A stretch of DNA of 42,866 nucleotides, taken from NCBI RefSeq assembly GCF_008974185.1, contig NZ_BKZP01000029.1, forward strand, positions 1-42,866, given 5' to 3'. A model generated the notes under the pieces. That model was not told the DNA's origin. It saw nothing but the letters and a program-made list of their open reading frames with translations, and did not search any database. The DNA comes from Weizmannia acidilactici (lineage in GTDB: Bacteria; Bacillota; Bacilli; Bacillales; Bacillaceae_C). Of the stretch, positions 1-42,866 are shown piece by piece (within the stretch, counting starts at the first letter, position 1; every line of letters starts with the position of its first letter). A program made the translations under genes and the position numbers.

Positions 1-9
1 ATAATTAGA

Positions 10-1425
10 TTATTTTTCAGTTAACGTTCTTACTTGAAGTAAAGTTAGCTTTAACTCTTTATTTTTCAATATAAGATAAGCTAAATAAAAAAATGAATAA
101 ATGATAAATCCAGTAATTGATGAGAAGAACCAGCCAGTTATGATAAATAAAGTAATTAAACTCGTTTCATAAAAGATCTCTTTTTTGATAGTAACATGGA
201 GAAGCTTTGATAACAATATTTCAGCTAATGTATACCTAAAAGCAATTAAAACTACAATGGAAGTCACTGTTAATATCAAATTTCTCAATCCCAAAGCAAC
301 AATAGACGTGATAAGCAGGCTTGCTAATAGAGATATTACATTAATTAAAAGGATAAGCCTTTCCTTTCGCAAGGTTTTTAAAAAAGTATTTACTAATAGT
401 TCCATTCTTCCAGCATAAACACATAACGAAAAAATAATCGCTAAATATTTTAGGCTTTCACTATACTTTGGAAGCCAAGCTAATAATATTACATTCAATG
501 GATAATACAAAATTAAACAACCTAAAAGGACAAATGTTAAGACAGCACGGAAAGTTTTAAAAAGATTTGGCAATCTACTTTGTTCCGTTCTTCTAAGTAG
601 AGGAAACATTATTACTCCAACTGCAGTAATAAATGTCATGGTCAGATTTGAAATCGATAATGAAAGGGATACTTTGCCGAATATTTTTACCCCCCATGTA
701 TGCTGAATCCCAAACCGTATTATACCGAGTATAAGCATGCTAGCAATATTTGAAAACATAAGTTTTATGCCAACATCAATATTAGTAAAAGTTTCTCTAA
801 AATTAATTTGAAAATCTTTATAATGACGAAAAACAATATCTTTGCAGAAGTAGGCCGCATAGATTAACGATGCAAGCTTTCCAATTAAATCAGCCCATAT
901 CATAAACTCAAAATTTCTAAAACCTGAAACCAGCATAAGAATGATTAATACACAATATAGCACTTTTTCGAATAAAGTAATTGCAGCATATTCTTTAATC
1001 CTATTCGTACATTGAAGAGTATACAATAAAAAGTATCTTAAATTAACAAAGAGCATACAAATTGCCGTCGCTTCAAAAATAAATCCATTTTTAGTATGCT
1101 GATTGAATACACCATATAAAAAAATTAATGTCCCAAACACTAATTGAAAGGTGGCCAGCATCCAAAATTGGGAAAAAAAAGTTTTTTTATCTAGGTCCTT
1201 ATATTTTTCCCCACCATATCTTAAATAAATCCCATCATTCCAACCAAAATGAAGAAAACCGACATAAGATGAATAAAAAATATAAAGTTGCCAATATCCA
1301 TATTCTTCCACTCCAATAAGTTTAGGTAAAACTAAAATAACAATGGTGGAAATTATCATAGAGACCAAATTTGACGATAATGTATAAGATAAATTCTTAA
1401 AAAACACAAAGGCTTTGCTGTTCAA
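10..1425 (-). CDS. wzx: Wzx-type polysaccharide flippase
   Basis: This 471-residue protein is almost entirely hydrophobic, with roughly 12-14 predicted membrane segments, the usual size and shape of oligosaccharide flippases of the MOP superfamily. Such proteins move undecaprenyl-diphosphate-linked repeat units across the membrane for assembly by Wzy. There is no short catalytic motif to check, so the call rests on topology, the N-terminal run of segments with VEEYGYWQLY after the first helix pair, and location at the distal end of a cluster that has a matching Wzy, glycosyltransferases and an initiating transferase. It is very AT-rich like its neighbours. A decayed insertion sequence and about 400 bp of non-coding DNA separate it from the rest of the cluster, so it may need its own promoter. 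Substrate is unknown. Confidence 0.8.
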   Translation of the reverse strand: MNSKAFVFFKNLSYTLSSNLVSMIISTIVILVLPKLIGVEEYGYWQLYIFYSSYVGFLHFGWNDGIYLRYGGEKYKDLDKKTFFSQFWMLATFQLVFGTLIFLYGVFNQHTKNGFIFEATAICMLFVNLRYFLLYTLQCTNRIKEYAAITLFEKVLYCVLIILMLVSGFRNFEFMIWADLIGKLASLIYAAYFCKDIVFRHYKDFQINFRETFTNIDVGIKLMFSNIASMLILGIIRFGIQHTWGVKIFGKVSLSLSISNLTMTFITAVGVIMFPLLRRTEQSRLPNLFKTFRAVLTFVLLGCLILYYPLNVILLAWLPKYSESLKYLAIIFSLCVYAGRMELLVNTFLKTLRKERLILLINVISLLASLLITSIVALGLRNLILTVTSIVVLIAFRYTLAEILLSKLLHVTIKKEIFYETSLITLFIITGWFFSSITGFIIYSFFYLAYLILKNKELKLTLLQVRTLTEK

Positions 1426-1824
1426 ATTAATCCCTCTTAACTCTATATCAAAATAGCTAAATCAACTCTACCTATCCTTTAAGGTATTGGAAATTCCACA
1501 CTATGTTTTTTAGAAAACGGCTTTTAGTTGAACCTGAATCCGTTACGAAAATCTAATTAACGTCTGTAGTAGGTAGGCTTTCGGAATAAGCATTCAAAAA
1601 ATGTCTGATTGTTTCCGAAAATGTATTTTTACTTTTTCTGCATGGTAAACATATCTTTAAACACTCATTTAGGCACATATAAAATATAACTTGCGGTTTC
1701 CATATCTTTCAAGTTCTTTAGCAGGCTAAGATTCCATACTTATATTAAAAAATGGGTAAGATACTCGCTCGAAGGTTGGTCACCATTTGTTTTTCAAGCT
1801 AACTTTCAACTTCCATTACAAGCC
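1426..1824. other. Intergenic region with no recognised gene
   Basis: About 400 AT-rich bases lie between the flippase gene and the insertion-sequence remnant. I see no open frame with a ribosome-binding site and no clear terminator. The right part (about 1740-1824) may be decayed 3' sequence of the IS transposase, but I could not read it convincingly. Confidence 0.4.
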
Positions 1825-2871
1825 ATTATGAACCAACTTGCCGGTGGTCAATCCGATGTGTTTTCTTTTTGTACATTTCTGCCTGTTGGCGGTAAAGTTC
1901 ATGAATCACGAGGAGTTGTCGGTATTCATCTTTACTCAAAAGAGACAGAGAGCTTTGGGTAATGAGATTTCCAATATCTCCAGATTCCGTTTCACATATC
2001 CAAGTTGTTTGCCGACAGCTTTCCGGATTTTCCAGGCACCAGCTTTGCGTTGCTTAGCGACAGAAAAATAGTCCTTACAGACCCCTTTTTCTGTAGGTCC
2101 ATGGATTTTGTAACTTTCCTTTGTGTGGTTCATGTAGGACATCAATGAAATGTTCTAGCTTCTCACGAGTTTCGCTCAACAGTCCAAGGTCTATAGGGTA
2201 AGCAATATCAGCCGGTGCACAGGTTGCGTCCAGAATGAGCTTTCCTTTGTTCTTCGTTTTAGGAGAAGCCGATCCAGTTGAATTCTCTTCCGAAGCAGGA
2301 CCGGAAGGTTGATGATCACCACTACTATGATCGTCATCATCATGGTGATCATCATCGTTGTCATTTTCCTTAGATGCTTCTTCCGATTGGCGTTCTTGTT
2401 CTTCCAGAACAATCCATTCATTCAGTTCATTGATGATGTTTGCACCCAAACGTTTTCTAAAACGAGTCATAGAGAATGATCGAATGGGGCTTTTTCCTGG
2501 AATTCAGGCAACCCGATAAAATACTGAAGATACGGGTTTTCCGTGATCTGTTCGACTGTTTCCCGGTCAGATAGCCCAAGCCGTTCTTTGATATAGAGAG
2601 CCCCAAGAGCAACTCTGACAGAATAAGCCTTTTCGCCTTTGAATTTTTTCTTGAAGGACTTGGTGGCATACTTTTCTTCAGCCTTCCACCAAGGGATTAA
2701 TTCAGCAAGACGGACCCAGCGATTTTCTTTATTTAATTTTCCACCGAATGGTAGAAAAAAATCTTCTACAAAAGTTAATTGATGTTCGGTCTTTTTGTAC
2801 ATCGTAACGGCCTCCAAGTGCAAGGTTTTTAACATGTTTCCCATAAAATCCTTACACTTTATATTCGACAA
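1825..2871 (-). pseudogene. Decayed IS5/IS1182-group DDE transposase
   Basis: Three minus-strand frames in series give one transposase. 2871-2467 encodes the N-terminal part, ending in a stretch typical of these enzymes (ENPYLQYFIGLPEF). 2470-2075 continues with MTRFRKRLG and the conserved LILDATCAPADI block. From about 2100 to 1840 the frame shifts again and reads KDYFSVAKQRK and then HELYRQQAEMYKKKTHR. There are thus at least two frameshifts plus an in-frame stop near 1936, and the C-terminal half with the remaining catalytic residues is missing. The middle piece holds an Asp/His-rich low-complexity insert (about residues 38-56). Family assignment is from remembered motifs. The remnant lies inside the capsule locus between the epimerase and flippase genes. 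It cannot encode active transposase. Confidence 0.8.
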
Positions 2872-3153
2872 AAGTGGCTGAAATTCTTGTCAAATCAGGA
2901 ATTTTTGTTTATTCAGCAAACCCTAATTAACAAAAAACCACCTGAGTTTGGAATTTGTCAACCTGGATCTATGTCCATATTATACTAGATTTCATGCAAA
3001 TCGTATTATGGAGAGTGGGAATTTCTTTGGTTTCAGGATTAATTGTTGAATTTAATTAGCCTCCTCAACAAGAATGGATTTAATGTTTTTGATCCCTGCC
3101 TTTTTCTTTAAATGCAACTTTGCAATTGATTCTATTCAATTTTGGATTTTTTA

Positions 3154-4185
3154 CTACTCTATTTTATAGTATTTTACATACCAATCAGAAAATTTTTGTA
3201 ACCCTTCCTCAATTGATGTTTTAGGCTTGAAACCTACCGCACTCTCTAATAACTCTGTTGATGCATATGTCGTTGGCACATCTCCTGGTTTAATTGGTTC
3301 AAATATCTTTTTAAACTTAACTTCTCTTCCCAATGTTTTACTTAACGATTTTTCTAAGGCTTCAACAAACGCCATTAATTTGACAGGCTTGTTATTACCA
3401 ATATTAAAAACCCTATGAGGAGCAGCATCTCCAATAACAGGGGGATTAGAAATAACTCTCTCCATACCTTCAACAATATCATCAATATAAGTAAAATCTC
3501 TGGTTAAATCATGCTCAAAATCTGCATTATTAAAGATTCTAATTGGTTCTCCTAAAAAGTATTTATTGACAAATCCAAAATAGGCCATGTCTGGTCTTCC
3601 CATGGGACCGTAAACTGTGAAAAATCGCAACCCTGTCGCTGGAATTTTATAGAGGTGGCTATATGTATGAGCCATTAATTCATTTGATTTTTTAGTTGCA
3701 GCATATAAAGATACAGGATGATCAACAAAATCTTTTTCTTCAAAAGGAACTTTTTTATTTGACCCATATACAGAACTAGATGACGCATAAACCAAATGAT
3801 CAACCGAATACTTACGACATGACTCTAGTATATTGTAAAAACCTATAATATTACTTTGAATATATACATCAGGATTTTCTATTGAATAGCGTACACCGGC
3901 TTGAGCAGCTAAATTTACTACTATTTCAGGTTTATATTCGTTGAATATTTCTTGGATCATTTTTTTATTGGATATATCAGTTTTGATAAAAGTAAATTTT
4001 TCATATAACTTTAACTTTTCCAGTCGAAAATACTTTAAATTTACATCATAGTAATCATTAATATTATCAATCCCAATAACTTTGCAATTCTGCTTTAAAA
4101 GTCTCTCACATAAATAAAAACCAATAAACCCTGCTGCTCCTGTTACAAGATATATCTTGTTATTGTTAAGTCGATTGCAACTCAA
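3154..4185 (-). CDS. UDP-glucuronate 4-epimerase-like SDR enzyme
   Basis: The 343-residue protein is an extended short-chain dehydrogenase. The NAD-binding TGAAGFIG lies at about residues 16-23, NLAAQAGVRYS and ASSSSVYG follow, and the catalytic Tyr-x3-Lys is in SLYAATKKSNE. GLRFFTVYGPMGRPDMA is typical of the UDP-glucuronate/galacturonate 4-epimerase branch (CapI/LspL type), which supplies UDP-galacturonate for capsules. The start is TTG, behind AGGAGAGG at a suitable distance. UDP-glucuronate would have to come from a UDP-glucose dehydrogenase, which is not in this window, so either it lies elsewhere or the substrate differs. About 270 AT-rich bases separate it from the upstream glycosyltransferase. 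Confidence 0.85.
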   Translation of the reverse strand: MSCNRLNNNKIYLVTGAAGFIGFYLCERLLKQNCKVIGIDNINDYYDVNLKYFRLEKLKLYEKFTFIKTDISNKKMIQEIFNEYKPEIVVNLAAQAGVRYSIENPDVYIQSNIIGFYNILESCRKYSVDHLVYASSSSVYGSNKKVPFEEKDFVDHPVSLYAATKKSNELMAHTYSHLYKIPATGLRFFTVYGPMGRPDMAYFGFVNKYFLGEPIRIFNNADFEHDLTRDFTYIDDIVEGMERVISNPPVIGDAAPHRVFNIGNNKPVKLMAFVEALEKSLSKTLGREVKFKKIFEPIKPGDVPTTYASTELLESAVGFKPKTSIEEGLQKFSDWYVKYYKIE

Positions 4186-4455
4186 AATGTATCCTCTCCT
4201 TAATTTTCACTTGATAACTTGACTAATTTTATATTATTCAAACCACTCTATCTAATTTTATAAAATCAGATATAAATATAATCGTGTAAAATGTATTTCC
4301 TTGTAGATAGACTTGGTTTATCATTTTATAAAAACAATATATTAATAGTATTTAACCATAATACTGCAATTAACCCATTACATATAAGTAATAGTTAAGA
4401 TGTGCACTATTCAACCAATAATTAATAGAACGGCAAAATTATAGTTGGGATCGTA

Positions 4456-5358
4456 TTAAAATTTCGATAAAAGTATTAATAACTTTATTATTAGAGTACC
4501 TCTTATTGTACTTTTTCTTAGTTCTTTATTGAAAAACAATTTGAGCTTTAAATAAAAAGAATTTTTATAGTCTAACGTTTCCGTTAGTAGTTTTTGATCG
4601 TTTTTAGAAAGCATATCATAATACCCACTTAATATTTCTTTTATAAGATTCGAATAGAAACTCGACACTTTATACTTATTCAAACTAGCTTTTATTTTTT
4701 TAAAGAAGGATCTTCTACCACCAAATACGTTATTTTCATGCTGACGATATAAAATATAAGCATTCGAATCATATAAAATCTTACCTAAAAAAAGATGGAG
4801 TATAGGAATCCAATAATCATGTGCATATTCAATTTTAGGTGTGTATCTCAGCATTAAGTTTCGAGAATTTTTATTCATAACCATTGTACAACCATGAGCA
4901 AACCCCTGAACTAATGCTCTGTATTTACTATTAGGTAAAATATTTTTTTTATGCAAAATCCCTATTTCCGTCAACTCCTTATTTACAAGAATACAATTCG
5001 AACAATAGAGAATTGGTATATCACTAGATTCTGTAGATATTTTTTTAACTGCACTAATTAGTTTTCTTGGCATCCATATATCATCTTGATCTGAAAAAGC
5101 ATAGTAATCATAGTTACCTGTCATTTGTAACAATATTTGAAAGCTCTTTTTATAACCTACATTTTCACCTTCTACATAATCAAAATTAGGATATTCTTTT
5201 TTATATTCTTTTAAAATTTGAACTGTATCATCAGTTGACCCATCATCCCTAACCAAACAATATACAACCACATCTTTTTGTTTCAAAATCGAGTCGATTT
5301 GTTCTCTTATGTATTTTTCTCCATTATAAGATGATAATAAGACTTGGACCTTTTTCAT
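4456..5358 (-). CDS. Family 2 glycosyltransferase
   Basis: This 300-residue protein opens with the GT-A nucleotide-binding fold: VQVLLSSYNGEKYI, then VRDDGSTDDT near residue 38 and FSDQDDIW near residue 93. The DQD supplies the metal-binding acidic triad. The pattern matches the rhamnosyl-transferase-like subgroup of GT2 found in capsule and O-antigen loci. It would add one sugar to the undecaprenyl-linked repeat unit at the cytoplasmic face. It lies 10 bp after the Wzy gene, so the two are probably co-transcribed. The donor sugar cannot be read from sequence. Confidence 0.85.
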   Translation of the reverse strand: MKKVQVLLSSYNGEKYIREQIDSILKQKDVVVYCLVRDDGSTDDTVQILKEYKKEYPNFDYVEGENVGYKKSFQILLQMTGNYDYYAFSDQDDIWMPRKLISAVKKISTESSDIPILYCSNCILVNKELTEIGILHKKNILPNSKYRALVQGFAHGCTMVMNKNSRNLMLRYTPKIEYAHDYWIPILHLFLGKILYDSNAYILYRQHENNVFGGRRSFFKKIKASLNKYKVSSFYSNLIKEILSGYYDMLSKNDQKLLTETLDYKNSFYLKLKLFFNKELRKSTIRGTLIIKLLILLSKF

Positions 5359-5368
5359 AAAATAACCT

Positions 5369-6601
5369 CTATTTTTTGTCTTTAGAATCTATCAATAAGA
5401 AACTTCTTGTAAACAGCCAAATCCAAAACAAGAACTGCAACCAAGTTGATAAAATTGTAAAATACTGATCAGAAAAGAACTGGTATATTAATGGGTAATA
5501 AGAAACTGATTGAAGGGCTATAAAAAAAACTTTTTTATCTTCTTTTAAAATTGATTCTTTATATAAATATCCATGGATAGCCCCCAAAACAAATAGAATG
5601 AAAAAAGCATATATTAATCCAAAATCACTAGAATAATACTGTAAAACCGTATATACATTTGAATAATCTCCGTATATCCAAGTAAATGGCTGAACAGTAT
5701 TGGGAATAACAATATTGTAGCCTAATGAATTTAGGATCGCCGAGAAAAAGCGAAACGTATTTGCACCATAAGAATATTCATGAAATGAACCAATCCATTG
5801 AACAAATGCAAGTGGAGGTGTAGTAAAATATATCCTGAATTGGTTAATAATAAACTGTAATGAATTACTTTGATCTTGATAAACAAATTTTAAAAATGAA
5901 AAGACTATAAATACAGCTAATAAAATTAAACAAGTAGTAAGTAAAACTATTAAAGTTTTCATACTATCATAGTTTTTAATTATCAAAAAGGCAAAAAAAA
6001 CGCTAAGTATCAGAAGAAAAATTATCCCTCTATTGTTTGCAGTAATTACAAAAATTGTTGCAAAAAAAATAGATATTAAAAAGTATAACTTATTTCCTCG
6101 TTTAGGATTGCTAAAATATATAATCGAGCTAACAATTGAAAAAGCAATTATTGCTATTCTAGCATACAATACAATGTTACCCTCTACAAATGTACCCGAC
6201 CGCCTGCCTGCATTTAAAGTCTGCCAAAAGTTAAAATTGAAATTAGAAAATATATAACTACGAACCTTTACCAAATAAAATATAAATAAAACACTATTAA
6301 TTGCTATTACTAATTTACCTAAAAAGGGATTGAATTTTTTTTTGATTCTATTCGGTTCAAAATTCGTTTTGTTTCTATTTCTCACTACCATAAAAAAACC
6401 AAGTATAAAGCAAAATAAACTAAAAACAAATGAAAGATAATAAAAATTATCAAAATTTATTTTGCTTTTTCTTAAAAGTAATGCTATATATATCAGTAGC
6501 CATATTGAGGAAAGGATAATTGGCGGTGCAATTATATCCTTTAATTTAATCCAAGAAAGGCCTAAAATTATGGCACATCCAATAATTCCTAAATAAACCA
6601 T
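5369..6601 (-). CDS. wzy: Wzy-type repeat-unit polymerase
   Basis: The 410-residue protein has about ten or more hydrophobic segments and a longer loop in the second half containing FTTPPLAFVQWIG and NVYTVLQYYSSDFG, as expected for O-antigen/capsule polymerases. These join repeat units on the outer face of the membrane. Wzy proteins diverge strongly, so the call rests on topology and on being the only polymerase candidate beside a flippase and several glycosyltransferases. The start overlaps the end of the upstream glycosyltransferase gene by 13 bp, and its AGGAGG lies inside that gene, suggesting translational coupling. Confidence 0.75.
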   Translation of the reverse strand: MVYLGIIGCAIILGLSWIKLKDIIAPPIILSSIWLLIYIALLLRKSKINFDNFYYLSFVFSLFCFILGFFMVVRNRNKTNFEPNRIKKKFNPFLGKLVIAINSVLFIFYLVKVRSYIFSNFNFNFWQTLNAGRRSGTFVEGNIVLYARIAIIAFSIVSSIIYFSNPKRGNKLYFLISIFFATIFVITANNRGIIFLLILSVFFAFLIIKNYDSMKTLIVLLTTCLILLAVFIVFSFLKFVYQDQSNSLQFIINQFRIYFTTPPLAFVQWIGSFHEYSYGANTFRFFSAILNSLGYNIVIPNTVQPFTWIYGDYSNVYTVLQYYSSDFGLIYAFFILFVLGAIHGYLYKESILKEDKKVFFIALQSVSYYPLIYQFFSDQYFTILSTWLQFLFWIWLFTRSFLLIDSKDKK

Positions 6602-7722
6602 CTCATCCTCCTGCTCTTTTTCTCTTTCATGATCTCAAAATAAATACTTTTGTATTTTTCTGAAGTATTATTAATGTCGTAATTGTTCATAATATACCTA
6701 ATGACTTCCTCATTATTAATATTTTTACTTTTATTTTCTTTGAGCGTTTTTATTTCTTCGCAAAGTATAGTTATTTGTTTCAATATTTGTTCTGGGTTTA
6801 ATGGATCTACATATCTAACATAATTATTTTTTGGAACTAAATTATTTAACCCCTCAACATCAGAGAGAATACAATATGTATTGGACAAAATTGCTTCAAG
6901 AGCTGCTAAACCAAATCCTTCCCACAATGATACTAAAACGAATATATCTGTTATTTTTAATATTCTATCTACATCATCTCTATTTCCAAGAAGAGTAATT
7001 CTATCTTGTAAACCATTTGATAAAATTAATTGTTTAATCTCATCTCTTTTCTCTCCATTGCCTATTAAAAATAGGTGATAATTTTCTTTTAAACCGACTA
7101 AACTTTTAATTAATGTTACATGATTTTTTACTTTCGATAACCTTGCCGTACATGTTAGTATAATGCAGCTGTTGTCATTTATGCCTAACATTTCTTTATC
7201 TAGAGGTTTTGAACTCCAATACTTTTTAGTATTAATTCCATTATTGATTACTACCGACTTGCTACGAGTACTTTTAATCCAATTGTTTAAACTTACTTTG
7301 GTAGCGCTACTTATACATATTATTCTTTTGTACTTTTTATACATTAAATAATCTAAGGGTTTAAATAAAATGTTTTTTCTTCTATTGTTATTTGTGTTAT
7401 GCTCAGTCGTAATCAATTTATTTTTGCTTATTAATATACTTGCATAAAATTGAGCATAAAATGTATGTGTGTGAACTATTTGACAATCTAAAGTTAATTT
7501 GTACAAATCCCAAGCGATACGTGGATTAAACTTATTTTTATAATTAAGCTCTACTATTTCAATCCTTTCCTTGTTAATAATATCATAAGGTATTCCTCTT
7601 CCTGGTAGTATAGATATTATCTTCACTTTTAAATTATTTTCAGACATTAGATTTGCTAATTCTGTGGTTATTTTCTCCGCCCCGCCTGTATTAAGCCAGC
7701 TAAGAATATGTGCTACTTTCAT
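6589..7722 (-). CDS. Family 4 (GT-B) glycosyltransferase
   Basis: The frame opens upstream, but I place the start at the ATG at 7722 (MKVAHILSW), which has TTAGGAG seven bases before it. The N-terminal NTGGAEK loop is the usual acceptor-side motif of GT4 enzymes. The C-terminal half holds the donor-site signature: LLGNRDDV, then FVLVSLWEGFGLAALEA with the conserved E-x7-E. A peripheral membrane enzyme adding a sugar to the lipid-linked repeat unit is expected. It runs directly into wzy with a 13-bp overlap. Donor and linkage are unknown. Confidence 0.85.
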   Translation of the reverse strand: MKVAHILSWLNTGGAEKITTELANLMSENNLKVKIISILPGRGIPYDIINKERIEIVELNYKNKFNPRIAWDLYKLTLDCQIVHTHTFYAQFYASILISKNKLITTEHNTNNNRRKNILFKPLDYLMYKKYKRIICISSATKVSLNNWIKSTRSKSVVINNGINTKKYWSSKPLDKEMLGINDNSCIILTCTARLSKVKNHVTLIKSLVGLKENYHLFLIGNGEKRDEIKQLILSNGLQDRITLLGNRDDVDRILKITDIFVLVSLWEGFGLAALEAILSNTYCILSDVEGLNNLVPKNNYVRYVDPLNPEQILKQITILCEEIKTLKENKSKNINNEEVIRYIMNNYDINNTSEKYKSIYFEIMKEKKSRRMRWFI

Positions 7723-7835
7723 AATTTTTTCTCCTAACAAATAGCTAAATATAGGACAACATGACAACATACATTTCAATTCATACTTGAAACGACCGAA
7801 AAAACAAGATTATTTTATATTCTTTTATTTAATAG

Positions 7836-8936
7836 TTAATGTTTAACTATTTCTTCCATATATGCATTTATTACAATATTTCTATCAAAGTCTCTTTTTA
7901 CTTTTTCTCTGGAATTAAGTCCCATTTGCTTTCTTTTTTTATATGGTAATTGAATATATTTCTCCAAAATACCTGTTAAATTCGTTGTGCTTTTAACTTT
8001 AAATGTAAAACCATTCACTCCTTGTTCAATCGTTTCTCTACATCCTGGAATATCTGATGCGATTAAGACTCTCCCCGTAGCTGCGGATTCTAGTAAGACG
8101 TTTGAAAGTCCTTCACTGTAAGAAGGTTGAATAATACATTCGGCATCTTCTATGAATGGTTTTACGTTTTTTTGATATCCAAAGTATTTTATATAACCTT
8201 TCTTCTCATATTCTTTAATTATTTTTTCATAAAAAGATTGAGTTGGTTCTACAAAACCCACTATGTGGAATATAACATTAGGATATTTACTTGTTATTAT
8301 TTTTGAAGCCTCTAAAAAATGATCTATTCCCTTGTCTTTCATGATTCTTCCAATAAATATAAATACAATTTTTTCAGTTTCCTTTGGGAAATCCTTTAAA
8401 GTAAATTCAGATAAATTAACACCAGAACCAGGTATTAATTGATAATTTTTTTTAACAATTTTCTTTTCAATTAATAAATTCATATCCTGTTGATTTTGAA
8501 AAAAAACACATGAGGATCTTTTTAAACAAATACGATACATAAAAATCAAAAAAAATTTTAAAAAACCACCATTTCCAAATCCGCTTCCTAATCCAGTTAT
8601 GTTATTTAGACACGGAATGTGTAAAATCCTACAAGCAAGACTTCCATACAAATTAGGCTTAATAGTAAAAGTTAAAACAACATTAGGTCTAATTTTTAGC
8701 AGTATTCCTAAATAAACAACCAGTAATTTAAAATCTTTAAATGGGTTTTTACCTCTCCTATCCACCTTGGTATCAATAAATTTACAACCCCACTTAACCA
8801 TTTCAGGAACTTTATCATCATAAGGGAAAGACAAAAAGACTTCATAATTTTCACTTAACAATTTCTGAATTAATTCTTTCCTAAAATTATAAATTACAAA
8901 ACCATGATTACCTAAAAATAATACCTTTTTTTTCAT
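7836..8936 (-). CDS. Family 4 glycosyltransferase, CapM/PglA-like
   Basis: This 366-residue GT-B enzyme starts MKKKVLFLGNHGFVIYNFR and carries TIKPNLYGSLA and NNITGLGSGF, typical of the PglA/CapM group that adds the second sugar to an undecaprenyl-diphosphate-linked amino sugar. The donor-site region IGRIMKDKGIDHFLEA and the E-x7-E in PSYSEGLSNVLLESAA are intact. Its position just after the reductase and initiating transferase fits a second-sugar transferase. It follows the upstream gene by 11 bp. The PglA-like assignment is family inference, and the sugar is not known. Confidence 0.8.
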   Translation of the reverse strand: MKKKVLFLGNHGFVIYNFRKELIQKLLSENYEVFLSFPYDDKVPEMVKWGCKFIDTKVDRRGKNPFKDFKLLVVYLGILLKIRPNVVLTFTIKPNLYGSLACRILHIPCLNNITGLGSGFGNGGFLKFFLIFMYRICLKRSSCVFFQNQQDMNLLIEKKIVKKNYQLIPGSGVNLSEFTLKDFPKETEKIVFIFIGRIMKDKGIDHFLEASKIITSKYPNVIFHIVGFVEPTQSFYEKIIKEYEKKGYIKYFGYQKNVKPFIEDAECIIQPSYSEGLSNVLLESAATGRVLIASDIPGCRETIEQGVNGFTFKVKSTTNLTGILEKYIQLPYKKRKQMGLNSREKVKRDFDRNIVINAYMEEIVKH

Positions 8937-8947
8937 TTGTCACCAAC

Positions 8948-9814
8948 CTACAATAAGCTCTTTTTTATAGATTCATTAAAATCAACAATGCAATAATCTT
9001 CCTTAGGGCTCAACCTTTTATCATATACTTTATTACCAAATACTTTATTTATTAGATTTAGCCTTCTAGATAAAAGACGAAGAAAAGGGTTGAAAAACGA
9101 TACAAAGAATACTTTTTTACCCATATTTTTAGCCATTAAATCAATAATTTCCTTAGTTGATACATATTCTTTATTTTGAGGAAAAAAAATACCACTCATT
9201 TCAGAATTAATAGCGATTCTTAAAAACTCTGTTAGATTATCAATATAAATTATACTTCTTTGATTTGAAATGCTTGGAAATATCGGAAAAAATTTTGCTA
9301 ATTTTATAAGTCTTGGAAAGTTTCCTTTACAATTTGGACCATAAACCATAGGTGTTCTTACAATTACAATTTTAAAATCTTTATCTTTTAATTTTTGAAT
9401 TTCTAAATCAGCTTCTAATTTGCTTTGACCATAAAAATCAATTGGGCTTGGCTTAGTATTTTCTTTTATAATATTTTTTTCTCCAATTTTCCCATCTGCA
9501 CCATAAACGATGATGCTGCTCATATAAATAAATTGTTTGGCACCATCATTTTTTGCTTTTTTAGCTACATTGATTGCTAAATCTCTATTTACTTTGAAGT
9601 ACAGTTCTTTCAATTTAGGATCAGCTGAAACATGCGCAATTCCAGCAACATGCAATACAGTATCATACATAGAGAAATCGTGTGATTTCCAATCATCATT
9701 TCTTACTGAAATAGCTTCTGTTTCATATTTATCAGGCCATTGGGAAACCCATTTTATGAAGTTTGTACCAATATAACTGTTCTTTCCAGTGATTAATATT
9801 CGTTTCTTATCCAT
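8948..9814 (-). CDS. SDR sugar-nucleotide 4-epimerase/4-ketoreductase
   Basis: The 288-residue protein keeps an NAD(P)-binding LITGKNSYIGTN at the N-terminus, HVAGIAHVS, YMSSIIVYG, and the catalytic pair in DFYGQSK (Tyr-x3-Lys). It is shorter than GalE and resembles the WbpV-like reductases found beside membrane 4,6-dehydratases. A likely job is reduction of the UDP-4-keto-6-deoxy-HexNAc made by the neighbouring dehydratase to UDP-QuiNAc or UDP-FucNAc, the donor for the initiating transferase. That pathway is inferred from the three-gene neighbourhood and not shown by any residue. Confidence 0.75.
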   Translation of the reverse strand: MDKKRILITGKNSYIGTNFIKWVSQWPDKYETEAISVRNDDWKSHDFSMYDTVLHVAGIAHVSADPKLKELYFKVNRDLAINVAKKAKNDGAKQFIYMSSIIVYGADGKIGEKNIIKENTKPSPIDFYGQSKLEADLEIQKLKDKDFKIVIVRTPMVYGPNCKGNFPRLIKLAKFFPIFPSISNQRSIIYIDNLTEFLRIAINSEMSGIFFPQNKEYVSTKEIIDLMAKNMGKKVFFVSFFNPFLRLLSRRLNLINKVFGNKVYDKRLSPKEDYCIVDFNESIKKSLL

Positions 9815-9817
9815 GAA

Positions 9818-10444
9818 TCAGTTTACTCTCCTTTGATTCGGACGAGTAGAAGACATATTTGCGCCTTCTTTTACACCTTCTGATTTTAAGACACTAAATA
9901 CGGTCTTAAAAAAGATCTTTATATCAAATAAAAAAGAAACTTTTTCTATATACTCTCCATCCAGCGCAGCTTTAACTGGTATTGGGAGTTCATCCCTTCC
10001 ATTAATTTGTGCCCATCCAGTTAATCCTGGCAAAATATCATTCGCCATATATTTATCTCTTTCTTCAATAAGGTCAAATTGGTTCCACAATGCAGGCCGA
10101 GGTCCAATAATACTCATATCACCCTTTAAAATATTTATGATCTGCGGCAATTCGTCAAGACTAGTTTTCCTTAAAAGTCTGCCACTTTTTGTAATAAATG
10201 CATCAGGATTTTGCAGCAAATGTGTTGGCATATCTTTTGGCGTTTCCGTCCGCATCGTTCTAAACTTTAAAATAAAGAAGTGCTCCTTGTTTTTTCCTAC
10301 TCTTTTTTGCTTAAAAAATACCGGCCCTCTTGAGTCCAGCTTAATTACTAAAGCAATAAGTAAAAAAAATGGCGATAAAAGAATCAGCGCCACTAAAGAC
10401 AGTATAAAGTCTATTATTCTTTTGATTGTAGGATTATATTTCAT
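9818..10444 (-). CDS. Initiating phosphoglycosyltransferase (PglC/EpsL-like)
   Basis: This 208-residue protein is the small monotopic type of bacterial sugar transferase: one N-terminal hydrophobic segment (residues 10-33), then the catalytic domain with SRGPVFFKQKRVGKN, FFILKFRTMRTETP, the DELPQ acidic pair (Asp-Glu) and GDMSIIGPRP. It transfers a sugar-1-phosphate to undecaprenyl phosphate and so starts each repeat unit. Enzymes of this size usually prefer modified amino sugars such as diNAcBac, QuiNAc or FucNAc, which agrees with the flanking dehydratase and reductase. It lies 3 bp from the reductase gene and 25 bp from the dehydratase gene. Confidence 0.9.
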   Translation of the reverse strand: MKYNPTIKRIIDFILSLVALILLSPFFLLIALVIKLDSRGPVFFKQKRVGKNKEHFFILKFRTMRTETPKDMPTHLLQNPDAFITKSGRLLRKTSLDELPQIINILKGDMSIIGPRPALWNQFDLIEERDKYMANDILPGLTGWAQINGRDELPIPVKAALDGEYIEKVSFLFDIKIFFKTVFSVLKSEGVKEGANMSSTRPNQRRVN

Positions 10445-10469
10445 TTGCCAGAACAGCTCCCTATCGATT

Positions 10470-12293
10470 TTACTGGCTTACCAGCGGCACGCCTTCACTG
10501 AATTTTGTATTTGCTATTTTTATTAATATTTCTTTAAGCTCTTGAGAATCTTTATTCAGCAATGAATCAATGACATGATATAGATCTTCCTTGTTCATCG
10601 GACTTGCTTTGCCAACATGAATCTTAGGATAGATTGACTTTTTCTGAACCTCATTTTCGTTTAACAGTTCTTCATACAACTTTTCTCCCGGTCGTTTCCC
10701 GGTGAATTTTATTCCAATCTCATCAATTGAAAAGCCGGATAACGTGATAAGATTTTTAGCCAAATCAACAATTTTGACTGGTTCTCCCATGTCTAACACA
10801 AATACTTCTCCTCCCCTTGCAAGCGCACCTGCTTGGATCACAAGCCGGGAAGCTTCTGGTATCGTCATAAAATATCTTGTCATATCAGGATGTGTAACCG
10901 TAACCGGCCCACCAGCCTGAATTTGCTTTTTAAATAATGGAATAACGCTCCCTCTACTTCCTAAAACATTACCAAACCGGACCGCAACAAAATTGGTCTT
11001 GCTTTCCTTGGCTAAGTTTTGAATAATCATCTCAGCAAATCGCTTTGTCGCCCCCATTACGTTTGGTGGGTTTACTGCCTTATCTGTTGAGATCATTACA
11101 AAACTCTTGACACCAAAAGTATCGGCTGCTTCTGCAACATTTCTTGTTCCAAAAATATTATTTTTTACGGCTTCTGTTGGATTATATTCCATTAATGGCA
11201 CATGCTTATGGGCAGCAGCGTGGTAAACGACATCTGGTTTATATTCATTCATAATGTCAAAGATGCGAACGCGGTCTTGTACATCAGCTATAAGGGGGAC
11301 AATTTCGATATCATTATCGTATTTATTTCTTAATTCCATATCAATCGTGTAAATACTATTTTCGCCATGCCCTAAAAGCAATAGTTTTTTAGGTGAGAAT
11401 TGTGCTACCTGGCGGCAAATTTCTGATCCAATGGAACCGCCCGCACCGGTTACCAATACAGTCTTTCCCGTTAATTTCTCTGAAATCATGGACATGTCAA
11501 GTTCAATTGGTTCTCTTCCAAGTAAGTCTTCAACCTGTACATCCCGGATTTGGTTAACAGAGACTTTGCCGGTGATCAAATCTTCAAGCATTGGCAATAC
11601 CTTTGTTTTTGCTTTTGTTTTTGCACATTCTTCATAAATACGCTGCATTTCCGTTCTTTTTAAGGAAGGAATGGCAATGACAATATGGTCAATATCGTAT
11701 TGCTTAACTGCCCAAGGGATTTCACTAACCATTCCGACTACCGGCACTCCGTAAATTTCAAGTTTCCATTTGTTCGGGTCATCATCTATAAAAGCAACTG
11801 GTTCTAAATCTGCATCCTTGCTTTTTAATAATTGATGGGCGACCATTGTGCCAGCAGAACCAGCTCCGATGATTAGTGTCCTCTTTTTTTGAACCTTGCT
11901 AGCCATAAAGCGATCTCTGTACACCCTCCATGAAAACCGTGAGCTCCCGATTAACAAAATATGGATCATCCATGTAATGGTCAATACCCGCCAATAAACA
12001 TTATGGATAGCAATGAATTGGACAACGGCTGTAATTACTGCTGCAAAAGTAACTGCTTTTATAATTGCAGTTAATTCACCTACGCTTGCATATTCCCAAG
12101 CCTTTTGATATAAACGATATCGAAAAGCAAAAATATGATAGCTGATTAATAATGTTAAAGAACTAACCCAAAGCATTGGGTGTGTATACACATTCATATA
12201 AGGATTTAAAATAAAATATCCAGCAAAGACAGCACAAAGTACAATCGCCGAGTCCAGCAGCATCAAGATCGGCAACCGTTTTTTTAATGACAT
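10470..12293 (-). CDS. Membrane UDP-HexNAc 4,6-dehydratase (EpsC/PglF/CapD family)
   Basis: This 607-residue protein has four N-terminal membrane helices (residues 8-115), a CoA-binding-like Rossmann domain (IIGAGSAG near 141) and a second, catalytic Rossmann domain (TGAGGSIG near 282-289). The active site reads STDKAVNPP at about 402-410 followed by NVMGATK, in which Met replaces the usual Tyr of Tyr-x3-Lys. That substitution is characteristic of the WbpM/PglF/CapD branch. The reaction is UDP-GlcNAc to the 4-keto-6-deoxy sugar. The gene marks the edge between AT-rich serotype genes and the less AT-rich conserved part of the locus. Confidence 0.92.
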   Translation of the reverse strand: MSLKKRLPILMLLDSAIVLCAVFAGYFILNPYMNVYTHPMLWVSSLTLLISYHIFAFRYRLYQKAWEYASVGELTAIIKAVTFAAVITAVVQFIAIHNVYWRVLTITWMIHILLIGSSRFSWRVYRDRFMASKVQKKRTLIIGAGSAGTMVAHQLLKSKDADLEPVAFIDDDPNKWKLEIYGVPVVGMVSEIPWAVKQYDIDHIVIAIPSLKRTEMQRIYEECAKTKAKTKVLPMLEDLITGKVSVNQIRDVQVEDLLGREPIELDMSMISEKLTGKTVLVTGAGGSIGSEICRQVAQFSPKKLLLLGHGENSIYTIDMELRNKYDNDIEIVPLIADVQDRVRIFDIMNEYKPDVVYHAAAHKHVPLMEYNPTEAVKNNIFGTRNVAEAADTFGVKSFVMISTDKAVNPPNVMGATKRFAEMIIQNLAKESKTNFVAVRFGNVLGSRGSVIPLFKKQIQAGGPVTVTHPDMTRYFMTIPEASRLVIQAGALARGGEVFVLDMGEPVKIVDLAKNLITLSGFSIDEIGIKFTGKRPGEKLYEELLNENEVQKKSIYPKIHVGKASPMNKEDLYHVIDSLLNKDSQELKEILIKIANTKFSEGVPLVSQ

Positions 12294-12326
12294 CTATTGT
12301 CATCCCCCTGATTTAAACGTATAGTT

Positions 12327-13208
12327 CTACTTAACGAGCGATTCGGTCATGATTTCTTTTATAAATGTCTGCAGTTCATCTTTCATATTTTCATCTTGCA
12401 AAGCAAATTCAATCGTTGTTTTCACAAACCCCAATTTCTCCCCTACATCATACCGTTTGCCCTCAAACTGGTAAGCAAATACTCTTTGAATCTGATTCAG
12501 CTGCTGGATGGCATCTGTTAATTGGATTTCGCCGCCGGCGCCTTTTTCCTGTTTGTCCAGGAACATAAAGATTTCCGGTGTCAATAAGTAACGGCCGATA
12601 ATGGCAAGATTGGATGGTGCGGTGCCTTGTTTTGGTTTTTCGACAAATTTGTCAACTTGATATCGGCGGCCTTCTTTGGAAGCGGGTGCGATAACGCCGT
12701 ACCGGTGTGTTTCTTCTTCTGGGACTTGCTGGACGCCGATAATGGAAGAATGGGTTTCTTCGTACTGATCAATGAGTTGTTTTAAGCATGGCGGGTCGTT
12801 TTGGACAATATCATCACCAAGAAGGACTGCAAATGGTTCGTCGCCGATAAAGTTGCGCGCACACCAGACAGCATGCCCCAGACCGAGTGGTTCTTTCTGT
12901 CGGATATAGTGGATATTGGCTAAGTTGGATGAGTAGCGGACTTTATCTAAGAGGTCGAATTTTCCTTTTTCAGCAAGGTTTTGTTCAAGTTCCCAGGCGT
13001 TGTCAAAATGGTCTTCGATCGCGCGTTTTCCTTTTCCGGTTACAATGATGATGTCTTCGATACCGGATTCAACGGCTTCTTCGACTATGTATTGGATCGT
13101 AGGCTTGTCCACAATTGGCAACATTTCTTTCGGCATGGCTTTTGTTGCAGGCAAAAACCTTGTCCCTAAACCAGCGGCAGGAATAATCGCTTTTCTTACT
13201 TTTTTCAT
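12327..13208 (-). CDS. gtaB: UTP-glucose-1-phosphate uridylyltransferase
   Basis: The 293-residue protein is a full-length GalU/GtaB nucleotidyltransferase. The pyrophosphorylase signature [20 protein letters not shown] sits at residues 11-30, with [27 protein letters not shown] and DKFVEKPK following in order. It makes UDP-glucose, feeding capsule sugars, wall teichoic acid glucosylation and glycolipid synthesis. The ATG has AAGGGGG at a good distance. It lies 33 bp before the dehydratase gene and about 300 bp after ywqE, so it may begin a second transcript. I found no convincing promoter. Confidence 0.95.
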
Positions 13209-13513
13209 TGTCAGTACCCCCTTATGTTCATCAATTGTTAAGATTTCGTATGTATCCTATCCATTACAAATATCTTGAATTTCGAAATTTTACATTCTAT
13301 ACTTTTCAGGTGTAGAAATAGTGCAAATTAAAACCGGGCATCTAACCCGCCCTCACATCATACTTCCGACGACAAGCGTCTAAGGTGCTTAAAAACACCC
13401 ACAGCATGACCGAGTGCCTCACGTGATAACGGATGGGAGACATGTCCGAAAAGCGCATCGCAAAACGATAAACCCACTAAAATACTTGGATTTTGTCCAG
13501 AAAAGAAAGCCGA
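13209..13513. other. Intergenic region with unexplained structured segment
   Basis: About 305 bp separate gtaB from the phosphatase gene. The gtaB leader takes the left part. From about 13330 to 13500 the base composition changes. A short hairpin is possible around GGGCATCTAACCCGCCC, and the minus strand stays open in one frame for about 45 codons without a start or ribosome-binding site. I do not recognise it. It could be a remnant of a mobile-element end. Confidence 0.3.
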
Positions 13514-14278
13514 TTAAAACAGACCAAAAAGCTTCTTTTGTTTAATCGGCTGCGGGACTTCTCTGTAGATGTTTTGGCCGCTTACAAGCAGTTCGGCATT
13601 TTCCGTGAAGAAATAAAGCATATCCGCGCCGTATTTCTTTGTCACTTCGTCAACCGCTTCTTCCATTTTAAACGATCGGGTCGTCACATTGTGGGAATCT
13701 GAAGCAAGGAAATGGGTGAGGTTTGCTTCAATCAGCTGCTCGCTGAATTTTTTAATCTTTTTCCCGAACGCACCAATCAGGCTTGCCGCCGTAATTTGCG
13801 TCGCTGCGCCGTTATTCACCATTTCGAACAGGCGGTCCGGATGCTGCATCAGTTCGGCATTCCGTTCCGGATGGACAATGATCGGCACCAGACCCTTCAC
13901 CTGGATATCGTATAAAAGCGTTTCGGCATAGCGCGGGACATGGCCGGACGGGAATTCAATAAAGAGGTATGAGGAACCGGCTAATGTTTGGATTTCCCCT
14001 TTTTCAAAATCCTCCAAAATTTCGCCGTATATGCGGTTTTCCTGCCCCGGCAGGATGGTTAAATCGATTTGTTCTTCTTTTAATCTCGCATTCAATTCGT
14101 CAACTTTTGAGACAATGTCCGTTTTGCGGTTTTCATATTTTCCATTCATATGGTGGGGGGTGGCGATGATCGTATCAATCCCCTGCGATACAGCCTGCTT
14201 CGCCATATCTAGGCTGTCATAAATCGTCTGTGCGCCGTCGTCAATTCCCGGCAAGATGTGGCAATGGATATCAATCAT
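13514..14278 (-). CDS. ywqE: PHP-type tyrosine-protein phosphatase (YwqE/CpsB)
   Basis: This 254-residue protein starts MIDIHCHILPGIDDGA, which gives the metal-binding H-x-H of the PHP fold. ATPHH (around residue 41), an E in LPGQENR, the VHPERN block and SDSHN supply the remaining metal ligands, so all motifs of the CpsB/YwqE family are present. These manganese-dependent enzymes dephosphorylate the tyrosine cluster of the partner kinase, here ywqD, and so set capsule output. A GGAGGGG site precedes the ATG. A good promoter lies 65-93 bp upstream, so this gene can be expressed separately from the kinase. Confidence 0.93.
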   Translation of the reverse strand: MIDIHCHILPGIDDGAQTIYDSLDMAKQAVSQGIDTIIATPHHMNGKYENRKTDIVSKVDELNARLKEEQIDLTILPGQENRIYGEILEDFEKGEIQTLAGSSYLFIEFPSGHVPRYAETLLYDIQVKGLVPIIVHPERNAELMQHPDRLFEMVNNGAATQITAASLIGAFGKKIKKFSEQLIEANLTHFLASDSHNVTTRSFKMEEAVDEVTKKYGADMLYFFTENAELLVSGQNIYREVPQPIKQKKLFGLF

Positions 14279-14342
14279 CGAAACCCCTCCAAATTTTCTT
14301 TCAAATGGAATTTCATTTCAATGTCGGCAATACTCTAAAAAA

Positions 14343-14371
14343 ATTATAGTCCAATTTTACCATTTTTTCAA
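14343..14371 (-). promoter_or_regulatory. SigA-type promoter for ywqE
   Basis: On the minus strand TTGAAA (14366-14371) and TATAAT (14343-14348) are separated by 17 bp. Both hexamers are close to consensus, and transcription would start about 55-60 bp before the ywqE start codon. Confidence 0.7.
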
Positions 14372-14403
14372 CATTACTAGAAAGATTTTTGTGACAAAAC
14401 CCT

Positions 14404-15135
14404 TCATTCTTTTCCATAATAGTAATAATAATGTGTATGCTGCGTTTTCTTGTTGTTCAGGACAACGCCGAGCAAATTGGCATTGGCTGCCTCAAGCAGT
14501 TCTTTCGCTTTTTTCACCGCATCCACTTCCGCTTTTCCGCTCGATACGACAAGAATCGTGCCGTCGCATTGGTTTGTCAGCACTTGCGCATCCGTTACCG
14601 CAAGAACCGGCGGTGTGTCCAGCAAAATGACATGGTATTCTTCTTTCGCTTCTTTTAAAAATTCCTTCATCGCCCGCGAGCTGAGGAGTTCTGCCGGGTT
14701 TGGCGGAATCGGGCCGCTCGGCAAGATATGCAGGTTTTCGACATCTGTTTTTGACACTGTCTCCCGCAGTGTACCCTGCTTTGTCAATACGGTTGTGAGT
14801 CCAAACGTATTCGTCATCCCGAATGTGTAATGAACGGTCGGGTGCCGCAAATCCGCATCGACAAGAAGCACCCTTTTCCCTTGCTGTGCAAAGACAACAG
14901 CGAGATTCGCGATAACTGTCGATTTTCCTTCTCCCGGGCCGCTTGATGTGACCATCAACAACTGCAAATCATTGTCGACGGATGAAAAACTGATGTTTGT
15001 CCGGATCGTCCGGAACTGTTCGGAAATCGGCGATGTCGGGTTTAGTTTTGCAATTAATTTCCTTCTTGTGTTCAACAGCTTTGTTTTCTTAGGCGCCAAC
15101 AGTCTCAACCTTTCCCTTTGTTTTTTTTCCTGCAC
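14404..15135 (-). CDS. ywqD: BY-kinase, cytoplasmic ATPase part (YwqD/CpsD)
   Basis: This is a bacterial tyrosine kinase of about 230-243 residues. ISEQFRTIRTNI precedes Walker A (GPGEGKST, about 66-73), Walker A' (VLLVDADLR, about 89-97) and Walker B (VILLDTPPVLAVTD). It ends in a tyrosine cluster, HYYYYYGKE, the autophosphorylation site. It pairs with the membrane activator encoded just upstream and controls chain length and sugar-enzyme activity. The start is uncertain. The GTG at 15135 overlaps the upstream gene by 47 bp and has a ribosome-binding site 16 nt away. A TTG at 15099 has AAAGG nine bases upstream and only a short overlap, so it is a good alternative. Confidence 0.92.
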   Translation of the reverse strand: MQEKKQRERLRLLAPKKTKLLNTRRKLIAKLNPTSPISEQFRTIRTNISFSSVDNDLQLLMVTSSGPGEGKSTVIANLAVVFAQQGKRVLLVDADLRHPTVHYTFGMTNTFGLTTVLTKQGTLRETVSKTDVENLHILPSGPIPPNPAELLSSRAMKEFLKEAKEEYHVILLDTPPVLAVTDAQVLTNQCDGTILVVSSGKAEVDAVKKAKELLEAANANLLGVVLNNKKTQHTHYYYYYGKE

Positions 15136-15826
15136 GCGTGGCGGTGTTTAACTCCTGGTCGTCAATCTGCCCGATCACCCCAAGGACAGGCAGTTCCAAA
15201 ATCTGCTCAATGTCTTGTTCATCTTTAATGGTGTTATCCAAGTATTCAAGCAGGAAGGCGATCCCGATACCGATCATCAGGCCGACAACAAGCGCGATCG
15301 CAATGTTCAGGAGCGGTTTCGGCTGTACAGGTTTTTCTGCTACTTGTGCTTTGGAAATGATCGTGACGTTGTCCACTTTCATGATCTTTTTGATTTCGCT
15401 TTTAAACACATTCCCGATCTTATTGGCGATTTTTGCTGCCATATACGGGTTCGTGTCCCGGACTGTCAAGGTGAATACTTGTGAATTTTGCTCGCTGCTA
15501 ACCGTAATTTTGCTGTTCAGCTCGTCGCTTGTCATTTTCAAGTTCAGTTCGTCAATCACTTTATCCAAAATGGCCGGGCTTTTGATAATGACATTATATG
15601 TGTTGACCAACTGCACATTTGTCTGTACGGCATTTGTTGTATACATCGATTGGTCATCGCTTGCTTTATTAACAAGGATCTGCGTAGAAGATTCATAGAC
15701 AGGCGTTATGACAAAATAGGTGACAACGGCCGTTACGATCATGGCACCCAGTGTAACCAGCGCGATCATCGAGAGCCGCTTGCGCAAAACCTGCATGAGT
15801 TCTTTTAGACTGATTGTTTCTTCCAT
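15089..15826 (-). CDS. ywqC: Wzz/CpsC-type kinase activator and chain-length regulator
   Basis: I start this at the ATG at 15826, which has a perfect AAGGAGG five bases before it; the frame opens nine codons earlier. The 245-residue product has the Wzz topology: SLKELMQVLRKR, a first membrane helix (about residues 18-40), an extracytoplasmic domain and a second helix (about 175-195) preceded by the proline-rich EKPVQPKPLLN motif. The short cytoplasmic tail activates the kinase. It is the first gene of the minus-strand operon. The stop lies inside the start region of the kinase gene, so translation is probably coupled. Confidence 0.9.
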   Translation of the reverse strand: MEETISLKELMQVLRKRLSMIALVTLGAMIVTAVVTYFVITPVYESSTQILVNKASDDQSMYTTNAVQTNVQLVNTYNVIIKSPAILDKVIDELNLKMTSDELNSKITVSSEQNSQVFTLTVRDTNPYMAAKIANKIGNVFKSEIKKIMKVDNVTIISKAQVAEKPVQPKPLLNIAIALVVGLMIGIGIAFLLEYLDNTIKDEQDIEQILELPVLGVIGQIDDQELNTATRAGKKTKGKVETVGA

Positions 15827-15883
15827 GTTTTCCTCCTTCAAAATATGCGGCATGATAGCGAAATTGATAGAAAACTACCGTAC

Positions 15884-15889
15884 ATTATA
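15884..15889 (-). promoter_or_regulatory. Extended -10 promoter of the capsule operon
   Basis: The minus strand reads TGGTATAAT, an extended -10 (TG-n-TATAAT), about 58 bp before the ywqC start. The -35 region (GCAAAT at 17 bp) is poor, as is common for extended -10 promoters. Upstream DNA is AT-rich and shared with the divergent hydrolase gene. Confidence 0.55.
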
Positions 15890-16014
15890 CCATAATTTTC
15901 TTTAAAATTTGCTGTAAACTGGAATAATTTTAATGTTTTTGCTACAAGAAGTATTTAAGCATCAATCGGTGTCTATTCAAATCGTTTTCTGGCATTTCCT
16001 TCCTCAGGTTTTTG

Positions 16015-16043
16015 TTGTGCAAAATGGCGTTTTTTGTCATAAT
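16015..16043 (+). promoter_or_regulatory. Probable promoter of the SGNH-like hydrolase gene
   Basis: TTGTGC (16015-16020) and CATAAT (16038-16043) are 17 bp apart, about 45 bp before the start codon at 16089. The hexamers are moderate matches. Confidence 0.4.
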
Positions 16044-16088
16044 TTTTGTAGATTTGCAATGAAGTTTCATTTGCTGGAGGTTTTGTGC

Positions 16089-16898
16089 ATGAAAATTTTG
16101 GCGACAATAATGTCGATCCTTGCCGCTGTTGTCGTGTTCGTGGCGGGGAATATGTACTGGGGATACAAGACAGATCCCAGCCGGTTTCAAGATTCGGCTG
16201 CGGAGGCAAAAGAAACGAAAACCACTTCGGAAACATCCGCGAAGATGGGAGCCGCGAAAACGTCGGAGAAGCCGAATACGGACTTCACCGCATACACCGC
16301 ACACTGGCCGAAGCAGGCCCGCACGGATTTTAAAGCCGCGATTAGCAAGGGACGTGCTTACAAGATCGCGATTGTCGGATCGGATGCAATGGGCATCGAT
16401 TCAAACGGCTGGGGGCCGCAACTGAAGCAGGCGTTAAGGAAAGCGTACGGCAGCCATGTCCATGTTTCCCTTTTCGCCTATGACATGAATTCAGACGAGT
16501 TTATCCGTGAAGGGAAGTACAAAGATGTGGCGGATTTTCAACCGGATCTTGTGCTGTTTGAGCCGTTCATTTTGAACAATAACGGGGCTGTTGCGATGGA
16601 AAATCAGCTGAATGATATTAAGACTGCCGCAGCTGCGTGGAAAGATGCGGTGCTCCTGATCCAGCCGTCGTTCCCGCTGTACCAGGCGACGAACTATCCT
16701 GACCAGGTCGACCAGCTCGAGATGTTTACAAAAGTGGAAGGTTATACTTATCTGAACCATTGGAAAAACTGGCCGGACCCAAACAGCGGGAAGTTTAAAG
16801 CGTATGTCAAGTTCGAAAACGGCGAACAAACCGCCCCGAGCGCAAAAGGCGTGAAAGTTTGGTACGAATATTTGCGTGATTATTTTATTGCGGATTGA
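16089..16898 (+). CDS. Membrane-anchored SGNH/GDSL-hydrolase-like protein
   Basis: The ATG at 16089 follows CTGGAGG by eight bases and gives a 269-residue protein; longer starts lack a ribosome-binding site. Residues 1-25 form a signal anchor (MKILATIMSILAAVVVFVAG). A Lys/Thr/Ser/Glu-rich linker follows, and then a domain beginning KIAIVGSDAMGIDSNGW, whose GSD replaces the usual GDS nucleophile block. DLVLFEPFILNNNG corresponds to the block with the oxyanion Asn. Such proteins accompany capsule loci in bacilli and may remove O-acetyl groups outside the cell. The nucleophile block is non-canonical, so activity is uncertain. It is transcribed away from the capsule operon. Confidence 0.7.
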   Translation: MKILATIMSILAAVVVFVAGNMYWGYKTDPSRFQDSAAEAKETKTTSETSAKMGAAKTSEKPNTDFTAYTAHWPKQARTDFKAAISKGRAYKIAIVGSDAMGIDSNGWGPQLKQALRKAYGSHVHVSLFAYDMNSDEFIREGKYKDVADFQPDLVLFEPFILNNNGAVAMENQLNDIKTAAAAWKDAVLLIQPSFPLYQATNYPDQVDQLEMFTKVEGYTYLNHWKNWPDPNSGKFKAYVKFENGEQTAPSAKGVKVWYEYLRDYFIAD

Positions 16899-16959
16899 AT
16901 AAAGTGGCTATACCCAAAGCCCCTTTTAAGCAGAAATTTTTCAAGCATTGTCAGGACCG

Positions 16960-17850
16960 TTTTAGGCGTTTTTCCTCTAACGATCCTGACGTTGCTTCTC
17001 TGAATCATTTCTTTGGGGAATTTTTCCTCTAACAAGTCTTTTCCCACGGGGAAATTTTTGCTCTAACAGTTGTGAGATAACTTCTCTGAACCATTTCCTC
17101 GGGATGTTTTTACTCTAACGGTTGTAGCGGGGTTTCTAAAGTCCGTTCATGTGGAAATTTTTTACCCCAATGGTTCTTACACCGCTTCTAAAGTCCGTTC
17201 ACGTGGAAAACTTTCACCCCAACGGTTCTTACACTGCTTCTAAAGAACATTCACGAGTGAAATTTTTACTCCAATGGTTCTTACACCGCTTCTAAAGTCC
17301 GTTCACGTGGAAAACTTTCACCCCAACGGTTCTTACACCACTTCTAAAGACCGTTCACGCAAGAAATTTTTACTCCAATGGTTCTTACACTGCTTCTAAA
17401 GAACATCCACGAAGGAATTGTTCACTCCAACGGTTCTTACACTACTTCTAAAGTCCGTTCACGCAAGAAATTTTTACTCCAATGGTTCTTACACCGCTTC
17501 TAAAGACCATTCACGAGTGAAATTTTTACTCCAATGGTTCTTACACTACTTCTAAAGTCCGTTCACGCAAGAAATTTTTACCCCAACGGTTCTTACACTG
17601 CTTCTAAAGTCCGTTCACGTGGAAAACTTTCACTCCAACGGTTCTTACACCGCTTCTAAAGACCATTCACGTGGGTTGATTTTACCCCAATGGTTCTTAC
17701 ACCGCTTCTAAAGTCCGTTCACGAGAGTTATTTTTACCCCAATGGTTCTTACAGGCCTTCTAAAGAACGTTCACGAGGGTTGATTTACCCCAACGGTAGT
17801 GACACAGCTTCTCTGAACCATTTTCTCGGGGAAATTTTACTCCAAAGGTC
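16960..17850. repeat. Tandem array of about 16-17 degenerate 52-bp units (array A)
   Basis: Successive units start at 17068, 17120, 17172, 17224, 17276, 17328 and 17380, exactly 52 bp apart, and the pattern continues to about 17850. The best-kept core is CTTCTAAAGTCCGTTCACG followed by an A/T stretch, CCCAA and GGTTCTTACAC. Outer units at both ends carry a variant core (CTTCTCTGAACCATTTCCTC), so the array has a conserved centre and related edges. The unit length is not a multiple of three and no reading frame is kept. It fills the gap between the hydrolase and the sigma factor. It is related to array B at 26856-27592. Confidence 0.93.
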
Positions 17851-17925
17851 CCGCCGGCTCGCTTTTCCCGCAGGGGTCGCGTAAATTTTGCGCAACAATC
17901 TCGAATGATCACATTTACCTTACAT

Positions 17926-17967
17926 AAAAAAGGGGTGCCCCGGGTCTTTTGGGACAGCCCCTTTTTG
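17926..17967 (-). terminator. Terminator of the sigma-factor gene
   Basis: An inverted repeat pairs AAGGGGCTGTCCC with GGGGCACCCCTT and is followed on the minus strand by a T run. It lies two bases after the sigma gene stop. The stem resembles the ends of the MITE-like element at 38214-38411. Confidence 0.8.
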
Positions 17968-17968
17968 C

Positions 17969-18454
17969 TCAACTTTGTTGTATTTGTTTTTTGATCTTCT
18001 CAAGCGCCCCTTTCCGCCATTTTTTGATGGCGCTGATCGATTTGCCTTCAATGACGGCGATTTCACCTGGTTTCAGCTGCAGGTAAAAGGTGGCGACAAC
18101 CCATTTTTTCTCGTTTTCCGTCAAGCCGTCGCAATAGCTGAGCAGCGTTTCGAGCTCAAGCGGCGGGCGCAGCGACATGTCCGTCTCCACGCTCCAAAAT
18201 TCTTCCTTCGGGTAAACAACCGTCTCATCCTCTTTCCTGGCTTTCGCGAGCGCCGTCAGCATTTTCCCGCGGATTGTCGCATACGCATAGCCCGTAAATG
18301 ACCCTTTGTCTTCCTGCATATTTTGATAAGCTTCCCAAAGGGCAATGAGGCCGATCTGCTCAAACTCATCCACATTTTTATAAATGCGGAGCCTGCGGAT
18401 CATGTGGTAGATCATCGGCCGGTATTGCTCCAATACTTCTTCAAAACTTTCCAT
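17969..18454 (-). CDS. Short sigma-70 family factor beside comK
   Basis: The 161-residue protein looks like a compact sigma factor. Region 2 covers about residues 10-70 (YRPMIYHMIRRLRIYKNVDE, EQIGLIALWEAY, GYAYATIRGKML) and region 4 about 110-155 (LTENEKKWV, LKPGEIAVIEGKSISAIKKW as helix-turn-helix). The spacer between them is short. Its size and layout recall SigH/ComX-like alternative sigma factors; I cannot name an orthologue. AAAGGGG lies seven bases before the ATG. It is transcribed divergently from comK across about 440 bp, so a role in competence is plausible, but that is inferred from position only. Confidence 0.8.
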   Translation of the reverse strand: MESFEEVLEQYRPMIYHMIRRLRIYKNVDEFEQIGLIALWEAYQNMQEDKGSFTGYAYATIRGKMLTALAKARKEDETVVYPKEEFWSVETDMSLRPPLELETLLSYCDGLTENEKKWVVATFYLQLKPGEIAVIEGKSISAIKKWRKGALEKIKKQIQQS

Positions 18455-18541
18455 TTCGCTTCCCCTTTTGGAAAGCGCGCTTTCCTTGAATTCCCGGGTT
18501 GCCTATACAATACCAGGCATGCGCGGGGCTTTCGAACGGCC

Positions 18542-18629
18542 TTTTTTGAAACTTTCCGCCCGGATTTTTGAAATTTTCCCAGGGGAAATTTGAAATTTTA
18601 CAGGGGAAAATATGAGATTTTAGTAGAAT
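18542..18629. promoter_or_regulatory. Four 22-bp direct repeats upstream of comK (ComK-box-like)
   Basis: Units begin at 18542, 18564, 18586 and 18608, exactly 22 bp apart. Each has TTGAA-type centre flanked by A/T tracts: TTTTTTGAAACTTT, ATTTTTGAAATTTT, AAATTTGAAATTTT and AAATATGAGATTTT. The last two read AAAT-N5-ATTT, close to the ComK box AAAA-N5-TTTT. Two-turn spacing puts all sites on one face of the helix. They lie 60-145 bp upstream of the comK promoter and also upstream of the sigma gene. ComK binding is inference. Confidence 0.6.
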
Positions 18630-18686
18630 TTTGGATGGAAGAATATTACCTTTAATAAAAAAAATAACAAAATTGTAAATTAATAC

Positions 18687-18714
18687 TTTTCAAATAGGAA
18701 ATTTGGATTATAAT
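18687..18714 (+). promoter_or_regulatory. Probable comK promoter
   Basis: TTTTCA (18687-18692), 16 bp, then TATAAT (18709-18714). The -10 is perfect and the -35 weak, as expected for an activator-dependent promoter. The leader to the ATG at 18900 is long, about 180 nt. It contains a possible 10-codon peptide (starting at 18750) and a TCCCCT stretch that could pair with the comK ribosome-binding site AGGGGG. Confidence 0.6.
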
Positions 18715-18899
18715 ATAGGTGTATCCTATTTGGGGAAGCATCGGAGAAATGAAAAATCCATTAGAAAATGCCCCTTTTTAAATATGGAGGTGGAGTTGGT
18801 ATAGGTGTTTGGCCAAACACGTCTGTTGCACCACGAATATCACCTTGTTGTAAGATACATTCCTCCCCTGGGGGCAATCATTCAAGGGGGAACATATGC

Positions 18900-19391
18900 A
18901 TGTACATTGAGAAAAACCATTATCTTATCAATCAAGGTACTTATGCACTGGTTGCATCCTATAACGAAATTTACCAAACCATCATTTATGATCAAAAAGG
19001 GACCTTTTATTCCCAAAAAAGAAAGATTGATATTTTAAATGAGGCTTGTATGCACTACAGGATGTGCAATTACGATGGGTCCGTAAAAGCCATGAGAAAG
19101 ATTTTCGGTTATAACAAAACGCCAGTCATGATTGGAAAACATGGCATTATCGCCACGCCGACAAAATCCGCAAAATCCTATGATTGCCAGTTCATATTTC
19201 TTGCGAATGTCCTTTTCTATGAAAAGACACCGGACGGGCTTTTTGTTGAGTTCCCGAATCATACGAGGCTGAAACTGAACTGCTCCGAGTATACTTTCCT
19301 TGAGCAGTGCAAACGCACAACAAACTGTGCGAATTATTATTACTTCGGCCTAACATACATACCACCAAAACAGAATAAAAAGAACATTTAA
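18900..19391 (+). CDS. comK: ComK-family competence transcription factor
   Basis: I place the start at the ATG at 18900, nine bases after AAGGGGG, giving 163 residues. The product can be aligned with Bacillus ComK along its length from memory. Examples are YLINQGTYALVASYNEIYQTIIYD near the start, CMHYRMCNYDGSVKAMRKIFG against the Cys-Arg-Phe-Phe-Gly region, KTPVMIGKHGIIATPT against KPPIMVDPSNQIFLFPT, and NHTRLKLNCSEYTFLEQCKRT against GKTMELPISYNSFENQVYRT. ComK activates late competence genes and itself. This copy is about 30 residues shorter at the C-terminus than the B. subtilis protein (192 residues), so it may be a ComK2-type paralogue. The neighbouring sigma factor and 22-bp repeats suggest a competence control node. 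Confidence 0.88.
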   Translation: MYIEKNHYLINQGTYALVASYNEIYQTIIYDQKGTFYSQKRKIDILNEACMHYRMCNYDGSVKAMRKIFGYNKTPVMIGKHGIIATPTKSAKSYDCQFIFLANVLFYEKTPDGLFVEFPNHTRLKLNCSEYTFLEQCKRTTNCANYYYFGLTYIPPKQNKKNI

Positions 19392-19402
19392 CGATTCCTC
19401 CG

Positions 19403-19437
19403 GCACGGGATGGGGATCCCTTTTCGTGCTTTTTTTG
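19403..19437 (+). terminator. Terminator of comK
   Basis: GCACG and CGTGC pair around an inner GGGA/TCCC stem and are followed by seven T residues, about 12 bp after the comK stop. Confidence 0.75.
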
Positions 19438-19514
19438 ATTGTATATGTGAAGTTGCGCACAAAATGGTGGGAGATTTCATTTTGCGTTCACCGGCGCTCA
19501 GCCGGGGAATATGA

Positions 19515-19645
19515 ATGGTGAACAAATGGGATAAAGACTCCATGGTGGACAGCTGAAAGGAAAAGGCAATCAATTGAAAGGGGAAGCGAAAGAGGCCCGG
19601 GGCGAAATGACAGGCGATGCGGAAAAGGAGAACCTGACAAAATGA
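19515..19645 (+). pseudogene. Broken CsbD-family stress protein gene
   Basis: From the ATG at 19515 one frame reads MVNKWDKDSMVDS and stops. One base shifted, the sequence continues as QLKGKGNQLKGEAKEARGE and then MTGDAEKENLTK, an unmistakable CsbD-family core (usual form KGKGNQLKGEAKEA, then TGD). A single frameshift near 19550 and an early stop at 19643-19645 leave a product of about 44 residues where CsbD proteins have 55-70. CsbD proteins are small, hydrophilic and general-stress induced, with no known activity. The remnant lies between comK and the iron-exporter genes. Confidence 0.65.
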
Positions 19646-19739
19646 AAAGCGAAGCACGGACACGCTCGGCGGCGCAAAAGACCGGACCTCCCGAAAACGG
19701 ACATTAATGGCCCATGTCCCTGCCTTTCAGATAGATTCC

Positions 19740-19777
19740 AAGCCCGGAATCCGGTGCACTACCGGTTCTGGGCTTTT
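19740..19777 (+). terminator. Rho-independent terminator
   Basis: AAGCCCGGAATCCGGT pairs with ACCGGTTCTGGGCTT (one internal mismatch) and is followed by TTTT. It could serve the csbD remnant or block read-through towards fetB. Confidence 0.7.
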
Positions 19778-19786
19778 ACATGCGTA

Positions 19787-19806
19787 GATATTTCCGCGGA
19801 AATATC
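19787..19806. promoter_or_regulatory. Perfect 20-bp palindrome
   Basis: GATATTTCCGCGGAAATATC is identical on both strands, and an 8-bp inverted repeat (ATCCGGCT/AGCCGGAT) follows at about 19822-19846. The palindrome is between two terminator-like structures, downstream of fetB. It may be a protein-binding site or part of a cruciform; no gene start is close. Confidence 0.5.
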
Positions 19807-19970
19807 CTGATTTTTGTCGAGATCCGGCTTACCGCGGCAGCCGGATGTTGAGAATTGATGAACCATCCCGGGTTCGAACGTGGGCATTTACGGGGGCGGC
19901 TGAAATAGCTGCGATTTTAAAACGTAATTTTTTGAATTTTTAAATCAATTAACCGGTATACTCATACTCT

Positions 19971-20729
19971 TCACTTCCAGGCCGCAATGTCAAGCTGCTG
20001 ATCCTTATTAAACAACCGTGGGTAGATGAGAAACCCGAGAATAATGGCTGTCAGTGACGCAGCCGACAAGATCATGAATATGATCAAGAGTTGGAAGCGG
20101 ACGGCCTGGATCGGGTCGGCGCCGGCAATGATTTGCCCGGTCATCATGCCCGGCAGCTGGACAAGCCCGATCGTCCGCTGGCTTTCCACCGTCGGGATCA
20201 GGCTCGCGCGGATCGACTGCTTCAGCACCGGGTAAATCGCCTGCTTGGGCGAGCCCCCGAGCGACAACACAAGCGCCACTTCGTCTTTCCGCATATTGAT
20301 TTCACCTTTTAACCGGTTGAGAAATAGATTGGCAATCACCATTGAGTTTCCGATGATCATGCCGCTGATCGAAATGATGTACTGCGGCGTGGCCGGCACG
20401 ATCTTTAGCCCGAGCAGAAAAGCTTGCGTAACGGCTTCGGAGATCGTGATCGCCAAAAAGATGTTCCAGAAAATATGCGGCAGCCCCTTCCCCCTTTTGG
20501 CGGCATTTCCTGTGGCAACCGCAATCATGATCAAGAGCATCAGCAGGATCACCCACACCCGGTCGAACCCGAACACCGCTTTTAAAATATAGCCGACAAT
20601 GAGCAGCTGGATTGCCGCACGGATGCTCGTGACGAGCAGGTCACGCCCGAGCCCGAGCTTAAATCCGGCCGATAAAAACAGCGCGATCATGACAAAACTG
20701 AAACTGAGCAAAACGGTTATGAGATTCAT
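19971..20729 (-). CDS. fetB: FetB-type (UPF0014) metal exporter permease
   Basis: The 252-residue protein has about six or seven membrane helices and the family's conserved stretches: TSIRAAIQLLIVGYIL near residue 35, SGMIIGNSMVIANLFLNRL near 120, ALVLSLGGSPKQA, and PTVESQRTIGLVQLPGMMTGQI. It matches FetB (YbbM in E. coli, YjkA in B. subtilis), the permease of an ABC exporter linked to iron homeostasis. Its start overlaps the fetA stop by four bases, so the two are coupled. Confidence 0.9.
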   Translation of the reverse strand: MNLITVLLSFSFVMIALFLSAGFKLGLGRDLLVTSIRAAIQLLIVGYILKAVFGFDRVWVILLMLLIMIAVATGNAAKRGKGLPHIFWNIFLAITISEAVTQAFLLGLKIVPATPQYIISISGMIIGNSMVIANLFLNRLKGEINMRKDEVALVLSLGGSPKQAIYPVLKQSIRASLIPTVESQRTIGLVQLPGMMTGQIIAGADPIQAVRFQLLIIFMILSAASLTAIILGFLIYPRLFNKDQQLDIAAWK

Positions 20730-21463
20730 TGGCTTTCCCTCTTTGCCGCTAAAAATTGTTTCGCCTCTTCGGTTTGCGGGCCTGCAAAAAATTCGCGCGC
20801 CGGACCGGATTCAATTAATTTCCCGTCAATGATGAGAAACACGCGGTCCCCGACCCGTTCCGCCTGCGCCAAATCGTGGGTGACCCACAAAATGGTCGTA
20901 TGCCGCTCCCGGTTGATGCGCACAATCAGGTCCTCCACCCCGCGCGCGGCGTTGGCATCGAGCGCGGATGTAATTTCATCGAGCAGCAAAACATCCGGTT
21001 CGTTGACGAGCGTGCGGGCTAGCGACAATCTTTGCCGCTGCCCGCCGGAGAGCTCCTTCGCTTCCCTTGTCAGCAGATTTTTTGGCAATCCAACATATTC
21101 CATATATTGTTCGGGGTTTTCGAGCTCCTTGCCGCGCAGTTTGGCAGGAAGCGACAAATTTTCAAATGCGGTCCCGGCAAGCATCGGCGGCGATTGGAAC
21201 GCAATGCCGACGCGGCGCCTCAATTCCTGTGCATTCCATTCGCGCACCTCTTTCCCTTGGACGCGCACCTCGCCTTCATCCGGCGTGATCAGTAAATTGC
21301 ACAAGGAAAGCAGCGTGCTTTTCCCTGATCCGGACGGGCCGATGATCGTAAGGATCTCCCCTTTTTGCACTTCCCCGGTGATGTTTTTTAAAACACGGAC
21401 CGTTTCGTTGTGATGGACGAATGATTTGCTGACGTTCTGGAATGAGATTTCCGGCTGGTTCAT
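20726..21463 (-). CDS. fetA: FetA-type ABC transporter ATPase
   Basis: The 245-residue ATPase has all motifs in order: Walker A GPSGSGKST (about 43-51), Q-loop AFQSPPML, signature LSGGQRQRLS, Walker B VLLLDEITSALD and switch His in VTHD. It is the ATPase partner of FetB (YbbL/YjkB type). The stop overlaps the permease start by four bases. About 390 bp of repeat-bearing DNA lies upstream of it, before the divergent DnaD-like gene. Confidence 0.92.
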   Translation of the reverse strand: MNQPEISFQNVSKSFVHHNETVRVLKNITGEVQKGEILTIIGPSGSGKSTLLSLCNLLITPDEGEVRVQGKEVREWNAQELRRRVGIAFQSPPMLAGTAFENLSLPAKLRGKELENPEQYMEYVGLPKNLLTREAKELSGGQRQRLSLARTLVNEPDVLLLDEITSALDANAARGVEDLIVRINRERHTTILWVTHDLAQAERVGDRVFLIIDGKLIESGPAREFFAGPQTEEAKQFLAAKRESQ

Positions 21464-21589
21464 CTTTGCTTCAACCCCGCATCGTCATTTTGTTTGCATA
21501 GTATCAGTATGCACCGAATTGTGTATTTTTTCCATGGGAATGTTTCGCGTGGAACAAGCAAAGCAGGGGGGCCGGAGATGGGCGCCTGT

Positions 21590-21800
21590 CCCCGGATATG
21601 AATATTTGGCGATTCGGCGGGAATTTTGTCTGTTCCCGAAAGAACTTGCTTGATCTTGGGGTGAATCTTCTCTGTTTTCGGGAGAATCCTGTTCCCAGGC
21701 GAGAATATTTGGCGGTTCGGCGGGAATTTTGTCTGTTCCCGGGAGAACTTTTTTGGTCTTAGGGTGAATCTTCTCTGTTCCCGGGTGTCCGGACATCCCC
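21590..21800. repeat. Two 103-bp direct repeats built from shorter units
   Basis: GAATATTTGGCG begins at 21600 and again at 21703, and about 100 bp after each is near-identical. Inside each copy a GGGAATTTTGTCTGTTCCCG-like element recurs every 34-35 bp, giving three sub-units per copy. No reading frame is supported. It occupies the gap between fetA and the DnaD-like gene. Confidence 0.75.
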
Positions 21801-21859
21801 GAAAAAAATATGTAATGAGTGGGGCAGTAGCCCACTCGTTTTTAAAAGGGGAAATGGGA

Positions 21860-22876
21860 ATGATGAAACTTGGACGCGTCGTGATCAAGGAAGAACTTGT
21901 TGCCTTAACAGGGGATTACAAGCTTGCGATTGTGTTGAACCAAATGCTCTATTGGTCGGAAAGGGTTGCCGATTTCGACAAATTTCTTCTGGAGGAAAAG
22001 AATCGCATGCGCATGGCGAACATGGATCCATCCTGTTTGGAGCTTCGCCACGGCTGGATTTACAAAAAAGCGGATGAACTGGCGAAAGAATGCATGATGA
22101 CAAACTCCGAAGCTACCATGCGCCGGTATTTGGACAAGCTGTGTGAACACAACTGGCTGTCGAAACGGACCAACCCGAAATACCGCTGGGACAAAACGCT
22201 GCAATACCGGGTGAATGTTTCGGTGATTCAGCGCGATCTCGCAAAACTGGGTTATTTTTTGGAAGGTTACAAATTGCCGTCTTTTGAGAATGACGGCCCG
22301 GATTTTCAAATTGAAAGTCTGGACTTTCAATTTGAAAATTCGAATGGGCAAAATGAAAATACATACTTTCAAAATGACGATTCAGACTTTCACGATGAAA
22401 GTGCAATACCAGAGACTACTTCAGAGACTACTACAGAGATTACTCCAAAGATTACTTCTTTCGCAGATACAAAGAAAGCGATCTCGTTTTTTGAACAACA
22501 CGGGTTTGGCACAGCTGGATCTTATGTAGCATCAAAGATTTATTGTTGGTGTGATGATTTATCGGTGGAGCTTGTTATTGAAGCAATGAAAATAGCGGTG
22601 GAACGCGGTGTGTCCAGCTGGAAATATTGCGAAACGATCTTAAGGGACTGGGCAGGGAAAAAGGTGAAAACAGTGGAGCAGGCGCGGGCATTGAAATATA
22701 AAAAACAGCGGCCCGTACATTCCGGAATACGGAGGAAAGAAGTGCTGCCTGACTGGTTTTCGGAATTCGAAAACAGTATTTCCCGCAGCGCTGCACCGCA
22801 GGAAAAAAGCCCTGCGGAAATCGAAGCCCTGCGGAAGCGCCTTGAAAAAGTGAGGGAGTGGTATCGGAAAGCGTGA
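21860..22876 (+). CDS. Orphan DnaD-domain replication-initiation-like protein
   Basis: The preferred start is the ATG at 21860, eight bases after AAAAGGGG; ATGs at 21854 and 21863 are alternatives. About 338 residues. The N-terminal half is a winged-helix-type domain (KLAIVLNQMLYWSERV, HGWIYKKADELAKE). The C-terminal part is a DnaD/DnaB_2 domain at about 215-285, ending in the family's YCETILRDWAGKKVKTVEQA. The layout is that of phage and mobile-element DnaD proteins that load helicase. The linker carries five seven-residue repeats (DFQIESL, DFQFENS, NGQNENT, YFQNDDS, DFHDESA) and then a Thr/Glu/Ser stretch. No other phage gene is nearby, so it is probably a remnant or a domesticated gene. 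Confidence 0.8.
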   Translation: MMKLGRVVIKEELVALTGDYKLAIVLNQMLYWSERVADFDKFLLEEKNRMRMANMDPSCLELRHGWIYKKADELAKECMMTNSEATMRRYLDKLCEHNWLSKRTNPKYRWDKTLQYRVNVSVIQRDLAKLGYFLEGYKLPSFENDGPDFQIESLDFQFENSNGQNENTYFQNDDSDFHDESAIPETTSETTTEITPKITSFADTKKAISFFEQHGFGTAGSYVASKIYCWCDDLSVELVIEAMKIAVERGVSSWKYCETILRDWAGKKVKTVEQARALKYKKQRPVHSGIRRKEVLPDWFSEFENSISRSAAPQEKSPAEIEALRKRLEKVREWYRKA

Positions 22877-22998
22877 TTGGGCGGATCGGCTTGATGCACG
22901 AGGGTTATCACGGATTTAGTGTCTGTTGCGGGCAAAATTTGAAGCACATTGATCTTTAGCACCGATCTTAAGGGGCAAAAGCAACAATGCTTCGCGTT

Positions 22999-23125
22999 TC
23001 ATTGCAAAATTTGCAGCGCTATGGGCTTTTTAGAGCGGCTATAAGGGCCAATTCATTGCAAAATTTGCAGCGCTATGGGCTTTTTAGAGCGGCTATAAGA
23101 GCCAATTCATTGCAAAATTTGCAGC
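22999..23125. repeat. 54-bp direct repeat, 2.3 copies
   Basis: ATTGCAAAATTTGCAGCG begins at 23001, 23055 and 23109. The full copies differ at about one position (AAGGGCC versus AAGAGCC). The unit is a multiple of three but lacks a start signal. It lies between the DnaD-like gene and metH and is not obviously related to the 52-bp arrays. Confidence 0.85.
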
Positions 23126-23251
23126 GTTTTTGCAAAGATCTTATGACCATTTCGAACCGCAATATGTGCTTTTGGCATGCGTTCCGGTTCCGGACATGAT
23201 TCATTGCTGATCTGGCATGACTTTTTTCCATAAGTGACATCAATTAACGTC

Positions 23252-23292
23252 TAAAAAATCCCAAAGCGGGCGCGCGTCCCGCTTTAGGATTT
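23252..23292 (-). terminator. Terminator of metH
   Basis: On the minus strand AAATCCTAAAGCGGG pairs with CCCGCTTTGGGATTT around a seven-base loop and is followed by T residues. The stem begins at the metH stop codon. Confidence 0.9.
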
Positions 23293-26200
23293 AAACAGCA
23301 AAGTATCTGGCTTCCGGGTGCGAGAAGACAAGGGCCGTAACGGCGGCTTCCGGTTCCATCATGTAGCCTTCGGTCAGGTGGAGGCCGATTTTTTCCGGTT
23401 CGAGCAGTCTGAACAGTTTGGCCTGGTCCTCGAGGTTCGGGCAGGCCGGGTAGCCGAATGAGTAGCGCTGGCCCTGGTATTTGGCGGCAAAGCGCTGCTG
23501 CATCGTGAAGCCGGCCGGGTCCGGGAAGCCCCATTGGTCACGCATCAGTTCGTGCAGGCGCTCGGCGAAGCCTTCTGCCGTTTCAAGGGCGAGCGCCTGA
23601 AGAGCATGGCTTTTGAAGTACTCGCCTGCTTCCTTCAAATACCTAGCAAAGTGGCGGATGTTTTTGCCGGCGACGACCGCGAACATGCCGACAAAATCGA
23701 CCACACCGCTGTCGACGCTCTTTACATAATCGGCGAGGCACAAAAAAGGCGGCTTAATCTGACGCGGGAACGTGAACCGCTCCAATACGCAGAGTGATTT
23801 CGGATCCAGCGGTTCGCGCCGGTCGAACGGTTCTTGTGCTTCATAAATGATCAAATCGTCGCCGTCTGACTGCGCCGGGAAAAACTGATAGACGGCGGAC
23901 AGCTGGAGCAACTTTTCTTCCTTGACCCATTCGCGCAGTTCGTCAACCTGCGTTTTTAGGCGGACGGCGCGTTCGTTGCCTTCTGCGAGCAGTTTTTCAA
24001 CGCGCCCTTTCAAGCCCAAATGGTGGCCGAGGAGCATTTGCATATTGACATACGGCTCGATATGGGCGAGCGGATAGTTGCGCAGCACATGCCGTTTTAA
24101 ATCGGGCGGCTGGTACACGGGGGCGTCTTTGGAAATCCCGGAACGGCGCGGGACCGCGTTAACGGCCGTACCCACCGGTTTTGCTGCTGTCCCCGGGCCG
24201 TCACTGCGCTGGGCGGTGAGCTCCGCTTCCAATACGCTGCGTTCGTTTTCGTCCTGCAGCCGGTTGGCGAGGGAGAGGCCTTCCATCGCATCTTTTGCAT
24301 AAAGGACAAGGCCGTCGTATTGCGGCGCGATTTTATTGACGGTGAATTTTCGCGACAAGGCCGCGCCGCCGACCAAAATCGGCTGGCGGATCCCCGCTTC
24401 TTTCAGGTCCTGGGCTGTAACGACCATTTGCTGAGCGGATTTTACAAGGAGCCCTGATAGCCCGATTACATCCGGTTTTTCTTTTTGCACGGCCTGGATC
24501 AGATCTGCCGGTGCGACTTTGATGCCGAGATCGACAACCTTATAGCCATTATTCGACAAAATGATGTCGACAAGATTTTTGCCGATGTCATGGACGTCGC
24601 CTTTTACCGTAGCCAGGATCACTTTCCCTTTCGTGCTCGTTTCGCTTTTTTCCATAAAAGGTTCCAAAAAGGCGACTGATGCTTTCATCACTTCGGCACT
24701 CTGCAAAACTTCTGCGACAATGAGCTGGTTATCGTTAAACAGGCGACCTACTTCCGCCATTCCATCCATAAGCGGGCCGTTGATGATCGCAAGCGGGTCC
24801 GGGTACTCTTTGAGCGCCTGTTCAAGGTCCTGAATCAAGCCCTCTTTCGTGCCCTCGACGACATAATTGGCAAGCCGTTCGGCAAGCGTCATCGTTTCTA
24901 CAGCAACTTTTTTCTCCAGCGTTTTGCCGCGGTAATGTTCCGTAAACGCGGCGAGCGCTTCGTCTGACGTTTCAAATAGCAGCTTCTCGGCCATCTTCAC
25001 GTTTTCTTCCGGAATGGAGGCAAAGCGCTCGAGTTTTTCCGTATTCACGATTGCATAATCAAGCCCGGCTTTCGTGCAATGGTAAAGAAAAACCGAGTTC
25101 AGCACTTCGCGTCCGGCTGGCGGCAGACCGAAAGAAACATTGCTGATGCCGAGGATCGTCTGGCATTCCGGGAACGCTTCTTTAATGAGGCGGATGCCTT
25201 CGACCGTTTCTTTCGCGGCGCCGAAATACTGATGGTCGCCGGTGCCGGCCGGGAACACGAGCGGGTCGAAAATCAAATCATGCGGTTCAAGGCCGTATGT
25301 ATGGACGAGCAGATCATAGGAGCGGCGCGCGATCTCAAGCTTCCGTTCGGCAGTGACCGCCATTCCCTTTTCATCGATCGTGCCGACGACAACGGCACCC
25401 CCGTACCGCTTCAGGAGCGGCACGACTTTTTCAAACCGTTCCGTCCCGTTCTCTAGGTTGATCGAGTTGACGATACTTTTCCCTTGGCAGTATGTAAAAG
25501 CTTTTTCGATCACTTTTTCGTCCGTCGAGTCAATCATGAACGGGACTTTCACTTTTTTGACAGCGATCGAGATAAAATGTTCCATATCCTCGATTTCGTC
25601 ACGGTCCGGGTCGGCGAGGCAGATGTCGATGATCTGGGCGCCGTTTTTCACCTGCGTGCGTGCAATTTCGCTTGCTTCTTCAAACTTGCCTTCCGCGATC
25701 AGCCGCCTGAATTTGCGCGAGCCGATGACGTTTGTGCGTTCGCCGACAAAAATCGGGCGCATCGATGGGTCGTCGTAAATAAACGGCTCGATCCCTGAGA
25801 CGGCGTGGTGCTTCACGTGGTTCGGCTTGCGCGGCGGGATACCGGCGAGCGCTTCGTTCAAGGCGGCGATGTGGGCAGGCGTTGTCCCGCAGCAGCCGCC
25901 CGCGATGTTGAGCCAGCCTTTTTCGGCGAAGTCTTTCATTTTGGCGGCAAGCGACTCCGGCGTTTCGTGGTAATGCCCTTCTTCATCTGGGAGGCCGGCG
26001 TTCGGGTAGCAGCTCACGGCAGTTTTGGCGAGCCCTGCGAGCGTGCGGATCGAATCAGCCATAAACTCGGGGCCGGTTGCGCAGTTGAGCCCGACCGAGA
26101 CTGGGTGCATATGCTCGACAGAAATGTAAAAGGCTTCAATGTTTTGGCCGGCGAGCGTCGTCCCCATCGGTTCGATCGTCCCGGAGATGAGAAGCGGCAG

Positions 26201-26761
26201 TTTTTTTCCGGTTTCATGAAAAGCATCCGTGATCCCGAGGAAGGCGGCTTTTACATTTAAAAGGTCCTGCGACGTTTCGACAAGAAGCACATCGACCCCG
26301 CCTTTGATCAGCCCGCGGGCCTGTTCCTGGTAGGCAGCTTTGAGCGCAGCAAAAGTCGTACCGCCCGTGACAGATAACGTCTTTGTCGTCGGGCCCATCG
26401 CACCGGCGACAAAACGCGGCTGCTCCGGTGTGGAATATCTTTCGGCGGCCTGTTTCGCAAGGCGGGCCGCTTCGGTATTGATTTTTTCGGCGAGATGCCT
26501 GAGATTGTATTCGTCCAGGACGATCGAGGTCGCGCCGAATGTGTTCGTTTCGATGATGTCGGCCCCCGCTTCCAAATACGCTTCGTGGATGGACCGGATC
26601 ACATCGGGCGCGGTCAATGTCAAGCATTCATTGCAACCCTCGTACGCTTCGCCGCCGAAATCTTTTGCGGAGAGGTGCTGCTGCTGAATCATCGTCCCCA
26701 TCGCCCCGTCGAGAATGAGAATCCGTTTTTCGAGTTCCTGTTCAAACAATGTCTGCCCCAT
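23291..26761 (-). CDS. metH: Cobalamin-dependent methionine synthase
   Basis: I start at the ATG at 26761, nine bases after AAGGGGG; an in-frame ATG at 26830 lacks such a site. The 1156-residue protein has all four MetH modules. The homocysteine/zinc domain (about 1-310) has Cys227 in GLNCATGP and the Cys-Cys pair at 290-291 in GGCCGTTP. The methyltetrahydrofolate domain starts near PIFVGERTNVIGSRKF at 337-352. The B12-binding domain has the cobalt-ligand His724 in DVHDIGKN. The C-terminal reactivation domain contains RYSFGYPACPNLEDQ. It converts homocysteine to methionine using methyl-THF, which the neighbouring YitJ can supply. I see no S-box or cobalamin riboswitch directly upstream; a 52-bp repeat array lies there. 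Confidence 0.97.
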   Translation of the reverse strand: MGQTLFEQELEKRILILDGAMGTMIQQQHLSAKDFGGEAYEGCNECLTLTAPDVIRSIHEAYLEAGADIIETNTFGATSIVLDEYNLRHLAEKINTEAARLAKQAAERYSTPEQPRFVAGAMGPTTKTLSVTGGTTFAALKAAYQEQARGLIKGGVDVLLVETSQDLLNVKAAFLGITDAFHETGKKLPLLISGTIEPMGTTLAGQNIEAFYISVEHMHPVSVGLNCATGPEFMADSIRTLAGLAKTAVSCYPNAGLPDEEGHYHETPESLAAKMKDFAEKGWLNIAGGCCGTTPAHIAALNEALAGIPPRKPNHVKHHAVSGIEPFIYDDPSMRPIFVGERTNVIGSRKFRRLIAEGKFEEASEIARTQVKNGAQIIDICLADPDRDEIEDMEHFISIAVKKVKVPFMIDSTDEKVIEKAFTYCQGKSIVNSINLENGTERFEKVVPLLKRYGGAVVVGTIDEKGMAVTAERKLEIARRSYDLLVHTYGLEPHDLIFDPLVFPAGTGDHQYFGAAKETVEGIRLIKEAFPECQTILGISNVSFGLPPAGREVLNSVFLYHCTKAGLDYAIVNTEKLERFASIPEENVKMAEKLLFETSDEALAAFTEHYRGKTLEKKVAVETMTLAERLANYVVEGTKEGLIQDLEQALKEYPDPLAIINGPLMDGMAEVGRLFNDNQLIVAEVLQSAEVMKASVAFLEPFMEKSETSTKGKVILATVKGDVHDIGKNLVDIILSNNGYKVVDLGIKVAPADLIQAVQKEKPDVIGLSGLLVKSAQQMVVTAQDLKEAGIRQPILVGGAALSRKFTVNKIAPQYDGLVLYAKDAMEGLSLANRLQDENERSVLEAELTAQRSDGPGTAAKPVGTAVNAVPRRSGISKDAPVYQPPDLKRHVLRNYPLAHIEPYVNMQMLLGHHLGLKGRVEKLLAEGNERAVRLKTQVDELREWVKEEKLLQLSAVYQFFPAQSDGDDLIIYEAQEPFDRREPLDPKSLCVLERFTFPRQIKPPFLCLADYVKSVDSGVVDFVGMFAVVAGKNIRHFARYLKEAGEYFKSHALQALALETAEGFAERLHELMRDQWGFPDPAGFTMQQRFAAKYQGQRYSFGYPACPNLEDQAKLFRLLEPEKIGLHLTEGYMMEPEAAVTALVFSHPEARYFAV

Positions 26762-26855
26762 GGAAAAGTTCCCCCTTTGTTTTTGAATGTGCGTGCAAGT
26801 ATGGGTAAGGCGGCGCGCGTATATTTTCAATCCCGGCGCTGTGGGTTTTTCTTTA

Positions 26856-27592
26856 TCATTTCTAAAGACCGTTCAGGATGTATGTTTTGCCCGAACGTAC
26901 TTTATAAGGGTGCTAAGGTTCATTCAGGCCGGATCTTTTTGTTCGAACGTACTTTATAAGGCTGCTATGGTTCATTCATTGAGCATTTCTTTGCCCGAAC
27001 GTACCTTATAAGGCTGCTAACGTCCGTTCATTGGGCATTTCTTTGTCCGAATGTACCTTATAAGGCTGCTATGGTTCATTCATTGAGCATTTCTTTGCCC
27101 GAACGTACCTTATAAGGCTGCTAACGTCCGTTCATTGGGCATTTCTTTGTCCGAACGTACTTTATAAGGCTGCTATGGTTCATTCATTGGGCATTTCTTT
27201 GTCCGAACGTACCTTATAAGGCTGCTAACGTCCGTTCATTGGGCATTTCTTTGTCCGAACGTACCTTATAAGGCTGCTAAGGTCCGTTCATTGGGCATTT
27301 CTTTGTCCGAACGTACTTTATAAGGGTGCTAACGTCCGTTCATTGGGCATTTCTTTGTCCGAACGTACCTTATAAGGCTGCTATGGTTCATTCATTGAGC
27401 ATTTCTTTGCCCGAACGTACCTTATAAGGCTGCTATGGTTCATTCATTGAGCATTTCTTTGCCCGAACGTACCTTATAAGGCTGCTAACGTCCGTTCATT
27501 GGGCATTTCTTTGTCCGAACGTACTTTATAAGGCTGCTAACGTCCGTTCATTGGGCATTTCTTTGTTCAAACGGTCTTTAAAATGCTTTGAG
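26856..27592. repeat. Tandem array of about 14 units of 52 bp (array B)
   Basis: GTAC junctions at 26897, 26949 and 27001 show the 52-bp step, which continues to about 27590. The core is CTAACGTCCGTTCATTGGG, an ATTTCTTTG stretch, CCGAAC and GTACCTTATAAGGCTG. Units alternate between two forms (AACGTCCGTTCATTGGGC and ATGGTTCATTCATTGAGC) and are more alike than those of array A. The period and much of the unit match array A at 16960-17850, including CTAA-GTCCGTTCA and CTTA. It fills the gap between metH and yitJ. No frame is maintained. Confidence 0.95.
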
Positions 27593-27660
27593 CGGGACAG
27601 TTCCAATAAACGACTATTGGGAAAGCACCTTTTTCTTTCATATGGATAAAAATCGCGCGC

Positions 27661-29499
27661 TCAAACAATCCCTGCGCCGCGGGCTTTTTCCTCCTTGGCG
27701 TGAATGTAGCGCGTGCATTCCACTGTCAAATCATAGCGGTCGAGCGGCGTAATCAAGTAAATGCCGTTGAAATACCCAAGCGCGGCGTCGATCAGGCTGC
27801 GGCTGATGGCGAGGCTTTCTTCACGCGCTTTGAGCGGGTCGCCCTGCGTTTTTTCCATCGCCGTTAAAATTTCATCCGTAAGCGTGATGCCCGGCACTTC
27901 GTTGTGCAGGAAGTTCGCGTTCCGGTAGCTCGTGAGCGGCATGATGCCAAGGTAGATCGGCGCGTCCAGATGCTTGGTCGCTTCATGCACCTGTAAAATT
28001 TTTTCCTCGCTAAAAACCGGCTGGGTGATAAAGTAATCGGCGCCGCTTCGGATTTTACGCTCGAGCCGGCCGACCGCTTTGTCGAGGTTACGGACATTCG
28101 GGTTAAACGCGGCCGCGACGGAGAAATTCGATTTCCTTTGCAGCGATTTGCCGGAGTAAGAGATGCCTTCGTTGAACTGCTTGATCATCGCGATCAGGTC
28201 CATCGACGATAAATCGTACACGCTTGTCGCCCCAGGGAAGTCACCGATTTTCGACGGGTCACCCGTGACGGCGAGCACTTGGTCAATCCCGAGCGCGGCA
28301 AGCCCCATCAAGTGCGACTGCAGGCCGATCAAGTTGCGGTCGCGGCACGTAATATGGACGAGCGGACGGATGCCGTGCTTTTCTTTTAAAATCGCGGCAA
28401 TTGCGATGTTGCTGATGCGCGGGCTTGCAAGCGAGTTATCCGCCATCGTGAGTGCGTCAATGCCGGCATCGTGCAGTGCTTTTGCCCCTTCGAAAAAGCG
28501 TTCGGTGCGCAGAGTTTTCGGCGTATCGAATTCAACAATAATGGACCGCCGTTTTTTCGCGATTTCATGGAGCGGCGGTTCGCGGTGCTGCGCGGTCACG
28601 GCGATCTCGATTTTCGGCGGGCGTACCGTTTTTTCGGTGACCGGTGCGAGGCCTTTGATCCCTTCTGCAATCGCTTTAACATGTGCCGGGGTTGTGCCGC
28701 AGCAACCCCCGATCAAGCGGACGCACTGCTCGACAAGTTTTGCGGCGCATGTTTTAAAATAATCGGCGTTATTCGTGAACGTGACCCTGCCGTCCTCGTA
28801 ATCTAAAAGGCTCGCATTCGGGTAAGCGGACAAATAGGCATGCTCCGGGAGCGGAATTTCCTCAAACGACTGGATCATATGGTGCGGACCAAGCCGGCAG
28901 TTCAGACCGATCACGTCGGCGCCGCGGTTTTCGAGTTCTTTGAAAGCTTGCGCGACCGGGGTGCCGTTTTGCAATACGCCCGGTTCGACAAGCGAAAACT
29001 GGGCGATGACCGGGACGTCTGCCTCTTTTTTGGCAATGTCCACGACCGTAAATAATTCTTCCGCGTCAAAATACGTTTCGAGCAAAAGCGCGTCCACCCC
29101 TTCGCTCAGGAGGTGGAAAATTTGCTCGCGGAATGTGCGCTTGATTTCCGGGAGTGTGGCTTCTGTTTTGCGGTGTCCGCGGATGCCGCCGACCGTTCCG
29201 AGGATAAACGTTGATGGATTTGCGGCCTGTTTGGCGATACGGACCGCTTCTTTGTTGATATCGCTCACTTTTTCCTCGAGACCGTACTGGGCGAGCTTGA
29301 TGTAATTGGCGCTGTAAGTATTTGTTTGGATAACGTCCGCCCCCGCTTCGATGTAAAAGCGGTGGATCGCGTGGATATCATCGGGATGGGTTAGGTTGAA
29401 TTCCTCGTAACACGTGTCGGCGCCATACGCATACAGCAGCGTCCCCATCGCCCCGTCCGCAACAAGTATGCGGTTTTGCAGCGTTTCAAGAAGTTCCAA
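27661..29499 (-). CDS. yitJ: Homocysteine S-methyltransferase / methylene-THF reductase
   Basis: The 612-residue fusion begins at TTG 29499, nine bases after AAAGGAG. Residues 1-290 form a homocysteine S-methyltransferase domain with zinc ligands Cys201 (GLNCRLGP) and Cys266/Cys267 (GGCCGTTP). Residues from about 310 form a MetF-type reductase with VEFDTPKTLRTE, ALTMADNSLASPRISN, VHITCRDRN and AVTGDPSKIGDFPGA. The domain order matches B. subtilis YitJ. It makes methyl-THF, the substrate of MetH encoded downstream. Expression is controlled by the SAM riboswitch in its leader. Confidence 0.96.
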   Translation of the reverse strand: MELLETLQNRILVADGAMGTLLYAYGADTCYEEFNLTHPDDIHAIHRFYIEAGADVIQTNTYSANYIKLAQYGLEEKVSDINKEAVRIAKQAANPSTFILGTVGGIRGHRKTEATLPEIKRTFREQIFHLLSEGVDALLLETYFDAEELFTVVDIAKKEADVPVIAQFSLVEPGVLQNGTPVAQAFKELENRGADVIGLNCRLGPHHMIQSFEEIPLPEHAYLSAYPNASLLDYEDGRVTFTNNADYFKTCAAKLVEQCVRLIGGCCGTTPAHVKAIAEGIKGLAPVTEKTVRPPKIEIAVTAQHREPPLHEIAKKRRSIIVEFDTPKTLRTERFFEGAKALHDAGIDALTMADNSLASPRISNIAIAAILKEKHGIRPLVHITCRDRNLIGLQSHLMGLAALGIDQVLAVTGDPSKIGDFPGATSVYDLSSMDLIAMIKQFNEGISYSGKSLQRKSNFSVAAAFNPNVRNLDKAVGRLERKIRSGADYFITQPVFSEEKILQVHEATKHLDAPIYLGIMPLTSYRNANFLHNEVPGITLTDEILTAMEKTQGDPLKAREESLAISRSLIDAALGYFNGIYLITPLDRYDLTVECTRYIHAKEEKARGAGIV

Positions 29500-29527
29500 T
29501 GGTTTACACTCCTTTTTGATGGTATGA

Positions 29528-29668
29528 AAAAAGCCCCCTGGGAAAAGGAGGCGCGATTTTACAAAGTGTCTCCTTATCTATCAGGCATGCCTGTTGGATT
29601 TAGCACCGGGCCGGATGGCTGGTTGCTGAGGTTTCACTGGGCCAAGTCCCTCCACCTCTCTTGATAAG
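29528..29668 (-). promoter_or_regulatory. SAM-I (S-box) riboswitch controlling yitJ
   Basis: On the minus strand the leader reads CTTATCAAGAGAGGTGGAGG at 29668-29649, then a GGCCC segment, GAAACC, CAGCAACC and GGTGCTAAATCC. It closes with GATAAG at 29578-29573. These are the P1 helix, kink-turn and SAM-pocket elements of the S-box aptamer. Downstream, GCCTCC pairs with GGGGGC ahead of a T run (about 29528-29555), giving the terminator of the expression platform. High SAM should terminate transcription before yitJ. Confidence 0.96.
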
Positions 29669-29703
29669 GGTATTCAGCTGAACGTGCGTAATATTTCGAT
29701 TTA

Positions 29704-29731
29704 TTTATACTTTACACTTATTCTGATGCAA
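29704..29731 (-). promoter_or_regulatory. Promoter of the yitJ S-box transcript
   Basis: Minus-strand TTGCAT (29726-29731), 16 bp, then TATAAA (29704-29709), about 30 bp before the aptamer. Confidence 0.6.
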
Positions 29732-29926
29732 GGACAAGGGGGAATTTTTATATCTGAAAAGCGTTTGGTGAATGGATTGTGGAACTTTCTGTGCGGCGGC
29801 CGTTTGGAATGGATTTCCTCTTTTTGACGTTTCTTGCGCTATCCAGTATAATGGATTGCGGCAATTTTTAATGATATCTCTTTCCTTAATATATTAGGGA
29901 AATATTGAGGACGGGAGTGATTGCGC

Positions 29927-30370
29927 ATGATCCGGCAATTGGAGATGAAAAACAGTGCGGCGGCTTCTGCTGTGTGGGCGCTGCAAATTCCGGCCTATAA
30001 AAAAGAAGCCGGACTGATCGGTTTTGACGGGATCCCGCCGCTTAATGAGCGGGTGGAAGATTTAATGGCGAGTACGGAAAAGTTTTATGGGTATTTCGTT
30101 GGGGAAAAGCTTGCCGGTGTGGTTTCAGTTGAACGGACGGGCGATTGTGTCATGATCTGTCGGCTGTTTGTCGGGGAACATTTTACCCGCCGCGGGATCG
30201 CGCGCAAACTGCTGGAATTTGTGCTCAGCCTGCCCGGCGCCGGCCGGTTTGAAGTGAGTACCGGCGAAAAAAATATCCCGGCTGTCTCGCTGTACTTGAG
30301 CATGGGTTTTACGGAGACGGGGAGAACCGAAGTTGCGGACGGGGTTTGGTTGGTGCGGTTCAGGCTTTGA
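29927..30370 (+). CDS. GNAT-family N-acetyltransferase
   Basis: The ATG at 29927 has GGGAG nine bases upstream; a TTG two codons earlier is possible. The roughly 147-residue protein carries the acetyl-CoA-binding motif VGEHFTRRGIARKLLEFVL, corresponding to the family's R/Q-x-x-G-x-G/A loop, followed by the strand and helix around SLYLSMGFTETG. This is the usual size of a single-domain GNAT enzyme. The substrate is unknown. It is monocistronic, between the yitJ leader and a 21-bp repeat cluster. Confidence 0.85.
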   Translation: MIRQLEMKNSAAASAVWALQIPAYKKEAGLIGFDGIPPLNERVEDLMASTEKFYGYFVGEKLAGVVSVERTGDCVMICRLFVGEHFTRRGIARKLLEFVLSLPGAGRFEVSTGEKNIPAVSLYLSMGFTETGRTEVADGVWLVRFRL

Positions 30371-30438
30371 TTTTGGTTTGTGAAAAATTTCTCGGATTAT
30401 CAAAAAGGAGACATCTCTTCCCTGCTTTTTCTTCCTTT

Positions 30439-30543
30439 CGCTGATTCTTTGCATCTTTCCGCTGATTTTTTTGGCCTTACTGCCGATTTATTGGTCAAGT
30501 CCGCTGATTTCTCCCAAGGTTCCGCTGATTCTTCCTATGGTTG
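30439..30543. repeat. Five tandem 21-bp units with CCGCTGATT core (array C)
   Basis: Units start at 30439, 30460, 30481, 30502 and 30523, exactly 21 bp apart, each opening with CGCTGATT (TGCCGATT in the third). The reverse complement of this core is the unit of the array at 40016-40860. On the plus strand the unit would encode a heptapeptide SADFxxL/T, but I see no ribosome-binding site for such an ORF. Confidence 0.9.
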
Positions 30544-30687
30544 GATGGGAGACAGCCGGAGTTTTAGAGTTGTACACGGGATGTCCCCTTTTCCTTTGCT
30601 TTTTCTTTCACTGTTTTCTCTAATTCCGTAATCGGATAGGTCGAACGATATGTTCGCTTAGTATCTTTCACCGCTAAAGAATAAAAA

Positions 30688-30712
30688 ATAAGGGGGACTT
30701 CCATAGCCCCCA
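30688..30712 (-). terminator. Terminator of the lytR-type gene
   Basis: GGGGGCTATGGAAGTCCCCC on the minus strand forms a stem-loop followed by TTATTTTTTA, directly after the stop codon of the LCP gene. Confidence 0.85.
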
Positions 30713-30713
30713 A

Positions 30714-31679
30714 TTATTCCTCATCCAAAAACTTCTTAATTTCTTCTGTATTTTTTGCTTTGTCCACTTCCAGGACGGCGCCGACTTCCGGATAGTAGGC
30801 ATCGGTATAAGTGCCCGCAATTGGAACTGTCATGGTTTTCACCTTAAGGTTTTCGCCGAGCACCACGTCTTTCACCAACGCGAGAATGTCCATTTTACTC
30901 ATATTTGTGGAAAGGTAAGGCTGAATCGTTCCAAGCAGTTTTGGTGCTTTGGCAAGGCCGTTTACGCTGAATACTTCTTTTTGAAGCGCTTTTAACACTT
31001 TTTGCTGGCGTGCAACCCGGCCGAAGTCGCCTTGTGCGTCTTTTCTGAAGCGTGCGTAGGCGAGCAGTTCTTTCCCATGCATGAGCTGTTTGCCCGGGTA
31101 AAGCGTCATGCCAATGTTTTTCGACATTTTATGTTCCACATTGATCTCGATGCCCTGTGGAGCCAAAGTGTCGACAATTTTCACGAAGCCTTGGAAATCC
31201 ACAAGCGCGTAATACTGCACATCGATGTCAAAATTGGCTTTGATTGTTTTTCTCAGCAGTTCAACGCCGCTTTTCTGGTTGTCTAAATTGCCCAGATAAT
31301 AGGCAGTATTGATTTTATAGTTTTTATAACCCGGGATTTCCGCATAGATATCCCGCATGATTGAAACGAGTTTGACCTGGTTCTTTTTCGGGTCATACTG
31401 GGCAATCATAATGGTGTCCGTTCTGGAATCTTCTTTGCCTCTCCTATCGATCCCGAGCAGCAAAATATTGGTTCGGCCATTGGCATCTTTTTTTCCATTA
31501 AACTCTAAATTATCCATATTCAAGGCATCGCCCGGTTTCGTTTGGTGGACGCCTGCGTAATATTGATAGGCTGTATATCCCGCTCCGGTTACGATCAGCA
31601 ATAAAAAGAGCAAAAGAAAAACCCTGCGCCAACGGACTTTTGCCCGTCTCTTCTTCCTATTCGATACTCTTGATTCCAT
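30714..31679 (-). CDS. LytR-CpsA-Psr (LCP) family cell-wall ligase
   Basis: I choose the ATG at 31679, five bases after AAGAGGG; the ATG 11 codons earlier has no such site. The 321-residue protein has a basic cytoplasmic N-terminus (KKRRAKVRWRR), one membrane helix (about 20-40) and an extracellular LCP domain with NILLLGIDRRGKEDSRTDTI, VSIMRDIYAEIPGY, KINTAYYLG and AYARFRKDAQGDFGRVARQQ. These carry the Arg/Asp residues that bind the polyprenyl pyrophosphate. LCP enzymes attach teichoic acid or capsule to peptidoglycan, so this could anchor the polysaccharide of region 1. It is divergent from the small-RNA array and shares its upstream region. Confidence 0.92.
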   Translation of the reverse strand: MESRVSNRKKRRAKVRWRRVFLLLFLLLIVTGAGYTAYQYYAGVHQTKPGDALNMDNLEFNGKKDANGRTNILLLGIDRRGKEDSRTDTIMIAQYDPKKNQVKLVSIMRDIYAEIPGYKNYKINTAYYLGNLDNQKSGVELLRKTIKANFDIDVQYYALVDFQGFVKIVDTLAPQGIEINVEHKMSKNIGMTLYPGKQLMHGKELLAYARFRKDAQGDFGRVARQQKVLKALQKEVFSVNGLAKAPKLLGTIQPYLSTNMSKMDILALVKDVVLGENLKVKTMTVPIAGTYTDAYYPEVGAVLEVDKAKNTEEIKKFLDEE

Positions 31680-31817
31680 AGAATCCCTCTTGTTTTTATA
31701 GTCTGTCTTCATTATTATTATCTAAAAGCCGCGTTTTGTCACGAGTATTTTGCTGGAATTTTGTTTTTCTTGTCGAAGGGATTCTGTTTGTAAAAATTTA
31801 CATAAACTTTATATAAT

Positions 31818-31850
31818 GTTAAAAATCTTTTAACAGTGGCTTGGTATGAT
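31818..31850 (+). promoter_or_regulatory. Promoter and operator of small RNA 1
   Basis: Half-sites GTTAAA (31818-31823) and TTTAAC (31829-31834) flank 5 bp. Ten bases later comes TATGAT (31845-31850). The two half-sites also form an inverted repeat, so the site may read in both directions, including towards the divergent LCP gene. Confidence 0.65.
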
Positions 31851-31856
31851 GCTTTT

Positions 31857-31976
31857 GTGCAGGGATAAGCCGCAGATAGGCGTCCACTTGAACGCGCCTT
31901 ATCTCAGCTGTTTGAGCTTGTTTTTCTTAGAGCTAATCCCCCTTTTTTGCCGCCTGCTAGATGCCGGCGGTTTTTT
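31857..31976 (+). ncRNA. Tandem csRNA/LhrC-like small RNA, unit 1
   Basis: Predicted transcript of about 120 nt, the longest and most divergent unit. The 5' half can fold through AGATA-GGCGT with ACGCGCCTTATCT. The unpaired stretch contains AATCCCCCTTTTTT, complementary to Gram-positive ribosome-binding sites. The terminator is CCGCC (31950-31954) with GGCGG (31966-31970) followed by six T (31971-31976). Ends are predicted from the promoter and terminator. No open frame with a ribosome-binding site was seen. Confidence 0.65.
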
Positions 31977-31995
31977 ATAGATTTTTTATCTTGAT

Positions 31996-32028
31996 TTTAA
32001 GGATTTTTTAATTATCGGCAAGTATACT
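31996..32028 (+). promoter_or_regulatory. Promoter and operator of small RNA 2
   Basis: TTTAAG (31996-32001), 5 bp, TTTAAT (32007-32012), 10 bp, TATACT (32023-32028). This unit is one base from the CiaR box known in streptococci (TTTAAG-N5-TTTAAG). Confidence 0.75.
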
Positions 32029-32034
32029 CAAAAA

Positions 32035-32139
32035 TGTAAGGAGGCAGTGGTTAACCCCCCAGTGCCAGTGCCTCCCACTTTTCACAACTTTATACTAATC
32101 CCCTTTACCCCGCCGCCTGCCCTTGTGCGGCGGTTTTTT
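32035..32139 (+). ncRNA. Tandem csRNA/LhrC-like small RNA, unit 2
   Basis: Predicted transcript of about 105 nt. A strong 5' hairpin pairs GGAGGCAGTGG with CCAGTGCCTCC with CCCCCC near the loop. The linker has AATCCCCTTTACCCC. The terminator pairs CCGCCGC (32110-32116) with GCGGCGG (32127-32133) and has six T. Confidence 0.75.
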
Positions 32140-32153
32140 ATTGTTTAAGAGGT

Positions 32154-32186
32154 GTTAAAAATTTTTTAATTTGCCCCTTGTATACT
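32154..32186 (+). promoter_or_regulatory. Promoter and operator of small RNA 3
   Basis: GTTAAA (32154-32159), 5 bp, TTTAAT (32165-32170), 10 bp, TATACT (32181-32186). Confidence 0.75.
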
Positions 32187-32192
32187 TATTCT

Positions 32193-32282
32193 CGTAATTA
32201 GGCAAGTGAGTAAACCTAGCCCTTACGCTTTTTCATAACTTGATACCCCCTTTTTGATCGTTGCTTTTCGCTGCGTTTTTTT
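32193..32282 (+). ncRNA. Tandem csRNA/LhrC-like small RNA, unit 3
   Basis: Predicted transcript of about 90 nt. A 5' hairpin can form between GTAAttAGG and the CCTAgcccTTAC segment. The unpaired stretch is ATACCCCCTTTTTG. The terminator stem (CGTTGC with GCTGCG, one mismatch) is weaker than in its near-copy, unit 6, but has seven T. Confidence 0.7.
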
Positions 32283-32300
32283 ATTTCGATCTTAAACAGC

Positions 32301-32332
32301 GTTAAAGTTTTTTAATTCAGCGCTTGTATACT
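32301..32332 (+). promoter_or_regulatory. Promoter and operator of small RNA 4
   Basis: GTTAAA (32301-32306), 4 bp, TTTAAT (32311-32316), 10 bp, TATACT (32327-32332). This is the only unit whose half-sites are one base closer. Confidence 0.7.
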
Positions 32333-32338
32333 TGTCTT

Positions 32339-32414
32339 ATCACTAAGGTAGTGAATCACACTTTTTCTCAACTCCCCCTTTTCCGTCCTTCTGCTTGATG
32401 CAGGCGGTTTTTTT
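32339..32414 (+). ncRNA. Tandem csRNA/LhrC-like small RNA, unit 4
   Basis: Predicted transcript of about 76 nt. A compact 5' hairpin (TCACTA-AGG-TAGTGA, 32340-32354) is followed by the unpaired CAACTCCCCCTTTTCC. The terminator pairs CTGC with GCAG and CCG with CGG around a three-base bulge, then seven T. It is nearly identical to unit 7. Confidence 0.78.
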
Positions 32415-32420
32415 ATGTAT

Positions 32421-32453
32421 GTTAAGGATTTTTTTATCTGTGTGTTGTATACT
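32421..32453 (+). promoter_or_regulatory. Promoter and operator of small RNA 5
   Basis: GTTAAG (32421-32426), 5 bp, TTTTAT (32432-32437), 10 bp, TATACT (32448-32453). The second half-site is the least conserved. Confidence 0.7.
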
Positions 32454-32459
32454 TGTTTT

Positions 32460-32536
32460 GTAAAGGCAGTGAGCACAAACAGCCCTTTACTTTCTTAATC
32501 CCCTTTTAGCCGTCTGCTTCGTGCAGCGGTTTTTTT
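32460..32536 (+). ncRNA. Tandem csRNA/LhrC-like small RNA, unit 5
   Basis: Predicted transcript of about 77 nt. The 5' hairpin pairs GTAAAGG (32460-32466) with CCTTTAC (32484-32490). The linker has TTAATCCCCTTTTAG. The terminator pairs CCG-T-CTGC with GCAGCGG (to 32529) and is followed by seven T. Confidence 0.78.
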
Positions 32537-32551
32537 ATGATTCCGTGGGGC

Positions 32552-32584
32552 ATTAAGACTTTTTTAATACTGCGCTTGTATACT
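32552..32584 (+). promoter_or_regulatory. Promoter and operator of small RNA 6
   Basis: ATTAAG (32552-32557), 5 bp, TTTAAT (32563-32568), 10 bp, TATACT (32579-32584). Confidence 0.75.
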
Positions 32585-32590
32585 TGTCTT

Positions 32591-32679
32591 TGTAATAAGG
32601 CAAGTGAGCTTACTAAGCTTACACTTTTTCATAGCTAACCCCCCTTTTTTGGCCGTTGCTTTTCGCAGCGGTTTTTTTT
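32591..32679 (+). ncRNA. Tandem csRNA/LhrC-like small RNA, unit 6
   Basis: Predicted transcript of about 89 nt. The hairpin pairs GTGAGCTT (32604-32611) with AAGCTTAC (32615-32622). The linker carries AACCCCCCTTTTTTGG, the longest C run. The terminator pairs CCGTTGC (32653-32659) with GCAGCGG (32665-32671), then eight T. Units 6 and 7 repeat units 3 and 4. Confidence 0.78.
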
Positions 32680-32697
32680 ATTTCGATCTTAAACAGC

Positions 32698-32730
32698 GTT
32701 AAGGTTTTTTTAATTCAGCGCTTGTATACT
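32698..32730 (+). promoter_or_regulatory. Promoter and operator of small RNA 7
   Basis: GTTAAG (32698-32703), 5 bp, TTTAAT (32709-32714), 10 bp, TATACT (32725-32730). Confidence 0.75.
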
Positions 32731-32736
32731 TGTCTC

Positions 32737-32812
32737 ATCACCAAGGTAGTGAATCACACTTTTTCTCAACTCCCCCTTTTCCGTCCGTCTGCTTGATGCA
32801 GGCGGTTTTTTT
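32737..32812 (+). ncRNA. Tandem csRNA/LhrC-like small RNA, unit 7
   Basis: Predicted transcript of about 76 nt. The 5' hairpin is TCACCAAGGTAGTGA (32738-32752) and the unpaired stretch CAACTCCCCCTTTTCC. The terminator pairs CCGTCTGC (32785-32792) with GCAGGCGG (32798-32805), then seven T. It is the last unit; no further copy follows. Confidence 0.78.
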
Positions 32813-33001
32813 GATAAATCCTGATCCCTGCCAAGTCCGCTCGGGTTGCAAGCAGGCCCGTTTCATGAAACATAAATATAAGCTCTCTTCTTTCTCATGT
32901 AAAAGGCCCCCTTTACATAAGAAACTTTGCTCGAACGGCCATGGGCAGCAAAAGCGGGGCATCTGAAAAATCCGTAAACTGCTATTGCGACAGGCGCTTC
33001 A

Positions 33002-33217
33002 TTATTCATTCATTCTTCGGTTGTAAACAACTCTCGACCAAAAGAAAATTGCACAGCCGATTAATAAAATTGTCAATTGCCATCCAGAGTCATCTTTGGT
33101 AAAAAAATCATATAATGACCAAATTCAAAGTGCTACAGTATAAAATATAAATCCATATTTTGCAGATTGGTCGCTCTGATATTTTTCCATTTCATCAACT
33201 TTTCTGAATTTAATTAT
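33002..33217 (-). pseudogene. Broken small membrane protein paired with the XRE regulator
   Basis: Minus-strand translation from 33217 reads IIKFRKVDEMEKYQSD, then a hydrophobic segment (YGFIFYTVAL), a TGA stop, and continues in frame as IWSLYDFFTKDD, a second hydrophobic segment (ILLIGCAIFFW) and RRMNE. The first codon is ATA where an ATG would give the usual overlap with the regulator stop, and the TGA sits where Trp is expected. It looks like the two-helix membrane partner often found after small XRE regulators, disabled by two point changes. Loss of function is inference. Confidence 0.6.
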
Positions 33218-33414
33218 TGTTCCTCCCCATAATAAAATAATTTTTCAATTTGTGTGTTCAGATGAATTGATAACTTAAATGCCAAAGCCAGACTCGGGTC
33301 ATATTTGTTATTTTCAATGGCATTTATGGTTTGTCTTGTCACTCCACATTTATTTGCAAGTTCCTCTTGTGATAGCTTTAAATGTTTTCGTATGTTCCTA
33401 ATATTATTCTTCAA
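33214..33414 (-). CDS. Small XRE-family regulator
   Basis: The 66-residue protein is a single helix-turn-helix domain: NIRNIRKHLKLSQEELANKC, then GVTRQTINAIENNKYDPSLA, ending in the short tail KLFYYGEEQ. It belongs to the YvaO/Xre-like mini-regulators usually paired with a small membrane protein. I choose the TTG at 33414, five bases after AGGTGG; a GTG at 33423 would add three residues but has no ribosome-binding site. The likely partner gene downstream is broken. A SigA-type promoter lies 40-67 bp upstream. Confidence 0.88.
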   Translation of the reverse strand: MKNNIRNIRKHLKLSQEELANKCGVTRQTINAIENNKYDPSLALAFKLSIHLNTQIEKLFYYGEEQ

Positions 33415-33453
33415 TTCAACCACCTAAAAAGTAAAAAACTCTTTACATTTATG

Positions 33454-33481
33454 ATTCTAATTTATTTCTCAAAAATGTCAA
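33454..33481 (-). promoter_or_regulatory. Promoter of the XRE regulator
   Basis: Minus-strand TTGACA (33476-33481), 16 bp, then TAGAAT (33454-33459). The -35 is perfect. Confidence 0.7.
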
Positions 33482-33504
33482 ATGTATTTTACAATTTTTA
33501 AAAT

Positions 33505-33543
33505 GCAAAAAGCAGGGGTATTCACTTCCCCTGCTTTTTGCAC
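33505..33543. terminator. Bidirectional terminator downstream of dedA
   Basis: GCAAAAAGCAGGGG pairs perfectly with CCCCTGCTTTTTGC around a nine-base loop. The A and T tracts at the base let it work for the minus-strand dedA gene and towards the XRE gene. Confidence 0.88.
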
Positions 33544-33553
33544 CAACCAGTAG

Positions 33554-34153
33554 TCAGGCTCTTTTTTTCTTCCGGTACATGGAAAAGGCGATATAGGCAA
33601 TGATGACGATGACTGCGATGGCGCCGACCGGCTTGACGTAAGGCGCGGCAGCTTCATCGATTTGCGCCCAGTTCGATGCGAGGCGCTCGCCGAGAAAGAT
33701 AAACAGCACCGACCACGGGATAGTGGCAAGCAGCGTGTAAAAAATAAATTTTGCATACGACATTTTCGCAATGCCGGCCGGGATCGAGATCGCTTGGCGG
33801 ATGACCGGGATGAAGCGCCCTGTAAAAATCACGCCAGCCCCGTATTTATTGAACCACTTTTCGGCGACATCAATATGCCTTTCATGAATGAGCAGATATT
33901 TTCCGTATTTTAACAAAAACGGGCGGCCGCCGTATGCGCCGATCCAGTATAAAATCAGCTGGGCAATCAAAATGCCGAATGTACCTGCCGCAATGGCGCC
34001 GAAATAATTGATTTCCCCTTTTGAAATTAAATAACCGGCATATGCCAGGACGATTTCACTCGGAATGATTTCGATCGCCAGCCCGATGGCAACGCCGAAA
34101 TAACCTAAATCTGCAAGTGTTGTCAACATCTGCGTGACAAAATCTGAGAACAT
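33554..34153 (-). CDS. DedA-family membrane protein
   Basis: The ATG at 34153 follows GGAGGGG by four bases and gives 199 residues; the longer frame has no ribosome-binding site. Family features are EIIPSEIVLAYAGYL near residue 30, GGRPFLLKYGKYL, the amphipathic AEKWFNKYGAGVIFTGRFIPVIRQAISIPAGI with the conserved G-R-F-x-P-x-x-R, and a basic C-terminus (RKKKRA). DedA proteins are membrane transporters, several of which recycle lipid carriers such as undecaprenyl phosphate. It lies 51 bp after the larger DedA fusion gene and is probably in the same operon. Confidence 0.9.
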   Translation of the reverse strand: MFSDFVTQMLTTLADLGYFGVAIGLAIEIIPSEIVLAYAGYLISKGEINYFGAIAAGTFGILIAQLILYWIGAYGGRPFLLKYGKYLLIHERHIDVAEKWFNKYGAGVIFTGRFIPVIRQAISIPAGIAKMSYAKFIFYTLLATIPWSVLFIFLGERLASNWAQIDEAAAPYVKPVGAIAVIVIIAYIAFSMYRKKKRA

Positions 34154-34204
34154 TTTTCCCCTCCAAAATTTGCTTTTCAACCACTCTTCCATCATACCGA
34201 TTTT

Positions 34205-35479
34205 TCATATGATGCGGAAGATCTCCAGCAGCAAAATATTCAATCCGAGCCAAACGCCGCCGAACACGTACCCGCCCGCGATGTTGCTCGGGACTTCAAG
34301 GCCGAAAAAGATATGGCTGACGGCCGCAAACAAAAGGACGGCAAGCAAAAGCACATCCATAAACGTATGGATCCAAAACACTTCGGCATGCCGGACGACC
34401 AAATACGTAAAATAGCCGTAAATGATCAAAATCATGATGGCCTGGTCACTCGGGAATGAGAAGACAAAATGGGAAAAGGTCGGGACCTCCGTTGCCGACA
34501 TGCGGTGGAACACCTCATGCAGCACATTTTGGTACATTTCCCCGCCGATTGTCGCGATGAGCAGAATCAAAAACTCGTGTGTGCGGTCTTTTCCTTTCCA
34601 AATGATCCACAGCACTGTCATCACCATGACCAGGATCAAAGCCTTCCGGGAGCTGAGCACGAGCAGCCCTTTCATCACGCCTGTCCAATGGTTTTTAAAT
34701 AACAGCGATACGATTAAGGAAATCACATCGTTAAAATCACTGAAATCTTCACTGAACAAATTTTGGATCATCGTAATCATTAACACGGTTAGGAGCAGGG
34801 TCGCCAGCGCCGTACCGAAAATGACGAACTCGGCGCGCACCCGGCTGCGGAAAATGAGCAGCATGCGCCGCAAGACTGCCATCGCGGTCCAGAAAATCTG
34901 TTTACGGTAATAACGGAACAGGTAATACGCCGCAATGACACAAGCGGTCGCAATGCCGCCGATGAACAAATATTTTTTTACCGCCTCGTGGAACTGTTCC
35001 CACTGCGGGCCGAGCAGCTTGCCGAGGGATATAAAGGTGGTTGTCCAAATAAAAGCGCCGGAATAGGCAAAGATGGCGAACGACCGGAAAGGCAGTTTCG
35101 TAATGCCGGAAAAATAGCCGGTGATATGGCGCACGCCTGGTATAAAATACGCGACAACGAGCAATTTATTCCCGTATTTATTAAACCATCGCGAAGTTTT
35201 TTCCAGCTGGTCCGGGCCCAAATGAATGAAGTAGCCGTATTTTTGCAAAAAAGGGCCACCGAGCCGCTGCCCGATAAAATAAGCGGTTGTCATGCCGACC
35301 GAGGTTCCGATATCGGCGATGAAGATGCTCAGGATCCAGTTCAGCTGGTGCATATGAACCATGTAGCCGGCATAGCTCATCAGCACTTCCCCGGGAACCG
35401 GAATGGCGATCATTTCCAATAAAAGTGCGAGCAGCAGCACAATATATCCATATTGGTCAACATATGATGTCACGGACAT
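34205..35479 (-). CDS. DedA fused to a PAP2-like domain lacking catalytic residues
   Basis: I start at the ATG at 35479, six bases after GAGGGA; one two codons earlier is too close to the site. The 424-residue protein has an N-terminal DedA domain (about 1-200) with EMIAIPVPGEVLMSYAGY and KLLVVAYFIPGVRHITGYFSG. The C-terminal half resembles PAP2 phosphatases in topology. The three catalytic motifs are altered: no R-P pair after VFHR (about 324-328), FSFPSDQA instead of PSGH (about 345-348), and SHIFFGLEVPSN, where the second Arg is His391 and the catalytic His is Glu397. DedA-PAP2 fusions normally combine lipid-carrier transport and dephosphorylation; here the phosphatase half looks inactive or repurposed. 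Confidence 0.85.
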   Translation of the reverse strand: MSVTSYVDQYGYIVLLLALLLEMIAIPVPGEVLMSYAGYMVHMHQLNWILSIFIADIGTSVGMTTAYFIGQRLGGPFLQKYGYFIHLGPDQLEKTSRWFNKYGNKLLVVAYFIPGVRHITGYFSGITKLPFRSFAIFAYSGAFIWTTTFISLGKLLGPQWEQFHEAVKKYLFIGGIATACVIAAYYLFRYYRKQIFWTAMAVLRRMLLIFRSRVRAEFVIFGTALATLLLTVLMITMIQNLFSEDFSDFNDVISLIVSLLFKNHWTGVMKGLLVLSSRKALILVMVMTVLWIIWKGKDRTHEFLILLIATIGGEMYQNVLHEVFHRMSATEVPTFSHFVFSFPSDQAIMILIIYGYFTYLVVRHAEVFWIHTFMDVLLLAVLLFAAVSHIFFGLEVPSNIAGGYVFGGVWLGLNILLLEIFRII

Positions 35480-35485
35480 GCACAT

Positions 35486-36029
35486 TCCCTCACTTAAACG
35501 ACTTCACTAAAACGACCGCTTGATTCCGCAAAAAGTTCAACACTCTTACCGCCATTGTCGGCCATCAACAGGGGGTTTGTCAAAAGGCAATTGCTTTTTG
35601 GGTTTGACCATATGACATTGGAAGATAATAGCCGAAAATGAATATTGAAAACGGCACAGTATCAATTGCTGGATACCGGAGACAAGCAGAAACGCTGTTT
35701 TGAACTCTGGAAAAACGGAATTGATGCCTGATTTGCTTTTGAAAAGAGAATAACCCGGAATACATAGATAAAGGCTCAGGGGAAATCAAGTTAATCAGCA
35801 AAAGCGGCAGAAAAAGGGCTATCGTTTAGATCAATAGAAACCGATTATTACGACGTACGGGTACTGGAATACGGGGATCACTGTATTGAGGATCGGGGGC
35901 TGTTTTATGTCCATTATAAAATGGCGTTTTATCAAGATTTTCCCGCCAGTTTTTAAAAAAATTACACGTCGCCTTATAAAATAAACAGGGACCTTCCTAA
36001 CAAGGGATTGCTAATTTCTGAAACGCCTG
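35486..36029. other. Gene-poor region with decayed coding traces
   Basis: No intact gene is seen. Short open stretches on the plus strand around 35770-35955 read YIDKGSGEIKLISKSGRKRA and, after a frame change, YDVRVLEYGDHCIEDRG and HYKMAFYQDFPASF. They have stops and no ribosome-binding site, so they are probably remnants. I could not assign a family. Confidence 0.35.
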
Positions 36030-36145
36030 CCGGAAAAGAAGCATGAAGAGACCCCTTGTACGAGGGGACCCGCAACTCATAAGGAGCGAAGCGGATTTCG
36101 CGATCATCACTCATAAAAAAGGGGTGTCCCTTTCATCCGCTCCGG
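36030..36145. repeat. Partial copy of the MITE-like element
   Basis: The segment shares GAGACCCCT, a CGCGATCAT block and AAAGGGGTGTCC in the same order as the element at 38214-38411, but lacks its left end. Confidence 0.5.
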
Positions 36146-36172
36146 ACCTCAGCCGAGGATTGGATTGACAGG

Positions 36173-36274
36173 TTATATTCTCTTCTTTTTCCCGCAAGTG
36201 ATGCACCTGCCTGTATAGTAGTCATATTTATGGTAACCGCGTAAAAAACAAAGTATGGCTTTTAATTTTTTCAT
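36173..36274 (-). CDS. 33-residue Cys-x2-Cys protein
   Basis: An ATG at 36274 follows AAGAGGTG by about eight bases and gives MKKLKAILCFLRGYHKYD, then YYTGRCITCGKKKRI. The single C-x2-C with flanking basic residues and the preceding Gly-Tyr-His could bind zinc, possibly with the earlier Cys or His. I do not recognise a named family. It is monocistronic on the minus strand, between a MITE-like fragment and the dead tnpB. Good start signals support a real gene despite its size. Confidence 0.5.
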   Translation of the reverse strand: MKKLKAILCFLRGYHKYDYYTGRCITCGKKKRI

Positions 36275-36318
36275 TGAAAAACACCTCTTATTAGAGCATT
36301 TTAGCAATGGATTTTGAA

Positions 36319-37087
36319 CTACCCGCCACTTATGGTGATTTTCTCGTGAATTCTGGCAACTTTACGTTTTTGTTTTTGATAGCTTTGGGCTTCATCCAGT
36401 TTACAGTTGCGTTCTATTGCAAACTCTTTTCGCCTGGAAAGAATGCGTTGTTCTAGCCAGCTTCTTTTCCAATGTGCGAAACCATTTCGGATTGGCAAAT
36501 ATTTCACCTGTTGACAGGATGGCACAATCTTTTATTCCGATGCCCACACCGACAGCCGATCCGGTTTTCGGGAGTTCCTGGACTTCCGTTTCTGCAAGGA
36601 TGGATACAAAATATTTTCCGCTTGGATTCTGCCGAATGGTGGCGTTCAAAATACGCCCTTCTACTTCCCTGCTTTTTGCAAACTTAACGTATCCGAGTTT
36701 GGGTAATTTGATTTTATTTCCAGAGATTGCAATGTTTCCGTTTGTGTACTTTGTTGTGTAGGATTGGACTTTGTTTCTTTTTGACTTAAACCGGGGTGCA
36801 TTGTTTTGTTTTTTGAAGAACCGGATGTATGCGTCGGCCAGATTTCTGAGTGAGGATTGGATCGCGATGCTGTCAACTTCTTTCAGCCAGACGAATTCTT
36901 TCTTGAGTTGGGGCAGTTCAGCAGAACAGGCGCTGTATGTGAGTCCCTTGCCTGTTTCCTTGTATGTGTTATTCCATTTTGCTAAAAAATGATTGAACAC
37001 AAAACGGGAACAACCGAATGTCTTCGTAATCAGGATTTCTTGTTCTTTGTTTGGATAGATCCGAAATTTGAAGGCTTTATGCACCAT
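36319..37087 (-). pseudogene. Truncated, frameshifted TnpB (IS200/IS605 family)
   Basis: The N-terminal 210 residues or so are TnpB: FKFRIYPNKEQEILITKTFGCSRFVFNHFL, LRNLADAYIRFFKKQ and PRFKSKRNKVQSY. The RuvC-I motif should read VGIDLGIKD but reads VGVGIGIKD, so the first catalytic Asp (about residue 182) is Gly. After LEKKLA a frameshift near 36460 moves the sequence to another frame, which gives EQRILSRRKEFA and KRKVARIHEKI before a stop at 36319. The second and third RuvC motifs and the zinc finger are absent. TnpB is the RNA-guided nuclease ancestor of Cas12; this copy cannot be a nuclease. No TnpA is nearby. Confidence 0.88.
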
Positions 37088-37139
37088 CGTCGCTTCTCAC
37101 TTCATCCATACAGAACACTTGTTTCTATCTTAACATAAG

Positions 37140-37250
37140 AGGGGGAGTTTTGTCTACCGACAACCGGCATTCATCTCCCGCCTACGCATTGGGGTATCGC
37201 ACTGCACATTCTTTGAGGCGGGAGTCTTCTGCCGGGAGATGATAAAAAGA
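37140..37250. other. Hairpin-rich segment upstream of the tnpB remnant
   Basis: CTCCCGCC (37171-37178) and GGCGGGAG (37217-37224) form an inverted repeat, with further CCCCCTC/GAGGGGG and CTCCCGG/CCGGGAG pairings nearby. It could be an IS200/605-type end or guide-RNA-like segment; it lies at the 5' side of tnpB, where a right end is not expected. Confidence 0.35.
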
Positions 37251-37363
37251 CCATTACAAATAAATGAAAAACTGAAGTGATAACGTTTCCTATTTCCGAA
37301 AAGCCCGCTGCGTTGGCAGGTTTATTGCTGAAGGTGTTCGTATTGGGCGACAGATTGCAGATT

Positions 37364-37528
37364 TTAACTGCGGCCCGATGTATTGGACTGCTGCAGTTTG
37401 CTGATCCAGGATTCCACACCCGCGTAAAACTTGTTCAAGGCATCCGTCGCTTTTTCGCGGTTTTCTTTCGATTTGAAGTATTGGTAGCCGGCCACGCCGA
37501 TCACTGTGTACAAGAGCAACTTTTTCAC
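37364..37528 (-). CDS. 54-residue membrane-anchored YtxH-like small protein
   Basis: A GTG at 37528 lies six bases after AGGAGGGGG, the strongest ribosome-binding site nearby. It opens a frame reading MKKLLLYTVIGVAGYQYFKS, then a charged helix KENREKATDALNKFYAGVES and a C-terminal WISKLQQSNTSGRS. One short N-terminal membrane segment followed by an amphipathic helix recalls YtxH-type envelope proteins, but similarity is too slight to name it. It is monocistronic on the minus strand between the tnpB remnant and the HxlR gene. Confidence 0.6.
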   Translation of the reverse strand: MKKLLLYTVIGVAGYQYFKSKENREKATDALNKFYAGVESWISKLQQSNTSGRS

Positions 37529-37619
37529 CGTACACCCCCTCCTAGTTTTCTTCTATTTACCCTCATTATAAGTGAAAAATCGATGGATTTGGAATATTTT
37601 GATTTGGATAGGAAATGGG

Positions 37620-37770
37620 GGCGTTACTTTCCGGAGACTTTTCATTTCATTGAGGATGGGTTTGCGTTACGTTTTGTCGCTTTTCATTCCATTAGGGCCG
37701 GGGGCGTTACGTTCGGGAGGTATTTCGCCCCATTCAAGCCGGCTTTCATTCCATGCGGGCCGAACTTTTT
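37620..37770. repeat. Degenerate 40-43 bp repeats
   Basis: GCGTTAC occurs at 37621, 37664 and 37704, each followed by a TTTTCATTYCATT-like block, giving three to four imperfect units of 40-43 bp. No gene is seen in this gap before the HxlR promoter. Confidence 0.55.
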
Positions 37771-37809
37771 TCGGTCAGGAAATTTTTTACAAACCCCTTT
37801 GTTACTTAC

Positions 37810-37822
37810 TTACTTTTAGTAA
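37810..37822. promoter_or_regulatory. Putative operator of the HxlR regulator
   Basis: TTACTTTTAGTAA is a perfect inverted repeat (TTACT-N3-AGTAA) of the type bound by YodB/CatR-like HxlR proteins. It overlaps the likely -35 region, with TATAAT at 37837-37842 downstream and the regulator start at 37888. Autoregulation is inferred. Confidence 0.6.
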
Positions 37823-37887
37823 GTTGATTTTTTGTGTATAATATACTAATAGATGTGAAGTCCCGAATGGGTAGAAAGGGGCGTTTC

Positions 37888-38208
37888 ATGATGGGAAACC
37901 AAAGTTTATGTCCCCGTTTTGAGAGGGCATTTCAGTTATTAGGGAAACGCTGGGTCGGTGTGATTATCCGCGTCTTGTCCAATGGGCCGATGCGGTTTAA
38001 TGAAATGGCGGAGCACATCCCGCATATCAGCCAAAAAGTGCTTTCGGAACGGCTCAAGGAACTGGAAGAACAGGGGATCCTTGTGCGGGAAGTGTACCCG
38101 GAAAGCCCTGTCCGGATTGAATACCACCTAACTGAAAAAGGCGAGGCCATCAAGCCCGTCCTCGATGAAGTGCAAAAATGGGCGGACAAATGGGTGGTGC
38201 TCGACTAA
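37888..38208 (+). CDS. HxlR-family transcriptional regulator
   Basis: The ATG at 37888 is six bases after AAAGGGG; a second ATG follows directly. The 106-residue product is a winged helix of the HxlR/MarR-like group: CPRFERAFQLLGKRWVGVII with the conserved N-terminal Cys, RFNEMAEHIPHISQKVLSER as recognition region, and the wing in LVREVYPESPVRIEYHLTEKG. Several relatives (YodB, HypR) sense quinones, aldehydes or thiol stress through that Cys, so a redox role is possible. No target gene is adjacent; a MITE-like element follows immediately. Confidence 0.92.
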   Translation: MMGNQSLCPRFERAFQLLGKRWVGVIIRVLSNGPMRFNEMAEHIPHISQKVLSERLKELEEQGILVREVYPESPVRIEYHLTEKGEAIKPVLDEVQKWADKWVVLD

Positions 38209-38213
38209 TACAG

Positions 38214-38411
38214 AAAAGGGGCTGTCCCAAGCCATGAAAAGTAGAGATGATCGCGAACTTACGAAACCCCGGCGGGAAAAGCGAGACCCCTCGTGCTGAG
38301 GTATCGGGCGAGGAGACTCGCGACGTATACGAAATACGAGTAAATATCGCGATCATTAAAAATTTTGTTATTAAAGGGGTGTCCTTTGGCCAATTTGGGA
38401 CTACCCCTTTT
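38214..38411. mobile_element. MITE-like element, about 198 bp
   Basis: The ends are inverted repeats: AAAAGGGGCTGTCCCAA at 38214-38230 and TTGGGACTACCCCTTTT at 38395-38411, with one mismatch. The interior is non-coding and contains GAGACCCCT, CGCGATCAT and AAAGGGGTGTCC blocks that recur at 36030-36145. The end sequence also forms the terminator stem at 17926-17967. The ends can base-pair and may stop transcription from both flanks. Mobility is inferred from structure and repetition. Confidence 0.6.
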
Positions 38412-38414
38412 CGT

Positions 38415-39500
38415 TTAGCTTGAAAAGAAAATCGCGAGCAAAAGTGGAACGAGGATCATCAGCCCGATGACGATCCAGCCAAGCGGGTGCGCGAAGTTGA
38501 TCGTCCATCCGCTGCCGAACCTTTTTTCCACCCAAACGGAAGGGTCGTTGCGATTAAAGTAGAAGACGCCGAGCTTCCAATACTGGTCGTCATCATAATG
38601 GGAGCTTCCCTGCACTGCCCCGTTCCCCATGCGGATGCGGCTGCCGCCCTGACCGGTGGTGATCGAAAGGATGACGGCACCGAACAAGATCAAAAGTGCT
38701 GCCCCCATGCCGCCGTATGAAAGCCAGCCAACCGGAATCGGGACAATAAAGGAAAGCTGGATCATGAAAAACATCAAAATCAAAATGAACGACGATACCA
38801 TTGTAAAAGCTGACCATCTGCGCCGGAAACGGACATTTTGCCGGAGCGATTTTTCCGGATCGTTGGCATTGAGCTGCTGCTTGCTTTTTGCAATCACCGT
38901 ATTCATCCAGATGAACAAAACGAGCATAAACAGCTGTACAGTTGGCAGTTCAAACACTGTCCGGTACGATTTTTCCGCCCAGTCCGTCGGAGTGCCGTTG
39001 AAATCGTAATGAATCACAATCCGGTCCGGGATGCGGTCGTAAAACAAATAGGTTATCAGAAAAGTTGCCGCTGTAATCGCCGCATGGATCAGGAACCATG
39101 CATTGGAAAAAATGAGTTTCTGCTGGCGGAATTTCGGGTCGACCATAACGGTTTGTTTTTTCTCGTGCAGCCAATTGTACGCCGCTTTCATTTTTTTCAT
39201 CTTCTGGTGGAAAAAAAGATAGATGAGAAAATCTCCGATGATACAGCCGATGACGGCCAGACCAAAGCCTGCTTCAAGAAACCCGCCTGTCTGTGCGGTG
39301 ATGAATACGGCGGCGACAATGATGCTGAATACAACGATGGAAGCGGCGTATTGCTTTCTCAGTTTTTTCAGCTCGGGATCCGGATATGCTTCTTCCGGGA
39401 TGGTAACGCCGAAACTTTCTGTTTTTCTTGTTATATATGGGGTGACGGCCATCACGATTCCAACCAGCCCAAAAAAGATCAAATGGATCACGGTTTCCAT
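38415..39500 (-). CDS. DUF1648/DUF5808-type membrane protein
   Basis: The start is the ATG at 39500, with GGGAG just upstream; the open frame extends further but without start signals. The 361-residue protein has about eight membrane helices. The central part (DRIPDRIVIHYDFNGTPTDWAEKS) is the DUF1648 signature, and the C-terminal YWKLGVFYFNRNDPSVWVEKRFGSGWTINFA is the DUF5808 block. Its biochemical role is unknown to me. It follows the GntR/YtrA-type gene by 13 bp, the standard pairing for this family in bacilli, where the regulator is thought to repress the operon. Confidence 0.88.
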   Translation of the reverse strand: METVIHLIFFGLVGIVMAVTPYITRKTESFGVTIPEEAYPDPELKKLRKQYAASIVVFSIIVAAVFITAQTGGFLEAGFGLAVIGCIIGDFLIYLFFHQKMKKMKAAYNWLHEKKQTVMVDPKFRQQKLIFSNAWFLIHAAITAATFLITYLFYDRIPDRIVIHYDFNGTPTDWAEKSYRTVFELPTVQLFMLVLFIWMNTVIAKSKQQLNANDPEKSLRQNVRFRRRWSAFTMVSSFILILMFFMIQLSFIVPIPVGWLSYGGMGAALLILFGAVILSITTGQGGSRIRMGNGAVQGSSHYDDDQYWKLGVFYFNRNDPSVWVEKRFGSGWTINFAHPLGWIVIGLMILVPLLLAIFFSS

Positions 39501-39513
39501 TTTTCTCCCACCT

Positions 39514-39894
39514 TTATTTTTGAATATCGTTGTAAAGTTTTTCGCACATTTGTAAAAATTGTTTTTGGCCAAGTCCGCGGCAAATCGCTTCACTGACGAG
39601 CGGGCGCAGCTGCCCGGCGAGCCCTTCCAAATACGTTTCATCAGCCGGGGGCATCTGGTCCGGCTGGATGACGACGCCTTTTTGCCGGTGGATGAGGATA
39701 AAACCTTCCTGCTTTAACATTTGGTACGCTTTGTTGACTGTGTGCATATTGACACCCAAATCGGCGGCCATCGCACGCACGGAAGGAAGCGGATCCCCCG
39801 GCGCCAGTTCTTTTGACGCGATGCCTTCGATAATGCTGTTGCGCAGCTGTTGGTAAATCGGAACATCCAATTCCAAGTCTATTTTTATGAACAT
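39514..39894 (-). CDS. GntR-family (YtrA subfamily) repressor
   Basis: I prefer the ATG at 39894, nine bases after GGAAGAG; the ATG at 39903 lies too close to that site. The 126-residue product has a GntR winged helix (PIYQQLRNSIIEGI, LAPGDPLPSVRAMAADLGVN and MHTVNKAYQMLKQEGFI) and only a short C-terminal helix pair for dimerisation, which defines the YtrA subfamily. It is first in an operon with the DUF1648 gene. A 19-bp palindrome just upstream is the likely autoregulatory operator. Confidence 0.92.
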   Translation of the reverse strand: MFIKIDLELDVPIYQQLRNSIIEGIASKELAPGDPLPSVRAMAADLGVNMHTVNKAYQMLKQEGFILIHRQKGVVIQPDQMPPADETYLEGLAGQLRPLVSEAICRGLGQKQFLQMCEKLYNDIQK

Positions 39895-39921
39895 GGCGAT
39901 CATCTCTTCCGTAAGTTATTT

Positions 39922-39940
39922 GTTATACATAATATATAAC
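39922..39940. promoter_or_regulatory. Palindromic operator of the GntR operon
   Basis: GTTATACATAATATATAAC is an inverted repeat GTTATA-N7-TATAAC, 27 bp before the preferred start codon. Its A/T-rich centre overlaps the expected promoter. Repressor binding is inferred. Confidence 0.65.
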
Positions 39941-40015
39941 AGTTAGAATAAAAAAGCAATGGATATTCGTTTAAAAATATTATGTTTTTTCGACAGGAAC
40001 TTTGGCCGGCTGCCC

Positions 40016-40860
40016 TGTTTTGTTTCGCGGAATCAGCGGACATTCCGGAGAAATCGGCGGGAAGACCCAATAAATCAGCAAAACTAACAAATTGAAACGT
40101 TAGAGGATCAGTCAAATTGCAGATAAACAGCTCTGGACTCAGAATTTTGACCCACCGCCCCACTCTGTACCGCGGAATCAGCGGTAATTGCGGGAAAATC
40201 GGCGGACTTCTCCTAGAAATCAGCGGGAATACTTAATATATCAGCGGGAAGACCCAAAGAATCAGCGAAGCTAACAAATTGAATGAAATTGAAACGTTAG
40301 AGGATCAGTCAAATTGCAGATAAACAGCTCTGGACTCAGAATTTTGACCCACCGCCCCACTCTGTACCGCGGAATCAGCGGTAATTGCGGGAAAATCGGC
40401 GGACTTCTCCTAAAAATCAGCGGGAATACTTAACATATCAGCGGGAAGACCCAAAGAATCAGCGAAGCTAACAAATTGAATGAAATTGAAACGTTAGAGG
40501 ATCGGTCAAATTACAGATAAACAGCTCTGGACTCAGAAATTTTGACCCACCGCCCCACTCTGTACCGTGGAATCAGCGGAAACCGGGGAGAAATCGGCGG
40601 ACTTCTCCTAGAAATCAGCGGGAATACTTAACATATCAGCAGGAAGACCCAAAGAATCAGCGTTGACATGAAAAACAGAGGAATAAGATGTGTACCCTTT
40701 GCTTAATTTCCAAATAATGGGTCCGAACTTAGAATTTTTGGAACCACCGCCCCACTCTGTACCGCGGAATCAGCGGAAACCGGGGAGAAATCGGCGGACT
40801 TCTCCTAGAAATCAGCGGGAATACTTAATATATCAGCGAAAAGGTCTAATAAATCAGTTT
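40016..40860. repeat. Nested repeat array: 21-bp units within about 197-bp units (array D)
   Basis: A CCACCGCCCC landmark recurs at 40152, 40349, 40547 and 40744, and GAAACGTTAGAGG at 40094, 40291 and 40488, giving a long period of 197-198 bp. Inside each long unit, four to five 21-bp units begin with AATCAGCGG, AATCGGCGG or TATCAGCGG. The 21-bp unit is the reverse complement of array C at 30439-30543. No gene is supported. The array separates the GntR operon from the chromate-transporter operon. Confidence 0.93.
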
Positions 40861-40880
40861 TGTATGGAACGCACTCCCGC

Positions 40881-40915
40881 GAAAAAATAATGCGGGGTTG
40901 CCTTTGACAACCCCG
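40881..40915 (-). terminator. Terminator of the chrA operon
   Basis: On the minus strand CGGGGTTG (40915-40908) pairs with CAACCCCG (40900-40893), followed by ATTATTTTTT. It is five bases after the last chrA stop. Confidence 0.88.
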
Positions 40916-40919
40916 TTCT

Positions 40920-41462
40920 TTATACAACATGGCTGAGGACGATGCCGCCGTATGCAAATGCCGCGACAATTACAAGAGCGGGGTGGATTTTGCGGATTTG
41001 CATGGCCCAAAAGGCGACAGCGGCAATGCCGAGCGCCTGCCATATGCCGATTTGCGCAATGGAGTTTTTCGCCATCTGCCACGTCAGGACGGCCATCATG
41101 ATGGCGATCACCGGCTGCACCAAAAGGGACATGCCTTTTACAACCGGAGACTGGCGGTACTTATGTAAAACTTTTAATAACAAGATGAGCGCAACGGCTG
41201 ACGGGAGGATCGTGCCGGCCAAAGCAGCAAACAGGCCAACCCATCCGCCTGCACCGTAGCCGACAAAAGCTGCAATTTTTGTGGCGATCGGGCCCGGGAG
41301 TGCATTGCCGAGCGCCAGCATATTGGAAAATTCGCTGTCATTGAGCCAATGGTAATGAGAAACAATTTCATTATACATCAACGGAATCGATGACGGCCCC
41401 CCGCCGTATCCGAGCACATTTGCAATAAAAAAACCAACCATTAACTGAATCCATACCCTCAT
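40920..41462 (-). CDS. chrA: Short-chain chromate-transporter subunit (ChrA family), second gene
   Basis: The 180-residue protein is one half of a CHR transporter, with about five or six helices. It has LMVGFFIANVLGYGGGPSSI near the start and the family motif GNALPGPIATKIAAFVGYGA near residue 52. Paired short ChrA proteins form a heterodimer that exports chromate in B. subtilis (YwrB/YwrA type), though the physiological anion may differ. It overlaps the stop of the first chrA gene by four bases (ATGA). Confidence 0.92.
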   Translation of the reverse strand: MRVWIQLMVGFFIANVLGYGGGPSSIPLMYNEIVSHYHWLNDSEFSNMLALGNALPGPIATKIAAFVGYGAGGWVGLFAALAGTILPSAVALILLLKVLHKYRQSPVVKGMSLLVQPVIAIMMAVLTWQMAKNSIAQIGIWQALGIAAVAFWAMQIRKIHPALVIVAAFAYGGIVLSHVV

Positions 41463-42052
41463 CCTGCGACATCCCTTTCTTTTTCACGATTTTCCCGCTT
41501 CCCAGCCAGCCGGAAGTGGACACTCCCATATGCCAAAAAAATCATAATGACAATCGCCGGATGGATATGGACGGTTTCCAGCAGGAGAAAAGAAACCGCA
41601 AACATCGCAATCCCAAATACAGTTCCCAAGCCTTTAACCGTTTTTTCTCCAAAATTGTAAGCCATCTCGCCCAGCATCACCGCAACGACGGGCATGACAC
41701 CGGCGATCATCCCGATAACAACCTTGGAATGGCTTAAGACGGTGACAAGCGACAATAAAGCAATCATAGCGATACTACTTGGAAAAATATGAAATAAAAC
41801 GGCCACCACCGCACCGCTTGTTTTTTTCAATTTATAGCCCAAGTATGCCGCCATTTTTGTGGCAATGGGCCCCGGCAAAGCGTTCGCAATCGCCAATATT
41901 TCCCCAAATTCTTCATCATCTGTCCATTTGTAGCGCGTAACCGCTTCATATCGGAACAGCGGCATAACGGACGGGCCGCCGCCGTATCCGAGAATGCCGG
42001 TACGGAGCATGGCCATCGCCAGCTGGACATACGCGTTTTGTTTCTTTTCCAA
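41459..42052 (-). CDS. chrA: Short-chain chromate-transporter subunit (ChrA family), first gene
   Basis: The start is TTG at 42052, eight bases after AGGAGG. The 197-residue protein is the partner half: RTGILGYGGGPSVMPL near residue 17 and ANALPGPIATKMAAYLGYKL near 52, with about five or six helices and a charged C-terminus. The two halves are clearly homologous to each other and are expected to sit in opposite membrane orientation. It lies 18 bp after the Lrp-type regulator gene. Confidence 0.92.
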   Translation of the reverse strand: MEKKQNAYVQLAMAMLRTGILGYGGGPSVMPLFRYEAVTRYKWTDDEEFGEILAIANALPGPIATKMAAYLGYKLKKTSGAVVAVLFHIFPSSIAMIALLSLVTVLSHSKVVIGMIAGVMPVVAVMLGEMAYNFGEKTVKGLGTVFGIAMFAVSFLLLETVHIHPAIVIMIFLAYGSVHFRLAGKRENREKERDVAG

Positions 42053-42070
42053 AACATAACCTCCTCGAAA

Positions 42071-42526
42071 TTACAGTTTCATGCCGATCCTGCTTTTGTA
42101 GCGTTTGATTAAAATTTGGCAATCCACGCTCGTGATCCCCGGCAGCGGATACAGTTTTTCTTCCAAAAACGCCTCCATTTCCCGGTTGTCTTTGAACAAG
42201 CCGTGCATATGGAGCTTGCTTGGGCCTGTCATGTGATAAAGGCTTGAAACTGCCGGTTCTTCGGCCAAAATGGCGGCGACTTCCTGCAGATGTTTCGGTT
42301 CGACTTCGACATTAAAAAAGGCAGAAACGGTGATGCCCGTTTTCTCCGGGTTAATCACAGCGGTGAACCGTTCTATAACGCCGTTTTCAATAAGCGTATT
42401 GATGCGTGCCTGCACGGCAACCCGTGACAAATTCACTTCTTTCGCCAAATTCGTGTAAGAAATTCTCCCATTTTGGATCAAAATCTGGATAATTTGGCGG
42501 TCAATATCGTCCATACAATCCGACAT
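42071..42526 (-). CDS. ywrC: Lrp/AsnC-family regulator (YwrC-like)
   Basis: I choose the ATG at 42526, five bases after GGGGGA; an ATG four codons later (MDDIDRQII) is an alternative. The roughly 151-residue product has the N-terminal AsnC helix-turn-helix ([40 protein letters not shown]) and the C-terminal RAM ligand-binding fold ([20 protein letters not shown], then [19 protein letters not shown]). The same order, regulator then two short chrA genes, occurs in B. subtilis ywrCBA, where it controls chromate response. The orthology is from memory. Confidence 0.9.
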
Positions 42527-42590
42527 CCGAATCCCCCATTTCCCATTACGATTTGCAATCAAAATGCAACTCCTGCTTTCTATATGACTA

Positions 42591-42619
42591 AATATATATA
42601 AATTTATTTGTACGTTCAA
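42591..42619 (-). promoter_or_regulatory. Promoter of the ywrC-chrA operon
   Basis: Minus-strand TTGAAC (42614-42619), 17 bp, then TATATT (42591-42596), about 65 bp before the start codon. Confidence 0.65.
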
Positions 42620-42776
42620 CTAAAAAATAATAAAAATATTTTAATTACTTCAAAATTTATTGTGGTTTCGTTTTCATTTCTTTGTTAGATTACAGTTTGC
42701 AGCAAAAATGCCCTCTTTCTCTTACAAAAAGAAAGGAAAGTGTATGGTGAAGGAATCGTTTTAAAACAGGCATTCA

Positions 42777-42805
42777 TTGACAATTTTTTGATGTGATATT
42801 ACATT
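42777..42805 (+). promoter_or_regulatory. Candidate promoter facing the window edge
   Basis: TTGACA (42777-42782), 17 bp, then TACATT (42800-42805) on the plus strand. A gene would lie beyond the window. The rest of 42620-42866 shows no gene. Confidence 0.45.
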
Positions 42806-42866
42806 ACGTGAAAAAAGGAAAAACGTTTCTTTTTGGATTTTATGTTACATAATTTTACACAAAAAA

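Follow-up and report, generated by a model that had tools for sequence, protein, structure and literature searches.

The closest described relatives of the locus reported here are the csRNAs of streptococci, a set of sibling RNAs that each have their own promoter and a terminator in the available parts of the descriptions (PMC3091779, PMC8186281, PMC4507080). As defined in the excerpts of PMC3091779, a csRNA promoter contains the direct repeat NTTAAG-N5-TTTAAG, located 10 nt before the -10 and with a final G that is invariable in both halves. In the same excerpts, 53 of the 61 csRNAs contain CAU and the others anti-GUG or anti-UUG, and some csRNAs have no stem besides the terminator, or fold in more complex ways. 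The csRNAs act additively on comC, and four of the six known targets are transporters (PMC4507080, excerpts). The csRNA literature, in its available parts, describes CiaRH as absent outside streptococci. A second related group is the LhrC family of Listeria monocytogenes (LhrC1-5, Rli22 and Rli33-1), of which, according to the accessible portions of PMC4132741 and PMC5880928, six of the seven members are driven by a two-component system and which is connected to envelope stress.

The window, i.e. the whole stretch of 42,866 nucleotides of Weizmannia acidilactici DNA that was analysed, contains seven predicted sRNA genes standing back-to-back on the plus strand (31818-32812). The array is flanked by a gene which, following an earlier sequence-only reading, we take to belong to the LCP family (30714-31712, minus strand), and by a presumably XRE-type gene (33214-33423, minus strand). 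The LCP gene is divergent from the array and served as locus marker in relatives. The sequence-only reading had described seven repeats of one plan in this gap, and a repeat search indeed recovered a 38-nt promoter family with seven copies; their start-to-start distances of 178, 158, 146, 121, 131 and 146 agree with the 121-178 bp given earlier for the -10 boxes. In each unit a direct-repeat box is followed at a distance of 10 nt by a -10 hexamer; the RNA predicted downstream contains a linker with a C-run and closes with a terminator that runs into T residues. Predicted RNA lengths are 76-122 nt, varying with the end chosen and close to the 76-120 nt of the earlier reading, and the longest C-run is 4-6 nt in all seven units. 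The only frames of at least 60 aa that reach into the array are one of 78 aa on the plus strand and one of 74 aa on the minus strand at its end. We consider it likely that the gap holds seven sibling genes for trans-acting sRNAs of the csRNA type, which would be controlled by a CiaR-type regulator and block translation starts.

The boxes follow the consensus NTTAA(G/A)-N5-TTTAA(T/G)-N10-(-10), and the -10 is TATACT in all units except unit 1. In unit 1 (31818-31976), the box GTTAAA-N5-TTTAAC (31818-31834) precedes TATGAT at 31845-31850, the RNA is predicted to start around 31857, and the terminator stem lies at 31950-31970. Unit 2 (31996-32138) has box TTTAAG-N5-TTTAAT (31996-32012), a -10 at 32023-32028 and an RNA from about 32035, with a C6 run in the loop of its 5' hairpin in addition to a CCCC linker. 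For unit 3 (32154-32283) the box is GTTAAA-N5-TTTAAT (32154-32170) and the -10 lies at 32181-32186; the RNA is predicted from about 32193, with linker CTTTTTCAT...CCCCC. The half-sites of unit 4 (32300-32414; box 32300-32316) are 1 nt closer, with a -10 at 32327-32332 and an RNA from about 32339. Unit 5 (32421-32537) has GTTAAG-N5-TTTTAT at 32421-32437, a -10 at 32448-32453 and a predicted start near 32460, and unit 6 (32552-32680) has ATTAAG-N5-TTTAAT at 32552-32568, a -10 at 32579-32584, a start near 32591 and linker CTTTTTCATAGCTAACCCCCC. The last unit, unit 7 (32698-32812), carries GTTAAG-N5-TTTAAT (32698-32714), a -10 at 32725-32730, a predicted RNA from about 32737 and a terminator stem at 32785-32805. 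The pattern TTAA-N7-TTAA-N11-TANNNT gave 22 matches genome-wide as compared with 7 in the reversed control, and five of the 22 fall in the 0.9 kb of the array (units 1, 2, 3, 6 and 7); units 4 and 5 deviate from this pattern.

Elsewhere in the window we observed an epsC RNA element (13335-13448, minus strand, 107.8 bits) and a SAM riboswitch (29571-29670, minus strand) ahead of a gene that we take to be homocysteine methyltransferase/methylenetetrahydrofolate reductase-like. On the minus strand at 36319-37087, a transposon-type frame of 228 aa, presumably TnpB-like, is followed by a further short frame; the TnpB-like frame is probably a broken copy.

The same locus was compared in five Heyndrickxia genomes including that of the window (G000), and all five have one to seven units at the LCP gene or close to it, giving a genus total of 17. 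The LCP orthologues in the four other members are 72-86% identical. Units lying immediately before the LCP gene, in the same direction, number four in H. coagulans DSM 1 (G003), three in H. coagulans 36D1 (G002) and two in G004, of which the first is likewise long and in the same place as window unit 1; in G001 a single unit lies about 1.5 kb from the LCP gene, past another gene. In three other genera (G005, G007, G008), inspection by eye of the 1.5-kb stretch preceding the LCP gene revealed no array. The array is thus a feature of the genus, and its copy number varies.

Genome G000 encodes eight OmpR-type regulators, of which one (C19:32317-32991) is a CiaR-type regulator with about 47% identity to streptococcal CiaR. 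Three streptococcal-type CiaR proteins matched it best, at 46.7-47.7% identity, and the other G000 and G002 regulators compared gave 28-37.3%. The operon comprises what we take to be a membrane-fusion protein, an ABC ATPase and a permease, together with the regulator and a presumed kinase. A perfect TTAAG-N6-TTAAG box lies upstream of the regulator, at most 5 kb away and on the same strand, in 14 of 15 genomes (0 in the reversed control); 12 of these 15 genomes were found among 60 relatives and 3 came from another search, and as they are mutually related the 14 cases are not independent events. In most genomes CATAAT or a similar sequence follows 10 nt on, and G004 has a box with one mismatch at the same place. 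In the 289 kb around the regulator 24 boxes were counted versus 2. Because the operon boxes occur in 14 of the 15 genomes, the TTAAG motif can be tied to the CiaR-type regulator. In streptococcal-type genomes TTAAG-N6-TTAAG finds the csRNAs and an HtrA-like gene. The box also precedes a presumably TagO-like gene in four Heyndrickxia genomes (perfect in three, with TTAAT as second half in G004), and in two genomes a gene that we take to be a GT39-like glycosyltransferase; in G523 this gene is next to the CiaR-type regulator, and in G000 the two are on different contigs. These genes would fit an envelope regulon.

Other comparisons of the regulator were less specific. Its matches among solved structures were OmpR-type regulators generally, and no CiaR model was present among the best 25 of 101 NCBIfam matches. 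In a tree of only the G000 and G002 regulators and the query matches, in which one G002 regulator (L100) was missed, clade support was 0.69-0.76, which is weak evidence. The likeness of the partner kinase to CiaH is mainly in the catalytic half, in accordance with the statement in the excerpts of PMC3091779 that CiaH was not found outside streptococci. The CiaR-type regulator probably switches on the array promoters.

The half-sites of the array depart from the streptococcal rule. Both half-site Gs are present in none of the seven window units and one G in four, with core and spacing kept: the half-sites are 5 nt apart in six units, and the distance to the -10 is 10 nt in all seven. The last base of the second half-site is T or C, unlike in the box of the regulator operon in G000, which keeps both Gs. 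The same sRNA array might be driven by another OmpR-type regulator (LisR-like, PhoP or WalR), for which TTTAAT would be the box. This would agree with the T or C endings, with the number of OmpR-type regulators in G000, one of which we take to be LisR-like, and with the search of G003, a 310-contig draft with four units in which no CiaR-type regulator was found at E <= 1e-60. We nevertheless regard it as unlikely, since at the same locus in H. coagulans five of seven units have both half-site Gs in perfect TTAAG boxes, and this is the motif that the operon boxes link to the CiaR-type regulator. Moreover, the LisR element of Listeria is placed upstream of -53 in the excerpts of PMC4132741, whereas the array repeat is in the -35 region.

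We examined how far box and plan extend beyond the genus. Box, -10 and CCCC together matched in 23 of 397 genomes of the order, and outside the genus the matches listed numbered 25, with 28 for the reversed control, which is chance level. Among nine out-of-genus places inspected, the one in G007 had a hairpin, C-linker and terminator, those in G234 and G319 are described below, and six did not fit the plan. A looser unit pattern in 26 genomes gave 9 rows versus 24 in the control; six of these places were inspected, and those in G005 and G007 fit the plan, whereas three do not. In G424 the box is followed by a terminator with CCCC in the loop. With anti-AUG and anti-SD elements added to box and -10, the pattern matched 18 of the 398 genomes examined in the class, with 3 matches in the control. 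The 18 genomes are G000 and 17 of 26 genomes of genus g166, which are found partly by construction as the pattern was worded after viewing streptococcal csRNAs. We take g166 to be Streptococcus because the CiaR proteins of three members carry the exact helix VVEVYVSK(V/I)RKKL printed in Table 1 of PMC3091779, as excerpted.

Some single elements were observed in other genera. Units with box, -10, C-linker and terminator occur at G005:C10:75953 and G007:C1:3869012, in two other genera of the family that both have a CiaR-type regulator. G234 and G319, from one other genus, share a perfect TTAAG-N6-TTAAG box, a hairpin with six C in the loop and a strong terminator, with a poor -10; a CiaR-type regulator is present in G055 of the same genus. 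The element of G234 and G319 may be another box-linked small RNA.

The terminators and folds of the array RNAs are less uniform than their promoters. A terminator had been claimed for every unit, and a scan of 31000-33500 found 10 terminator-like sites versus 2.3 +/- 1.3 in shuffles. These comprise plus-strand sites in units 1, 2, 4, 5, 6 and 7 (unit 4 twice), the 5' hairpin of unit 6, and two sites on the minus strand; the scan of this interval thus hit six of the seven units and missed the weak stem of unit 3. The 5' hairpin proposed for each unit is also uneven. MFE z-scores range from -4.17 (unit 2) to +0.31 (unit 3), with -1.19 for unit 4 (200 dinucleotide shuffles), and the MFE structure of unit 7 is without the hairpin formed by its sibling unit 4. 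With 97% identity over 107 nt, units 4 and 7 are recent duplicates. A repeat array decaying after local duplication, with only one or two active sRNA genes, would agree with this pair, with the shifted box and terminator-stem mismatch of unit 4, with the weak terminator of unit 3, and with the loss of the C-linker in the first H. coagulans unit. Such decay seems improbable to us, as all seven units retain the box, the -10, the C-run and the T-run, although they otherwise differ widely (mean column identity 58%).

Compensatory changes had been put forward as a sign of selection on RNA structure, a claim that the alignments did not bear out. In a gap-free alignment of 8 of the 17 genus terminators, 84.4% of cells pair and one cell is changed on both sides; 305 of 500 shuffles do at least as well, so that covariation is not above shuffles. 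The set left out units 3, 5, 6, G003a, G002a, G004a and G001a, which have other lengths, as well as G003d and G002c, with a terminator identical to that of G003c. With few terminators in the set and little difference between their stems, absence of structure is not implied. The example offered earlier, CCGTTGC/GCAGCGG against CCGTCTGC/GCAGGCGG, shows a stem lengthened by one pair, not a compensatory exchange. An alignment of 14 of the 17 units left the stems out of register and thus gave no basis for a covariance model.

In sequence, the linker is complementary to a start site (AAAAGGGGG-N6..9-ATGAAAAAG). This is clearest in unit 6, where the complement, AAAAAAGGGGGGTTAGCTATGAAAAAG, reads as a Shine-Dalgarno sequence, spacer and Met-Lys-Lys start. 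A C-run of at least 4 is found in all seven units and CAT in two, i.e. the anti-AUG is missing from five; by eye, units 4 and 7 have anti-UUG and unit 2 anti-GUG, and units 1 and 5 have neither. TTTTTCAT ahead of the C-run occurs in two window units (3 and 6) and in 9 of the 17 genus units. The predicted unpaired probability of the C-run is 0.79-1.00, with unit 1 as the exception (0.40), and in some congener units the CAT is mostly paired (0.09 in G004b, 0.28 in G003c). The streptococcal csRNAs, reached via their boxes, have ACTTTTTCATAATAATCTCCC ahead of the terminator, a block common with the window linkers. It is very improbable that the units serve as short mRNAs encoding small peptides, as suggested on the plus strand by GTG frames of 9-33 codons after AAGG in units 2, 4, 5, 6 and 7 and on the minus strand by ATGAAAAAG in a linker complement resembling SD and start codon, since the plus frames give unrelated peptides, the AAGG..GTG arrangement was not found in 10 congener units, the minus frames (3-35 codons) have nothing common beyond MKK, and promoter and terminator direction indicate the plus strand.

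For the favored reading, seven csRNA-type sRNA genes under a CiaR-type regulator, we infer transcription, promoter binding, base pairing, targets and stress signal from sequence; directly observed are the sequence itself, the promoter geometry, the conservation within the genus, the regulator gene and the box of its operon. Envelope stress would probably activate the CiaR-type regulator, which would raise its own operon and the sRNA promoters. As an OmpR-family protein, it would bind the direct repeat 10 nt upstream of each -10, and each sRNA would end at its intrinsic terminator. The linker would act as an imprint of the start site, with the C-run as anti-Shine-Dalgarno, joined in some units by an anti-AUG-AAA-AA. 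The sRNAs are expected to pair with mRNAs that have GGGG-type SD sequences and Met-Lys-Lys starts and keep ribosomes off; many of these mRNAs would encode exported proteins and transporters. Several copies may provide dosage and room for target divergence, and their effects may add up like those of csRNAs on comC. A pattern search for candidate targets in G000 gave nine places, of which two are the array itself, one was dropped as gene-less and six were scored. A peptide-binding-lipoprotein-like gene (G000:C2:100143) was the best partner for six of the seven units among these six start sites, whose selection used the scoring motif itself; unit 6 gave -32.9 kcal/mol with this start site, compared with a minimum of -25.2 for 41 background start sites.

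Taken more broadly, we lean slightly toward the view that the CiaR-csRNA circuit is no streptococcal invention. A CiaR-type regulator controlling its own operon through TTAAG-N6-TTAAG would occur across Bacillaceae and other Bacilli, driving start-site-imprint siblings in Heyndrickxia and perhaps the single units of G005 and G007, with amplification to seven in the window. With a CiaR-type regulator, its box and csRNA-like siblings together in a spore-former that is not a pathogen, the circuit could be examined in a harmless host, and comparison could give it a date. Whether an SD-AUG-AAA-AA imprint is enough to pick mRNAs of exported proteins and transporters would become directly testable, as would the reason why such sibling RNAs multiply.

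The sequence-only reading had proposed a csRNA/LhrC-like array in a Bacillaceae. Its LhrC side is not supported: no Rfam family reached its gathering score within the array, in the search that this reading had asked for, and no match in the permissive list had an E-value below 0.12; the LhrC model (RF00616) gave at best 20.7 bits on unit 6 (E 2.7; gathering score 110). The array does resemble the LhrC family in having seven short siblings with CU-rich sites toward Shine-Dalgarno regions, as it would in its predicted two-component control and link to envelope stress, and differs from it, on the accessible parts of PMC4132741 and PMC5880928, in that LhrC has three redundant CU-rich sites, one of them in the terminator loop. 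The csRNA side gains strength from four findings beyond the reach of that reading, namely the promoter geometry, an anti-start-site linker, a CiaR-type regulator with boxed operon, and the arrays of four relatives, but strict csRNA membership of the window's own units is not supported, owing to the missing half-site G. Because of this G, and because regulator dependence is only predicted, we use the label csRNA-like rather than csRNA. Among the matches listed in a largely open-access literature search, there was no csRNA-like array in a Bacillaceae.

Like the csRNAs as excerpted from PMC3091779, PMC8186281 and PMC4507080, the array consists of predicted sibling RNAs with their own promoters and a terminator, and its direct repeat has the same spacing, with half-sites 5 nt apart and the -10 at a distance of 10 nt (PMC3091779). 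It likewise has a linker complementary to SD and start codon, and the CiaR encoded in the genome by which csRNAs are recognized has its counterpart in the CiaR-type regulator of G000. Some csRNAs are tandem, two in S. sanguinis in the excerpts of PMC8186281, as compared with seven in one gap here. The host belongs to a different order of Bacilli, the half-site G is missing in this species, the 5' hairpin is without the CCTCC loop of streptococcal csRNAs, the SD imprint is CCCCC instead of CTCCC, the kinase is no clear CiaH, and the array is known here from its sequence alone. The locus is best described as a csRNA-like array of predicted sibling sRNAs.
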